DNA of 64,000 nt, taken from positions 248,001 to 312,000 of the forward strand of contig NZ_JAVDDT010000003.1 in assembly GCF_030848495.1 (NCBI RefSeq), read 5' to 3'. Numbering within the stretch: position 1 is the stretch's first letter; each line of letters opens with the position of its first letter. The notes under the pieces were generated by a model, which was given only the letters and a program-made list of their open reading frames with translations, ran no database searches and was not told the DNA's origin. Shown piece after piece: positions 1 through 64,000 of this stretch. The position numbers and the translations under genes were made by a program. The DNA is from Natronospira bacteriovora (lineage in GTDB: Bacteria; Pseudomonadota; Gammaproteobacteria; Natronospirales; Natronospiraceae).

Positions 1-25
1 CCAACACACTGGAGCAGCAGCAACC

Positions 26-436
26 ATGATCTGGCTACCTGTAAGCAGCCTGTATGCCGGCCTCGGGGCCCTGTTGATGATTGCCCTGGCCGCTCGCATT
101 CCACCCCTGAGACGACGTCACCATGTAGGCATCAATTCCGGCGGCCGTGAAGACCTGGCCCTGGCCATGCGCGCCCACGGCAACGCGGTGGAAAACCTGC
201 CCCTGGGCCTGCTCATGCTGGGCCTGCTGGAAATTCAGGGGATATCGCCGGCCTGGCTGTACGCCATCGGCGGCCTGCTGCTGCTCGGACGCCTGCTGCA
301 TGCCTGGGGACTGAGCCTCAGTGCCGGCAAGACCTTTGGTCGCTTCTGGGGCATGGTGCTGACATGGCTGTCACTATTGATCATGGCCGGGATGCTGATA
401 TGGCTGGCACTGCCCTTGAGCCAGAGCAGCCTTTAA
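26..436 (+). CDS. MAPEG-family integral membrane protein
   Basis: Predicted 136-residue inner-membrane protein with about four hydrophobic segments (residues 5-25, 58-75, 78-98, 108-130). The central RAHGNAVENLPLGLL stretch is the typical signature of the MAPEG superfamily (eicosanoid and glutathione metabolism membrane proteins; bacterial YecN-like members). Length is normal for the family. The bacterial substrate is generally unknown, so only the family is assigned. Its 3' end overlaps the next reading frame, suggesting translational coupling. Confidence 0.85.
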   Translation: MIWLPVSSLYAGLGALLMIALAARIPPLRRRHHVGINSGGREDLALAMRAHGNAVENLPLGLLMLGLLEIQGISPAWLYAIGGLLLLGRLLHAWGLSLSAGKTFGRFWGMVLTWLSLLIMAGMLIWLALPLSQSSL

Positions 437-1014
437 GGCTGCATCTGCTGCAACAGACCGAGCCTGAACGGGAACGCTTCGGGCGCAACCCCCTGTTCGT
501 GCGCGCCTTTGCCGACCTGGTGGAGGCGCAGGCCTATCGACGCCTGGTGATGGGCTTTCATGGCTACTACCGTCTGCTGGAGACATTGATCCGCCGCAAT
601 CCCGACTGGCTGCGCACCGGCCTGGATCATGCCTGCCTGAACAAGAGCGACTGGCTTGCCGAGGATCTGGCGGTTCTCGACATGGACGCTGGCCCTCTCG
701 CACCCCTTGCTCACCTGCCCCGCATCCGCTCCCTTTCGGAAGCCGCCGGGGCCTGTTTCCTGAGCGAGTACATTGCCTGGAACAGTGAAGTGGCGGAAAA
801 ACATCTGCGCCTGGCCCTGCCCCGTTCCTGCCAGCCGGCGCTTCGCTTTGTCACGGCCTACGGCAAGAGCCGGGAAAGCCAATGGCAACGCCATTGTGCC
901 TGGCTGGACAGCCGGGCCCTGTCCCGATCACAGCGCGACGCCTGCGTGCGGGCCGCTCGCGACGGCTTCCTCGGTCTGGATGCCTGGCTGGAAACCTGCT
1001 TGGACGAGAACTAA
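364..1014 (+). CDS. Heme-oxygenase-like protein lacking the usual heme-ligand histidine
   Basis: A mostly helical 216-residue protein whose length and pattern (N-terminal LRLHLLQQTEPER helix, later GACFLSEYIAWN helix) resemble biliverdin-producing heme oxygenases. Where the family has TxxxH with the proximal histidine, this one reads TEPER, and the distal-helix glycine motif (EGSxLGG) is not recognisable. It may be a fold relative with another function. The ATG at 364 lies inside the upstream gene; an in-frame ATG at 400 follows a GGGA-like site and may be the true start. A 12-bp segment containing the stop codon is duplicated at 1003-1026. Confidence 0.5.
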   Translation: MAVTIDHGRDADMAGTALEPEQPLRLHLLQQTEPERERFGRNPLFVRAFADLVEAQAYRRLVMGFHGYYRLLETLIRRNPDWLRTGLDHACLNKSDWLAEDLAVLDMDAGPLAPLAHLPRIRSLSEAAGACFLSEYIAWNSEVAEKHLRLALPRSCQPALRFVTAYGKSRESQWQRHCAWLDSRALSRSQRDACVRAARDGFLGLDAWLETCLDEN

Positions 1015-1100
1015 GACGAGAACTAAGACAACCATCGAGAATACGCTTCGCTGAATAGCAGAAGGGGTATTCGAGTTTGGTTGCCTGGGCGATCTTGTTG

Positions 1101-1194
1101 ACCCTCCCCTTTTCCAGAGCGGTGATTCGTCTGATTGGTGCACACCAACCCGACGCCCCCTAACCGCTCGATGCCCCAGCTTTTCCGCGAAGAA
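1101..1194. repeat. Dispersed palindromic intergenic element, copy 1 (partial)
   Basis: About 95 bp sharing the TTTCCAGAGCGGTGATTCGT core and the GCTTTTCCGCGAAGAA end with the copies at 6471-6686, 33807-33990 and 51249-51421. It is in opposite orientation to the left half of copy 2 and lacks the long central hairpin. It fills the gap between the heme-oxygenase-like gene and the met leader. Confidence 0.75.
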
Positions 1195-1208
1195 TCCGAA
1201 AAAATTCT

Positions 1209-1237
1209 TGACACGGCATCCCCATTGTCTTGATGAT
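1209..1237 (+). promoter_or_regulatory. Candidate sigma-70 promoter of the metY-metX-hom operon
   Basis: A perfect -35 hexamer TTGACA at 1209-1214 is followed, after exactly 17 bp, by GATGAT (four of six matches to TATAAT) at 1232-1237. The predicted start is near 1244. That would make the ATG at 1245 leaderless, or would place the promoter inside the longest form of the leader ORF. Confidence 0.45.
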
Positions 1238-1367
1238 GAAAAGCATGATCATTGCCAACGACACAGTTCCATTGCTCAAGGCCCCGGCGCTTCCCGCGTC
1301 CGCGATGATGGCTTGTATGTGTATGCCCGCCGTTCCGGCTGCGGGGTCATGCACGACTGTGTTCTAG
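1233..1367 (+). CDS. Putative Met/Cys-rich leader peptide of the met operon
   Basis: A 44-codon frame ending at TAG 1365-1367, just before an intrinsic terminator and 150 bp before metY. The peptide has seven Met and three Cys, with MMACMCM at residues 25-31 (1305-1325). Such runs of codons for the pathway's product are the hallmark of ribosome-mediated attenuation leaders. If the promoter at 1209 is real, translation would begin at the ATG at 1245 (residue 5) on a leaderless RNA; no Shine-Dalgarno site is visible for either start. What supports the call is Met content, position and the alternative hairpins downstream. Translation itself is unproven. Confidence 0.5.
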   Translation: MMKSMIIANDTVPLLKAPALPASAMMACMCMPAVPAAGSCTTVF

Positions 1368-1393
1368 ACGATCAGCAAGACAGTTGTTCATCC

Positions 1394-1427
1394 AACCCGC
1401 AGCGGCGATGCCGGTGCGGGTTTTTTT
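1394..1427 (+). terminator. Intrinsic terminator/attenuator in the met leader
   Basis: Stem AACCCGCA (1394-1401) with TGCGGGTT (1415-1422), an inner CGGC/GCCG stem (1403-1406 with 1410-1413), loop GAT, then a seven-T run at 1421-1427. The 5' arm can alternatively pair with CCGGCTGCGGG at 1335-1345 (ten base pairs with one bulged G to 1396-1405). Terminator and antiterminator would therefore be mutually exclusive. It lies about 90 bp upstream of metY, in the position of an attenuator. Confidence 0.8.
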
Positions 1428-1472
1428 GTCTTTGAATTCCCCCTGAACTGGTCTCTCCGCTGCGGTGAATGA

Positions 1473-3837
<2,365 letters not shown>

Positions 3838-3841
<4 letters not shown>

Positions 3842-4932
3842 TCAGTCCATCCACATTCACTGACCACCCTTCGACGCTGCCTGCCAGTACCCGCCGACCG
3901 GTCCGCCGGGACTGGTCAGTCAACCTGGCCCTGATCGGCCACAGCGGGCAGGTCGGCAGTGCGCTGCTACATCGTCTGCAACAGCTCACCGGCCTGGAGG
4001 TTGAACTGAAAACCGTCATCAATCGGCGACAGACCGGGCACCGGGAAGACGGCGAACTGCAACTGGTCCCGCGCGCCAGTGACGATCTCGACCAGCTGAT
4101 GCAGTCATTGCGGCGGGCCGGTCGCCCGGCCCTGATCATCGACTGCACGGCCGATGCCGGAATCACCGAGCTCTATCCACGCTGGCTGCGTCACGGCATT
4201 GGCGTGGTCACACCCAACAAGCACGGTCTGTCGGGTGACCGTCTGCTGTATGAGCGTATTCAGGCGACAGCACGACTGGGGCGAGCGCCTCTGCGCTACA
4301 GTGCGACCGTGGGAGCGGGCCTGCCCATTTTGCGCACCCTGGCCCGCCTGCGTCTGGCCGGCGATCCGCCACGGGCCATGGAGGCTGCCCTGTCGGGAAC
4401 CCTGGCCCATGTGCTGGCGCAGGTCAGTCAGGGAGAACGTTTTTCGGCGGCGGTGGAGGATGCCCGCCGAAAAGGTTTCACCGAGCCCAACCCCCTGGAG
4501 GACCTCAGTGGCCGGGATGTGGCGAGAAAGCTCACCATCATGCTGCGTGAAGCAGGCTTCCCGGATGTGGTGATTCAACGTGAGGGGCTGGTGCCCGATG
4601 AATGGCTGACAGCACCAGACGGCGCTCAGCGCCTCGAGCAATTGGACGCCCTGTGGATGGACCGACAGACGGCGGCCCGCCGGGCCGGGGAACGCTGGGT
4701 CTATGCCGCCCGTTTCGATGGCAGGCGAGCGAGGGTCGGGCCGGTGACCGTGCCAGCCGACCATCCCCTCGCCGGTTTGAGTGGATCGGGCAATCTGGTC
4801 CGGCTTCAGCTGGCCACCAATCCCAACACGCCTCTGGATGTATTCGGACCGGGTGCCGGCGTGGCCGTGACCGCCAGCGCGGTCATGGCCGATGTGGCCG
4901 AGGCGGTGGCCACCTTCAATGAGCGGAACTGA
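3838..4932 (+). CDS. hom: Homoserine dehydrogenase
   Basis: Reduces aspartate semialdehyde to homoserine, supplying MetX. The 364-residue protein has a Rossmann start (LALIGHSGQVGSALL, residues 30-44), the TPNKHGLSG segment and the catalytic-domain EPNPLEDLSGRDVARKL motif. It resembles the C-terminal dehydrogenase half of ThrA; there is no aspartokinase domain and no C-terminal ACT domain, so it is probably not threonine-inhibited in the classical way. The first 28 residues are poorly conserved in character; the start is kept because its ATGA overlap with metX suggests coupling. Last gene of the met operon, convergent with pyk. Confidence 0.9.
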
Positions 4933-4952
4933 GTTCGGATGGCGCCGGACAC

Positions 4953-6386
4953 TCAGGCGGTGATGATCTTCATGGCATTGGTGCCACCGGCCACGCCTTC
5001 GAAGTCACCCTTGGTGAAGATCAGCAGCTCGCCCTTCTCCACCGCGTCCATGCCGATCAAGAGATCCGCCGCATCCTCGAGTATCCGACGCGGCTCATGG
5101 TGGAGGATGTCATAGGGCACGGGGTAGACACCACGGTAGAGGGTCACCCGACGACGGGTGCTTTCATGCCGGGTCAAGGCATAAATGGGAATGCCGGAGC
5201 GGATGCGCGACATCCACAGGGGGGTGGAACCGGACTCCGTCAGGGCCACGATGGCGCGCACATCCAGATGGTTGGCGGTGTACATGGTGGCCATGGCGAT
5301 GGCTTCGTCGATACGCTGGAAGCGACTGTCCAGGCGATGCCGGGAACGCTGGGTGCGGGGCTGTTTCTCCGCACCCACGCACACCCGGTTCATGGCCTCC
5401 ACCACCCGGATCGGGTACTTTCCGGTGGCCGTCTCGGCCGACAACATCACGGCATCCGCACCGTCCATGACGGCATTGGCCACATCCAGCACCTCGGCCC
5501 GGGTCGGGCGTGGCTGGGTAATCATGGACTCCATCATCTGGGTGGCAACGATCACCACCCGATTCAACTCACGGGCACGATGAATGATCATCTTCTGCAC
5601 GGCGGGCAGTTCGGCATCCCCGATCTCGACCGCCAGATCACCACGCGCCACCATGACACCATCACTGGCCAGAATGATTTCATCGATGGCCTCGATGGCT
5701 TCCGCCCGTTCAATCTTGGCGATCATGCCGGCCTGTCCGCCGGCGGCACGCAACAGCTGCTTCGCCTGTTCAACATCGTCGGCCGAACGCGGGAAGGAGA
5801 TGGCCAGATAATCCACATCCAGTTCGGCGGCCGTACGAATATCCTCGCGATCCTTGTCGGTCAGCGCCGGTGCCGACAGGCCACCCCCCTGACGATTGAT
5901 GCCCTTGTTATCGGACAAGCGCCCGCCCATCTCAACGCGGGTATGAATGCGCGCCCCCTCAACGCGTTCAACGCCAAGCGCAATCAGGCCGTCATCCAGC
6001 AGCAGCACATCGCCGGGCTGCACGTCCCGGGGCAGATCCTTGTAGGTCAGCCCCACCCGGGTCTGATCACCCCCCCTGGGATCAAGCTCGGCATCCAGCA
6101 CGAATGCCTGGCCGTCCTCCAGCTCCACGGGGCCATCACGAAATCCATCGATACGAATCTTCGGTCCCTGCAGATCAGCCAGCAGGGCCACATCCCGATT
6201 CTCGGCCTTCGCTGCTTCACGGGCGAGTGCGGCCAGGCGACCATGATCCGCGGCCTTGCCGTGGGAGAAATTGATGCGCATGACGTCCACACCGGCAGCC
6301 ACCAGCTCTCGCAGTTTTTCAAGCGACGCAACGGCAGGCCCGAGGGTTGCAACAATCTTCGTTCTTCTTGGCATGGGAAAGGACAC
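4953..6386 (-). CDS. pyk: Pyruvate kinase
   Basis: Converts phosphoenolpyruvate and ADP to pyruvate and ATP. At 477 residues it is standard length. N-terminal RRTKIVATLGPA, the MRINFSHG motif, and the IAKIERAEAIEAIDEII active-site lysine region followed by MVARGDLAVEIG are all present. It lies downstream of tkt-gap-pgk on the same strand but is separated by a terminator and a palindromic repeat, so it is probably transcribed on its own. Confidence 0.97.
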   Translation of the reverse strand: MSFPMPRRTKIVATLGPAVASLEKLRELVAAGVDVMRINFSHGKAADHGRLAALAREAAKAENRDVALLADLQGPKIRIDGFRDGPVELEDGQAFVLDAELDPRGGDQTRVGLTYKDLPRDVQPGDVLLLDDGLIALGVERVEGARIHTRVEMGGRLSDNKGINRQGGGLSAPALTDKDREDIRTAAELDVDYLAISFPRSADDVEQAKQLLRAAGGQAGMIAKIERAEAIEAIDEIILASDGVMVARGDLAVEIGDAELPAVQKMIIHRARELNRVVIVATQMMESMITQPRPTRAEVLDVANAVMDGADAVMLSAETATGKYPIRVVEAMNRVCVGAEKQPRTQRSRHRLDSRFQRIDEAIAMATMYTANHLDVRAIVALTESGSTPLWMSRIRSGIPIYALTRHESTRRRVTLYRGVYPVPYDILHHEPRRILEDAADLLIGMDAVEKGELLIFTKGDFEGVAGGTNAMKIITA

Positions 6387-6470
6387 AGATCAGTGAGTGA
6401 TGCGAACAGACTAACAGTCAGGAATGGAAAGGAGAATACGGCGATAGTCAAACGTCTGGCATGGGAAAAG

Positions 6471-6686
6471 CTCTTCGCGTAAAAGTTGGGAGGGACGAGC
6501 GGTTTGGGGGCGTCGGGTTGGTGGGGGCGTTCCCACCAACCCGACGAATCACCGCTCTGGAAAGGGTCTTGGTGGCCCTGACCAGAACCGTGGGAAACAG
6601 GGATGTTTCCCACGGTTCTGGTCAGGGCCACCAAGACCCGCCACGGCACCCAAACCCCAATCAACTCCCCGCTTTTCCGCAAAGAA
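6471..6686. repeat. Dispersed palindromic intergenic element, copy 2 (most complete)
   Basis: About 216 bp between pyk and pgk. The ends are imperfect inverted repeats (CTTCGCGTAAAAGTTGGGAG at the left; the right end ending GCTTTTCCGC AAAG is its approximate reverse complement). The centre holds a perfect 35-bp inverted repeat, 6564-6598 with 6605-6639, around a 6-nt loop. A second hairpin (GTCGGGTTGGTGGG with CCCACCAACCCGAC) lies at about 6509-6545. No open frame that looks real. The terminal inverted repeats recall MITEs, but no target duplication or parent transposase is seen. Confidence 0.85.
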
Positions 6687-6687
6687 T

Positions 6688-6716
6688 AAAAAAACACCGC
6701 CCGAGGGCGGTGTTTT
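6688..6716 (-). terminator. Intrinsic terminator after pgk
   Basis: AACACCGCCC (6693-6702) pairs with GGGCGGTGTT (6705-6714), extended by A-T pairs. On the minus strand the stem is followed by a run of seven T (6688-6694). It ends the tkt-gap-pgk transcript before the palindromic element and pyk. Confidence 0.85.
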
Positions 6717-6749
6717 AACAAACCGGTTCAAGCAGGGCAGTTACAGGCT

Positions 6750-7952
6750 TCAACCATGACTGCTGGCGGCCGCCTTTTCACTTGCACGGCTTTCCAGAAC
6801 CGCCACGGCCGGCAGGGTCTTCCCCTCAAGAAACTCCAGGAAGGCACCACCGCCGGTGGAAATGTAAGACACGCGATCGGCAATGCCGTACTTGTCCACG
6901 GCGGCCAGGGTGTCACCACCGCCGGCAATGGAGAAGGCCGATGAGTCAGCAATGGCTTCAGCCAGAATGCGCGTTCCTTCGCCGAATTGATCAAACTCGA
7001 ACACACCCACGGGACCATTCCAGACGATGGTGCCGGCTTCCTTCAGGCTTTCCGCAAAGCGCTCGGCGGTATCCGGACCGATGTCCAGCACCATCTCATC
7101 GGCGGCAATTTCGTCCACCTTTTTCACATCCGCCTCGGCGCTGGCATCAAATTCCGTGGCCACCACCACATCCGTGGGAACCGGGATCTCGCCGCCCCGC
7201 TCCCTGGCCTGTTCCATCAGGCGCTTCGCCTCCGGAATCAGATCCGGCTCATGCAATGACTTGCCCACATCATGACCGGCGGCGGCAATGAAGGTATTGG
7301 CGATACCGCCACCCACGATCAATCGATCCACAACCTTGCTCAGGCTTTCAAGCACGGTCAGCTTGGTGGAGACCTTGGAACCGGCCACGATGGCCACCAG
7401 CGGCCGTTTGGGGTTTTCCAGGGCATGACCCAGGGCGTCCAGCTCGCGGGAGAGCAGCGGACCGGCACAGGCCACCGGCGCAAAACGGGCCACCCCATGG
7501 GTGGAGGCCTGAGCACGGTGGGCCGTACCGAAGGCATCCATGACAAAGATGTCGCACAGGGCTGCCATCTTGCGAGCCAGGGCGTCATCATCAGCCTTCT
7601 CGCCCTTGAGGAAGCGCACGTTTTCGCACAGCACCACCTCGCCCTCGGCAATCTCCACCCCGTCAATCCAGTCCTTTTCCAGACGAACCTTGCGGCCCAG
7701 CAGCTCGGTCAGCCGATCAGCTACCGGCGCCAGAGACTGAGTCTCGTCATACTCCCCTTCGGTGGGACGCCCCAGATGGGACATCAACATCACGCGGGCA
7801 CCGCCTTCCAGGGCCGCCTTGATGGTGGGCAGGGAGGCCCGAATACGGGCATCACTGCTCACCTTGCCGTCCTTGACCGGCACGTTCAGATCTTCACGAA
7901 TCAGTACGCGCTTGCCGTGAAGATCCAGGTCCGTCATCTTGAGGATGGTCAT
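6750..7952 (-). CDS. pgk: Phosphoglycerate kinase
   Basis: Transfers phosphate from 1,3-bisphosphoglycerate to ADP. 400 residues. N-terminal [17 protein letters not shown], the [10 protein letters not shown] substrate-binding segment and the C-terminal [13 protein letters not shown] and [14 protein letters not shown] nucleotide motifs are intact. I start at the ATG at 7950-7952, six bases after GGAGG, rather than the preceding in-frame GTG. Follows gap in the same direction with an 82-bp gap that holds a hairpin. Confidence 0.97.
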
Positions 7953-7984
7953 CACCAGCCTCCATGGTTTGCTGAAAACGAAAG

Positions 7985-8009
7985 CGGGCGCCGGTCAAAC
8001 CGGCGCCCG
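7985..8009 (-). terminator. GC-rich hairpin between gap and pgk
   Basis: CGGGCGCCGGT (7985-7995) pairs perfectly with the facing arm (7999-8009) around a CAA loop. On the minus strand only a weak T-rich stretch follows. It could be a partial terminator, giving more gap than pgk transcript, or an RNA-stabilising hairpin. Confidence 0.6.
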
Positions 8010-8034
8010 GACTCAGTGCATGCAGCGGGCGCCT

Positions 8035-9042
8035 TCAGGCCTTCATCAAGGCCAGGGCGGTATCCAGCATGCGGTTGGAGAAGCCCCACTCATTGTCGTA
8101 CCAGGCGCAGACCTTGACCAGGTTGCCGTTGATGACCTTGGTCAGACCGGCATCCACGGTGGAGGAAGCCGGGTCGTGGTTGAAGTCCACGGACACCAGT
8201 GGTTCCTCACTGAAAGCCAGCACGCCCTTGAGCGGCCCTTCGGCGGCTTCCTTCAGGATGCCGTTGATCTCTTCCACGCTGGTTTCGCGGGAAGCGGTGA
8301 AGCTCAGATCCACCATGGAGACGTTGATGGTGGGCACGCGCACGGCGAAGCCATCCAGCTTGCCGTTCAATTCCGGCATCACCAGGCCCACCGCGGCGGC
8401 GGCACCGGTTTTGGTGGGAATCATGGACATGGTGGCGGAACGGGCACGACGCAGATCCGAATGATAGACATCCGTCAGCACCTGGTCGTTGGTGTAGGCG
8501 TGGATGGTGTTCATCAGACCGGCCTCGATGCCCACCTTGTCGTTCAGCGGCTTGACCAGCGGGGCCAGGCAGTTGGTGGTGCAGGAGGCGTTGGAGATCA
8601 CGGTGTCATCGGCCGTCAGGCTGTCGTGGTTGACGCCGTAGACGATGGTGGGCAGATCCTTGCCGGCCGGCGCGGAAATGATGACCTTCTTGGCGCCCGC
8701 CTGGATATGAGCGGAAGCCTTGTCCTTGCTGGCAAACAGGCCGGTGCACTCCATCACCAGATCCACACCCAGCTCGCCCCAGGGGAGCTTGGCCGGATCA
8801 CGCTCGGCGCAGACCTTGATCTTGTCACCGTTGACGACAAGGTAATCGCCTTCCACCTTCACTTCACCGGGGAAACGGCCGTGGGCGGTGTCGAAGCGGG
8901 TCAGATGGGCGTTGGTCTTGGCATCACCCAGATCATTGATGGCCACGATCTGGATCTCACCCGTGCGGCCGGACTCGTACAGGGCCCGCAGCACATTGCG
9001 GCCGATGCGGCCATAACCGTTGATTGCTACCTTGATCGCCAT
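8035..9042 (-). CDS. gap: Glyceraldehyde-3-phosphate dehydrogenase, type I
   Basis: 335 residues. [20 protein letters not shown] Rossmann start, catalytic [14 protein letters not shown] with the active-site cysteine, and C-terminal [14 protein letters not shown] are all present. It oxidises glyceraldehyde-3-phosphate with NAD(P)+; the cofactor preference is not resolved here. Start placed at MAIKV, preceded by GGGAGT; longer upstream extension is not family sequence. Between tkt (31 bp upstream) and pgk, a common order in gammaproteobacteria. Confidence 0.97.
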
Positions 9043-9073
9043 GTCACTTACTCCCTTGGAGGTTCCTGAATGA

Positions 9074-11083
9074 TCAATTACCGAGATTCTTGAGCACGCC
9101 GCGGGCGGTCTCAATGACGTTGGTCACGGTAAATCCGAAATGCTTGAAGACATCGTCGGCGGGGGCCGACTCGCCGAAGGTATCCAGACCGACCACTTCG
9201 CCGGCATCACCCACCCAGCGCCGCCAGCAAGCCGTGACCCCGGCTTCCACGGCTACCCGGGCCGGCACATCGGCGGGCAGCACGGAACGGCGGTACTCCG
9301 GCTCCTGGCGCTGGAAGACACAGCTCGATGGCATGGACACCACGCGCACCTTGAGCCCCTCCTCCCGCAGTCGATCGGCGGCTTCCGTACACAGTGCCAC
9401 TTCCGATCCGGTGCCGATGAGAATCAGATCCGGTTTGCCCTCGCTGTCAGACAGCACGTAGGCGCCGCGCCGGATACGAGCGATGGTCTCGGCATCTCGG
9501 GGCTGGAAAGGCAGCCCCTGCCGGGACAGGGCGAGGCAAGTCGGGGCACTGCGGCGCTCCACCGCATCCTGCCAGGCAACGGCTGTTTCCAGAGTGTCAC
9601 AGGGCCGCCAGACGGTCATATTTGGAATCAGCCGCAGGGACGCCAGATGCTCCACCGATTGGTGAGTGGGACCATCTTCACCCAGGCCAATGGAATCGTG
9701 GGTGTAGACGAAGATCGAACCCACCTTCATCAGCGCCGCCATGCGCACGGCATTGCGGGCGTAATCGGAGAAGGTCAGGAAGGTGCCGGCATAGGGCACG
9801 AAACCGCCGTGCAACGCCAGGCCGGACACCATGGCCGACATGGCGAACTCGCGCACGCCGTAATAAATGTAATTGCCATCCGGGTCAGCGGCGGTGACGG
9901 TCTTCGCGCCCTTGAACTGGGTGTTATTGGAGCCACTGAGGTCAGCCGAGCCGCCAATCAGTTCCGGCATGGCATGCCCAAGCGCATCCAGCACATTGCC
10001 TGAGGCCTTGCGGGTAGCCAGTTTCTCGCCGGCTTCATTGACCTGGGTGAGAAGCTCACCCATCACGGCTTCCCAGTCACCCGGCAGCTCGGCGCTCATG
10101 CGGCGCTGGTATTCGGCGGCCAGTTCCGGATGTTCCCGACGATAGTTCTCGAACAGGCGACGCCAGGCATCTTCCACTTCCTGCCCGGCACTGCGGGCAT
10201 CCCAGCCATGGCGGATCTCGTCCGGCACCTCGAAGGGCGCATGGGGCCAGTCCAGTTCCTTGCGGGCCGCCGCCACTTCCTCGTCGCCCAGAGCCGCGCC
10301 GTGGACACCGGCAGTTCCCTTCTTGTTGGGTGAACCGAAGCCAATCACCGTCTTGCAGCAAATGATGCTCGGCTTGCCGGTTTCGGCGCGGGCCTGCTCG
10401 ATGGCGGCCTTCACGGCCTCGGCGTCATGGCCATCCACGTCACGCACCACATGCCAGCCATAGGCTTCGAAGCGCCGGGGCGTATCGTCGGTGAACCAGC
10501 CGTCCACTTCGCCATCAATGGAAATGCCATTGTCGTCGTAGAAGGCGATCAGCTTGCCCAGGCCCAGCGTACCGGCCAGGGAGCAGGCTTCATGGGAAAT
10601 GCCTTCCATCAGGCAGCCATCACCCATGAAGACATAGGTGAAGTGGTCAACAATGTCGTATCCGGGCTGGTTGAAGCGGGCGGACAGGATCTTCTCGCCC
10701 AGCGCCATGCCCACGGCATTCGCCAGACCCTGACCGAGTGGGCCGGTCGTGGTCTCAACACCCGGCGCATAACCGTATTCCGGATGCCCCGGGGTCATGG
10801 AATGCAGCTGCCGAAAATTGCGAATCTCGTCCATGGACAGGTCGTAACCCGTCAGATGGAGTACCGAATAGACCAGCATGGAACCGTGGCCATTGGACAT
10901 GACGAAACGGTCGCGGTCATCCCACTTGGGATTGAGCGGGTTATGGCGGAAAAAATCGTTCCACAGGACTTCGGCAATGTCGGCCATGCCCATGGGCGCG
11001 CCCGGGTGACCGGAGTTGGCCTTCTGGACGGCATCCATGCTGAGGGCGCGAATGGCGTTGGCAAGTTCTCTGCGTGAGGGCAT
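9074..11083 (-). CDS. tkt: Transketolase
   Basis: 669 residues, thiamine-diphosphate enzyme of the pentose phosphate pathway, interconverting ketose and aldose phosphates. Visible: [20 protein letters not shown] near the start, [32 protein letters not shown] for ThDP and metal binding, and [24 protein letters not shown] in the pyrimidine domain. Start at [17 protein letters not shown] after GGGAG; upstream residues in frame are not conserved-looking. First gene of tkt-gap-pgk; a 180-bp gap separates it from the glycosyltransferase. Confidence 0.97.
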
Positions 11084-11264
11084 GCATGCTCCCGGATTGC
11101 GGATGACCGCCGCCAGCCCTAACGACATCAGGCCGGGACCGGAAAAATCGGCCACGGCCAGCCGGACGGGTGTCGGCGGAGACTCATGGAGGCGTCAGGA
11201 AAAATCAAAGGCGCAATTTTCGCCGATTGGCGAGCAAACGGCAAGTTGCCTGGCGATCACCCCC

Positions 11265-12359
11265 TCAACGGGCGGGCAGAATCTCCCGATAAAGCGCCAG
11301 GGTGCGCTCCACCGTCTGCTCGGGGGTAAAGCACTGGCGAATCCGCTGCTCGGCCGCCTCCCCCATGCGCTGACGCCCGGCGGGGTCGGCCAGCAGGCCA
11401 TCCAGGGCGGCGACCAACGGGGCCACCTGGCCCGAGGCCACGATACGCCCGCTGACGCCGTCCTCGATCAGCTCCGGGCTGCCGCCGGAGTCGGTCACCA
11501 CGGGGGGAACGTTCTGGCACATGGCCTCGATCACCGCCCGCGGCAGGCCTTCCCGCCGCAATGAGGGCAGGACGAAGATGTCGAAGGCGCCGGCCAGGCG
11601 GGCCGCGTCCGGCCGCCAGCCCAGCAGGTGGATGCGATCCCGCGCCGGGCTGCGGGCGATGCGCCCAGGCACCTGGCGGTCACCCACCTTGCCGATCAGC
11701 ACCAGGTGGGCCTCCCGATTCGCCAGCTGCTCGAAGGCCTCCACCAGCAGGGGAATGCCCTTGCGCTTGCGCATCTGGGCCACGCAGCCGATCACCGGTG
11801 CGCCGGCCGGCACCCCCACCTCGCTCAGGTCCTCCGGCGTGTCATCCCGCCGCCACCAGTCCACGATGTGGCCCTTGTGAATGGTAACCACCTTTTCTTC
11901 CGGCAGGCCCCAGCCGAGGAAGCGATTGCTCAGCAGATCCTGGCGGATGGCCTCGCAGACGCAGATGATGCGATCCACCCGGGGATGAAAGAAGGTGCGC
12001 CGCGAAGAAGGATCCAGCCAGTGCAGGTTGCCGACAATGCCGCGGTAGGCCACCAGGCGCGGGGGCAGACCGTCGATGGCCCGAATGGCATTGGACAGGC
12101 AGATCTTCATGAAGGCATGCACGATGTCCGGCCGAATGGTCTCGACCAGTTCCCGCAGACGGGCAATGGCCGGGCGATCAATGCGGCGTTCGAAATCGAT
12201 GTGATGCACCGGGATTCCGGCGGCGGCCAGATCGTCCTGGAAATTGGCCCGCCCCGCGCAGACCACATGCACATCCACCCCCTGAGCCTTCTGGCCCAGC
12301 AACTGGTGGCGTTCACCCGCATCAATCTGGCGAAAGACATGCAATACCGTCAGCGACAT
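11265..12359 (-). CDS. Glycosyltransferase, GT4-type (group 1)
   Basis: 364-residue GT-B glycosyltransferase. N-terminal domain ends with the DIVHAFMKI segment; the C-terminal domain carries VIGCVAQMRKRKGIPLLVEAF, the FVLPSLRREGLPRAVIEAM motif with the catalytic-type glutamates, and DSGGSPELIEDGVSG. No membrane segment. The acceptor is unknown; the gene stands alone rather than in a polysaccharide cluster. Divergent from the SAM hydrolase across about 130 bp. Confidence 0.85.
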   Translation of the reverse strand: MSLTVLHVFRQIDAGERHQLLGQKAQGVDVHVVCAGRANFQDDLAAAGIPVHHIDFERRIDRPAIARLRELVETIRPDIVHAFMKICLSNAIRAIDGLPPRLVAYRGIVGNLHWLDPSSRRTFFHPRVDRIICVCEAIRQDLLSNRFLGWGLPEEKVVTIHKGHIVDWWRRDDTPEDLSEVGVPAGAPVIGCVAQMRKRKGIPLLVEAFEQLANREAHLVLIGKVGDRQVPGRIARSPARDRIHLLGWRPDAARLAGAFDIFVLPSLRREGLPRAVIEAMCQNVPPVVTDSGGSPELIEDGVSGRIVASGQVAPLVAALDGLLADPAGRQRMGEAAEQRIRQCFTPEQTVERTLALYREILPAR

Positions 12360-12488
12360 GATGAATCCCGGCTATGGTGTTCAATGGCGGCCTGACCGAA
12401 ATGGACAGGCAGAATCGGGCCGCAGAGTATACCCTGAGGGAAACGGCAGGCGCAGGATCGCCGGCCAACGACACAAGCGGGAGGCCTC

Positions 12489-13214
12489 ATGCTGTTTGCC
12501 TACACCGATTTTCACCATCGCGGCCCTTACGTCGGGGAACTGGAAGCGGCGGCCCTTCGCCACTGCCGCGGCCCCTTCATCCACTTGATGCACGACGCCC
12601 CGGCCTTTGATGCGGCCACTGCCGGCCTGTTGCTGGCCGGGCTGAGTCGCCAGTTCCGGCCCGGCGATATCTGCCTGGCCATCGTGGACCCCGGCGTTGG
12701 CGGACCGCGCTGGCCAGTGGCGCTGAAGGCCGATGGCTGCTGGTACGTGGGGCCGGACAATGGCCTGCTCACGGCGGTCGCCGAACAGTCCCGTGAACAG
12801 GAATGGTGGGAAATCACCTGGCAGCCGGAAGACCTCTCCAGCAGCTTCCACGGCCGCGACCAGTTCGCACCCTTCGCCGGGCAGCTCGCCAGTGGCCGCA
12901 CGCCCACGGCCATAGGGGCCAGACCCCTGCATGACCCGGTCACCCTTGCCACCCGTCGGGAACAGATTCTCTACATCGATGGCTACGGCAATGCCGTGAC
13001 CGGCATCGAAGGTCATGGCATCCAGCCCGAGCAGCAACTCAGCGTGGCCGGACAGACCGTGGATTACGCCTTCACCTTCACCAGCGTGCCCAGGGGAACC
13101 CCCCTTTGGTACATCAATTCCATGGGCCTGGTGGAGATTGCCATCAATCAGGCCAGTGCGGCCGAAGAACTGGGGTTGGCAATCGGCTCCCCGATCGAGG
13201 TCGAATCCGCCTGA
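12489..13214 (+). CDS. SAM hydroxide adenosyltransferase (SAM hydrolase) family
   Basis: 241-residue member of the fluorinase/chlorinase fold family (DUF62). Shows DPGVGG (66-72), VGPDNGLL, the HGRDQFAPFAG motif and IDGYGNAVTGIE, all diagnostic. Characterised hydroxide members split SAM into adenosine and methionine; halogenases have an extra loop that I do not see. The nearby ahcY and metK make a SAM-turnover role attractive. Start ATG follows GGGAGG by five bases. Monocistronic, divergent from the glycosyltransferase. Confidence 0.85.
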   Translation: MLFAYTDFHHRGPYVGELEAAALRHCRGPFIHLMHDAPAFDAATAGLLLAGLSRQFRPGDICLAIVDPGVGGPRWPVALKADGCWYVGPDNGLLTAVAEQSREQEWWEITWQPEDLSSSFHGRDQFAPFAGQLASGRTPTAIGARPLHDPVTLATRREQILYIDGYGNAVTGIEGHGIQPEQQLSVAGQTVDYAFTFTSVPRGTPLWYINSMGLVEIAINQASAAEELGLAIGSPIEVESA

Positions 13215-13223
13215 AAATGCCGC

Positions 13224-13667
13224 TCAACGCCGGCTGGAATCAAACACCTCGAAATCCTCGGCATGGGGCATGGCATCCACCACGGCCTGTACCTGTTCCG
13301 GTGCCGGGGCAATGCGCCGCGCCTTGAGGTCCAGCCAGGCACCCCGTACCTCGATCACCGCGGCCACCTCGCCATCGGCCTTCTTGATCACATGGCGCAT
13401 GCGCCAGTGCTTGCCGTTCTTCGACACCCCGGTGAGTTCGGTCCCGATGCGAATGGTCTCCCCACCGCGAATCTCCCGGTGATACTCGATGCTCTCCTTG
13501 TACAGCACCGGTCCCACCCCGAGCTTCGCCATCTCCCCCATGCCCAGCCCGGCATCAGCCAGGGCGGCCAGACGAATCTGGGCACCGTAATCCAGATAGG
13601 CGCTATGCCGCATATGCCCATTGGGATCCAGATCCACCCAGCGTATCTCGTAGTCTCTCTCGAACAT
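13224..13667 (-). CDS. Hotdog-fold acyl-CoA thioesterase, YbgC/FadM-like
   Basis: 147 residues. The N-terminal YEIRWVDLDPNGHMRHSAYLDYGAQIR is the hotdog thioesterase motif with the catalytic aspartate in the DxNxH-like DPNGHM stretch. Start fixed at MFERDYEI by a GGAG site nine bases upstream; the frame stays open further upstream into the inverted repeat region but that part is not coding. Substrate chain length is not predictable. Convergent with the SAM hydrolase, with nine bases between the two stops. Confidence 0.85.
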   Translation of the reverse strand: MFERDYEIRWVDLDPNGHMRHSAYLDYGAQIRLAALADAGLGMGEMAKLGVGPVLYKESIEYHREIRGGETIRIGTELTGVSKNGKHWRMRHVIKKADGEVAAVIEVRGAWLDLKARRIAPAPEQVQAVVDAMPHAEDFEVFDSSRR

Positions 13668-13692
13668 GTCAGTCTCCGGGGAAAAATTAAAA

Positions 13693-13906
13693 GCGCCGCG
13701 AAATGGACGCAAAATGCACGCGAAATTTATAAGGCGAAAAACCGGGGTGGCGTTCAATGGCTCGACGGATTTTTGCCCCTCGGCATCATCACCTGAAGTC
13801 AAAAGCCCAAGCCTCAGAAGCTGCCATGATGCCAGCCATCTCGTGATCCCAATGTTTTTCGCTTTTGAATTTATCTCGCGTGCATTTTGCGTCCATTTCG
13901 CGGCGC
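13693..13906. repeat. Perfect 31-bp inverted repeat flanking about 150 bp
   Basis: Positions 13693-13723 are the exact reverse complement of 13876-13906, and the similarity continues inward imperfectly for another 15-18 bp. The enclosed 150 bp has no convincing gene. It sits between the thioesterase start and the ahcY terminator. The structure resembles a MITE or a decayed element end pair; no second copy is seen in this window. Confidence 0.85.
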
Positions 13907-13908
13907 AT

Positions 13909-13939
13909 TAAAAAAGGGCCCGGGGGTTGCCCGGGCCCT
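13909..13939 (-). terminator. Intrinsic terminator after ahcY
   Basis: AGGGCCCGGG (13915-13924) pairs with CCCGGGCCCT (13930-13939), loop GGTTG, followed on the minus strand by a six-to-seven T run. Lies 28 bp past the ahcY stop. Confidence 0.9.
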
Positions 13940-13966
13940 GATACTGCCGTTGCTTACAGGCCGGGA

Positions 13967-15382
<1,416 letters not shown>

Positions 15383-15407
15383 GATGCTTCTCCTGTGAGT
15401 GTTAAGC

Positions 15408-15480
15408 GAGCGCCGTTCTGAAGGTGGACACCGGCCCGAGCCTGGCGGGATACCCCGTTGCAACGCTCCTCGGGCCGGCG
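15408..15480 (-). promoter_or_regulatory. S-adenosylhomocysteine (SAH) riboswitch
   Basis: Read on the minus strand the region gives the conserved GAGGAGCGTTGCAACGG core, a CCAGGCTCGGG segment, and a 3' AACGGCGCTC. P1 is a perfect ten base-pair stem (15469-15478 with 15431-15440). The GAGCG of the core can pair with the 3' CGCTC near 15408 as the pseudoknot. This matches the known SAH riboswitch, which activates ahcY when SAH accumulates. It lies between metK and ahcY, 25 bp before the ahcY start. Confidence 0.9.
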
Positions 15481-15493
15481 GATTGTCAATTGA

Positions 15494-16672
15494 TCAGGCC
15501 TGTCTTGCTGCCTTGAGACCGGCGGCATCGCGCAGGGTTTCGGCCTTGTCCGTCTTTTCCCACGGAAAATCCCCGTCCTCGCGACCGAAGTGGCCGTAGG
15601 CGGCGGTGGGCTGATAGATCGGGCGCACCAGATCCAGCATCTTCAGGATGCCGTAGGGACGCAGGTCGAAGTGCTCGCGAATCAGTGCCGTGAGCTTCTC
15701 GTCATCCACCTGGCCGGTGCCGAAGGTATCCACGCTGATGGAGGTGGGCTCGGCCACGCCGATGGCGTAGGACAGCTGAATCTCGCAGCGCTCGGCCAGA
15801 CCGGCGGCGACGATGTTCTTGGCCACATAGCGGGCGGCATAGGCCGCGGAGCGATCCACCTTGGAGGGATCCTTGCCGGAGAAGGCCCCGCCGCCGTGAC
15901 GGGCCATGCCGCCGTAAGTGTCGACGATGATCTTGCGCCCGGTCAGACCGCAGTCACCCACGGGGCCACCAATCTCGAAACGGCCGGTGGGATTGATCAG
16001 GTAACGGGTCTTGTCGTCGATCCACTCCGAGGGCAGCACCGGCTTGATGATCTCCTCGATCACCGCCTCGCGGATCTGCTCATTGCTGACTTCCGGGCCA
16101 TGCTGGGTGGACAGCACCACGGTGTCCACGCCCACCGGCCGGTTGTTCTCGTAACGGAAGGTGACCTGACTCTTGGCATCCGGACGCAGCCAGGCCAGCT
16201 GGCCATTGCGACGCACTTCGGACTGCTTGCGCACCAGACGATGGGCAAAGGTGATCGGCGCCGGCATCAGCACGTCGGTTTCATTGCTGGCGTAGCCGAA
16301 CATCAGGCCCTGGTCGCCGGCGCCCTGCTCTTCCTCGGAGGCACGGTCCACACCCTGGGCAATGTGCTCACTCTGCTTGCCGATGGCATTCATCACCGCG
16401 CAGGTATTGCCATCGAAGCCGAGATCGGAGCTGTCATAACCGATGTCCACGATGGTCTTGCGCACCAGGGCTTCCAGATCCACCCAGGCACTGGTGGTGA
16501 TTTCGCCGGCAATGATCACGAAACCGGTCTTGACCAGGGTCTCACAGGCCACGCGGGCCCGGGGATCCTGCGCCAGGATGGCATCCAGTACCGCATCCGA
16601 CACCTGGTCGGCGATCTTGTCCGGATGACCTTCGGAAACCGATTCGGAGGTGAACAGGTAGTTTTTCGACAT
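15494..16672 (-). CDS. metK: S-adenosylmethionine synthetase
   Basis: 392 residues, standard length. Makes SAM from methionine and ATP. N-terminal [25 protein letters not shown], the [12 protein letters not shown] hexapeptide region, [26 protein letters not shown] and C-terminal GHFGRED are all intact. Upstream gene of metK-ahcY; no SAM riboswitch is evident before it. Divergent from the thioredoxin-like gene across 185 bp. Confidence 0.97.
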
Positions 16673-16857
16673 GCCAGGCAGTCTCCTGGGTTGGCGCCGG
16701 CGCGTCCGGCGAAGCCATCAAAAGGAAAAACGATTAGGATGCCCGATTTTACAGCGTCAGTCATGTTTTCTCGACCACCCGCCGGCAATTTCCCTTGACG
16801 AATGGGGAAAGGCGGTGGAGCCTGTAGCCGCAGCGACGACCGAGATGAGGACAAAGC

Positions 16858-17418
16858 ATGGTTCGCCTGGAAACCCCCGACTGTGACTTCGACACCCCGG
16901 CCCCGGATTTCGACCTGCCCGGCGTGGACGGTCGGAACTGGACGCTGGAGGACTGCCGGGGCGAAAACGGCACCCTGGTGATGTTCATCTGCAACCACTG
17001 CCCCTATGTTCAGGCGGTGCTGGATCGCATCGTGCGGGACACCCGGGAGCTGGCAGGCCACGGGGTGCGCAGCGTGGCCATCATGGCCAATGACACCGTG
17101 GCCTACCCGGAAGACGGCTTCGACAAGATGCGCGCCCTGTCGGAGGAGATGGGCTTCCCCTTCCCCTATCTATTGGATGAAAGCCAGGACACGGCCCGCC
17201 TCTACGGCGCGGTCTGCACCCCGGACTTCTTCGGCTTCAACCGGGATCTCAAGTTGCAGTACCGCGGACGCCTGGATGCCAGCGGCCGCCACCGGGCCGA
17301 CGACGGGGTTCGGCGGGAACTGTTCGAAGCCATGCTGCGCATTGCCCAGACCGGGCGCGGGCCGGAGCCGGAGGATCAGATCCCCAGCATGGGCTGCTCC
17401 ATCAAGTGGCGCGAATGA
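16858..17418 (+). CDS. Thioredoxin-fold protein with CNHC motif (peroxiredoxin-like)
   Basis: 186-residue AhpC/TSA-like thioredoxin-fold protein. N-terminal TPAPDFDLPGVDGRNWTLEDCRG is peroxiredoxin-like; the active site reads MFICNHCPYVQAV near residue 44-52, a CxxC form characteristic of a widespread uncharacterised family. A further cysteine lies in YGAVCTPDFF. No signal peptide, so probably cytoplasmic. Role in peroxide or disulfide chemistry is inferred from family only. Confidence 0.8.
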   Translation: MVRLETPDCDFDTPAPDFDLPGVDGRNWTLEDCRGENGTLVMFICNHCPYVQAVLDRIVRDTRELAGHGVRSVAIMANDTVAYPEDGFDKMRALSEEMGFPFPYLLDESQDTARLYGAVCTPDFFGFNRDLKLQYRGRLDASGRHRADDGVRRELFEAMLRIAQTGRGPEPEDQIPSMGCSIKWRE

Positions 17419-17419
17419 T

Positions 17420-18103
17420 TCAATCAGAGTTTGCCTGACGCTTTCTGGCCAGGGTCAGGCCATCGCCGATGGGCACCAGACTGATGTCCACCCGCTCATC
17501 GGCATACAGTGCCTGATTGAATTCGCGGATGGCACGGGTATCGGCATCATCCACGCTGTCATCGGCCACCTTGCCATCCCACAGGGTGTTGTCCACCGCA
17601 ATCAGTCCACCGGGACGCAACAGGGCCAGACACTGGTCGAAATAATCCGGGTAACCGCCCTTGTCGGCGTCAATGAAGGCGAAATCCCAGATAGCCCCGT
17701 CGCCAGTCCGGCGCTCATCGGCCAGAGTGTCACTGGCCGGGGCGATGCGCAGCTCGATACGGTCGGCCACCCCGGCCTCTTCCCAGTAGCGCCGACCAAT
17801 GTCCGTCCACTCCTCGCTCACGTCGCAGGCCAGGATCCGCCCGTCGTCGGGCAGTGACAGTGCCATGGCCAGGGTGCTGTAGCCGGTGAAGGTGCCCACC
17901 TCGATGCAGCGGCGCGCGCCCATCAGGCGCAGCAACATCTGCATGAACTGGCCCTGCTCCGGCGCAATCTGCATGTTGTGCTCCGGCAGGCGGGCAGTTT
18001 CCTCCCTCAGTTCACGCAACACGGGATGCTCCCGCAGGGAAACCGACAGCAGATATTCATGCAGCGACGGATCAACCGCCGTGGTGCGATTCGACATGTT
18101 CAT
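17420..18103 (-). CDS. Class I SAM-dependent O-methyltransferase (caffeoyl-CoA OMT type)
   Basis: 227 residues. CIEVGTFTGYSTLAMALSLPDDG is the SAM-binding loop of the methyltransf_3 family; FAFIDADKGGYPDYFDQCLALLRPGGLIAVDNTLWDGKV holds the metal-binding aspartates and DN. Bacterial members methylate catechol-like small molecules; the substrate here is unknown. Convergent with the thioredoxin-like gene (stops 1 bp apart). Adds to the concentration of SAM-related genes in this stretch. Confidence 0.87.
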   Translation of the reverse strand: MNMSNRTTAVDPSLHEYLLSVSLREHPVLRELREETARLPEHNMQIAPEQGQFMQMLLRLMGARRCIEVGTFTGYSTLAMALSLPDDGRILACDVSEEWTDIGRRYWEEAGVADRIELRIAPASDTLADERRTGDGAIWDFAFIDADKGGYPDYFDQCLALLRPGGLIAVDNTLWDGKVADDSVDDADTRAIREFNQALYADERVDISLVPIGDGLTLARKRQANSD

Positions 18104-18262
18104 TCCTCCCGTCCTGGCTCAACATTGGCCCCATTGTTGCGAAACTGCCAACTGCTTCACACCCGATCAGGTTCAAGTATGCTAGTTTTTCAGGCACAGG
18201 GGCGGAATCGGGGATTCCCCGGGCTCCGTCCGATTCCGGGGACAGGATGCGGGCCGGGCGCC

Positions 18263-19030
18263 ATGAACAAGGTTCTTCAGATCACCGACACCCACCTGTT
18301 CGCCAGTGACGAGGGCGAACTGCGGGGTACACGCACCAGCGAAACGCTGGAATGGGTTCTGGAGCATGTCCGCCACGAGCATCCCGATACCCGCTGCATC
18401 CTGGCAACGGGCGACCTGGTTCAGCAGGAAACCGCCGAAGCCTACGAACGCTTTGTCCACTATTTTGGCCGCTTCGACATCCCGGTGCTGTGCCTGCCGG
18501 GCAATCACGATGATCCGGCTCTCATGCGACAGGTGCTCAGTCGCCCGCCCTTCCACCTGGAAACCCGTTTCGCCCTCGGTGCCTGGGATCTGATCCAGCT
18601 GGACAGCCACATCCCCGGCTCACCGGCCGGTGAAGTCGGCCAGGCGCAACTGGAAGAGCTGGACGGCCTGCTGCAGGCGCAGCCCGAGCGCCCCACGCTG
18701 GTGGCAGTGCATCATCAGCCCGTCCCGGTGGGGACACCGTGGCTGGACGGCGTCGGCCTGCGGGATGGGGACGCCCTGCTGGCCTGTCTGGAGCGCCACC
18801 CGCAGGTGAAGACCCTGATCTGGGGTCATGTACACCAGCCCTCCGAGCAGCGGCATGGGCATATCCAGCTGCTGGGCACCCCCTCCACCTGCGCCCAGTT
18901 CCTGCCCGGCAGCGAGGATTTCGCCATTGATCCCGAGGCGCCTCCGGCCTATCGTGTCCTTTGGCTGGGCGAGGATGGAAGGTTTGAAAATGAGCTCGTG
19001 CAGCTTCACGATGCGGTGAGTCATTCCTGA
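18263..19030 (+). CDS. cpdA: 3',5'-cyclic-AMP phosphodiesterase (CpdA/Icc)
   Basis: 255-residue calcineurin-like metallophosphoesterase. Metal-ligand motifs in order: ITDTHLF (N terminus), ATGDLVQ, LPGNHDDP, AVHHQP and GHVHQP. N-terminal VLQITDTHLFASDEGELRG with the RGTRTSETL segment is typical of CpdA, which lowers cAMP. Start at ATG 18263; the upstream in-frame extension is not conserved in character. Directly followed (12 bp) by the aldolase-family gene. Confidence 0.9.
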   Translation: MNKVLQITDTHLFASDEGELRGTRTSETLEWVLEHVRHEHPDTRCILATGDLVQQETAEAYERFVHYFGRFDIPVLCLPGNHDDPALMRQVLSRPPFHLETRFALGAWDLIQLDSHIPGSPAGEVGQAQLEELDGLLQAQPERPTLVAVHHQPVPVGTPWLDGVGLRDGDALLACLERHPQVKTLIWGHVHQPSEQRHGHIQLLGTPSTCAQFLPGSEDFAIDPEAPPAYRVLWLGEDGRFENELVQLHDAVSHS

Positions 19031-19042
19031 ATCGGGAACACC

Positions 19043-19654
19043 ATGAGCACACAGCCCGTCTCTGACCTCGCCCCGCCGCAGGCCCTGGTTCTGTATTACG
19101 AACTGCTGCGCCGCCACGGCTACAACGACAGCCACAGCGGCAATGCCTCGGTGCGCGACGGCGACCGTATCTGGGTCACCCCCACCGGCGCCTGCGCCGA
19201 CACCCTGCAGGCGGATGAGCTCATCCCCTGCCGCCCGGGTGAAACTCCACCCGAGGGGGCGTCGCTGGACGCCCCCCTGCATCTCGCCGTGCATGCCGCC
19301 CGCGACGACATCGGCGCCGTGCTGCACAGCCACGGTCATCACGCCGTGGGCCTGACCATGAGCGGCCGGGATTTTCTGCCACCGGATTTCGAGGGCAGCT
19401 TCTATTTCCGCCGGGTGCCGGTTCTGGACGTCCCCTATGACCGCTATGTGGAGGAGGCCCCGGCCCGGGTGGCCGCCACATTGGCCGAACACCCCATCTG
19501 CATCGTTCGGGGTCATGGTCTCTACGCCCGGGGCGAGAACCTGGACCGGGCCTACAAATGGAGCTGTTCACTGGAACAGTCCGCCCGCACCGCCTACGTC
19601 GCCCTGCAGGCCGGCCTGATCGGCCTGGACGACATCCTGGCGCCAAAAACGTAA
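19043..19654 (+). CDS. Class II aldolase/adducin-family protein (MtnB-like)
   Basis: 203 residues. Shows HSGNASVRDGDRIWVTPTGA, the zinc-binding HSHGHH pair (residues 93-98) and a third histidine in VRGHGLYARG. The family includes fuculose-phosphate aldolase, ribulose-phosphate epimerase and methylthioribulose-1-phosphate dehydratase (MtnB). Size and lack of obvious sugar neighbours suggest MtnB, and SAM genes lie nearby, but no other mtn gene is in view, so function stays open. Likely co-transcribed with cpdA. Confidence 0.7.
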   Translation: MSTQPVSDLAPPQALVLYYELLRRHGYNDSHSGNASVRDGDRIWVTPTGACADTLQADELIPCRPGETPPEGASLDAPLHLAVHAARDDIGAVLHSHGHHAVGLTMSGRDFLPPDFEGSFYFRRVPVLDVPYDRYVEEAPARVAATLAEHPICIVRGHGLYARGENLDRAYKWSCSLEQSARTAYVALQAGLIGLDDILAPKT

Positions 19655-19779
19655 ACTGAGTATCCCATCCCGCCCTGACCGGCGCGGTCACGACGGGGAA
19701 CCGATGACATCCGATTCGTTCCAAAGGCAACACACCGAGCGATCGTCACCTGATTACGATTCGATTCAGAGGAAGTCTC

Positions 19780-20682
19780 ATGTTCAAGCCGCTATGGGTT
19801 CGATCCCTGTTCATCGCCTTTACTGCCCTGTTCCTCGCCGCCCCGCTCATGGCCGAGGACGTGAACCTGTCCGAACGTGCGCCCAGCTTCTGGAAAGCCG
19901 AAGGCCAGGACAACACCGTCTGGCTGTTCGGCTCGGTGCATGTGCTGACCGAAGACCACTACCCACTGGCCGACAAGGTGGAAGAGGCCTTTGAACAATC
20001 CGCCTACCTGGTGGTGGAAACGGATGTGGTCAATGTGGATCCGCAAGCGCAACAGCAGTTGATGATCAATGCCGGCATGCTGCGCGATGGTCAGACACTG
20101 GAAGATGTTCTGGGCGAAGCGCGCTGGGAAAGGGCCCGCTCACTGGCGGCCGACAATGGCTATGACCTGGAACAGATGGCCATGCTGCGACCCTGGCTGA
20201 TTGCCCTGGTACTCAGCGTCACCGAACTGGAACGCATGGGCTATACCGCGGCACACGGCGTTGAGACCTATTTTCTGGAACGGGCGGAACGCGAGCAGAA
20301 ATCCATCGTCGAGCTTGAAACACTCCAGTTCCAGATCAGCCTCTTCAGCGACATGGATCGGGACACCGAGGTGGCCTTCCTGATGCAGACTCTGGAGGAA
20401 ATCCAGGATCTTGAGGCGCAAATGGAAATGCTGGTCGCCGCCTGGGAGTCCGGAGAGCTGGACAAGCTGGAAGAAACCATGCTGGCCGACTTCGCCGACT
20501 ACCCCGAGGTGTATGAACGGGTGGTCACCCGGCGTAACCATAACTGGATGAATGACCTCACCCGCTTCCTAGACGAAGGCCAGCAGGACTATTTCGTCGC
20601 GGTCGGCGCCCTGCACATGGTGGGTGAAGAAGGCGTCATCAATCTGCTGCGGGAAGCCGGATACCGGGTGGAACGCCAGTAA
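19780..20682 (+). CDS. TraB/GumN-family secreted protein
   Basis: 300 residues with a signal peptide ([20 protein letters not shown], cleaved near residue 24). The first motif [19 protein letters not shown] and the C-terminal [27 protein letters not shown] carry the conserved GxxH pair of the TraB/GumN (TIKI-like) family. Eukaryotic relatives are metal-dependent proteases; bacterial roles are little known. GAGGAAG precedes the start. Monocistronic. Confidence 0.87.
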
Positions 20683-20801
20683 TACGGCCATGTGGCCGGT
20701 GTGCCGGCCAAGGTACTGAAACGCCCATTGGCCCTGCCTGTCCTGGCATGGAAAAATGGGCGTTTCTCATTCACTCGCAACGCCGAGGAGTCAGCGCCCG
20801 C

Positions 20802-20966
20802 ATGAAAGCCTATATGTGCGTCATTTGTGGTTATGTCTACGAGGAAGAGAAAGGCGATCCGGAGTCCGGGATCAAGCCGGGCACCAAGTGGGAGGATGTC
20901 CCCATGAACTGGGTGTGCCCGGATTGTGGTGCCGGCAAGGAAGACTTCGAGATGATCGAGATCTGA
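20802..20966 (+). CDS. rubA: Rubredoxin
   Basis: 54-residue one-iron electron carrier. The iron site is complete: CVICGY near residue 6 and [12 protein letters not shown] near residue 39. AGGAG lies 11 bases before the ATG. Immediately upstream of thiD in the same direction (13-bp gap), so it heads a rubredoxin-thiD-thiE unit. Its redox partner is not in view. Confidence 0.95.
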
Positions 20967-20979
20967 GGAGCATCTCACC

Positions 20980-21768
20980 ATGAGCCAGTCGCCCCACCCT
21001 CCCGTGGTTCTCATCATTGCCGGCAACGATCCTTCAGGGGGTGCCGGCGTGACGGCGGACACCCAGGCGGTGTCGGCCCTGGGCTGCCACCCGGCCCCGG
21101 TCATTACGGCCCTGACCGTCCAGGACACCCTCAATGCCTACCGGGTGGAAGTCAGTGACCCCGACCTGGTTGCCGAACAGGCCGCCACGGTGCTGGATGA
21201 TCTGCCGGTGGCGGCGGTGAAGCTCGGGCTGCTGGGCAACGCCGAGGTGGGTGAGGCGGTTGCCGGCGTGCTGGAAAGCCATCCAGAGCTGCCGGTCGTG
21301 CTGGATCCGGTTCTGGTCGCGGCGGGCGGGGCACGGCTGGCCGAGGAGAACCTCATCGACTGCCTGAAGCAGCGATTGATGCCCCTGAGTACCGTACTGA
21401 CCCCCAACGCCAGCGAGGCCCGCTCCCTGGCCCCGAACGCGAGGGATCCCGCTGCCCGGGCCGAATACCTGCGGGGACTGGGCAGTGACTGGGTGTTGCA
21501 CAAGGGCGCCGACGAAGACACTCCGGACGTGGACAACTTCCTCTTCGGCCCGGACGGTCAGCGGGAGGATTTCCGCTGGGAACGCCTGCCGGGGCAGTAC
21601 CACGGTTCCGGCTGCACCCTGGCCTCGGCCATCGCCGCCCGCCTGGCCCATGGCGACGATCCGCCGCTGGCCGTGCAACACGCCCAGCACTGGACCTGGC
21701 TGGCCCTGTCCCGGGGCTGGCGCCTGGGCAAGGGACAATACATACCCAATCGCCTGGGCGGCCAATGA
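20980..21768 (+). CDS. thiD: Hydroxymethylpyrimidine/phosphomethylpyrimidine kinase
   Basis: 262-residue ribokinase-fold enzyme phosphorylating HMP and HMP-P in thiamine synthesis. N-terminal VLIIAGNDPSGGAGVTADTQAVSALG, LDPVLVAAGG, and the C-terminal GSGCTLASAIAARLA anion-hole motif with catalytic cysteine-aspartate region are present. Overlaps thiE by four bases (ATGA), so the two are coupled. With thiC at 61-63 kb it supplies the pyrimidine branch. Confidence 0.93.
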   Translation: MSQSPHPPVVLIIAGNDPSGGAGVTADTQAVSALGCHPAPVITALTVQDTLNAYRVEVSDPDLVAEQAATVLDDLPVAAVKLGLLGNAEVGEAVAGVLESHPELPVVLDPVLVAAGGARLAEENLIDCLKQRLMPLSTVLTPNASEARSLAPNARDPAARAEYLRGLGSDWVLHKGADEDTPDVDNFLFGPDGQREDFRWERLPGQYHGSGCTLASAIAARLAHGDDPPLAVQHAQHWTWLALSRGWRLGKGQYIPNRLGGQ

Positions 21769-22406
21769 ACTCCTTCCAGCTGCCCTGCGGCATCTATGTG
21801 CTCACCGACCACGATGCCCACGACGATGCCCGACTGCTCCAGGACGTGCAGGCAGCCCTGAACGGGGGCGCCGCACTGGTCCAGTTTCGCGACAAGAGCC
21901 GCGATACCGCCCGGCGTGAGCGCCGGGCCAGCCGGCTGCTGGAATGCTGTCGGGCGGCGGCTGTGCCGCTGGTCATCAATGACGACCCGGCATTGTGCGC
22001 CCGTGTGGGTGCCGACGGCCTCCACCTGGGGCGGGATGATGGCGATCTGGCCCGCGCCCGGGATCAGGTGGGGCCGAATGTCTTCATCGGCCAATCCTGC
22101 TACAACGAGCTGACCCGGGCCGAGCAGGCGGCCGAAGCCGGGGCGGACTACGTGGCCTTCGGCAGCGTCTTCCCCTCGGCCACCAAGCCCGATGCCGTCC
22201 ACGCCCCCCTGCCCCTGCTGGAACTGGCGGGCCAGCGACTGTCCCTGCCCGTCTGCGCCATTGGCGGCATCAATCGCGCCAATATCGACCGCGTGGCCGC
22301 CACGGGGGCGCAACTGGCGGCGGTCATCGGCAGCGTGTGGTCGGGCGACCCCGAAGCCAATGTCCAAGCCCTGAGCCGCCGCTTTGAACAGGGCGCCAGA
22401 CTCTGA
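21765..22406 (+). CDS. thiE: Thiamine-phosphate synthase
   Basis: 213-residue TIM-barrel enzyme joining HMP-PP and thiazole phosphate. GIYVLTDHDAHD at the N terminus, ALVQFRDKSRDT (the QxRxK-type phosphate-binding stretch), VINDDPALCARVGADGLHLGRDD, and the C-terminal CAIGGINRANI are typical. Translationally coupled to thiD. Confidence 0.93.
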   Translation: MNSFQLPCGIYVLTDHDAHDDARLLQDVQAALNGGAALVQFRDKSRDTARRERRASRLLECCRAAAVPLVINDDPALCARVGADGLHLGRDDGDLARARDQVGPNVFIGQSCYNELTRAEQAAEAGADYVAFGSVFPSATKPDAVHAPLPLLELAGQRLSLPVCAIGGINRANIDRVAATGAQLAAVIGSVWSGDPEANVQALSRRFEQGARL

Positions 22407-22482
22407 CTCAGCCCGCATCCGCTGGTAGGATACGGGCCAACGCTTCCCCTCCATCATTGCCGATAGCTGAAAAAGGTTGATC

Positions 22483-23757
22483 ATGACGCACCCGCTGTTT
22501 GACGAAGCCCGCAAGTACATCGTTGGTGGCGTGAATTCGCCGGTCCGTGCCTTCAGCGGCGTGGGCGGCGAGCCCCTGTTCGTGGAGAGTGCCCAGGGTT
22601 CACGCATTCATGCCAGTGACGGCCGGGCCTATATCGACTATGTGGGCTCCTGGGGACCGATGATCGGCGGGCATTCCCGCCCGGAAGTGATCGAGGCCGT
22701 GCAGCGGGCGGCCAGCCGCGGCCTGAGCTTCGGTGCCCCCACCGAGGTGGAAACGGACATGGCACGGCGAATCTGCGAGATCGTGCCGTCCATTGAACGG
22801 GTTCGCATGGTGAATTCCGGCACCGAAGCCACCATGACGGCCATTCGCCTTGCCCGCGGCTACACCGGCCGGGATCGGGTGGTGAAGTTCGAGGGCAACT
22901 ACCACGGCCATTCCGATTCCCTGCTGGTCAAGGCCGGCTCCGGGGCCCTGACCCTGGGCGAGCCCAACAGCCCCGGGGTGCCGGCAGCACTGGCCGAACT
23001 GACCATGACCCTGAATTACAACGATCTGGACTCGGTTCGCCAGGCCTTCGAGGAAAAGGGCGACGAAATCGCCTGCATCATCGTCGAGCCCGTGGCCGGC
23101 AACATGAACTGCATCCCGCCGGTTCCGGGGTTCCTGCAGGGCCTCAAGGACATCTGCGAGGAATACGGTGCAGTGTTGATCTTCGATGAAGTGATGACCG
23201 GTTTCCGCCTCGCCCCGGGCGGGGCACAGGAATGGTCCGGCGTGACCCCGCACATCACCACCCTGGGCAAGATCGTTGGGGGCGGCATGCCGGTGGGTGC
23301 CCTGGGTGGCCAGCGCGAAATCATGGAACACCTCTCGCCCATGGGCCCGGTCTATCAGGCTGGTACCCTGTCCGGCAATCCCCTGGGCATGGCCGCCGGC
23401 CTGGCCATGATGGACATCATCAGCGAAGCCGGCTTCCACCAGCGGCTTGAGGCCAGTACCCGCAAGCTGTGCGAAGGCCTCAAGGAAGCCGCCGAGGCCG
23501 CCGGCGTGCCCATGCAGATCAACCAGGTGCCCGGCATGTTCGGTGTCTTCTTCACCGAGGACAGCCCCATCGAGACCTTCGCCCAGGTCTCCGCCTGCGA
23601 TCTCGACCGCTTCAAGCGCTTCTTTCACGGCATGCTGGAACAGGGCATCTATCTCGCCCCCTCCGCCTTCGAAGCGGGCTTCCTGTCCTCGGCCCACACG
23701 GATGAGGACATCGACAGCACGGTGGATGCGGCGCGGACGGTGCTGGCGGAGATTTAA
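22483..23757 (+). CDS. hemL: Glutamate-1-semialdehyde 2,1-aminomutase
   Basis: PLP enzyme making 5-aminolevulinate in the C5 tetrapyrrole pathway. 424 residues. [11 protein letters not shown]-type start (reads [18 protein letters not shown]), [39 protein letters not shown] and the PLP-lysine segment [18 protein letters not shown] are intact. I use ATG 22483 (MTHPLF) preceded by AAAAGG rather than the TTG two codons upstream. Same strand as thiE with a 76-bp gap. Confidence 0.96.
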
Positions 23758-23803
23758 GACAGGAGCAAGGAGCAAGGAGCAACCACCAGCATAGCCATCG
23801 TTT

Positions 23804-23829
23804 GTGGGAGCGGCGGACGCCGCTCCCAC
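23804..23829. repeat. REP-like GC-rich palindrome after hemL
   Basis: GTGGGAGCGGC (23804-23814) pairs perfectly with GCCGCTCCCAC (23819-23829) around GGAC. This is the same kind of palindrome as Pseudomonas REP sequences and lacks a T tract. Just upstream, three tandem copies of AGGAGCA occur at about 23760-23780. Confidence 0.65.
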
Positions 23830-23882
23830 AGGCGACACAGGAACGGGGCCGGTCAATTCATTGACCGAAACCGCAGCCGCCA

Positions 23883-24488
23883 TCAATCATCCCGCCCCAT
23901 CCCCTCGGGCCCTTCGAAATAGCGACTGATTTCGGTCAGTCGGTCCAGGGGATCATTCATTTCCAGTAGCTGCTGCTTTTCCACCAGGCTTACGGGCAGC
24001 AGTTCAGCGAGACGAAACCCGACCCACTCGGCATCGTCCATGGCCGGCGTCACCAGTCGCCAGGCCGCCGGCAGGCGTGGCAGAACCTGTTCCAGCACCT
24101 GAACCAGATGACGGTGGTCGCCGGGCACCGCCACCTTCGCTTCCGGCTTCGGCCACAGGGAGATTCGGCCAATATGGAGGCCATCGGACTGACGGTCGAC
24201 ACCGTGCAGGCGGAAACGCCGTTCACCCAGAGCGGTGATGCCCAGCAGACCATCCTCGAGGCGATCCCAGTCACGGATGCGGGCCACGGTGCCCACGGCG
24301 TGGATTCGGCTCGCCCCTGTTTCCTGCCCGCTGCGGATCAGAACCACACCGAAGCCGCTGTCCTGTTTCAGACAACGGCTCACCATGGCCAGATAGCGCG
24401 GCTCGAATACCCGCAGACTGACCGGGCCACCGGGAAAAAGCACCGTGTGGAGGGGGAACAGGGGCAGGGTCTGATGGGTTTCCGACAT
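23883..24488 (-). CDS. LON substrate-binding-domain protein
   Basis: 201 residues that consist only of the N-terminal domain of Lon protease: LPLFPLHTVLFPGGPVSLRVFEPRYLAMVSRCL followed by the GVVLIRSGQE strand and a helical C terminus. There is no ATPase or protease domain. Stand-alone members are common in proteobacteria with unknown function. Start at MSETH after GGGAGG. Divergent from the amidohydrolase. Confidence 0.88.
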   Translation of the reverse strand: MSETHQTLPLFPLHTVLFPGGPVSLRVFEPRYLAMVSRCLKQDSGFGVVLIRSGQETGASRIHAVGTVARIRDWDRLEDGLLGITALGERRFRLHGVDRQSDGLHIGRISLWPKPEAKVAVPGDHRHLVQVLEQVLPRLPAAWRLVTPAMDDAEWVGFRLAELLPVSLVEKQQLLEMNDPLDRLTEISRYFEGPEGMGRDD

Positions 24489-24645
24489 GCTTTCAACACC
24501 TCCCGGGCGGGAGCGCCCTACTGGCTTGGATGCGCCAGAAGCACACCGGGTTCCGGTAAACACGGAACCCGCAGCGGCTATTCCTCATCTATGCTGTACA
24601 GACCCCCGTCCATCGAATCCATTCGAAACATGCAGGGAGCCGCTC

Positions 24646-26013
24646 ATGCGCAACTTCATTCTCCTCTTGCTGATCCTGCTCCTCAGCCTGTTCGCCACGG
24701 ACGCCCCGGCCGAATCCGCCGAACGCTGGGTGATCGACAATGTCCACGTCGTCCCCATGAGCCGGAACGAGGTACTCCATGACCGCAGCGTCCTGATCGA
24801 GAACGGGCGCATCACCGGCATCCGCGCAGCGGGCACCCGACCGGAAGGCTATCGCCCCATTGACGGCCGTGGCGGCTTTCTCATGCCGGGCCTGGCCGAA
24901 ATGCACGCTCATGTGCCCGGTGAACGGGCCGACAGGCAATTGCGGGAAGACATTCTCTTTCTCTATCTCTCCAATGGGGTGACGCTGGCCCGGGGCATGC
25001 TGGGTGAACCCTGGCACCTGGAACTGCGCGAAGCGCTGACCAGTGAAGACATGCTGGGGCCGCGCCTGATCACCTCCGGCCCTTCCTTCAACGGCAACAG
25101 CGTGGAGAGCCCCGAACAGGGCGCCGACATGGTGCGCGAACAGGCCGAGGCCGGTTACGACTTTCTCAAGATCCACCCGGGCCTGAGCCGCGAAGAATTC
25201 GACGCCGTGGTCGAGGCCGCCCGGGAAGTGGGAATCCGCTTCGCCGGCCATGTGCCGGAAGATGTTGGCATCGACCGTGCGCTCGAGGCGCGCTACGCCA
25301 GCATCGACCATCTGGATCGCTATCCCCGCGCCCTGGTGGATGAGGAGACTCTGGCCTCGGTGGATCCCGGCTTCTTCGACTACCGCCTGGCCCCCTTCGC
25401 CGATGAGGACGCCATCCCGGAAATTGCCGAGCGCACCCGGGATGCGGGCGTCTGGAACGTGCCCACCGAGACCCTGATGCACAATCTGCTGCTCATGAAT
25501 CCGGACATGGCCGAAAAGGACCGCCCGGAACTGCGCTATCTGCCGGCGGACATGGTGGAACGCTGGCAGGACTGGGCAAGGCGCACCCAGGCGGAGGAGG
25601 ACTATGACCGGCAGGCCGCCGAAGCCTTCATGGCCCTGCGCAAGGATCTCATCAAGGCGCTGCACGAGGCCGGGGCCGGTCTGCTCATGGGCTCCGACGC
25701 ACCCCAGGTCTTCAATGTGCCCGGCTTCTCCATCCACCACGAAATGGCCATCATGGAAGCGGCGGGCCTGAGTCCCTACGAGGTGCTGCGAACCGCCACC
25801 GTCAATCCGGCACGGTTTTTCAACGCCGAAGACGACTGGGGACAGGTCCGCGAGGGCATGCGCGCCGAACTGATCCTGCTGGACGGCAACCCCCTCGAAG
25901 ACCTGTCCAATCTCCGTGACCCCCGCGGCGTCATGATCGGCAGCCGCTGGCTGGACCGGGAAGCGATCGGAAGAAAGCTGCGCGCGATCGAAGACCGCTA
26001 CGCCCGGGACTGA
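24646..26013 (+). CDS. Exported metal-dependent amidohydrolase
   Basis: 455 residues with a strong signal peptide (residues 1-24, LLLLILLLSLFATDAPAES). Amidohydrolase barrel: GGFLMPGLAEMHAHVPG (HxH metal site), FLKIHPG with the bridging lysine, FAGHVPEDVG and SIDHLDRY histidines, and MGSDAPQ aspartate. C-terminal beta domain EGMRAELILLDGNPLEDL. It belongs with periplasmic imidazolonepropionase-like/prolidase-like amidohydrolases; substrate unknown. Start at MRNFIL, after GGGAG. Confidence 0.87.
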   Translation: MRNFILLLLILLLSLFATDAPAESAERWVIDNVHVVPMSRNEVLHDRSVLIENGRITGIRAAGTRPEGYRPIDGRGGFLMPGLAEMHAHVPGERADRQLREDILFLYLSNGVTLARGMLGEPWHLELREALTSEDMLGPRLITSGPSFNGNSVESPEQGADMVREQAEAGYDFLKIHPGLSREEFDAVVEAAREVGIRFAGHVPEDVGIDRALEARYASIDHLDRYPRALVDEETLASVDPGFFDYRLAPFADEDAIPEIAERTRDAGVWNVPTETLMHNLLLMNPDMAEKDRPELRYLPADMVERWQDWARRTQAEEDYDRQAAEAFMALRKDLIKALHEAGAGLLMGSDAPQVFNVPGFSIHHEMAIMEAAGLSPYEVLRTATVNPARFFNAEDDWGQVREGMRAELILLDGNPLEDLSNLRDPRGVMIGSRWLDREAIGRKLRAIEDRYARD

Positions 26014-26076
26014 AGCCCCTTCGCGCCCGGCCCCGTGGTGGCCACCCGGCCATCACGGGGATTCAATGAGCGGGGT

Positions 26077-26691
26077 TCAACGCCCCCAGCGGGCCATGAG
26101 ATCGTGCTCCACACCCAGGTGATCCAGGGTGCGCGCCACGACGAAATCCACCAGGGCCTCGACGCTGTCGGGGCGGTGGTAGAAACCGGGGTTGGCGGGC
26201 AGGATGATCGCGCCCATGCGGGCCAGACGCAGCATGTTCTCCAGATGGATTTCCGAAAAGGGCGTCTCGCGGATGACCAGGACCAGGCGATGGCGCTCCT
26301 TGAGCACCACATCCGCCGCCCGCTCGATCAGGCTGCGGCTGGCCCCCATGGCGATATTGGAGACCGTGGCCGTGGTGCAGGGGCAGACCACCATGGTGCG
26401 CGGCGCGCCGGAGCCGCTGGCCAGGGCCGAGGTCCACTCATCCTGCCCGTAGACCCGCAGCCGTTCCTCTGTCACACCACTGCGCTCAGCCAGGAAGCGG
26501 GCCATGTCGGCGTGACGACCGGGCAGCTTCACATCGGTTTCGGTGCCGATCACCACCTGGGCCGGCTTCGACAGCATCAGGTGCACTCGCCGATCCGCCT
26601 GCAACAGGCAATCCAGCAAACGCAGGCCGTACTGGGCCCCCGACGCCCCCGTGAAAGCCAGGCTGATGTCATCGCGGTAATCACTGCTCAT
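26077..26691 (-). CDS. ubiX: Flavin prenyltransferase UbiX
   Basis: 204 residues. Makes the prenylated FMN used by UbiD decarboxylases in ubiquinone synthesis. Family marks: LAFTGASGAQYGLRLL, VVCPCTTATVSNIAMGAS, VIRETPFSEIHLENMLRL and ANPGFYHRPDSVEALVDFVVARTLDHLG. Its ATG overlaps the mpl stop by one base (TGATG), indicating coupling to mpl. Confidence 0.95.
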   Translation of the reverse strand: MSSDYRDDISLAFTGASGAQYGLRLLDCLLQADRRVHLMLSKPAQVVIGTETDVKLPGRHADMARFLAERSGVTEERLRVYGQDEWTSALASGSGAPRTMVVCPCTTATVSNIAMGASRSLIERAADVVLKERHRLVLVIRETPFSEIHLENMLRLARMGAIILPANPGFYHRPDSVEALVDFVVARTLDHLGVEHDLMARWGR

Positions 26692-28058
26692 CAGGCCGAT
26701 TCTCCGTGCCGTTCCCTGAGGGCCGCCAGCAGGCGTCCGTGGATACCCTCGAAGCCGCCGTTGCTCATGATGGCTACCTGATCCCCGGGCAGCAAGTCAT
26801 CCGGCAGTCGTTCCAGCAGCTCGGCCATGTTTCGAGCGATGAAGAGGCGATCACCCAGTTCGGCCTCCAGCAGGCTGCCATCCCACTCCAGCGCCTCGGG
26901 CACGAACAGATAGATGCGCTCGGCCTCCTGCAAGGATGCGGGCAGGGCCTCGCGGTGGGCACCCAGGCGCATGCTGTTGGAACGGGGCTCCAGCACCGCC
27001 ACTCGGCGCCCGGCCGGCAGGGCACCCAGGGTCTTGCGAATGGCCGTGGGATGGTGGGCAAAGTCATCGTAGAGATGAATTCCCGCCACGGCCCCGAGCG
27101 GTTCCAGGCGCCGCTTCATGCCGCGAAAACGGCTCAGGGCCTCCACCGCGACCGCGGGGGCGACACCGGCGTGCCGGGCAGCCGCGATGGCTGCCAGGGC
27201 ATTGTCGCGGTTGTGCTCGCCCCGCAGGCGCCACTGCACCGTGCCACAGGACTCACCCGCCACGATCACTTCAAAGGCTGTGCTGCCTTCTTCTTCCCGG
27301 CCCACCGCGACACCGGAATCCGCGTCATGCAAGAAGAGAACCGGCGTCCAGCACCCCATGTCGATCACCGCATCCAGCGCGGGGCAGTCTCGGGGCCGGA
27401 TGATCAGGCCGCTGCCGGGAATGGTACGGACCAGGTGGTGGAACTGGCGCTGAATGGCGGCCAGATCCGGGAAGATGTCGGCGTGGTCGAACTCCAGGTT
27501 GTTGAGGATGGCCGTGCGCGGCCCGTAGTGCACGAACTTGGAGCGCTTATCGAAGAAGGCACTGTCGTATTCATCGGCTTCGATGACGAAGAAGGGCGTG
27601 TCCCCCAGGCGCGCCGACACCGGGAAGTTGCCTGGCACGCCCCCGATCAGGAAACCCGGCTTGAGCCCGGCGTACTCCAGAATCCAGGCCACCATTCCGG
27701 CGGTCGTGGTCTTTCCATGGGTGCCGGCCACCGCAATGACCCAGCGCTTGCGCAGCAGTTCCCGGGCCAGCCAGGCCGGCCCGGAAGCATAGGGAATGCC
27801 CCGCTCTAGCAGCGCCTCCACCACGGGATTACCGCGGGACAGGGCATTGCCCACCACCACTTCATCGGGGGCCGGATCCAGCTGGGACGGGTCCCATCCC
27901 TCGATCAGTTCGATACCCAGCTGCGCCAGCTGGGTGCTCATGGGCGGGTAGACATTCTGGTCGGAACCGGTCACCCGGTAGCCCAGATCCCGGGCGAGCG
28001 CGGCGACACCTCCCATGAAAGTGCCGCAGGCCCCGAGTAGATGAAGATGCTTAGCCAT
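26691..28058 (-). CDS. mpl: UDP-MurNAc:L-Ala-gamma-D-Glu-meso-DAP ligase (Mpl)
   Basis: 455-residue Mur ligase that recycles the murein tripeptide. N-terminal LHLLGACGTFMGGVAALARDLGYRVTGSDQNVYPPMSTQL, AVAGTHGKTTTAGMVAWILE P-loop, and DDFAHHPTAIRKTL are characteristic of Mpl. Start ATG 28056-28058. It overlaps the upstream membrane-protein gene by eight bases and the downstream ubiX by one, so the three probably form an operon. Confidence 0.95.
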   Translation of the reverse strand: MAKHLHLLGACGTFMGGVAALARDLGYRVTGSDQNVYPPMSTQLAQLGIELIEGWDPSQLDPAPDEVVVGNALSRGNPVVEALLERGIPYASGPAWLARELLRKRWVIAVAGTHGKTTTAGMVAWILEYAGLKPGFLIGGVPGNFPVSARLGDTPFFVIEADEYDSAFFDKRSKFVHYGPRTAILNNLEFDHADIFPDLAAIQRQFHHLVRTIPGSGLIIRPRDCPALDAVIDMGCWTPVLFLHDADSGVAVGREEEGSTAFEVIVAGESCGTVQWRLRGEHNRDNALAAIAAARHAGVAPAVAVEALSRFRGMKRRLEPLGAVAGIHLYDDFAHHPTAIRKTLGALPAGRRVAVLEPRSNSMRLGAHREALPASLQEAERIYLFVPEALEWDGSLLEAELGDRLFIARNMAELLERLPDDLLPGDQVAIMSNGGFEGIHGRLLAALRERHGESA

Positions 28059-28608
28059 TGGGTGCGAACAGATGATAGTGAATGAGAATGTTGCCCACCG
28101 CATACGCCAGGGACAGCAGCAGGGCCCGGCCCAGTGGCCATTCCAGGGCGTGGCGGAAGACCTGCCCCATCAGGCCGATGCTCCAGAAGATCAGGGCCAG
28201 GCTCATGACCACGGCCAGATCCAGCCAGACGGTGGGTTCGCCGGGCGGATTGGCCAGCACCGGCGCAAACGGCAGGGCAATGGCATTGAGCACGGCGCCA
28301 CAGAGCCAGAGTGCCTGCAGGGACTGCCACAGACGTTCGCCTCGACCGCTGAAGCGCAGTACCAGCGTGACGAAGACCAGAACGAGGCCAAGATCCACTG
28401 CCAGCATCAACAGAGCTTCACCGCTGATGCCCCGCACCTGCAGGAGGAGAAAACCCGACAGCAGATACAGGGCCGCCGCCATGGCGGTCCACTCACGTCC
28501 GCCGGGCAGATCCTGCGGCCCCTGCCGGAAGACGAGAATCTGCCAGGCAACGCTGAACCAGCGAGTGAATACCAACACGGAACGCTCCACGGCCTCAAAG
28601 CCCTGCAT
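28051..28608 (-). CDS. Hypothetical inner-membrane protein
   Basis: 185 residues with about five hydrophobic segments and an N-terminal amphipathic stretch (MQGFEAVERSVLVFTRWFSVAWQILV). C-terminal GRALLLSLAYAVGNILIHYHLF is conserved-looking. I do not recognise the family. The frame stays open far upstream only because it crosses the rnd gene and the adk repeat; I start at the ATG at 28606-28608. Overlaps mpl by eight bases, suggesting a link with murein recycling or the envelope, which is inference. Confidence 0.65.
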   Translation of the reverse strand: MQGFEAVERSVLVFTRWFSVAWQILVFRQGPQDLPGGREWTAMAAALYLLSGFLLLQVRGISGEALLMLAVDLGLVLVFVTLVLRFSGRGERLWQSLQALWLCGAVLNAIALPFAPVLANPPGEPTVWLDLAVVMSLALIFWSIGLMGQVFRHALEWPLGRALLLSLAYAVGNILIHYHLFAPNG

Positions 28609-28653
28609 GCTACCATCATCGCCCGTTCCCACTGAGATTTTCAGGATCCCTGA

Positions 28654-29799
28654 ATGGCCGAAACCGAATTCATCAACCGAGCCGATGCCCTTGCCGACTT
28701 CGTGGCGGGTATCCAGACCGCGGACTGGCTGGCCGTGGACACCGAATTCATCCGCGAGGAGACCTACTGGCCAGAGCTCTGTCTGATCCAGGTGGCCGCC
28801 GCCGACCGCATTGCCTGCATTGACCCCCTGGCACTGGATGCCGAAGCCATGCAGCCACTGCGGGAACTGATGCTGGACCCTTCCCGCATCAAGGTCTTCC
28901 ACGCCGCCCGTCAGGATCTGGAAGTCTTTCACCATGAATGGGGCGCCCTGCCCGGCCCCGTCTTTGACACCCAGATTGCCGCCTCCATGCTCGGTCATGG
29001 CGACCAGATCGGCTACGCCAATCTGGTCCAGGCCCTGTGCGCTGTTGAGCTGGCCAAGGGTCACACCCGCACGGACTGGCGGGCACGTCCCCTGCCGGCC
29101 GAGGCTGTGGAATACGCCGCCGATGATGTGCGTTATCTGGGGCCGGTCTTCCAGCAGCTTCACACGGCCCTGGAAAAGGGCGGTCGACTTGAGTGGCTGC
29201 GAGAGGAATTCGATGCCCTGCTGGACGAAGGCCTGTACCGCCCGGACCCGGAAGGCGCCTGGAAGCGAGTGAAGGGGCACCGCAAGCTGCGACCGAATCA
29301 GCTTGCCATCCTGGCCAGTCTGGCCCGCTGGCGGGAAGAGGAAGCCCTGGCGCGCAATCGTCCGCGTCGCTGGATTCTCAAGGACCAGGCCCTGGTGGAT
29401 CTGGCCCGCCGCCCGCCGGCGACGGTTCAGGACATGGAAGACATGCGCGACATCCCGCCCCGTGTCCTGCAGAAGCACGGTGAGGCCATCGTCCGCCATG
29501 CCCAGGCCGGCAAGGAAGCGACACCACCCTCCATGGCCGCCACCCCCGACCGTCTGGACGCTCATCAGGAGGCTCAGGTGGATGCACTCATGGCCCTGTT
29601 GCGGGCACGCTGCGCCGAGCACGACATGAGCCCCGCCCAGGTCGCGACCCGCAAGCAACTGGAGTCCCTGGTGCGAGGTGAAACCGAGCTGCCCCTGCTC
29701 AGAGGCTGGCGGGCCGCCATGGCCGGCCGGGATCTGGAGGGGTTGCTGGCCGGGCGCCTGACCCTGAAGCTCAGCGAGGGACGCCTGGTGGCGGAATGA
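28654..29799 (+). CDS. rnd: Ribonuclease D
   Basis: 381 residues. 3'-5' exoribonuclease of the DEDD superfamily acting in tRNA and stable RNA maturation. AVDTEFIREETYWPELCLIQVA (first DE), HAARQDLEVF (second D) and YAADDVRYL (YxxxD) are present, followed by two HRDC-type helical domains (about 210-290 and 300-375). Divergent from the membrane-protein gene, and convergent with adk through a shared terminator. Confidence 0.95.
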   Translation: MAETEFINRADALADFVAGIQTADWLAVDTEFIREETYWPELCLIQVAAADRIACIDPLALDAEAMQPLRELMLDPSRIKVFHAARQDLEVFHHEWGALPGPVFDTQIAASMLGHGDQIGYANLVQALCAVELAKGHTRTDWRARPLPAEAVEYAADDVRYLGPVFQQLHTALEKGGRLEWLREEFDALLDEGLYRPDPEGAWKRVKGHRKLRPNQLAILASLARWREEEALARNRPRRWILKDQALVDLARRPPATVQDMEDMRDIPPRVLQKHGEAIVRHAQAGKEATPPSMAATPDRLDAHQEAQVDALMALLRARCAEHDMSPAQVATRKQLESLVRGETELPLLRGWRAAMAGRDLEGLLAGRLTLKLSEGRLVAE

Positions 29800-29817
29800 G
29801 GTTGAACCCGCGGTTTG

Positions 29818-29856
29818 CATGAAAAAGGGCCGGCATTTTGCCGGCCCTTTTTCATG
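29818..29856. terminator. Bidirectional terminator between rnd and adk
   Basis: A perfect 18-bp stem (29818-29835 with 29839-29856) around a TTT loop. The outer parts are A5 and T5 tracts, so it works on both strands. It separates convergent rnd and adk. Confidence 0.93.
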
Positions 29857-29872
29857 TCCGCAGCCCCGATTT

Positions 29873-31201
<1,329 letters not shown>

Positions 31202-31521
31202 GTGCAATCTCGCTTTGCTGCTGATCAGATGTTTGGTGGCTGTGCGGGGATCAGGCTGCTTGCCAGGTCGATCGATTCGCTCATGGCGTCGAGGCCAGCC
31301 TCGGCTCCCCAACAAGGTCTGCGCGCAAAACTAACCCCGGCATGGCGCGCAGTCAATGAATCCGGGTCATTTTCACCCTATTTGGCGGAAAATCGGTGGA
31401 AATTCCGTTATCCTTCACGGCCATCATAACCCGATCGAATGCGTTCTGTCGGGTTGGCGGGGCCGGAACAAGCCCGCTCCTTACACAAACTCATCGACCG
31501 AATCCCGGGAGGATCGACCCC

Positions 31522-32787
31522 ATGTCCCGTCGCAATGCCTTCTATGCCCAGTCCGGTGGCGTGACCGCCGTCATCAACGCCAGTGCCGCTGGTGTCATCG
31601 AAGCGGCCCGTGAGCACCGTGACCGCATCGGAACGGTGTACGCCGGCCGCGATGGCATCATTGGCGCGCTGACCGAGGATCTGATTGATACCAGCCAGGA
31701 AAGCGCCGAGGCCATCGCCGCCCTGAAGCACACGCCGGGTGGCGCCTTCGGCTCCTGCCGCTACAAGCTCAAGAGCCTGGAAGAGAACCGGGCCGAGTAC
31801 GAACGCCTGATCGAGGTCTTCAAGGCCCACGACATCGGCTATTTCTTCTACAACGGGGGCGGCGACTCCGCCGACACCTGCCTCAAGGTCTCCCAGCTGT
31901 CGGAAACCATGGGCTATCCAATCCAGGCCATTCATGTGCCGAAGACGGTGGACAACGATCTGCCCATCACCGACACCTGCCCCGGCTTCGGCTCAGTGGC
32001 CAAGTACATCGCCGTCTCCACCCTGGAGGCCTCCCTGGACGTGATGTCCATGGCGCGCACCTCCACCAAGGTCTTCGTGCTGGAAGTCATGGGCCGGCAT
32101 GCCGGCTGGATTGCCGCCGCCGGCGGCCTGGCCGGCAAGACCGACGAGGAACCGCCTCATGTGATCCTTTTCCCGGAAGTGGCCTTCGACAAGGCGAAGT
32201 TCCTGGCCAAGGTGGACCAGGCCGTGAAGGACTACGGCTATTGCACCGTGGTGGTCTCGGAAGGCACTCGCGATGCCGACGGCAAATTCCTGGCCGATGC
32301 CGGCAGCACGGACGCCTTCGGGCACAAGCAGCTGGGGGGTGTTGGCCCGGTCATCGCCGACATGGTCAAATCCGAACTGGGCCACAAGTACCATTGGGCG
32401 GTGGCCGATTACCTGCAGCGCTCGGCCCGCCACCTGGCCTCGCGCACCGACCTGGAGCAGGCGGAAGCGGTTGGCCGTGCCGCCGTGGACATGGCCCTGG
32501 CCGGCAAAAACAGCGTCATGCCGGCGATTCGCCGCCTGAGCGATGCCCCCTATCGCTGGGACATCGCCGAGGCCCCGCTGGCCGATGTGGCCAACGTGGA
32601 AAAGAAAATGCCGGCGGATTTCATCACGGACGACGGCTTCGGCATCACCGAAGCCGCCCGTCGTTATCTCGCACCGCTGATTCAGGGCGAGGCCTACCCG
32701 CCCTACGGTGAAGACGGCCTGCCGCAGTACGTGCAGCTTCGCAATGTGGCGGTGGAAAAGAAGCTCCCGGCCTTCAAGCTGCGCTGA
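31522..32787 (+). CDS. pfp: Pyrophosphate-dependent 6-phosphofructokinase
   Basis: 421 residues. Substrate choice can be read from two places. GGGDS (112-116) has aspartate where ATP enzymes have glycine in GGDGS. PKTVDND (140-146) has lysine where ATP enzymes have PGTIDND. Both are the pyrophosphate-type residues. D144 is the catalytic base and MGRHAGWIAA the hexose-phosphate site. The reaction is reversible, so it can serve both glycolysis and gluconeogenesis. ATG 31522 follows GGGAGG; the longer frame upstream is not conserved in character. Divergent from adk. Confidence 0.92.
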   Translation: MSRRNAFYAQSGGVTAVINASAAGVIEAAREHRDRIGTVYAGRDGIIGALTEDLIDTSQESAEAIAALKHTPGGAFGSCRYKLKSLEENRAEYERLIEVFKAHDIGYFFYNGGGDSADTCLKVSQLSETMGYPIQAIHVPKTVDNDLPITDTCPGFGSVAKYIAVSTLEASLDVMSMARTSTKVFVLEVMGRHAGWIAAAGGLAGKTDEEPPHVILFPEVAFDKAKFLAKVDQAVKDYGYCTVVVSEGTRDADGKFLADAGSTDAFGHKQLGGVGPVIADMVKSELGHKYHWAVADYLQRSARHLASRTDLEQAEAVGRAAVDMALAGKNSVMPAIRRLSDAPYRWDIAEAPLADVANVEKKMPADFITDDGFGITEAARRYLAPLIQGEAYPPYGEDGLPQYVQLRNVAVEKKLPAFKLR

Positions 32788-32845
32788 ACCGCCATCCGGC
32801 GCCTGCCCCGCGGGCAGGCGCCCACTCACCCGCGGAGGGCAGGCC

Positions 32846-33760
32846 ATGATGGGTCATCACCACCACGGTGACAGTCGACAATCCGCCACGCCTTTCCTCA
32901 TCGGCATTGTCATCACCCTGAGCTTTGCCATTGTCGAATTCACGTTCGGCTGGATCGCCGGCTCACTGGCCCTGATGGGCGATGCCGCTCATATGGCCTC
33001 GGATTCCTTCGCCCTGGCCCTGGCTGGCGGTGCGGCCTGGCTGGCGCAGCGTCCGGCCAGCAAGATCCACACCTTCGGTCTGGGCCGGGCCGAAGTACTG
33101 GCCGCCATGATCAATGCCACCGTGTTGATGGTCATTGTCGGCGCCCTCGGCCTGGCGGCCATTCAGCGCCTGCTGGAACCGCGGCCGGTGGAAGGCAATA
33201 TCGTCTTCATCGTCGGCTCCATCGGCCTGATGCTCAATCTGGCACTGGCGCTGGTGCTCATGCGCGGCGAACGAACCCTCAACAAGCGCGGTGCCCTGCT
33301 GCATGTCATCGGTGATCTGCTGGGCTCAGTGGCCGCCATCAGTGCCGGTCTGATCATTGTCCTGACCGGATGGACGCCGATTGACCCCCTGCTCACCCTG
33401 TTCATCTGCGCATTGATTCTGGTGGCGGCATTGCGACTGCTGCGCGACGCCGGCCATATCGTCATGGAAGGTGTGCCCCGGCATCTGGACGTGGAGGAAG
33501 TGGGCCAGGCCATGGCCACCGTGGACGGGGTGGAGTCGGTGCACGACCTGCATATATGGGCGCTGTCCTCCACCCAGACGGCCCTGTCGGCCCATGTCCT
33601 GCTCCGGGACATCAACGACTGGCCGGGTGTTCACTGGGCACTGGAACGGCAACTGCGGGAAACGTTCGGGATCGAGCACGCCACCCTGCAGCCCGAACGC
33701 GCCATCCTGGGCGCCACCCGCATCGAGGATCTGAAGCGGAATCAGGGAAACCCGGATTAA
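32846..33760 (+). CDS. Cation diffusion facilitator (CDF) metal efflux protein
   Basis: 304 residues. Starts with a His-rich MMGHHHHGDS, then six transmembrane helices; metal-site motifs ALMGDAAHMASD in TM2 and HVIGDLLGSVAA in TM5 match the HxxxD/HD pattern of zinc transporters of the CzcD/ZitB type. The C-terminal cytoplasmic domain (DGVESVHDLHIWALSSTQTALSAHV) is intact. Exports zinc or a similar divalent metal. GGAGG precedes the ATG at 32846; ATG 32849 is also possible. Confidence 0.92.
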   Translation: MMGHHHHGDSRQSATPFLIGIVITLSFAIVEFTFGWIAGSLALMGDAAHMASDSFALALAGGAAWLAQRPASKIHTFGLGRAEVLAAMINATVLMVIVGALGLAAIQRLLEPRPVEGNIVFIVGSIGLMLNLALALVLMRGERTLNKRGALLHVIGDLLGSVAAISAGLIIVLTGWTPIDPLLTLFICALILVAALRLLRDAGHIVMEGVPRHLDVEEVGQAMATVDGVESVHDLHIWALSSTQTALSAHVLLRDINDWPGVHWALERQLRETFGIEHATLQPERAILGATRIEDLKRNQGNPD

Positions 33761-33806
33761 GGAACCTCTGATTGCTCCGGGAACCGACAACAAAAAAGCC
33801 CCTTCG

Positions 33807-33990
33807 GGGAAAGCGGGGAGGAAATTTGGGCGTGGTTGCCGGGGCGGGTCTTGGTGGCCCTGCCCAGAACACGCCGTGAATACGTCCCTGTAGGCTCGAG
33901 GGAAACATCCCTGTTTCCCACGGTTCTGGGCAGGGCCACCAAGACCCTTTCCAGAGCGGTGATTCGTCGGGTTGGTGGGGGCGTGCCCGG
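33807..33990. repeat. Dispersed palindromic intergenic element, copy 3
   Basis: About 184 bp sharing the GGGTCTTGGTGGCCCTG...AGAAC arm, its complementary arm and the TTTCCAGAGCGGTGATTCGT end with copies 2 and 4. Unlike copy 2 the apical part holds an inserted segment reading GTGAATACGTCCCTGTAGGC, shared with copy 4. Both arms carry the same CTGACC to CTGCCC change (CTGCCCAGAAC with GTTCTGGGCAG), a compensatory change keeping the stem paired. Just before it, 33792-33810 has a small hairpin (CCCC/GGGG) with six A, a possible minus-strand terminator. Confidence 0.85.
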
Positions 33991-34006
33991 AAGCGTAAGG
34001 GGAACC

Positions 34007-34034
34007 AAAAAAGCCCCTGGCGAAGCAGGGGCTT
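34007..34034 (-). terminator. Intrinsic terminator of the small membrane-protein gene
   Basis: AAGCCCCTG (34011-34019) pairs with CAGGGGCTT (34026-34034); on the minus strand the stem is followed by six T. Lies 22 bp beyond the stop of the 34057-34314 gene. Confidence 0.85.
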
Positions 34035-34056
34035 GAATGCAGTTTACGGGCAATGA

Positions 34057-34314
34057 TCAGCGTGGCATGGCGTAGAGAATCATGCCCGGCAGGGCCACGC
34101 CAAAACCGAGACCCGCCCCGATGACGAAAGAGAAGCCCGGTGTCAGAGGGGGCCAGTTGACGGTATTCACCAGTACTTCCACCCCGGTGCCCAGCACCAG
34201 CAGAACGACACCGGCACGGCCCAGGCGGCGCACCCAGAGCTGCTCACTCCGCCAACCGGCGATGGCGAAGGCGATGATGGCCCCAAGGGCGATAACAGCC
34301 AGAAATGCAGTCAT
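34057..34314 (-). CDS. Hypothetical small membrane protein
   Basis: 85 residues with an N-terminal membrane segment (3-21), a second around 35-50 and a third around 62-82, and a short basic loop WRSEQLWVRRLGRAG between the first two. No family recognised. It has its own terminator and a GGAGTAAG-like site before the ATG, which supports it being real. Stands alone between the CDF gene and the peptidase lipoprotein. Confidence 0.6.
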   Translation of the reverse strand: MTAFLAVIALGAIIAFAIAGWRSEQLWVRRLGRAGVVLLVLGTGVEVLVNTVNWPPLTPGFSFVIGAGLGFGVALPGMILYAMPR

Positions 34315-34403
34315 GCGTCTTACTCCAGGTTGAACAAGACCACCGAGAAGGTTTGGCCACCACAGAATGGGCAGATAATCCCAACTCGTAAAGTCTATAC
34401 GTT

Positions 34404-36062
34404 TCAGTGCAGGCCTGCCACCTCCGGGCCCTGCTCGAAAATCACGTCCACCGGAATGCCGGCTTCTTCAAGACGTTGCAGATCCCCTTCCAAGGTGGGC
34501 CCAATCCGGCCCAGAGCGGCAATGAGTTCGTCCGCCCGACGATAGTCGCCATCACCCTGAATCATGAGAATGTCCTGGGCCAGAGCCGTCACGGCATCCC
34601 GCATGGCCTCGAAATTGACACGGTACAGGCCGCTCTCCTCGTCCCTTTCGAAAGCGCCCATCTCCTCGAAGGTATTGAAGGCAATCATGTTGGCTCGCCC
34701 GTGGGCACTGTCCGCCCCGAAACGGGTGGAGCGGAAAATGCTGGCCATGAAGGTAACGTAGTAGTCCTGCAGGCTGGCGTCATCCAGCCGGCCGTCCATG
34801 AGCAGCTCGGTGATCATGTGCAGACCGAGGATATCCGCCTTGGCCTCTTCCAGGGCGGCGGCATGTTCCTGCAGGGCCTGACGCACCGTGGTCTCCCCAT
34901 CCAGGGTGAAGTTGAGACCCAGGCCATGGGCCACTTCATGGAACATGACATTGCCGAAGAAGGCATCGAAGATCACGTGCTCGCGCTGATCCGGAACGAT
35001 CAGGGTGTCGGCGATGGGCACCACGATCTTGTCGAACTTGGCCTGCATGGCATTGCGGATCTGCAGGCGGCGAGTACCCTGCTCCTGCTGCACCCGCTCG
35101 TCGTTGGGCAGATTGATGGCAATGGTCTTGGCCCCGGCATTGGCATCACCGGAATAGTAGATGGCGTCATAGGCCCCGAGGTCCGCATCCGTGCCCGGGC
35201 TTTCCTGCCGGTACTCGGGCGGCACCGGCAGGCCGGCCTGGAGATCGGGCAGGTAGTCGGCAAAGCGCTGCAGGCGTTCACTCCACTCCCGGTCACGGAT
35301 CAGCACGAAGGCCTCGAAAGCGGCCTTGTTGCCGAACAGGCGGTCCTCATAGGTTTCAATGGGTCCGACCACGAACTCGATGTCGTTGTCGCGCATGGTC
35401 ATCCAGGCCACATCCGAGGGATAGTACTCATCCGTTTCAAAGGCCTCGGCACGGGCCAGAAGGTAATCGCGAAAGCCATCGTACTCGGCCAGCTCAGCCG
35501 CCTCGCGCATCAATTGCGCCGCCCGCTGCAGTTCCCCGGCGAAATACTCGCTGTAGGGAATGGTCACCAGCCGGCCAGTTTCATCACGGCGAATCATGGT
35601 GTAGAGACTGTCCTTGCCCTGCAGGTCCGCCGCCTGGAACTCCTCGCGACTCATGTCACGGGGATAGTAATTGGCGCCCCGCGGACGTTCGCCCACCTCC
35701 GGCACGAAGGGCCGACCGCCGCCAAGTCGATCCCAGGGGCCGTAGTTGATCTCGGCAAAACGGCGCACGGCCTCGTTGTCGATACGGGCCATCAGGGCCT
35801 CGCGGTCACCCCAGGCCTGCACCCAGAACAGATCGTCCATGATGTCGCCGATCTCCATCAGGATCAGCAGCATGTCCCGCTGATTGTCCGTCAGATGATC
35901 CAGGCCGGTCTCAAGGCGATAGGGCGCATAGATGGATACCCGATCCTCGGCATACTCGGTCTTCTGGGTGGCCGGATCCAGGGCTTCTTCACGGTCCCGC
36001 TCGCAGCCTCCAAGGGCCAGCAGGGCCGACAACAGCGTCAGAATGGCAATACGCGGATACAT
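34404..36062 (-). CDS. M49-like (dipeptidyl-peptidase III family) metallopeptidase lipoprotein
   Basis: 552 residues. Lipoprotein signal with lipobox LGGC (Cys20). The zinc site reads HEVAHGLG at 375-382 with a downstream EEAKAD (405-410), matching the order HExxxH/EExxAD of the DPP III family except that the first motif is the five-residue HExxH seen in some bacterial members. It would act as a periplasmic or outer-membrane peptidase. Start at MYPRIA after GGGGGA; the longer frame adds nothing. Next gene upstream is an FKBP lipoprotein (31-bp gap), likely co-transcribed. Confidence 0.82.
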   Translation of the reverse strand: MYPRIAILTLLSALLALGGCERDREEALDPATQKTEYAEDRVSIYAPYRLETGLDHLTDNQRDMLLILMEIGDIMDDLFWVQAWGDREALMARIDNEAVRRFAEINYGPWDRLGGGRPFVPEVGERPRGANYYPRDMSREEFQAADLQGKDSLYTMIRRDETGRLVTIPYSEYFAGELQRAAQLMREAAELAEYDGFRDYLLARAEAFETDEYYPSDVAWMTMRDNDIEFVVGPIETYEDRLFGNKAAFEAFVLIRDREWSERLQRFADYLPDLQAGLPVPPEYRQESPGTDADLGAYDAIYYSGDANAGAKTIAINLPNDERVQQEQGTRRLQIRNAMQAKFDKIVVPIADTLIVPDQREHVIFDAFFGNVMFHEVAHGLGLNFTLDGETTVRQALQEHAAALEEAKADILGLHMITELLMDGRLDDASLQDYYVTFMASIFRSTRFGADSAHGRANMIAFNTFEEMGAFERDEESGLYRVNFEAMRDAVTALAQDILMIQGDGDYRRADELIAALGRIGPTLEGDLQRLEEAGIPVDVIFEQGPEVAGLH

Positions 36063-36093
36063 GTCACTTCCCCCATTGATCGCTTCGGGCGCC

Positions 36094-36597
36094 TCAGCGA
36101 CGCGCAGCGTCATCATCGAGAATTTCGATCAGCTCAACATCAAAAACCAGCATGCCCTGGGGCGCACCGGGACGATCCGTGCGGCCGTCATAGGCCAGCT
36201 CACCGGGTATCCAGAAGCGGAAGGTATCGCCTTCGGTCATGAGCTGGATGCCTTCCACCCAGCCCTCGATCAGGCGCCCCAGGGGAAACACGGCAGGCTC
36301 ACCCCGCACCACGCTGCTGTCGAACATCTCGCCGTCGGTGGTCCAGCCGGAATAATGCACCTTGATGCGGTCCTGCGGCCGTGGATGCACTTCGCCCGGT
36401 CCCTCGCGAAGCACGACCCAGGCCAGACCGGATTCGGAACGCTCCGCCTCCGCCGGCGGCTCCGACACATTCTCCGGCACGGCCGGCACGGCTGCCCCGT
36501 TCTCTTCCGGCTCGGCTTCCGCGACGTCATCGCGTTCGCAGCCGGTGATCAGAAACAGCGACAGAAACAGGCACGGCAAAAGAATTGCTGCTCGCAT
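36094..36597 (-). CDS. FKBP-type peptidyl-prolyl isomerase lipoprotein
   Basis: 167 residues. Lipoprotein signal MRAAILLPCLFLSLFLITGC, an acidic Pro/Glu-rich linker, then an FKBP domain: RIKVHYSGWTTDGEMFDSSVVRGEPAVFPLGRLIEGWVEGIQLMTEGDTFRFWIPGELAYDGR..PGAPQGMLVFDVELIEI. A periplasmic folding helper. Upstream of the M49-like peptidase on the same strand. Confidence 0.92.
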   Translation of the reverse strand: MRAAILLPCLFLSLFLITGCERDDVAEAEPEENGAAVPAVPENVSEPPAEAERSESGLAWVVLREGPGEVHPRPQDRIKVHYSGWTTDGEMFDSSVVRGEPAVFPLGRLIEGWVEGIQLMTEGDTFRFWIPGELAYDGRTDRPGAPQGMLVFDVELIEILDDDAARR

Positions 36598-36674
36598 GTG
36601 GACACTCCCGGTCATCGTCAATGGCGGACAAAATACCGCGAATCATCCCAAATGCGAAATCCGGGCCGGGGTTC

Positions 36675-37733
36675 TCAGGCCGGAGCACCGAGACCGAGGG
36701 TCTGATCCAGCCCCAGGGACAGGTTCATGTTCTGGAGCGCCTGCCCCGCCATGCCCTTGATGAGGTTGTCCAGGGCCACCATGACCGCCACCTGCTGTCC
36801 CGAGACAGCCACGCCCACATCACAGGCATTGCTGCCAACCACGTGATGGATCCGTGGCGAGCTCTCCACCGGGCGGACAAAGGGCTGATCCGCCAGGGCT
36901 CTGGCGTAATGATCGCGGATACCCCGGGCGGTGGATGCGGACACCCGGGCCTGCAGGGTGATGAAGATCCCCCGCACCAGGGGAGCGGAATGGGGCACGA
37001 AGGCCAGCTCGCAGTCCTCGCCACCGACATCCGCCAGCCCCTGGCGGACTTCCGCGGCATGCTGATGGGTCAGCATCCGGTAGGCACGGAAATCGCCGGC
37101 CCGCTCCGGATGGTGGGTATTGGGCGAGGCATGCACACCGGAACCCGAGGAGCCCGTCACACCATTGATCGCAACCCAGTCCGGCCGTTCCATTTCCAGC
37201 AGCGGCCGCAGCCCGAGCTGAATGGCCGTGGCGAAGCAGCCGGGATTGGCAATGCGCCGGGCATGGGCAAGACGGTCGGCGTGATGCTCGCTGAGACCAT
37301 AGACCCAGCCCGGCAGTGAGGCCGGACAGGCATGGGCCGCACCATAGGCACGCTGGTAGCTGTCGGCATCGGGCAGGCGAAAGTCACCGGAAAGGTCGAT
37401 GACCGTGATCCGCTGCGTCAGGCCGTGGGCCCGGAACGCCCGCTCCAGTTCCGGCCACTGTTCCGCCAACCTCCCGTTGGGCTGAGCCGAAAACAACACC
37501 GGGCGGGCACTGCGGGCCAGAGCGGACCAGTCCGCCCGGCCTTCAAAGCGGCCCTGGATGAAGCCCCGGAAGCGGGGATGGGCCGCATGCCAGGGCTGGC
37601 CTTGATGGGAGCGGGAAACCGCCTGCACCCGGCCCACGGCCGGATGGCCATCCAGCAGGCGCAGCAGCTCGCCGCCGCCATAACCGGCCGCGCCCAGTAT
37701 CAGCGCGTGAACCCCCTGATCGACACTACTCAT
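36675..37733 (-). CDS. argC: N-acyl-gamma-glutamyl-phosphate reductase
   Basis: 352 residues. Third step of arginine synthesis. N-terminal ALILGAAGYGGGELLRLLDGHP NADP-binding motif, catalytic cysteine in ANPGCFATAIQLGLRPLL, and the histidine in VPHSAPLVRGIF. Start ATG 37731-37733 after GGAGG. Last gene of the operon, 22 bp after the NTPase gene. The acyl group it accepts (acetyl or succinyl) is in question given the transcarbamylase. Confidence 0.94.
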   Translation of the reverse strand: MSSVDQGVHALILGAAGYGGGELLRLLDGHPAVGRVQAVSRSHQGQPWHAAHPRFRGFIQGRFEGRADWSALARSARPVLFSAQPNGRLAEQWPELERAFRAHGLTQRITVIDLSGDFRLPDADSYQRAYGAAHACPASLPGWVYGLSEHHADRLAHARRIANPGCFATAIQLGLRPLLEMERPDWVAINGVTGSSGSGVHASPNTHHPERAGDFRAYRMLTHQHAAEVRQGLADVGGEDCELAFVPHSAPLVRGIFITLQARVSASTARGIRDHYARALADQPFVRPVESSPRIHHVVGSNACDVGVAVSGQQVAVMVALDNLIKGMAGQALQNMNLSLGLDQTLGLGAPA

Positions 37734-37755
37734 TGGCGGGCCTCCGGGCAGACCA

Positions 37756-38820
37756 TCAGGCAACACGACGTTGCCCGGGCTGATGGCGGGCAATGAGAGA
37801 CTTGACCCGTTCAATCAGGCCAGGCGCATCCCGGCGCGCATTGTGCGCCGCCACGCCGACTTCATCGCGGATGAAACGCAGGCCCACCGCGTTGTCGGTG
37901 GCCGGCCCGGTGATCACGTCCACCGCCAGACCGAAACGCGCCTTGAGATAGTGAACCCCGCCGGCCACACCCACCGGGTCATTGGCACAGAACACGAAGG
38001 CGGCACACAGGGACTGCAGTTCCGGGTCTTCCAGAATCGCCTGCACTCCGTATTCGCCCATGACCCCGTCGCCGGTCTCCGCCACGATGACATCGGGCGA
38101 ATGCCGGCCCAGGGCGGCAAAGATGCGGTGGCTGAGCGCGGCCGCATTGGCCGGTGTTGTCCCGGTGGCACCGGCATCGGTGAAATCGCTCACCCACTCC
38201 GCACCGTAGTCACGCATCTCCAGGATGTCGCGCAGGGCCGAGATGCCGGTGAGCTTGCAACCGGCCACACGCAGACCGGATTGCCGCAGCCCCTTGATCA
38301 GGCGGGTGGCCGCCGCGGTCTTGCCCGAGTTCATGCAGGTACCGGCCACGAACACCACCGGGCAACGGGGCAGCGAGGTTCCGCTGGCGACGGCGTGATC
38401 CTGAACCCGGGCCGCCACGCCCCGGCGGGAACCGAACTCCGGGTAGACCATCACCTGACCCAGCACTTCCAGTTCGAAGGGTGGGCCCACTTCCGGATTG
38501 TGTGACAGGCAATGGCCGATCACACCACCCAGGTTCAGCAGCTGCAGGCGGTCACCCACTGCCACCTTTTCGGGCATGACCCCTTCGTAGCCGTGCAGGG
38601 CTTTGCGATGACCAAGGGCCCCCACGATGAGGTCACCGCTGTTGACCCGGTTGAGCCGGCCGAAAACGTCCTCCAGAGTGTTATAGGCGTTCTTGTCATT
38701 CAGCACCCGGGCCGCGATCACCGAGCCTGGCACCACCTCCATGTCGGGTGACAGGGTCAGTGCCCGGTCAAGGGGGATCTGCCGGGTGACCGAGGCAATC
38801 TTGTCCACCTGAATTCTCAT
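37756..38820 (-). CDS. P-loop NTPase of unknown function in the arginine operon (DUF1611-like)
   Basis: 354 residues. The C-terminal half is a SIMIBI-type P-loop NTPase: VVFVAGTCMNSGKTAAATRLIKGL (Walker A GTCMNSGKT), VAGCKLTG, and VIVAETGDGVMGEYG, resembling MobB/BioD/DUF1611 proteins. The N-terminal 150 residues form a separate domain (VGALGHRKALHGYEGVMPEKVAVGDRL). The ATG overlaps the argG stop by four bases and argC follows at 22 bp, so it is embedded in the operon. No arginine-pathway step is known to need such a protein. It might act in carbamoyl or acyl transfer, regulation or an amino-acid ligation; this is speculation. Confidence 0.75.
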   Translation of the reverse strand: MRIQVDKIASVTRQIPLDRALTLSPDMEVVPGSVIAARVLNDKNAYNTLEDVFGRLNRVNSGDLIVGALGHRKALHGYEGVMPEKVAVGDRLQLLNLGGVIGHCLSHNPEVGPPFELEVLGQVMVYPEFGSRRGVAARVQDHAVASGTSLPRCPVVFVAGTCMNSGKTAAATRLIKGLRQSGLRVAGCKLTGISALRDILEMRDYGAEWVSDFTDAGATGTTPANAAALSHRIFAALGRHSPDVIVAETGDGVMGEYGVQAILEDPELQSLCAAFVFCANDPVGVAGGVHYLKARFGLAVDVITGPATDNAVGLRFIRDEVGVAAHNARRDAPGLIERVKSLIARHQPGQRRVA

Positions 38821-40064
38821 GAACCACCCCCGACAGTCGCGGCCGCAGGGGCCGAATCGTTCCTGCCTTCCCGGTGCACCTGCCCGGACAGGCGCTGGCC
38901 CACCGCGAACACGCGGGCAAATCCGCGGGCATCGGCGCCATCCCAGAGATGGTTGGCCTCGCCATAGGCGGCCGCACGGCTGTCCATCAGGGAATGGGGT
39001 GAGCGAACACCGAGCACCGACAGTGCCCTCGGATACAGGCGCAGGCGGACCTCGCCGCTGACCGTTTTCTGGCTGGCCTCGAGAAAGGCCTCCAGATTCC
39101 CGACCAATGGGTCGAAGGCCTGCCCCTCGTGAATGAGGCTGCCGTAGAGATCCCCCAGCTGAGCCTTCCAGAACAGCTGGCGTCCGGACAACAGCAGCTT
39201 TTCCAGCTCCCGATGCCCGGTGATCAGCAGCTGGGCGGCGCCGGCCTCGAAGCCGACCCGGCCCTTGATGCCGAGTATGGTGTCACCCAGATGCACGCCT
39301 CGGCCGATACCGAAATGGGCGGCCAGATCATTGAGACGCTCGATCAGCGGCACCGGCTCAAGCGACTCGCCATCCAGCATCACGGGGATGCCCTGTTCGA
39401 AGGTAATACACAGTTCACGGCTTTCATCGCTGGCGGCCGCCGGGGGTCCGGAGGGAAAGGCCGATTCCGGCAGTTCGCTCCAGCCGTCCAGGGTTTCGGC
39501 CCCGCCCACGGTGGTGCCCCAGAGACCGGCATTGACCGAGTAGCGGCCGGTGGCCGGGGGAATCACCACGCCGTGGCGGGCCAGGTAGGCCACTTCCTGT
39601 TCACGGGAAAGGCCCTGATCGCGAATGGGGGTAATCACCGCCAGCCCCGGGGCCAGTACCTGGAAGGCCACATCGAAACGGATCTGGTCGTTGCCGGCCC
39701 CGGTGGAACCATGGGCCAAGGCGTCGGCACCGATGGCCAGGGCGTGACGGGCAACCGCCTCCGCCTGGCAGGCCCGCTCGGCGGAAACACACAGGGGGTA
39801 GCTGGCGCCCCGCAGCACATTGCCGTAGATCAGGTAGCGCAGAAAGCGATCGAAGAGCGGCCGGCGGGCGTCGATCACCGAATGCCCGGCCACGTCGGCA
39901 TGCCGGGCGGCCGCCTCGATACGCGCCAGTTCGGCTGCATCGAAGCCGCCGGTATCCACGGTGACGGTGTGCACTTCCCAGCCCTGCTCCTTCAGCCACA
40001 GGGCGCAGTAGGTGGTGTCCAGCCCGCCGGAATAGGCGAGCACGATCTTGCCTCTGGATTGCAT
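38817..40064 (-). CDS. argG: Argininosuccinate synthase
   Basis: 415 residues. VLAYSGGLDTTYCALWLKEQGWEVHTVTVDTGG is the PP-loop; AHGSTGAGNDQIRFD the citrulline/aspartate site. The sequence style (SGGLDTTYC) is nearer to the Xanthomonas/Bacteroidetes ArgG type used with acyl-citrulline pathways than to E. coli ArgG. Start at MQSRGK. 56 bp downstream of argH, overlapping the NTPase gene. Confidence 0.94.
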   Translation of the reverse strand: MQSRGKIVLAYSGGLDTTYCALWLKEQGWEVHTVTVDTGGFDAAELARIEAAARHADVAGHSVIDARRPLFDRFLRYLIYGNVLRGASYPLCVSAERACQAEAVARHALAIGADALAHGSTGAGNDQIRFDVAFQVLAPGLAVITPIRDQGLSREQEVAYLARHGVVIPPATGRYSVNAGLWGTTVGGAETLDGWSELPESAFPSGPPAAASDESRELCITFEQGIPVMLDGESLEPVPLIERLNDLAAHFGIGRGVHLGDTILGIKGRVGFEAGAAQLLITGHRELEKLLLSGRQLFWKAQLGDLYGSLIHEGQAFDPLVGNLEAFLEASQKTVSGEVRLRLYPRALSVLGVRSPHSLMDSRAAAYGEANHLWDGADARGFARVFAVGQRLSGQVHREGRNDSAPAAATVGGGS

Positions 40065-40120
40065 GAAAGGCGTCCTCACAATGGTTTGCCTGAATTCGTT
40101 TGCGCCGGGTGCGCCTGCCC

Positions 40121-41521
40121 TCAGCGCGGGATCTGCCACAGGGCCGACAGCGTGCGCTGCTGGCGACGCTGCTGATGCCCAAGCCATTCCCGTCGGCCGG
40201 CCAGCTCGGCCTCCAGGGCGGAGATGCCGAGCTGTTGGAGACTGCCCGTGTGGGCACCGCCCAGGGTTCCGCGATCGGGATTGAAGTCGCCCGCCAGCAG
40301 CTCGCTCGCCACCTCGCCATAGGCGTCGCGGAAGGCCATGCCATCGGCTGCCCGGTGACAGGCCTCATGGGCCGCGTACAGCTCATTCACATCGGCCGCC
40401 GCAAGGCGATCGGGACAGGGGCGCACGGACGGCACCAGGCGGTTCATGACCTGGAATAGCTCCCCCGCCCGGCTGATGCCGCGCAGCAGCGGTGCCTTGA
40501 GCAACTGGCTGTCCCGGTGGTAGCTGGAGGGCAGCCCGGCGGCGATGTGCTCCAGCTGGCCTGCCAGGCCCCGCAGTTCCCCGCAACGGCCACGGGCCAG
40601 CTCCACCACATCCGGATTGCGCTTCTGCGGCATGATCGAGGATCCCGTGGTGAAGGCATCCGGAAGACGCAGAAATCCGTACTCCTCGGTGCTGAACAGG
40701 GCAAGGTCCCAGAGATACTTCTCCAGGATGCCGGCCACCGAGGCCAGCCACTGCAGGACCGCCAGTTCATGCCGGCCACGGCTGTTGTTCACGTCCACCG
40801 GGTTACGCTGCAGCCGGCGGAAACCGAGTACCCGGGCGCTGTACTCCCGGTCAATGGCCAGGGGCACGCCGAAGCCGGCCGCGGCACCCAGGGGGCAGCG
40901 ATCCAGCCGCCGGTACAGACCCTCCAGGGTCTCCAGCTCCTCGTTCAGGCCTTCGGCAAAGGCCAGGGCCCACTGGGCCAGGCTGGAGGGCATGGCCCGG
41001 CGCATATGGGTATAGCCGGGCAGGAAAACCGACAGGTGGGAACCGGCGAACTGGCTGAAATGCCCGGCCAGGGTTGCCAGTTGCTGGCCGGTACCAAGCA
41101 GGGCGTCACGCAGATAGAGGCGCACGGCCAGGATCACCTGATCGTTGCGCGAACGGCCCAGGTGCACGCGCCGGCCGGCCGGTCCGGCGCGCTGGATCAG
41201 CGCCTGCTCAAGAGCGGTATGCCCGTCCTCCTGCGTGGGCTGAATGACAAGCTCCCCGGACAGAGCCTCGCCGTGCAGTGTCTCCAGGGCCGCCAGCAGG
41301 GCCGCGGCGTCCTCGCCCGGCATCAGTCCGGTGGCGGCGAGCATGCGCACATGCCCGGCGCTGCCGACGATGTCCCAGGGCAGGATGCGGCTGTCCAGCA
41401 GGGGGTCTTCATCCACGGTGAAGCGGTGGATTTCCGCATCCAGTGGCAGACCCTTGGCCCACAGCAGATCCGCCGCCTTCGTCTCCTCGCCTTCGCGTGT
41501 CCGCATGGGTTCAACCGGCAT
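40121..41521 (-). CDS. argH: Argininosuccinate lyase
   Basis: 466 residues. Signature GSSIMPQKRNPDVVELARGR of the fumarase/aspartase superfamily, HLGRSRNDQV substrate loop, and QEDGHTALEQAL. Final step yielding arginine and fumarate. I start at MPVEPM (41519-41521), overlapping argB by 11 bases. Confidence 0.94.
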   Translation of the reverse strand: MPVEPMRTREGEETKAADLLWAKGLPLDAEIHRFTVDEDPLLDSRILPWDIVGSAGHVRMLAATGLMPGEDAAALLAALETLHGEALSGELVIQPTQEDGHTALEQALIQRAGPAGRRVHLGRSRNDQVILAVRLYLRDALLGTGQQLATLAGHFSQFAGSHLSVFLPGYTHMRRAMPSSLAQWALAFAEGLNEELETLEGLYRRLDRCPLGAAAGFGVPLAIDREYSARVLGFRRLQRNPVDVNNSRGRHELAVLQWLASVAGILEKYLWDLALFSTEEYGFLRLPDAFTTGSSIMPQKRNPDVVELARGRCGELRGLAGQLEHIAAGLPSSYHRDSQLLKAPLLRGISRAGELFQVMNRLVPSVRPCPDRLAAADVNELYAAHEACHRAADGMAFRDAYGEVASELLAGDFNPDRGTLGGAHTGSLQQLGISALEAELAGRREWLGHQQRRQQRTLSALWQIPR

Positions 41522-42443
41522 GGGCCACCTCCCCGCCGTTCGGCGACCCGGGCATCGCCAGGGCCGCATCGGCGTGCACCAGGGTGCCACTGCCCTCGTT
41601 GGTGAACACTTCTTCCAGCAGGGCATCCGCCCGCAGCCCGGAGATCAGGTGGACCCGCTTCACGCCCTGCTCCAGTGCCCGCATCAGGGCCTCGCACTTG
41701 GGACGCATGCCTCCGGCCACGCGCCCGTCCTTGATGCGTGCCGTCAGGGCCTCGGGGTGAATTTCAGTGATCAGGCTGGCCGGATCCGCGGGATCATTCA
41801 GCAGGCCGGGCTGATCCAGCAGATAGAACAGCTTCTCCGCCCCCATCGCGGCGGCCAGTTCCGCCGCCAGGGTGTCGGCATTGGTATTGAAGATCTCGCC
41901 GGCATCGTTACCGGTGAGCGACGTCACCACCGGCAGGTGGCCAGCGGCCAGGAGCTGATGGAGGATGTCCGGGTTCACGGATTCAATGTCCCCCACCTCG
42001 CCGAAATCCACCCGCCGGCCATCCACCGTCGTCGGCCCACGGCGGCGGGCGCCGACCAGGCCCGCATCCACGCCCGACAGGCCCACCGGGGAGAGACCGG
42101 CGGCCCGCAGCTCGGCCAGCAGATCGGTCTGCAGGCGGCCGATGAAACTCATCTTGGCGGCATCCAGTACCGCCGGCGAGGTGATCCGCCGCCCGGCGGC
42201 CTTTTCCACCGCAATGCCGGCCCGGCCGCAGAAGCGATCCAGCTCGCCACCGCCGCCATGCACCAGCACCACGGGAATGGAGAAGCGCCACAGCACCGCC
42301 AGCTGTTCGGCGATCTGACGCCGGGCGCCTGTATCGGCAAGCAGCTCACCGCCCAGCTTGATGACAAAGATCCGGTCACGGAAGCGGGCCACGTAGCGGG
42401 CAGCGGACCGCAGGATGCGCCAGGGACTGGTATGCGGATTCAT
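41511..42443 (-). CDS. argB: N-acylglutamate kinase
   Basis: 310-residue amino-acid kinase. FVIKLGGELLAD, VLVHGGGGELDRFCGRAGI, GLSGVDAGLVGARR and NTNADTLAAELAAAMGAEKLFYLLDQPGLL cover the phosphate, acylglutamate and nucleotide sites. It resembles the kinase half of the Xanthomonas-type bifunctional synthase/kinase but carries no C-terminal GNAT domain, so the acylglutamate synthase must be elsewhere. ATG follows GGAGGTGGC; overlaps argF' by four bases. Confidence 0.92.
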   Translation of the reverse strand: MNPHTSPWRILRSAARYVARFRDRIFVIKLGGELLADTGARRQIAEQLAVLWRFSIPVVLVHGGGGELDRFCGRAGIAVEKAAGRRITSPAVLDAAKMSFIGRLQTDLLAELRAAGLSPVGLSGVDAGLVGARRRGPTTVDGRRVDFGEVGDIESVNPDILHQLLAAGHLPVVTSLTGNDAGEIFNTNADTLAAELAAAMGAEKLFYLLDQPGLLNDPADPASLITEIHPEALTARIKDGRVAGGMRPKCEALMRALEQGVKRVHLISGLRADALLEEVFTNEGSGTLVHADAALAMPGSPNGGEVAHAG

Positions 42444-43465
42444 GCCACCTCCCGCCGGCCGGCGATGGACTGCATGGCCATGTCCAGCAGCACCCGCTGG
42501 ACGTGGAAACGGTTCTCGGCCTGGTCGACCACGGCGCTGGCACCGGAATCCAGCAGCGCGGCTTCCACCTCCAGATCGCGGCGCACCGGCAGGCAATGCA
42601 TCAGGAACGCGTCCGCGCTCGCCGGGGCGAGCTGCCCGGCGCCCACCCGCCAGTCCGGATGCGCCTTCATCATGGCAGCGGCCGCCTGCTCATCGGCCAG
42701 GGGCAGGACCGGTCCCCAGGCCTTGGCATACACGGCCCGACTGCCGGCCATGGCCTCGAGCTGCTCATGCCCGTACTGCACCTCGCCACCACTCTGCGCG
42801 GCCAGGGCCTCGGCCTGCCGACGGACGCCCGCCGGCAGCTCGAAGCCCGGCGGATGAGCCACGCGCACCTGACAGCCAGCGGCGGCGGCACTGAGAAGGA
42901 AGGAATTGGGCACCGCCTTGGGCAGGGGTTTGATGTGCGGCGCCCAGCTCAGGGTTACCGGCTGCCCCTGGAGCGGACCCAGGCGCTCACGCAGGGTCAG
43001 TACATCGGCCAGGCCCTGGCATAGATGCTCCCGGGCCGATTCCATGCTGATCACCGGCACGGTGGCGTGGGCGCGAAAGGCACGCATGACCGGGTCGGCT
43101 TCATCCTCGGCATCGTCCATCAGGCCGGCAAAGGCCCGCACGGCCAGCACATCCACGTAACGGGACAGGACGGCGGCCGCTTCGCGCACATGCTCCGGCC
43201 GTTCGCCATCCATGGCGACACCGTCCCGGTGTTCCATGGCCCAGGCGCCCTTGCCGGCTTCCAGCACCATGGACTGACCGCCAGCACGGGCCATGACCGC
43301 CTCGAAGGAAGCGCGGGTCCGCAGGGAGGGATTGAAGAACAGCATGCCCAGCAGGACATCCTCGAGATGCCGGCCCGGGTGCTGGCGCTTCCAGGTCATG
43401 GCCTGCTCCACCACGGCGTGAACGCCCTCCATCCCGAGGTCTTCGATATGGGTCATATGCTGCAT
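42440..43465 (-). CDS. argF': N-acylornithine carbamoyltransferase (predicted succinylornithine type)
   Basis: 341 residues. Carbamoyl-phosphate site FFNPSLRTRASFE (43-55). Unlike ordinary ornithine transcarbamylase it has the acylornithine-type GAWAMEHRDGVAMDG loop, SWAPHIKPLPKAVPNSF and FLMHCLPVRRDLEVE, as in Xanthomonas AOTCase and Bacteroides SOTCase. The residue known to set specificity (Glu92 in AOTCase, Pro90 in SOTCase) is here Pro90 (MDGERPEH). So N-succinylornithine is the predicted substrate. ATG 43465 follows AGGAG. Overlaps argD by 13 bases. No ordinary argF is in the window. Confidence 0.85.
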   Translation of the reverse strand: MQHMTHIEDLGMEGVHAVVEQAMTWKRQHPGRHLEDVLLGMLFFNPSLRTRASFEAVMARAGGQSMVLEAGKGAWAMEHRDGVAMDGERPEHVREAAAVLSRYVDVLAVRAFAGLMDDAEDEADPVMRAFRAHATVPVISMESAREHLCQGLADVLTLRERLGPLQGQPVTLSWAPHIKPLPKAVPNSFLLSAAAAGCQVRVAHPPGFELPAGVRRQAEALAAQSGGEVQYGHEQLEAMAGSRAVYAKAWGPVLPLADEQAAAAMMKAHPDWRVGAGQLAPASADAFLMHCLPVRRDLEVEAALLDSGASAVVDQAENRFHVQRVLLDMAMQSIAGRREVA

Positions 43466-44670
43466 GGCTGCGTCTCCTGAATGCCGTCGGCATTCACTGA
43501 AGGCTGTGTTTCGAGATTCGTTTCATGGGAAAAGGCGTGCACTGCCACGGTCAGGGCACGGATGGCCGATGGCTCCAGGCTCAGGGGCGGCATCAGGCGC
43601 AGTACCGACGGGTCGGCGGAGGCACCCACCAGAATGTGCTGACGGGCCAGCCAGTCCTTGAGGGGGGCCGCCGCGCCGGTCAGCTCCAGCCCGAGCAGCA
43701 GGCCCCGGCCACGAACCCGACGAACCACGCTGCCGGACAGTCCCCGGCGGATGGCGGCTTCGGCGAGCCGGGCCCGGCCGGGCAGATCCTCCTCCTCGAT
43801 CACGCCCAGGGTGGCCAGCAGGGCGGCACAGGCCACCGGGCCGCCACCGAAGGTGCTGCCCAGGTCACCCGGCCCCAGGGCGGCGGCCACGGCATTGCTC
43901 ATGATCAGGGCGCCCATGGGCAGGCCCGAGGCCAGTCCCTTGGCGCAGCTCATCAGGTCCGGCGTGACGCGGTACTGGTCAGCCGCAAAGGGCCGGCCAA
44001 GACGCCCCATGCCGGTCTGGATTTCGTCGAAGATCAGCAGGGTGCCGGCGGCATCGCATTGGGCCCGCAGCCGGGCAAGCCAGTTTTCCGGGGCTTCGCG
44101 CACACCGGCCATGGACTGGATGGGCTCGACGATGACCGCCGCCACCCCCGACAGATCCTCTGCCGCCAGGGCGTCTTCATCGCCAAAGGGCAGCAGGCTG
44201 ACATCGTTTTGCAGCCCGGGGGCCCGCGCATGCAGGGCCGGCGTATCGGAGACCGACAGGGCCAGCTGGGAACGACCGTGGAAACCACCCTCGAAGGCCA
44301 CAAAACGACTGCGCCCGGTGACCATGGCGGCCACGCGCAGGGCGTTCTCGTTGGCTTCCGCCCCGCTGTTGCAGAAAAAGACCTGGTCCAGGCCTTCCGG
44401 TGCAAAATCCACCAGGGCACGGGCGGCCCGCTCCCGTACCGGCAGCCGGGCGGCCATGGAGTAGAAGCCCAGGGTGGAGGCCTGCTCGGCCACGGCGGTG
44501 GCAAGCCGGGGATGACAATGACCGGTCAGGGCCACACAATGACCACCGTAAAGATCCAGCCAGGCCTGCCCGTGCTCGTCGAAGACATGGCTGCCCGCCC
44601 CCCGGTGGATGGCAAAGGGGTACGGCGCATAGGTTTCCAGCAAGGCAGAACCCTGATTGGACATCGACAT
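43453..44670 (-). CDS. argD: Acylornithine aminotransferase
   Basis: 405 residues, class III PLP aminotransferase. LDLYGGHCVALTGHCHPRL, FFCNSGAEANENALRVA, FEGGFHGRS, LLIFDEIQTGMGRLGRPFA and GPGDLGSTFGGGPVACAA are typical of ArgD. PLP lysine in MSCAKGLASGLPMGALI. First gene of the operon. I start at the ATG at 44668-44670, after GAGGTG; ATG 44662-44664 is an alternative. Divergent from argR across a region with ArgR-like half-sites. Confidence 0.92.
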   Translation of the reverse strand: MSMSNQGSALLETYAPYPFAIHRGAGSHVFDEHGQAWLDLYGGHCVALTGHCHPRLATAVAEQASTLGFYSMAARLPVRERAARALVDFAPEGLDQVFFCNSGAEANENALRVAAMVTGRSRFVAFEGGFHGRSQLALSVSDTPALHARAPGLQNDVSLLPFGDEDALAAEDLSGVAAVIVEPIQSMAGVREAPENWLARLRAQCDAAGTLLIFDEIQTGMGRLGRPFAADQYRVTPDLMSCAKGLASGLPMGALIMSNAVAAALGPGDLGSTFGGGPVACAALLATLGVIEEEDLPGRARLAEAAIRRGLSGSVVRRVRGRGLLLGLELTGAAAPLKDWLARQHILVGASADPSVLRLMPPLSLEPSAIRALTVAVHAFSHETNLETQPSVNADGIQETQPCSI

Positions 44671-44734
44671 CACACACCTCGGCACTCACGCGAATCGGCC
44701 CCTCCGGGCCACGCAGCATAGAATGCACGGGGTA

Positions 44735-44831
44735 TGAATAATATGCAATACCATTGCCGTATTTAATGCACTTTACTGGGGTTTAGGTATATATTATGCG
44801 CTTATTCAGCTGAATATGCACATATCATTCA
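44735..44831. promoter_or_regulatory. Candidate ArgR operator region between argD and argR
   Basis: An unusually AT-rich 100 bp in this high-GC window. ArgR half-site words occur at TGAAT 44735-44739, ATTCA 44804-44808, TGAAT 44811-44815 and ATTCA 44827-44831. TATTCAGCTGAATA (44803-44816) is a perfect palindrome. The spacing of half-sites is not the standard four-base gap of E. coli ARG boxes, so exact boxes are uncertain. Position and the adjacent argR support control of both directions. Confidence 0.6.
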
Positions 44832-44843
44832 CACAGGCCGCCC

Positions 44844-45266
44844 ATGAACACGGACCAGCACATCCTTGATCTGATCGACAATGAAGCCATCCCGGACCAG
44901 TCCACCCTGCTGGATCGACTGGCGTCCCGGGGTATCCACCTGACCCAGCCCACCCTGTCGCGCCACCTTCGCAAGCTGTCCATCCGCAAGCAGGACGGCC
45001 GCTACCGGGTCAACCGCGAGCCGGTGGCGATGCTGCCGCGCATGGAGATCACCGCGGTGCCACCCAATCTGCTGGTGCTCAAGACCGATCCCGGCCATGC
45101 CCAGATGCTGGGCCTGCATCTGGACAAGCGCCAGCCCGACGGCATGGCGGGCACCGTGGCCGGGGACGACACGATTTTCATTGCCTGTGAACCCGGCACC
45201 GAGCTGGATACCCTGCGCGAGCGGGTACTGGCGGTGTTCGGGGGCGGTGATTCAGGGAACTCCTGA
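44844..45266 (+). CDS. argR: Arginine repressor ArgR
   Basis: 140 residues. N-terminal winged helix with LTQPTLSRHLRKLSIRKQDGRYRV (about 33-56); C-terminal oligomerisation and arginine-binding domain with GTVAGDDTIFIACEPGTELDTLRERVLAVF, including the conserved DD pair. Expected to repress the argD operon and itself when arginine is bound. Short N terminus and otherwise standard size. Confidence 0.92.
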   Translation: MNTDQHILDLIDNEAIPDQSTLLDRLASRGIHLTQPTLSRHLRKLSIRKQDGRYRVNREPVAMLPRMEITAVPPNLLVLKTDPGHAQMLGLHLDKRQPDGMAGTVAGDDTIFIACEPGTELDTLRERVLAVFGGGDSGNS

Positions 45267-45320
45267 GCGTCCGCGATTTCCCATTCCCTGCGGGGGGCAT
45301 CCTGAATGCAGGAGCGCCTT

Positions 45321-45896
45321 ATGAGACAGGGAAAACTGCGACTGCCGGCCGGCCTGCTGCTCATGCTGCTACTGGCCGCGCCAGCCTCTCACGCCGACGA
45401 TTCACCCATCGGCATCAGTCTTTTCACGCCCATTCAGTTCCCGGACAGCCATCAGTCCATCACCGGGGTACGGTTGTCGCTGATCTATGGCCGACATCAC
45501 GATCTCAAGGGCGCCGATCTGGGCAATCTCATTTCGCCCATCAGCATCAACCACCTGACGGGCGAGCTGCGTGGCGCCCAGTTCGGGCTGGTGAACTGGG
45601 TCGAGGGGGATGTCTACGGCGCCCAGTTCGCCCTGCTCAACCGCGGCGGCAACAACAGCAATGGCTTCCAGGGCGGATTGATCAACATCAGCGGCGGAAC
45701 CGGGCATTTCCTCGGCCAATGGGGCATGGTCAATGTGAATCAAGGCCATCACCGCGGTTTCCAGCTCGGCATCGTGAACTACGCCCAGCGCTTGCAGGGC
45801 CTGCAGATAGGGCTGCTGAACATCCGCAGTGAACCGTCCATGTCCATGCCGGACGCCTCACCGGTGGTGTTTCCGATCGTGGCCTGGGCTTTCTAG
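45321..45896 (+). CDS. Exported protein with GxQxGLxN repeats
   Basis: 191 residues with a signal peptide (LRLPAGLLLMLLLAAPASHA, about 1-27). The mature part has repeated motifs: GAQFGLVNW, GAQFALLNR, GFQGGLINI, GQWGMVNV, GFQLGIVNY, GLQIGLLNI, each about 20-24 residues apart. This matches surface-repeat proteins of the LA_2272 type and suggests a beta-helix or beta-barrel at the outer membrane. GGAG precedes ATG 45321. Function unknown. Confidence 0.75.
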   Translation: MRQGKLRLPAGLLLMLLLAAPASHADDSPIGISLFTPIQFPDSHQSITGVRLSLIYGRHHDLKGADLGNLISPISINHLTGELRGAQFGLVNWVEGDVYGAQFALLNRGGNNSNGFQGGLINISGGTGHFLGQWGMVNVNQGHHRGFQLGIVNYAQRLQGLQIGLLNIRSEPSMSMPDASPVVFPIVAWAF

Positions 45897-45988
45897 CCGG
45901 GTCACAGGATGCGGCGGGGGGAGCACAGTGGGTAGGGCCGATGTCGAAAAGGGCGTAAAATGGATACGGCAGAACGGAGGGAGTAACC

Positions 45989-46255
45989 ATGGCGGGTGGC
46001 TGGGCCAGAGACGATGCGGTACAGGAACAGATCGACGATACGGTCGAGGATGCCGTGCGCCGGGTCCGGAGCCGTCTGCCCAGGGGAGAAAGCCTGAGCC
46101 ATTGCGAGGAATGCGGGGATCCGATTCCCCAGGCCCGCCGTGAAGCCATTCCCGGGGTTCGACTCTGCGTACCCTGCCAGAGCGAGCGTGACGACGATGA
46201 GCGGGGCGCGGCCCTGTTCAATCGTCGTGGCAGCAAGGACAGTCAGCTACGCTGA
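45989..46255 (+). CDS. DksA/TraR-family C4 zinc-finger protein
   Basis: 88 residues. Helical N terminus (RDDAVQEQIDDTVEDAVRRVRSRL) followed by CEECGDPIPQARREAIPGVRLCVPCQSERD, the four-cysteine DksA/TraR zinc finger. Shorter than DksA, like TraR/YbiI. TraR-type proteins bind the RNA polymerase secondary channel; that role is inferred from family. The last nine bases overlap the end of the convergent diguanylate cyclase gene. Confidence 0.9.
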   Translation: MAGGWARDDAVQEQIDDTVEDAVRRVRSRLPRGESLSHCEECGDPIPQARREAIPGVRLCVPCQSERDDDERGAALFNRRGSKDSQLR

Positions 46256-47620
46256 GGTCTCGTCACCGGCAACTACCTGGTTCCTTCCCTGCCGTTTCGC
46301 AATATACAGGCGGGTATCCGCTGACCGGAACAGCCGTTCCAGATCGCCGTCTGCATCCATTTCCGCCACGCCCGCACTGATGCTCAGGGCCAGATCCGGC
46401 ACCACGTCCTGCCAGTCGTGACGGTCGATCACCTTGCGCATGCGCTCCACCACACGCATGGCGCCTGTCAGCCCCGTATTGGGCAGCACCACCAGAAACT
46501 CCTCCCCACCCCATCGGCCCAGGTGATCCGTACCCCGCACTTCCGCTTCCAGCAGGCGTGCGATCGTGCACAACACCTCATCACCCACCTGGTGGGAATG
46601 AGCGTCATTGACACGCTTGAAATGATCCACATCGATGAGCGCCAGACTCAGCTCACCCTGATATCGCAAGGCCCGATCCCGCTCCTGCCTCATGAGCTGG
46701 TTCAGTTCCCGCCGATTGCTCAAGCCGGTCAGTTCATCCTCGCGGCTGAGCTTCTCCAGCCGCCGGACCAGCGCTCGTTGCTTGGTCTGCGCCTCTTCCA
46801 GGCGCTGGTTCTGGGCCTGGATATGGGCCGTGCGCTCACGCACCTTTTCCTCAAGCCTGTAACGGCTGTCACTCAAGCGTTTTACCAGGTAGATCATGGC
46901 CAGCATGACGAACAGGTAAGACAATGAGACCGGGCGCTCCGTGGTAGTGACGATGACGGCCGTCAGAAGCCCGATCAGAGAAGCCGCCGTCTCCAGGGCA
47001 TTGGAGAAGACATCCACCGGCAGACGGAGGCGACCCTCTTCCAGGGCCAGGCGCACCCGCAACAGAAATCCGTTGCTGAGCTGCATGGCCAGAATGGTGC
47101 AGGCCACCGGAAAGACCACATCCGACCTCAGGCCCGTGACGGGATAGGAGCCCCCTGCCAGGGAGAAGGCCAGCCCGCCTGCCAGGATCATGAGCATGAT
47201 CATGCCCACATTGTGAATGGCGCGAATCAGCGCCGCACGAACACTGAAACCGGTACGGCGACGAATGAAGAAGGGAAAGACCAGCGAGGCAATGCCATTG
47301 AAAACAGCCGATGCCGCCGGCCCGACAAACCAGAGCAGGCCGGCCTGGGTAATGCGATCAAAGGAGGCATAGCCAAGGCGTGACCAGGGAAAGCCGAGCA
47401 GGAGAATGCCCACGCACAGCATGATGGCCAGAACGCTGTCCAGCCCGCCCAGAGATTGCACAGCCAACAGCAAGCCATCACGCTGCCGGTAGACAAGCGC
47501 AAGCGCCAGGATGAAAAGAGCAAGGGAATAAATCGGATAGACCGGAAGGCCGTGACGGCTGAGCAGCCGCTCGAGCAGGACTAGGCGGGCATCCAGCCAG
47601 TTTCGCTTCGATTCCACCAC
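46247..47620 (-). CDS. Membrane diguanylate cyclase
   Basis: 457 residues. About six to eight transmembrane helices (30-245) of a sensor module, a coiled coil (250-290), then a GGDEF domain. The active site is GGEEF (371-375) and the inhibitory I-site RGTD (362-365) lies exactly five residues before it, so the enzyme should make c-di-GMP with product inhibition. DELTGLSNRR marks the domain start. No phosphodiesterase domain. Ligand of the membrane part unknown. Confidence 0.93.
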   Translation of the reverse strand: MVESKRNWLDARLVLLERLLSRHGLPVYPIYSLALFILALALVYRQRDGLLLAVQSLGGLDSVLAIMLCVGILLLGFPWSRLGYASFDRITQAGLLWFVGPAASAVFNGIASLVFPFFIRRRTGFSVRAALIRAIHNVGMIMLMILAGGLAFSLAGGSYPVTGLRSDVVFPVACTILAMQLSNGFLLRVRLALEEGRLRLPVDVFSNALETAASLIGLLTAVIVTTTERPVSLSYLFVMLAMIYLVKRLSDSRYRLEEKVRERTAHIQAQNQRLEEAQTKQRALVRRLEKLSREDELTGLSNRRELNQLMRQERDRALRYQGELSLALIDVDHFKRVNDAHSHQVGDEVLCTIARLLEAEVRGTDHLGRWGGEEFLVVLPNTGLTGAMRVVERMRKVIDRHDWQDVVPDLALSISAGVAEMDADGDLERLFRSADTRLYIAKRQGRNQVVAGDETSA

Positions 47621-47800
47621 CGTTCCCTGCCCTCCTCTTCCCTACACCCTTGGGGACAACTGGCAATCTAACCCAGCCTGACGGGTGCCGCAATTCGAAC
47701 GAACTCGGATTACCTGCCATTGATCCACAAAGGGTCACCGTCTGGAGGAAACGGAAAAACGGGACAACAGGGAACGGGACATTCCTCCCAAGTCATGCCA

Positions 47801-48835
47801 TCAGGCCAGGTGGGCAGGCCAGCCATATGCGTCGAGATAGGCTTTCAGCTTCGGCGGTCGATAATCGGAGTCGGCTTCCCACCGTTCCCTCACCGAGCGG
47901 TGAATCATCAACGGCTTGCCTTCCATCTGGATGGGGCGCTGATAGCGACGACGCAGTCGATAGATATGACGCCGGGAACGGTGCAGGGGCGCATCGACGG
48001 AGGGCCTCAGGCTGTCGGACAGATGCGGTTCCAGTTGCAGCCCGGCCTGGCCGGCCTCATCCATCATCCATTGCAAGGGATAATCCGAGGCCAGGCGACC
48101 TTTTCCGTCCGGCGCATAACCGCCACCCACATCCGCATGCACACCGGCAAACCAGACCTGTCGCAGATCGAGACCTTGCCGTGGTTCCCACAAGGTGGGT
48201 TCAAAATCTTCGCGAGTTTCGTCGATGGCGAGGGCATGGCGTGCAACCCGCACATTGCTGCCCAGTTTGGTGTCGTAGAACTCATCCGTGCGGTCGAACA
48301 GGCCCAGGACGGAGAAAGGTACACCCAGGGCACCCACGGTATCCCAGACACCGACGAAATGGATTTCCCGTGATTCATGGGAATGGCGTGAGCGGAATTC
48401 CAGGGAAGCCTCACCGCCCGGTGAAAATTTCGGGCTGGTCTTCTTGTAGTGGCGAAAGGCGGCCTCGATCAAGGGTGCATCCGGACGCTTGAGGATGCCG
48501 CAGTTATTGATCAGACCGCAAAGGCTGCGCACCGTATAGGCGCCACGGCTGAAGCCAAAGAGGTAGATTCGGGCACCGGGGCTGTAGTTCTGAACAATGT
48601 AGCGGTAGGCATCCATGATGTTCTTGTGAATGCCCCGGCCGGTGGCACCACCGCTGACCCGGGCGTAGTAGGAACCCACGCCCCAGTCATAGAACACCTG
48701 CTGATCATCGCCGGCCTCATCCCTCGGCTGAATCGCCCGGGCCATGCGCAGCACATTGCTGGGCACATCGGTTTCCACGTCCTCTTCCGGCCGGTTCCAC
48801 GTCCCGTCACAGCAGACCACGATCCTTTTCGTCAT
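47801..48835 (-). CDS. DUF2235 alpha/beta-hydrolase-like protein
   Basis: 344 residues. KRIVVCCDGTWNRPEE at the start, YLFGFSRGAYTVRSLCGLI with the nucleophile serine, and FAGVHADVGGGYA are the DUF2235 hallmarks (family of the Tle1 type VI phospholipase effectors). No VgrG, PAAR or immunity-like gene is adjacent, so a housekeeping hydrolase is as likely as an effector. Start at MTKRI after GGGAGGG. Same strand as the VWA-like lipoprotein and membrane protein, 86 bp downstream. Confidence 0.87.
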   Translation of the reverse strand: MTKRIVVCCDGTWNRPEEDVETDVPSNVLRMARAIQPRDEAGDDQQVFYDWGVGSYYARVSGGATGRGIHKNIMDAYRYIVQNYSPGARIYLFGFSRGAYTVRSLCGLINNCGILKRPDAPLIEAAFRHYKKTSPKFSPGGEASLEFRSRHSHESREIHFVGVWDTVGALGVPFSVLGLFDRTDEFYDTKLGSNVRVARHALAIDETREDFEPTLWEPRQGLDLRQVWFAGVHADVGGGYAPDGKGRLASDYPLQWMMDEAGQAGLQLEPHLSDSLRPSVDAPLHRSRRHIYRLRRRYQRPIQMEGKPLMIHRSVRERWEADSDYRPPKLKAYLDAYGWPAHLA

Positions 48836-48921
48836 GCCCTCCCCTCCCTGCACAGCAGACCGAAACGGCAAGGCAGCCGCCTGCCACTGATTCTAGCAGG
48901 CGGCTGCCGGTTTCGAAGGCG

Positions 48922-49608
48922 TTACTGCATCAGGGCCATCTGCTCCAGGCGGGAGAGATCATTGGCCACCCGCCAGCGACCGCCGCTGGACTCCACCCGT
49001 TCCTGCCAGTGCAGGAGACGGGCCTGATAGGCCGCCGGATCGTAGTTGTCGCCTCGCAGTCGGGTGACATTCACCGCCACGACCTGCACGTCGTCGAGCC
49101 CCAGGGGCAGATCACGCTTCATGCCGGGCATCAGGTCTTCCTGCAGGTCCGACAGGATGAACAGGGTGCGATGCCCGGCGTCGCTCTCCCGAAGATAATC
49201 ACTGGCCAGCAGGATGCCGCCTGTAATGTCACTGTGGGCACTGGGGACGCGGAATCGCTCCAGGAATGCATCCAGCTCCTTGCGCACCTGGCGCTTCTGC
49301 GCCGTGGTGACACTGGGCCGATGATCGAAATCCGCCCGAACGATGTAGTTGCGCTCGGTAAAGCTGGAATTGTCGATGAAGGCGATGGCGATGGAGTCTC
49401 CACTGTTGAGCGTTGCCAGCAGGAAGTTGGTCAGGCTGCGAGCCTGCTCCATCTCCGAGGCGTAGTCTCCATGTATGTCGATCAACACCACCACGGCCCG
49501 ACTGTTGTTACGCGGTTCGCCGCAGCCCACCATCACGGCGAGCAGCGTCATGGCCACGGCCAGCGCGAAGACGCGCCGGCCGGACTGGATTGAATTGATG
49601 TGCCACAT
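48922..49608 (-). CDS. VWA-like lipoprotein of unknown function
   Basis: 228 residues. Lipoprotein signal with lipobox VMVGC near residue 29. The body looks like a von Willebrand A fold: VVVLIDIHGDYASEMEQARSLTNFLLATLNSGDSIAIAFIDNSSF, later ILLASDYLRE and LFILSDLQED. The usual MIDAS DxSxS reads DIHGD, so metal binding may be altered. Three bases separate its start from the stop of the upstream membrane-protein gene, so the two are an operon and probably partners in the envelope. Confidence 0.7.
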   Translation of the reverse strand: MWHINSIQSGRRVFALAVAMTLLAVMVGCGEPRNNSRAVVVLIDIHGDYASEMEQARSLTNFLLATLNSGDSIAIAFIDNSSFTERNYIVRADFDHRPSVTTAQKRQVRKELDAFLERFRVPSAHSDITGGILLASDYLRESDAGHRTLFILSDLQEDLMPGMKRDLPLGLDDVQVVAVNVTRLRGDNYDPAAYQARLLHWQERVESSGGRWRVANDLSRLEQMALMQ

Positions 49609-49611
49609 GGT

Positions 49612-51111
49612 TCAGGCCTCCTTGGGTTTGAGCGCCACATCGGCGTTGTCATCATCGCGACGCGCCGACTTGCCCTTCTTCTTCGACGTGGAATCGCCGT
49701 AGTGGGCACGATGGCGGGCGCTGTCATCCCGGTGTTGTCGCACCAGGCGTTCAATGCCGAGCGGCACCATGATGAACAGGTCATACAGGCTGACCAGCAT
49801 CTTGGAGAGATGATTGGCCGCGGCGCCGCTGATACGCACGGCCACGCGAACCGCCCGCAGCAGGCCCAGCACCAGCAATCCCAGCACCGTGCGCGCGGAA
49901 TGCACGAAGGCTTCCAGGGGAATGGCCACGAAGGCCAGGGCAAAGGGCAGGAAGAAACCCAGGAACAGCTGCGCAAGGGAGGGAATCCAGCGGAACTGCG
50001 CCTCGGCCACCTCGGCCCCCGCCAGGGTCTGCGTCAGGGCTTCCCGATCCAGCGCCAGCAGATCGCGCATATAGGCCAGGGAGGCCTCGATGCTGGCGAA
50101 GATGACCAGCAGGGTGAAAGCTGCAATGGCCATGCGCTTGCGCATGCGGTCATCGAGACGCCCGATGATGGGAAACAGCCGGGTGATGCGAAGTGACTCC
50201 AGCAGAAATATCCCCATGGAGATTTCCAGCAGGATGATCACCAGCGCCGCCACATCGGAGATACGCACGGTGCCCACATAACTGGCACCGCCCACCATTT
50301 CGGACATGGGCAGGGCAATCAGATGAAAGTTGATCAGGCCACCGAAAGCGGCGATCACCAGCACCAGCGCGGCAATGAAGAACTGGGTAATGGATGAAGC
50401 CATCAGGGCATTGACGGCCTTGTCCTCGCCCTTGCGCATGCTTTCGTAATTGGCCATGTGGCGGTCGATGGTTTTGGTCTGTTCTTCCAGACCGGTAACC
50501 GACTTTTCCACCTTTTCCATTGACTGGCTGAGCTTGCGCCAGTCACCCTGCATGCCGTGCAGCAGCTTGTGCCGGTCGGCCATGGTTTTCTGGTAGGCCT
50601 TCAGGCTCTGCTGGTGGGATTTCTCCACCACGCTCTTGAGGTTTTCCAGCACCTTGGTGACCGCCGGATCGCCGGATTTCGGCAGAGAGGAAATGGTGGA
50701 GACCACTTCCGACCACTCCGGTGGCAGGGGGGCTTCGGCCGTGGTCTTGCGGTAATCGGCCTCCACTTTCTCCAGCACATCGCTGAGCTTTCGGTGCAGG
50801 GCCGGGTATTCGCCCAGGTCACGGGCAACGATGGCGCCCACCCGTTCGAACTCCCGCTCGATGGTCTTCTCGGCCTCCTCCCGGCCCATGGCCAGAAGCA
50901 CGTCCCGGTTGCGCCGGCTCACCCGCTCTTCCAGTTGGCGGATGCTGGCCGCGCCCAGGCGCAGGCTGTGGTTGATGGCACGTCCGGTGCTGCGCAGCAG
51001 CTGATGGGCGTGGGGACGGCCAAAGTACAGGAGTACGATGGCAATCAGCAGCCAGACCGCGACCGAGACGGCCGGCGAGTCTGACCAGATATACAGCATG
51101 TCAGTCATCAT
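49612..51111 (-). CDS. Large membrane protein with periplasmic or cytoplasmic coiled coil
   Basis: 499 residues, family not recognised. One N-terminal membrane helix (14-30), a long helical, coiled-coil-prone region (about 40-230, rich in Lys/Glu/Gln), then five more membrane helices (240-264, 286-305, 326-347, 378-401, 409-425), and a basic tail KKKGKSARRDDD. The architecture loosely recalls mechanosensing or secretion scaffold proteins but no motif confirms this. I start at ATG 51109-51111 after GAGGTG; a longer frame runs into the palindromic repeat. Operon with the VWA-like lipoprotein; divergent from the two-component pair. Confidence 0.7.
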   Translation of the reverse strand: MMTDMLYIWSDSPAVSVAVWLLIAIVLLYFGRPHAHQLLRSTGRAINHSLRLGAASIRQLEERVSRRNRDVLLAMGREEAEKTIEREFERVGAIVARDLGEYPALHRKLSDVLEKVEADYRKTTAEAPLPPEWSEVVSTISSLPKSGDPAVTKVLENLKSVVEKSHQQSLKAYQKTMADRHKLLHGMQGDWRKLSQSMEKVEKSVTGLEEQTKTIDRHMANYESMRKGEDKAVNALMASSITQFFIAALVLVIAAFGGLINFHLIALPMSEMVGGASYVGTVRISDVAALVIILLEISMGIFLLESLRITRLFPIIGRLDDRMRKRMAIAAFTLLVIFASIEASLAYMRDLLALDREALTQTLAGAEVAEAQFRWIPSLAQLFLGFFLPFALAFVAIPLEAFVHSARTVLGLLVLGLLRAVRVAVRISGAAANHLSKMLVSLYDLFIMVPLGIERLVRQHRDDSARHRAHYGDSTSKKKGKSARRDDDNADVALKPKEA

Positions 51112-51248
51112 TGTGTTCACCTCGTTGTCCGGTGTCCTTGAAGGGTCTGGCAGCCAGGCCCAGGGAGCAGCTGCCCGCCTGTCATGCAGTGTCGGCAACG
51201 GTGGTGAAAAATCTGTGAACAGAAACAGTGGAGTGCAAAAAAGGTTGT

Positions 51249-51421
51249 TCGCGGAAAAGCGGGGAGGGAATTCGGGCGTGGGTGCCGGGGCGGGTCTTGG
51301 TGGCCCTGACCAGAACACGCCGTGAATACGTCCCTGTAGGCTCGTGGGAAACATCCCTGTTTCCCACGGTTCTGGTCAGGGCCACCAAGACCCTTTCCAG
51401 AGCGGTGATTCGGCGGGAGGG
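51249..51421. repeat. Dispersed palindromic intergenic element, copy 4
   Basis: About 173 bp, nearly the same as copy 3, including the inserted apical GTGAATACGTCCCTGTAGGC segment. Arms GGGTCTTGGTGGCCCTGACC and their complement are identical to copy 2. Starts TTCGCGGAAAAGCGGGGAG, the terminal repeat seen in copies 1 and 2. Lies in the 337-bp divergent gap between the membrane-protein gene and the response regulator. Confidence 0.85.
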
Positions 51422-51448
51422 CCACCGCCGGCGTGCTAGACTCCATGC

Positions 51449-52264
51449 ATGGCGCGCATTTTCTGGGTCGAAGACCAGACGCACTGGGTCGAGAAATTCC
51501 AGCCCGTACTGGAAGGGGAGGCTTTTGACGCCTCCCCCACCGAAATGCAGATCTTCAAGTTTGCCGAGGCGGCCTGTCAGCACATCAAGCTGGCCGCCGA
51601 AGCGGACCGTCCCGACATCGCCCTGATCGATGCCCACATGAACGGCAATGATGCGGCCGGCTTTTCCGTCTCCCGGACCCTGAATCGCAAATGGCCCGGC
51701 CTGCCCATCATTTACCTCTCCGAACATGCCGGCACGGGCATCGAGCAGGAAGCTTTCGAGGGCACCGGCGCCCGGGATTTCATCGCCAAGCATCAGCGCA
51801 ATGTGGAACAGGTACTGTGCTGGCGCATCCGCTCCGTGCTGCGTGAGGAGGCCATGCGCCAGACCGGCGGCGAGCAGGGCAGCGACCGCCTGGAAAGCGG
51901 TGAGCTCACCATCGATACCGCCACCTGGGACATCTACTGGCGGGGCGTCAAACTCATGAACCCGGCCAACCCCAGACGCCCTCTCGCCCCCATGCCCCGC
52001 AAGATTCTCCGCTTCCTGGTGGAGGCCTCGCCACGCCCGGTTTCCACCGGACAGATGGCCGACTGGCTTGATGCCGACCCCGAACGCTTTTCCTACGCCA
52101 GCTATCGCCAGCACATCCGCACGCTGCGCCGGGCCTTCGACCAGGCCATGGGCGACGAGGGCCACTTCCAGCGCCTGTGCCGCGAGGGGCAAGGGATCGT
52201 GACCTTCGGTGACGAGGGGGCCTACTGCTGGAAGCCGGTGAACACAAAGGGAGGCACGGCATGA
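51449..52264 (+). CDS. Response regulator, OmpR-like with divergent receiver
   Basis: 271 residues. Receiver domain 1-120 with acidic pair E8-D9, phosphoacceptor Asp61 (ALIDAHMNGND), LSEH and FIAKHQ lysine; then a linker and a C-terminal winged-helix domain (about 170-265) with KILRFLVEASPRPVSTGQMADWL and SYRQHIRTLRRAF. A -10-like TAGACT at 51436-51441 lies only eight bases before the ATG and no ribosome site is visible, so a leaderless message is possible. Overlaps the kinase gene by four bases. Confidence 0.85.
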   Translation: MARIFWVEDQTHWVEKFQPVLEGEAFDASPTEMQIFKFAEAACQHIKLAAEADRPDIALIDAHMNGNDAAGFSVSRTLNRKWPGLPIIYLSEHAGTGIEQEAFEGTGARDFIAKHQRNVEQVLCWRIRSVLREEAMRQTGGEQGSDRLESGELTIDTATWDIYWRGVKLMNPANPRRPLAPMPRKILRFLVEASPRPVSTGQMADWLDADPERFSYASYRQHIRTLRRAFDQAMGDEGHFQRLCREGQGIVTFGDEGAYCWKPVNTKGGTA

Positions 52265-54051
52265 ATCCCCTCGGGCCACGCGGGCATGAACGCGCCCCTC
52301 GCATCCGTGTAAGGCATCCCCGCTTCCCATGGCCCAGCGCATTGGCGGCGCTGGCAGTAGCCACCTGGTTTCTGTTCTTCACGGATCCGGAACTGCAGTC
52401 CTTCTACCAGGTACCCGGGATCCTGTTCAGTCAGGAAGCCATGTTCAGCCTGCTCGCAATCTTCATCCTGCTCATGCTGTTCGATTTGCGCCGCTTTCAG
52501 CATCGCGCCTCACTCCAGAAGCGGGATCTCAAACGAGTCAATGAGCAGATGGATGAACTCTGGAACCGCAATCGGGATCTGCAGATCAAGGCCCACACCT
52601 ACTCGGGCCATGCCGACAAACTCAAACTGTTCATCAGCGACAAACTGCTGGAGTACATCGAGTACGACGAGAAATTCCTGCACTTCAAAGGCATTGCGGC
52701 CGAGGTCCGTCATAACGGGGTGATCAGTTTCGACAAGGTACAAACTGCCCTGCTTCGAGCGGCCGAACAGGCCCGCGGCCAGTCAGTCGAAACGGCAGGC
52801 ACGGCCAATGAGCAAGGGAAAATGCGGGATGACTCGCTGAACGACTTCGACAACGCCCTGGCGGCCATGCGCTATCTCTGGGATCTGCTGGATCTGTCCA
52901 CGGCAGACAATCTTGCCTTGCACATCGGCAACCTTCTGTGTGAATGCGAAGAACATTACTGCCAGCGCCTGCTCAACCCGGATTCGGACAATGAACTGCC
53001 CTATGAACCAACCTTCGATCCACGGCATGCCGCCTGGCGGGCCCTTGGCCTGGTTCGCCCCGACCCACCGCCACTGACCACCACGACACCACCCGCCGCG
53101 GACAGCGAGGATACGGCGACTCGCCAACACCCGGACGACGGTGATGGGGCAACGGATCGGCCGCCGGCCTTATCCTCTGTCTATGCACTCGACGATGAGC
53201 AATGGCACGTCCGGCTCGGCGCTGCGGGCGAACTTCTGGGCAATGAAAATCATCTGGTGCTGCTACTGGACAATCTGCTCAAGAATGCCCAGTTCTTTTC
53301 TCGCAAGCACAGCAGCAAGCGGGGCATCCCCAACATCAGCTTCAGCCTGGAAGAGACACAGGGTCAGACCGTCTTCCGTGTCTATAACCGTGGCCCCCAT
53401 ATTCAGGAAGATGATCGGGAACGACTCTTCCAGCTGGGCTACTCGACACGGCGCAGTCGTGACCATCATGGTCGGGGGCTGGGCTTGTATTTCGTCAACG
53501 AAATCGTCAAGGCCTACGAAGGTCACATCCATGTTCGCAACATTCACAACGTGGATGCCCGTTACCAGCTGGACATCGAACTGGAGAATGGCCAGACCCT
53601 GACCCATACGGCGGAAGTGATGGTGCAGGATGGGCGACCCGTCTGCCTTGTGGATGAGGCCGATGACGAGAAAGTGGAATGCCGGGCAGAAACTGGCGAT
53701 CCGACAACACGGGACAGCCAGGGCTGGACGCTGCCCGGCCCGGCCCGGCACATCGACGTCAGCGCGGATCACAGCCCCCAGCCCCGGCGCCTGAGTGGCT
53801 TCGAGGGCAAGGGCAAGCAGGATTTCCCGGACCCTGCCCACCCGGAAAGACCCCATTGGCGCATCAGCTACCAGGCACGACGCCGAAACCCGCGACTGAC
53901 CTTCGAGCCGCTGAACATCAACGGCGTGGAATTCGAAGTTCGGATCCCCACCGCCCAACATCGTCTGGACAGCGGAGAAACGGCTCTGGAAGAAGACATG
54001 GATGCCGAAGTGGAGCGCCTGGAACAGCGCTTTGGCCACCCCTTGCGATAA
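52261..54051 (+). CDS. Atypical membrane histidine kinase-like protein
   Basis: 596 residues. Two N-terminal membrane helices (27-41, 53-74), a coiled coil (76-110), a helical region to about 240, then a GHKL ATPase domain: N box DNLLKNAQFF (337-346), G boxes VYNRGPHIQEDDRERLFQLGYSTRR and GRGLGLYFVNEIVKAYEG (404-421). I cannot find a normal H-box (HE/HD-xx-T/N) in the helical part. The C-terminal 150 residues are an unrecognised extension with a Pro-rich segment. Coupled to the response regulator by ATGA. Confidence 0.8.
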   Translation: MNPLGPRGHERAPRIRVRHPRFPWPSALAALAVATWFLFFTDPELQSFYQVPGILFSQEAMFSLLAIFILLMLFDLRRFQHRASLQKRDLKRVNEQMDELWNRNRDLQIKAHTYSGHADKLKLFISDKLLEYIEYDEKFLHFKGIAAEVRHNGVISFDKVQTALLRAAEQARGQSVETAGTANEQGKMRDDSLNDFDNALAAMRYLWDLLDLSTADNLALHIGNLLCECEEHYCQRLLNPDSDNELPYEPTFDPRHAAWRALGLVRPDPPPLTTTTPPAADSEDTATRQHPDDGDGATDRPPALSSVYALDDEQWHVRLGAAGELLGNENHLVLLLDNLLKNAQFFSRKHSSKRGIPNISFSLEETQGQTVFRVYNRGPHIQEDDRERLFQLGYSTRRSRDHHGRGLGLYFVNEIVKAYEGHIHVRNIHNVDARYQLDIELENGQTLTHTAEVMVQDGRPVCLVDEADDEKVECRAETGDPTTRDSQGWTLPGPARHIDVSADHSPQPRRLSGFEGKGKQDFPDPAHPERPHWRISYQARRRNPRLTFEPLNINGVEFEVRIPTAQHRLDSGETALEEDMDAEVERLEQRFGHPLR

Positions 54052-54058
54052 GCCCCTA

Positions 54059-54385
54059 TTAGGGCCGCGGGTCAACCCGACGCATGTCGATTTCCAGACC
54101 CCCGACGATGCCGGCAACCAGGTTGTAGACAAAAGCGATCACCGCGCCGACAAGAAACCCAATCACGGCAGCCAGCAAGGGCATAATGAAGACGCCGATC
54201 AGCATGGAGCTGGTTTCCAAAAAATAGGCTTCGAAGTGAACCTGCGTATTTGCGGTCGTTGACATCTCCACCCAGTACGCACTGACGATGATTCCGATTG
54301 CGGCAAAAAAACTGAACAAGAAATGCAAGACCGACAACAGAACGCCCAGCGACAGTGGCGAAATTCGATCAATGGCTACACGCAT
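54059..54385 (-). CDS. Hypothetical small membrane protein
   Basis: 108 residues. Two strong membrane helices (residues 10-36 and 63-93) separated by a loop WVEMSTTANTQVHFEAYFLETSS. No assured family. Start at MRVAID, preceded by a G-rich tract acting as ribosome site. Convergent with the kinase, seven bases apart. Base composition here is lower in GC than neighbouring genes. Confidence 0.65.
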   Translation of the reverse strand: MRVAIDRISPLSLGVLLSVLHFLFSFFAAIGIIVSAYWVEMSTTANTQVHFEAYFLETSSMLIGVFIMPLLAAVIGFLVGAVIAFVYNLVAGIVGGLEIDMRRVDPRP

Positions 54386-54708
54386 GCTTCCCCCCCCCTT
54401 TAATCCGGTAGCTTGATTGAGTGGTGGTACGATCCCCAATTACCCGTTCGGGCATTGTTTTATTATGCAAAAGTCTGAAGATGGATTCCAGGCCGGGGCG
54501 GCGCGTGAAGCGAAAGATCAGCCACATAACCAGGATGACGATGCCGCTCTTCAAGCAAAGGGCATCAACATCGTGGAATTGGAGGTACAACAGCCGACGG
54601 CGCAACGACGCATCGACAGTGGTCAGGCTGGTCTGGACGAGAATCTGAACGTGGAAACGGAGGAACGGGGGAGCGTTTCAGCTCCCCCTCGGCCAGGCAA
54701 CCGCTCCT
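54386..54708. other. 323-bp stretch without a convincing gene
   Basis: Minus-strand frame 54369-54605 reads a membrane-like segment GIVILVMWLIFRFTRRPG and plus-strand frames here are acidic, but none has a ribosome site or family marks. It may hold a decayed gene fragment. I see no repeat copy or clear terminator apart from short G tracts. Confidence 0.4.
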
Positions 54709-55998
54709 CTAGTGATCCCTTTGACCCAGTTCATGACGAATCACGCGGATCCAGCCCCTCTCCCGGCCCCAGTAAATGCCGACAACAAAGGCGACACCGT
54801 CAGCGTTCACATCCATTGAGTCGATGTCCAATGGCAGCTCCGTTTCCCTGAACAGAAGCAGATCCCTGTCCAGCTCCTTGATTACTCCCCGCCACTCACT
54901 GCTTGAGCCGCCCTGGGCAGCAATCGCGTAGCCCTCACCCAGAGGATCATTCTTCATGATCCATTCCATAAAGCCGCCGTCATCAAAAGCGTTCTCACGG
55001 AGAACATCGCCGCCAGAAGTGAACTTTCGAAGCTCATAGGTCTTGGCGTAACGCTGCGTCTGCACACCGATAAGAATGTTTCCGGCCGCATCGCTGGTAA
55101 TGGAACGAAACAACTCGCCTGATTCGAAAATCATCTGCTCCCGGAGTTCGTTGTCGGATCCCACAATACTGAGACGATCGAACTCTGACAGCGCCAACTC
55201 TTCCCCATCCCAGTCTTCAACCAGCACCTGGCGCACATTGACGGCCACATCGCCTGAAGGCAACACAGTCAAGGCCGCAGTGTCCCAGGTCATGAAGGGT
55301 TCTTCGCTGTCTTCGTCGATGAATCGTCGATACCAGAGCCGCTCACCATCAAGCTGATAGGCTGTCAGGATCGGCACAGTCCCATGATAGTGGCGCGAGT
55401 TCTGCCCATAGAATTCCGACCCACGCTCAAGGGAATTCACTCCGTCCGCACCGGCAATATACAAACGGTCATCGTGGGCAACGGCCATGCCGATCGGCTG
55501 AAAGTCAGCGTTCTCCGAGGCGACATCCCATTCCCTCAACAAATCGCCGTTGGCATCGAAGTGAAGCACCCGCCCCCGGCTGTTGCCTTGCTCAAGATAG
55601 TCAGTGCGTACGTCCACATCGTGATAGAGAGTAATGACCTGCCCGTTCGCCAGTACTTCCAGGCCTGCCATGGATCTGTGGATATCCTCATCCACTTGGG
55701 AAAAGGGAAAGCGGGTCCACAGGGGTTGCATGCGATCATCGTAAGCCCGGAGAAACTGAAGCCCCGGGGCTCCGAAATTATAGTGGTGTTGACGCGGTTC
55801 ACTGGTTCCAGCCACCACGAAGCCGCCATCCGGGCGCGCAGCCAGATGATAGACCCGGTCACCGCCATCGCTGCCGAAGGTTATGGATGCCTCATCCGAA
55901 GCGACTTCGGTGAAATGACTGGCATCATCGTCGCTGAAACAAGCGGCAAGCAGAAGGAGGCTGGCGAGTACGGGGGTGCACAAGAAAGGTTTCTTCAT
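54709..55998 (-). CDS. Hypothetical lipoprotein, probable beta-propeller
   Basis: 429 residues. Signal MKKPFLCTPVLASLLLLAAC with lipobox LAAC. Repeating segments of the type HLAARPDGGFVVAGTSE, EVLANGQVITLYHD, AVAHDDRLYIAGADG, TVLPSGDVAVNVRQ, ITSDAAGNILIGVQT and VNADGVAFVVGIYW, each about 50-60 residues apart, are typical of beta-propeller blades. No enzyme motif. Function unknown; possibly a cell-envelope binding protein. A weak AT-rich upstream region at 55999-56080. Confidence 0.7.
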   Translation of the reverse strand: MKKPFLCTPVLASLLLLAACFSDDDASHFTEVASDEASITFGSDGGDRVYHLAARPDGGFVVAGTSEPRQHHYNFGAPGLQFLRAYDDRMQPLWTRFPFSQVDEDIHRSMAGLEVLANGQVITLYHDVDVRTDYLEQGNSRGRVLHFDANGDLLREWDVASENADFQPIGMAVAHDDRLYIAGADGVNSLERGSEFYGQNSRHYHGTVPILTAYQLDGERLWYRRFIDEDSEEPFMTWDTAALTVLPSGDVAVNVRQVLVEDWDGEELALSEFDRLSIVGSDNELREQMIFESGELFRSITSDAAGNILIGVQTQRYAKTYELRKFTSGGDVLRENAFDDGGFMEWIMKNDPLGEGYAIAAQGGSSSEWRGVIKELDRDLLLFRETELPLDIDSMDVNADGVAFVVGIYWGRERGWIRVIRHELGQRDH

Positions 55999-56080
55999 AA
56001 CGGATCCCTGTCACTTATTCGTTGTTTTCACCCCTGGCCTAGCCGCCTGGCCGGCAATGAGGCTGCTTGTAACTGTAAAC

Positions 56081-57409
56081 CTACGCCGGTGGCGGGGGAT
56101 TATCAAGGACGCTGGCCGCCACCAGGTCGCCGGTGACATTCACCGTGGTGCGGCACATGTCCAGTATGCGGTCCACACCGATGATGAGGGCGATGCCCGA
56201 CGCCGGAATACCCACGCTGCCCAGCAGCATGGCGAGGATGACGATGCCGATGCCGGGGGTGCCCGGTGAACCGATGGAGGCACCCACGGCGAGGAATACC
56301 ACCAGCAGCAGGCCGGCCAGACCGATGTCGACACCGAATACCTGGGCCAGGAACAGGGTGGCCACCATCTGGTAAAGGGCGGTACCGGCCATGTTGATGG
56401 TGGTGCCCAGGGGAATGACGAAACGGGTCGTCGCCGCGCTGACCCCCAGGCGCGCTTCGGCCGTCTGCATGGTCAATGGCATGACCGCCGCCGAGCTGGA
56501 AGTGGAGAAGGCAAGCAACTGGGCGTCGCGAATGTTTCTCAGGAACAGGCGCGATGAACGGCCGGTGCGGATGCGATAGATGGCCAGATACATCAACAGC
56601 ACCAGCAGGAGACCGACGATGACGGTCAGGACATAAAGCCCCATGCCGAACAGGGCATCCAGGCCCAGCCGCGTGGTGATCTGAGCCAGCAAACCGAAAA
56701 CGGCAAAGGGCACGATGATCATGGCCCAGCGCACCACCACCATGGTGATTTCCTGCACCGAAGCCAGCAGTTCCAGCAGCGGGCGCTGGTGCTTCGGGGG
56801 CAGGCTGACCAGGGCCACGCCAATGAGAATGGCGAACACCACCACCTGCATCATGTTCTGTTCCAGACCCGCCTTGAGCGGGTTGGCCGGAATCATTTCG
56901 CTCAGGCGAGAGGGCAGATCCTGGCGTGCCAGGCCTGGCGCCGGAATGGTTTCGGCATTCTCCGGCACGGGACGCAGTTCCGCCTGGATGCTGGCAGCAT
57001 CCATGTAGAGGCCGGGCTGAATGCTGAGCGCCACCGCCATGCCGATCAGCACCGCCGCCAAGGTGGTGACGACGAAGAAGGCAGCGGCCCGCAGCCCCAC
57101 ACTGCGCAGGGACTCCATGCTCTCGCTGGAGGCCATGCCGAGAATGATGGAGGCCACCACCAGCGGAATCACGATCATCTGGATCAGTGCCAGGAAGACA
57201 TAACCGGGCAGTGCCAGCCAGTTGGTGATCAAGGCGGCCATGCCAGGATCGACCAGCCCGGCATCCGGACCCAGAACCAGGCCCGTGGCGATGCCGAGAA
57301 ACATGGCCAGCATCACCTTGGCCCAGAGATGACTGCGAAGCAGGCCCTTGAGGCGGCCGGCAAGACGATGTACCGGACTGAGTGAAGCGCCGCTGATGGT
57401 TTCGCTCAT
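56081..57409 (-). CDS. Dicarboxylate/amino acid:cation symporter (DAACS)
   Basis: 442 residues. Eight-helix glutamate-transporter fold: AMFLGIATGLVLG, IQMIVIPLVVASIILG, the serine-rich hairpin AFSTSSSAAVMPLTMQTAEA, PLGTTINMAGTALYQ (NMxGT-like motif), and GTPGIGIVILAMLLGSVGIP. Sodium- or proton-coupled uptake of glutamate, aspartate or C4-dicarboxylates. Monocistronic. Confidence 0.92.
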   Translation of the reverse strand: MSETISGASLSPVHRLAGRLKGLLRSHLWAKVMLAMFLGIATGLVLGPDAGLVDPGMAALITNWLALPGYVFLALIQMIVIPLVVASIILGMASSESMESLRSVGLRAAAFFVVTTLAAVLIGMAVALSIQPGLYMDAASIQAELRPVPENAETIPAPGLARQDLPSRLSEMIPANPLKAGLEQNMMQVVVFAILIGVALVSLPPKHQRPLLELLASVQEITMVVVRWAMIIVPFAVFGLLAQITTRLGLDALFGMGLYVLTVIVGLLLVLLMYLAIYRIRTGRSSRLFLRNIRDAQLLAFSTSSSAAVMPLTMQTAEARLGVSAATTRFVIPLGTTINMAGTALYQMVATLFLAQVFGVDIGLAGLLLVVFLAVGASIGSPGTPGIGIVILAMLLGSVGIPASGIALIIGVDRILDMCRTTVNVTGDLVAASVLDNPPPPA

Positions 57410-57479
57410 ACTGTCACGATTCCGAAGGAAAGCCTGCCTATCAGCATAGACATTGTGGCGGCGATCTGGAAAACCGGGC

Positions 57480-57971
57480 TCAAAGCCTCAGCAGGCGCAT
57501 GGACACGCGCTTGCCGGTGCGACTGTCCTGACGGCTGCCCACTTCCTCGAAGCCGAAGCTCTCATGAAAGGCGCGGGAACGGGGGTTGGGCGGATTGAGG
57601 TCGAATTCGCAGCAGACATGATCAATGCCGCGATTCAGTGCCTGGGAAAAGAGATCTTCGTAAAGCTGGCTGCCAAGCCCTGTTCCCTGGGCCGCCGTAG
57701 CCACCACCAGGCGATCCACATAGAGGAAATGATCATAGCGGCGGGTAAACCAGGCGTAGTTGCTGCTGTCATAGTCCGCCCCCTCACGGAAGGCGAGGAG
57801 GAAGGCGAGTACCGCCTTCCCCTCCGCTTCCGTGATCACACGATGATAGGCGGCCATGCCGTGAAGCCGCGCCAGGCGCTCGGAGTCCAGCGGGCTGAGG
57901 AAGTGCTCCCATTCCCGGTTGAGGCTGAGAATGGCACCAAGATCATCCAGTCTGGCATCCCGCAGCCTCAT
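57480..57971 (-). CDS. GNAT-family N-acetyltransferase
   Basis: 163 residues. MRLRDARLDDLGAILSLNREWEHFLSPL at the start; YVDRLVVATAAQGTGLGSQLYEDLFSQA is the acetyl-CoA pyrophosphate loop (Q/RxxGxG/A). Substrate unknown. The ATG overlaps the protease stop by four bases, which ties it to the protease operon, an unusual pairing. Confidence 0.87.
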   Translation of the reverse strand: MRLRDARLDDLGAILSLNREWEHFLSPLDSERLARLHGMAAYHRVITEAEGKAVLAFLLAFREGADYDSSNYAWFTRRYDHFLYVDRLVVATAAQGTGLGSQLYEDLFSQALNRGIDHVCCEFDLNPPNPRSRAFHESFGFEEVGSRQDSRTGKRVSMRLLRL

Positions 57972-59845
57972 GCGCCTCCCGAGTGACGCCGCCGGGCCAA
58001 CACGGCCAGGCCGGCCAGGCCCAACAGCAGCCAGAGCAAGGGGTCGGGTCGAGTCGTTTGCGCCAGACTGCAGCCGCTACTGCTGCCACCACCGCCGCTG
58101 CTCACTGTTGCACGTACTGTATAGCTAGTGGCTTCATAGCCGTGCACGCTGACGTACCAGGTGCCGGACTGCGGGTTATCGAATTCGCAGGTCTCTTCGC
58201 TGGTTCCTCCAAGGAAGGGACGGCAATCAAAACTGGACGACTGGGGCAGGTTGCCACGGCGCACGTACAGGTCACCATCCGCCGTCAGTTCATTGAGGCG
58301 GACCGTCAGCCTGGACGTACCGGAAGACACCTCGATACTGTAATCCGACCATTCACCCTGAACCACACTGCCGGAACGGCTGACACCACTTTCAAGGGAC
58401 CTTACCTCGCCACGCTCCGGTGGCTCTACCAGGTCATCCTCCTCACACTCACCACCCGGCTCACCGCCCAGCCAGTCGGCCAGACAGTTATGGCTGTAGT
58501 CGAAACGCCCGTACCAGTCCGGCAGCCCATTATCCTGATCGCCACTGCAGGCGGCGGCACCACCATGGAGATTGCCGATTACCCGATAGTCATCCGCGAA
58601 AAGGGCCGAACCACTGCTGCCCGGCTCCGTGGTACCACTCAAAGACCAGATCACGCGAAGATAATCCGCCTCCGGATCATTGCCGGAACCCCCATAGCCG
58701 CTATACCCCTGCACGTCCCCAAAGCTGATCTTCTTGATATCACCACTCGGATGATGAATGGCTGTGACGATGTCGCCCAGCGGCGGCATGGTGGTGGACC
58801 ATCCGGCGAACACCACACCATCAGGCGGTGTGTCATTCAACTGAACCAGGGTAAAGTCGGTATTCGTGCCGGTGGCGAGCAGATTGGCACCATTATTGCG
58901 GGAAATCACCGAAGTGGGATCCGCACCGCCGCACTCTTCTCGCTGGAAAAACCAATAGGTCACCATGCTGGAAGCCGCATTCTGGTTGTCCACGCAATGG
59001 TTTGCCGTCAGAAACCAGGGCGTCTCGCTGCTATCGGTGTCATTGAGCAGGGTTCCGGTGCACATGGACGTGGAACCGCTTGAAGTGGTGAAAAAATACT
59101 TGGCCACACTTTCACCCGTCTCCCGCCAGTCCGCATCCTCTTCACAGTTCACATCGACATTGCAGGCACCGGAATTGCCAAGCTGACCGAGGTTTTTCAG
59201 CTGAAACCCTTTTTCGGCGGACGTCAGCAAATGGGAGAGACGAGGAATCATCAATGAGTGTCCGGCCAACGGTGCCTCCGCCGGCAGATACAGTTCCATG
59301 CCCAATCGCTCCCCATGCATTACCGGCGACCAGTAGAGCTCGGTCTCCTGATTGGCGAGCATGCTCATCCGATTCGCACCATACGTCTCACTGACCTGGT
59401 CGCTGCGATCGGCGGCAAAGAAACGGATTTCGCTGCCCTTGGGGAGGCCTCGAGGCCGAAGACCTGCCCGCAAGGCACTGGCCTGGGGCGAATGCAGAAC
59501 AACATGGGCAACGCGACCGCCGTCCTCCAGACGTGACCAATGCAGACTTGGCAGGTCGAAGGTGCCGTGAGCGAGTTCTCTGGAAAGACCGATTTCCAGC
59601 CGTTTCTGCTGCTGGTTTCGCTCCAGGAGGGCCCGAATTTCATCGTCTGCCACTGGATCCAGACGTAGGTGCTGGATCAAATCAGGCTCCGGCGTCTTTC
59701 GCAAATCATGGGTTTGCTCCGGGGCTCCGGTGGAAGACGGTCGATGACTGTCCACATTGATACCGGCAAAGGCCGTGGACATTAGCAACGTAAGCACCAG
59801 TGTCGCGGTCAGGGAAAGCCTGGGAAGGACGGGCAAGGTTTTCAT
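57968..59845 (-). CDS. Secreted trypsin-like serine protease with PPC domain and C-terminal anchor
   Basis: 625 residues. Signal peptide (1-27), N-terminal domain (about 90-210), trypsin-like domain with triad H283 (LTANHCVDN), D330 (NTDFTLVQL) and S411 (EPGSSGSALF), a PPC domain (about 485-580), and a C-terminal sorting-type signal: Gly/Ser linker, GCSLA, hydrophobic helix 602-617 and RRR. The GC..helix..RRR arrangement fits CTERM-type sorting signals; which sortase class is unclear. Probably processed and surface-anchored. GGGGG before ATG 59845. Middle gene of a lipoprotein-protease-GNAT operon. Confidence 0.9.
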   Translation of the reverse strand: MKTLPVLPRLSLTATLVLTLLMSTAFAGINVDSHRPSSTGAPEQTHDLRKTPEPDLIQHLRLDPVADDEIRALLERNQQQKRLEIGLSRELAHGTFDLPSLHWSRLEDGGRVAHVVLHSPQASALRAGLRPRGLPKGSEIRFFAADRSDQVSETYGANRMSMLANQETELYWSPVMHGERLGMELYLPAEAPLAGHSLMIPRLSHLLTSAEKGFQLKNLGQLGNSGACNVDVNCEEDADWRETGESVAKYFFTTSSGSTSMCTGTLLNDTDSSETPWFLTANHCVDNQNAASSMVTYWFFQREECGGADPTSVISRNNGANLLATGTNTDFTLVQLNDTPPDGVVFAGWSTTMPPLGDIVTAIHHPSGDIKKISFGDVQGYSGYGGSGNDPEADYLRVIWSLSGTTEPGSSGSALFADDYRVIGNLHGGAAACSGDQDNGLPDWYGRFDYSHNCLADWLGGEPGGECEEDDLVEPPERGEVRSLESGVSRSGSVVQGEWSDYSIEVSSGTSRLTVRLNELTADGDLYVRRGNLPQSSSFDCRPFLGGTSEETCEFDNPQSGTWYVSVHGYEATSYTVRATVSSGGGGSSSGCSLAQTTRPDPLLWLLLGLAGLAVLARRRHSGGA

Positions 59846-59864
59846 TATTCATACCCCCAAAAAA

Positions 59865-60416
59865 TCAATAAAGGTGAGAGATCATTTCAACACGGATTGC
59901 GCAGCCTTCCAGACTGAACTTCCCTGCATGAGTCAGCCATACCTGACTGACTTCCCCCTGTGTCACTGGCGACCACCAGATATTCTGTTCATTCCTCAAC
60001 ATGTAGGCGCTGATGGCTTCTCCGGGCTGCTCGCCCTCGCCGGCAAAACGAAGTTGCAATCCGCAGTCCCGACCATTCAGCAACTTCAGCCCGAGACGGA
60101 GCCCCGAAGCGCCGGGCGAACGCACCGCGAAACGGCTCGTTCGGTGATCGCCTTTCCGGGTCCATTCAAGAGTAGCCAGATCGATCAGCTGTTGCCCCTC
60201 CGGCACCTTGCGGCCAATACCCGCCAGCGGTGGCTCTGCTTCCAGCTTGTCACCGGCCGTCAACGCCTCGCGCTCTTCCGCCGTCAAGGGGGGCAGCTCG
60301 ATCAAATGAGGGCTTGTGGCAGCGGGTGGCGATTCCGCGACACGTGTCCCGTTACAGGCAGCGTTCAGCAAAATGAGCAACAACAGGAAGGCGGGGAAAA
60401 GCAGGCGTGAATTCAC
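59865..60416 (-). CDS. Lipoprotein homologous to the protease N-terminal domain
   Basis: 183 residues starting at GTG 60414-60416 (TTG 60429-60431 is an in-frame alternative); a GAGGG site lies nine bases before the GTG. Lipoprotein signal with cysteine at residue 21 (LNAAC). From about residue 80 it aligns with protease residues 99-206: shared LxWxR, VxSPxASxLRxGL, RFA, YWSPV/WWSPVxxGE, and a final SHL. There is no protease domain. Nineteen bases upstream of the protease gene. It may be a free prodomain acting as inhibitor, chaperone or tether; that is inference. Confidence 0.78.
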   Translation of the reverse strand: MNSRLLFPAFLLLLILLNAACNGTRVAESPPAATSPHLIELPPLTAEEREALTAGDKLEAEPPLAGIGRKVPEGQQLIDLATLEWTRKGDHRTSRFAVRSPGASGLRLGLKLLNGRDCGLQLRFAGEGEQPGEAISAYMLRNEQNIWWSPVTQGEVSQVWLTHAGKFSLEGCAIRVEMISHLY

Positions 60417-60519
60417 AGTGGTTTCCCTCAATCACGATAAACCGGCCAGGCGGGAATCGAATACCCGGCCCCCAATGATTGAGAATAGCTGCGGAAGGCC
60501 AGGCTCACAAGGCGGGCTC

Positions 60520-60942
60520 TCAGACTGAACCGCGTCGATAAGGCGGAATCCACCACCAGGTCACCAGCACCAGCAGGGCAAATACCGTGTAAGCAAGGAG
60601 AAACACCCAGGCCGGCAAATCGTAATAGATCAGGCGGCCCAGCCAGTATTCGAGGAAGGCCTGACCATGGGGGGACTGCCCGGCCACCCGCCGCAGCTCA
60701 TGCTCCCAGACGGTCAGGGGGCAGAGCTCACCCAGCCAGGCCTGCAGGGTCACATAGGCGATCAGGCCCAGGTGGGTCAGGCGCAGCCAGAAACGCCGCA
60801 CCCAGTCCCAGCCCCGCCAGCCGCCAATCATGAACAACAGCTGGCCGACGATCACGAAGGCGACGATCAGGGCATGCAGCAGCAGGATACCGTCGGCCAC
60901 CAGGGCCGGGGCCGGAATTTGCTGGTAGACGCTCCCGCTCAT
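60520..60942 (-). CDS. DUF2784 membrane protein
   Basis: 140 residues, four membrane helices. LLHALIVAFVIVGQLLFMIGGWRGWDWVRRFWLRLTHLGLIAYVTLQAWLGELCPLTVWEHELR is the diagnostic DUF2784 stretch with the conserved CPLTxWE motif. Function unknown in the family. 66 bp after thiC on the same strand; a hairpin lies between. Confidence 0.9.
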   Translation of the reverse strand: MSGSVYQQIPAPALVADGILLLHALIVAFVIVGQLLFMIGGWRGWDWVRRFWLRLTHLGLIAYVTLQAWLGELCPLTVWEHELRRVAGQSPHGQAFLEYWLGRLIYYDLPAWVFLLAYTVFALLVLVTWWWIPPYRRGSV

Positions 60943-60983
60943 GGCCCCAATCTGCCGGGGCCATGAACGGGGGTCAAGTCAGG

Positions 60984-61007
60984 GAAGCTCTGATCAATCA
61001 GAGGTTC
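60984..61007. terminator. Hairpin downstream of thiC
   Basis: GAAGCTCTGAT (60984-60994) pairs with ATCAGAGGTTC (60997-61007) with one mismatch. No long T tract follows. It overlaps the thiC stop region and could be a weak terminator. A half of the same sequence (GGAACCTCTGATT) also follows the CDF gene at 33761. Confidence 0.45.
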
Positions 61008-61008
61008 C

Positions 61009-63886
<2,878 letters not shown>

Positions 63887-63918
63887 ACGCCCCAGCACGC
63901 CAGGAGGCCGGAGGGGGT

Positions 63919-64000
63919 ATGCGACATCTGACACCCGGTCAGGCCAGAGACAGATTGGCGGACGGTGCCGTCCTCCTGGATGTGCGTGAGCCCGTGGAAC
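63919..64000 (+). CDS. Rhodanese-like domain protein (partial, runs off window)
   Basis: The visible 27 codons read MRHLTPGQARDRLADGAVLLDVREPVE; the LLDVREPVE segment is the rhodanese start. A GGAGGGGG site precedes the ATG. The active-site cysteine is beyond the window. Directly after the PCMT-family gene, likely the same operon. Confidence 0.75.
   Translation, partial: MRHLTPGQARDRLADGAVLLDVREPVE

Follow-up and report, generated by a model that had tools for sequence, protein, structure and literature searches.

The window analysed here is a 64,000-nucleotide stretch of a Natronospira bacteriovora contig (NZ_JAVDDT010000003.1). Three open reading frames are found on its minus strand at the positions given by a preliminary description of this DNA (Table 1). 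They encode a free-standing lipoprotein, a secreted serine protease and a GNAT acetyltransferase, and the genes are co-directional in that order. The lipoprotein gene has a GTG start with a GAGGG ribosome-binding site ahead of it and lies upstream of the protease gene, from which it is separated by a gap of 19 bases. The GNAT start and the protease stop overlap by four bases, ATGA.

Table 1. Positions in the window of the three genes and of the parts of the protease
Feature	Position	Strand	Basis or remark
Free-standing propeptide-like lipoprotein, 183 aa	59865–60416	-	Open reading frame call
Secreted LEP-type serine protease, 625 aa	57968–59845	-	Open reading frame call, ATG start
GNAT acetyltransferase	57480–57971	-	Open reading frame call and comparison with congeners; judged to lie outside the system
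Protease region homologous to the lipoprotein, residues ~50–206	59228–59698	-	Alignment
Propeptide-to-mature linker, LTSAEKGFQLKNLGQLG region, two Lys	59177–59227	-	Missing from the lipoprotein
Catalytic domain of the protease	58481–59179	-	Alignment to LEP structures
Protease parts, by residue			Signal peptide; propeptide ~28–222; trypsin-like catalytic domain ~223–455; PPC 501–569; JDVT-CTERM tail 587–621

The protease, the lipoprotein and their shared domain

The protease displays the Pfam and NCBIfam domains Trypsin_2, PPC and JDVT-CTERM, and the GNAT matches an acetyltransferase family. A phmmer search with its catalytic domain gives 4nsy (E = 2.2e-34) and Achromobacter protease I (E = 7.5e-30), and the top Foldseek matches of the predicted protease structure are 4nsy, 4nsv and 1arb, all of which are lysyl endopeptidase (LEP) entries. 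By these comparisons the protease is a member of the LEP family (LEP/protease IV/Achromobacter protease I). Alignment places the catalytic triad at His283, Asp330 and Ser411. Specificity for lysine is predicted as well, because the aligned counterparts of His427 and Asp443 in Achromobacter protease I are His210 and Asp225, which we take to be the determinants of lysine specificity in that enzyme. The propeptide of the window protease is complete and keeps nearly every position that is conserved among fused propeptides. In the AlphaFold2 model, residues 215–224 of the linker that follows it are predicted to be disordered, and Lys217 is inside this segment.

The JDVT-CTERM tail of the protease scores 31.8 bits with NF033191 (cut-off 27). 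The sorting protease MrtJ (NF033192, 109.4 bits, cut-off 75) and the type II secretion secretin GspD are both encoded in the window genome, thus the protease is expected to cross the periplasm and then to reach the cell surface. Surface sorting of a JDVT-CTERM protease is proposed by analogy with MYXO-CTERM (PMC11980579). Elsewhere in the same genome (contig C6, about 175.6–181.3 kb, loci L013 and L017) adjoining genes encode subtilisin-like proteases of ~660 aa with a PPC domain as in the window protease, and therefore the genome encodes several secreted proteases.

The lipoprotein matches no Pfam or NCBIfam family. It has a signal peptide with a predicted lipidation site at Cys21. The lipobox that had been ascribed to it would be LNAAC, in which the Asn at position -3 is atypical; the lipobox is canonical in the two relatives described below, LAAC in genome G369 and LAGC in genome G181. 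In Lol sorting, a lipoprotein whose +2 residue is not Asp is expected in the outer membrane. The +2 residue here is Asn, and an outer-membrane location is therefore predicted.

A pattern common to the lipoprotein and to residues 99–206 of the protease had been noticed by eye in the preliminary description. The similarity is real and extends further: BLASTP shows 32% identity over protease residues 54–206 (E = 2e-11), and in an end-to-end alignment the lipoprotein and the propeptide score 133, whereas 2000 shuffles average 30.8 (sd 5.0) and reach at most 57, which gives a z of 20.6. The lipoprotein matches chain I of PDB entry 9omd, a "lysyl endopeptidase propeptide", with E = 1.3e-9. The protease propeptide matches the same chain with E = 2.3e-7, and a joint profile of both sequences matches it with E = 4.7e-25. 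This chain, the structure of which was determined with its enzyme, is the sole solved relative of either sequence in the shared region.

The lipoprotein and the pro-protease were both modelled with AlphaFold2 (pLDDT 84 and pTM 0.79 for the former, pLDDT 86 and pTM 0.88 for the latter). The two models agree in strand order and in their N-terminal helix; they differ by one strand and one helix at model residues 120–137, which are found in the protease only. A Foldseek search with the lipoprotein model gave weak CUB/PPC-like beta-sandwich matches, the best with a TM of 0.37, and 9omd was absent among the matches listed.

The lipoprotein sequence ends with SHLY, one residue past the shared SHL and ahead of the Lys-bearing cleavage linker, and the beta-sandwich reaches the last residue. 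Absence of a catalytic domain, as first described, is thus borne out. The combined comparisons support the view that the lipoprotein is a separate homologue of the LEP propeptide without a catalytic domain. Because its open reading frame stops at SHLY and is unfused, it is better termed a homologue of the propeptide domain than a propeptide in the strict sense. Besides the lipidation Cys there are two further Cys residues in the window lipoprotein (mature positions 98 and 152) and two in that of G181 (L039:6321-7031), apparently at non-equivalent positions; most fused propeptides have none. A disulfide is possible in each of these two lipoproteins.

Distribution and divergence

The profile of the domain matches 3 of the 19 genomes of the order, i.e. 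the window genome, G369 and G181, and each has a free-standing lipoprotein. A search for the pair in other genomes, which had been suggested at the outset, finds lipoprotein and protease together again in G369, and this recurrence together with the homology to 9omd_I upholds the earlier reading of a stand-alone propeptide domain. In G369 the lipoprotein gene and the start of the protease gene share four bases. The window genome and G369, in which the two genes adjoin, belong to different families of the order. The protease frame of G369 (L040:5439-6835, G369:C20) is broken between propeptide and catalytic domain into two overlapping frames. About 80 residues seem to be missing at the junction, i.e. 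the second half of the propeptide and the start of the mature enzyme, and a masked run of N is found further on; the interruption may be either a mutation or a misassembly. In G181, which is rated 100% complete, the lipoprotein gene is between unrelated genes and a genome search found no LEP catalytic domain.

In 250 genomes of another order, nearly all domain matches are within long, protease-sized frames. A catalytic domain accompanies the propeptide domain in 51 of 52 domain-bearing open reading frames (80 named LEP loci), and the one frame without it comes from a protease gene that is broken. Evenly drawn samples of the class and of the phylum gave no convincing additional stand-alone copy. 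Further candidate short frames come from G418 (at a contig end), G503 and G567 (sample of the other order) and G996 (evenly drawn samples). As the first-look step of the profile search takes no more than a limited set of candidates from each genome for scoring, rare stand-alone copies may be missed. The related-locus search with the lipoprotein alone as query gave no match. Three candidates for free-standing propeptides were rejected: L037 of G229 is a protease cut off by the contig end, L101 of Bdellovibrio is a protease gene interrupted by a stop codon, and the match in G275, in a frame that lies opposite a gene resembling elongation factor G, is due to chance. With three members, and with the domain essentially always fused to a protease elsewhere, the free-standing lipoprotein appears rare, specific to the order and fast-evolving.

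A tree of 62 propeptide domains gives the three lipoproteins end branches of 1.56–3.37, compared with a median of 0.42. The window lipoprotein and the neighbouring propeptide are not placed together. The data do not reject one clade for the three lipoproteins (p = 0.095), nor one for all five sequences of the order (p = 0.084). That the adjacent propeptide was recently duplicated was considered and is not supported, given the 32% identity, the long branches and the tree placement.

Residues of the fold core are kept in the window lipoprotein, i.e. the equivalents of W103, W172, A122, G178 and L101. At the position of Glu184, a residue shared by 98% of 57 fused propeptides, the window lipoprotein has Trp and the G181 lipoprotein has Arg. 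Pro188 (88% of fused propeptides) is lost in all three lipoproteins and is Ala in the window. If these positions touch the enzyme, the changes may result in weak or altered binding. Very long branches, as seen for each of the three lipoproteins, the loss of near-invariant residues and the orphan gene in G181 would also be expected if the beta-sandwich had taken on an unrelated task in the envelope and had lost its interaction with the protease. That the protease gene adjoins in members of two families of the order speaks against such recruitment, which we consider improbable.

The GNAT gene and the SDF symporter

The preliminary description had included the GNAT enzyme in a three-part system, in which it could modify the protease, its inhibitor or a product. 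The overlap of its start with the protease stop is the feature that favors this proposal, and the overlap does exist; as a sign of shared function, however, it does not stand up to comparison with the congeners. Orthologues of the GNAT (57%–59% identity) are present in congeners G288 and G371, adjoining an SDF symporter that is 86%–87% identical to that of the window, and neither protease nor lipoprotein was found in these two genomes. Conversely, G369 has the lipoprotein and protease pair, and no GNAT orthologue was found in G369 or G181. The cellular compartments also differ: GNAT enzymes are cytoplasmic, whereas the protease and the lipoprotein are exported. A three-gene system is accordingly given very little credence.

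In both congeners the gene upstream of the GNAT encodes an ABC_trans_aux lipoprotein, the last in an MlaE/ATPase/MlaD operon, and in G288 the GNAT start overlaps this gene by four bases. The window genome has an mla-like operon on another contig, without a GNAT. The GNAT and the SDF symporter are thus a conserved pair in the genus and the upstream gene varies (L159 and L160 compared with window positions 56081–57971). By this comparison of gene order there is a rearrangement breakpoint near the GNAT start codon. The GNAT thus belongs with the symporter, and its overlap with the protease gene is a local junction. Downstream of the symporter gene, at positions 54709–55998 on the minus strand, is an open reading frame for a predicted lipoprotein of 429 aa (lipobox LLAAC) without a Pfam family above threshold.

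Possible functions of the lipoprotein

On the usual view, the propeptide of a secreted bacterial protease works once, in cis, and is then destroyed. Protease IV of P. aeruginosa is an enzyme of the LEP family; its propeptide, purified and supplied in trans, binds the mature form and inhibits it, and has been likened to a "safety pin" in the periplasm (PMC5493658; PMC8549743). A separate propeptide can therefore inhibit. The propeptide homology, the conserved lipoprotein-type signal, the co-directional adjacency in two genomes and the loss of the cleavage linker form the basis of the following proposal. A propeptide of the LEP family would have been duplicated and split off as a separate lipoprotein, which would be exported, lipidated and anchored in the outer membrane by its +2 residue. 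There it would act in trans, binding the catalytic domain of the protease encoded next to it and keeping prematurely matured protease inactive before exit. The protease would leave by type II secretion and then be sorted via its JDVT-CTERM tail, and the outcome would be a membrane-tethered inhibitor that protects the producer from its own protease.

This restraint of the protease in the periplasm is suggested because the protease IV propeptide inhibits, the protease is expected to cross the periplasm and the lipoprotein is expected in the outer membrane; we put it forward tentatively, at somewhat short of an even chance. Among the ideas of an inhibitor, a folding catalyst and a receptor, the inhibitor is the most economical. 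The position of the lipoprotein gene first, 19 bases ahead of the protease gene in the window or with the four-base overlap in G369, would support it, as would a lipobox in all three lipoproteins, two of them canonical. The lipoprotein kept by G181 in the absence of a LEP catalytic domain also agrees better with immunity than with a dedicated foldase. Product-like inhibition by a tail in the active site would be unavailable to the lipoprotein, because its open reading frame stops before the Lys-bearing tail. The changes at Glu184 and Pro188, a membership of three, and an orphan in G181 that could equally have been recruited to another task may also count against an inhibitor. A linker-less, lipid-anchored homologue might also serve as an immunity module that neutralizes the cell's own LEP and, as the orphan of G181, the LEPs of neighbors. 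We regard such a module as unlikely.

Lipases that depend on Lif/LipH are not known to have a propeptide of their own. Lif/LipH is likewise separate and membrane-anchored, and is a steric chaperone for a secreted enzyme (PMC13381987); the protein and its client are however unrelated to those at this locus, and the window protease has its own propeptide. Since propeptides of secreted proteases act as steric chaperones and a membrane-anchored foldase is known for lipases (PMC13381987; PMC3352829), the lipoprotein might similarly aid folding of the protease or escort it to the secretion machinery. A copy acting in trans could matter in G369, where the protease seems to be without the second half of its propeptide in the assembly. 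The complete propeptide of the window protease leaves no obvious need for a second folding factor, the lipoprotein of G181 has no client, and about 90–100 fused relatives do without a separate copy. A folding helper thus has a low probability.

The predicted lipid anchor would also suit a docking protein or receptor that holds the mature protease at the cell surface, or recaptures secreted protease, without inhibition. Loss of the linker and of Glu184 could separate binding from inhibition, and the protease has its own sorting tail with MrtJ in the genome. That tail is however already predicted to anchor the protease at the surface, which would make a second anchor redundant, and the orphan of G181 has no partner. 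Docking is doubtful on these grounds.

Returning to the tethered inhibitor, the domain, the enzyme family and the concept of a stand-alone propeptide inhibitor are already known, the last from SUB1-ProM and animal cathepsin inhibitors. A free-standing or lipid-anchored LEP propeptide was not found described in the open-access papers searched. The earlier statement that no such system has been described is nevertheless too strong, as SUB1-ProM of Plasmodium is likewise a stand-alone propeptide-like protein encoded beside protease genes, and there it is a potent inhibitor (PMC6993865). It is the nearest analogue of the window lipoprotein, but it is a subtilisin-family protein of a eukaryote, located in the parasitophorous vacuole and belonging to an unrelated protease family (PMC6993865). 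Crammer-type inhibitors also represent a propeptide domain freed from its protease and acting in trans, however they belong to an animal cysteine-protease family, have an unrelated domain and have no membrane anchor (PMC3551606). The LEP propeptides themselves (9omd_I and that of protease IV, which inhibits when supplied separately; PMC5493658; PMC8549743) are homologous in the domain. The window lipoprotein differs from these in its separate gene, predicted lipid anchor, missing C-terminal linker, extra Cys residues and altered conserved residues, and the window enzyme retains its own propeptide beside the separate copy.

If the proposal is correct, a separate membrane-anchored propeptide would be a permanent safeguard of the envelope, and this rare arrangement may shield the producer from its own protease or from that of other bacteria. 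Orphan copies that guard against foreign proteases would represent a simple strategy of inter-bacterial immunity. In that case there would also be a natural scaffold on which inhibitors specific to protease IV-type enzymes could be built. With a separate gene for the lipoprotein, the part of a propeptide in folding and its part in inhibition could be tested independently.
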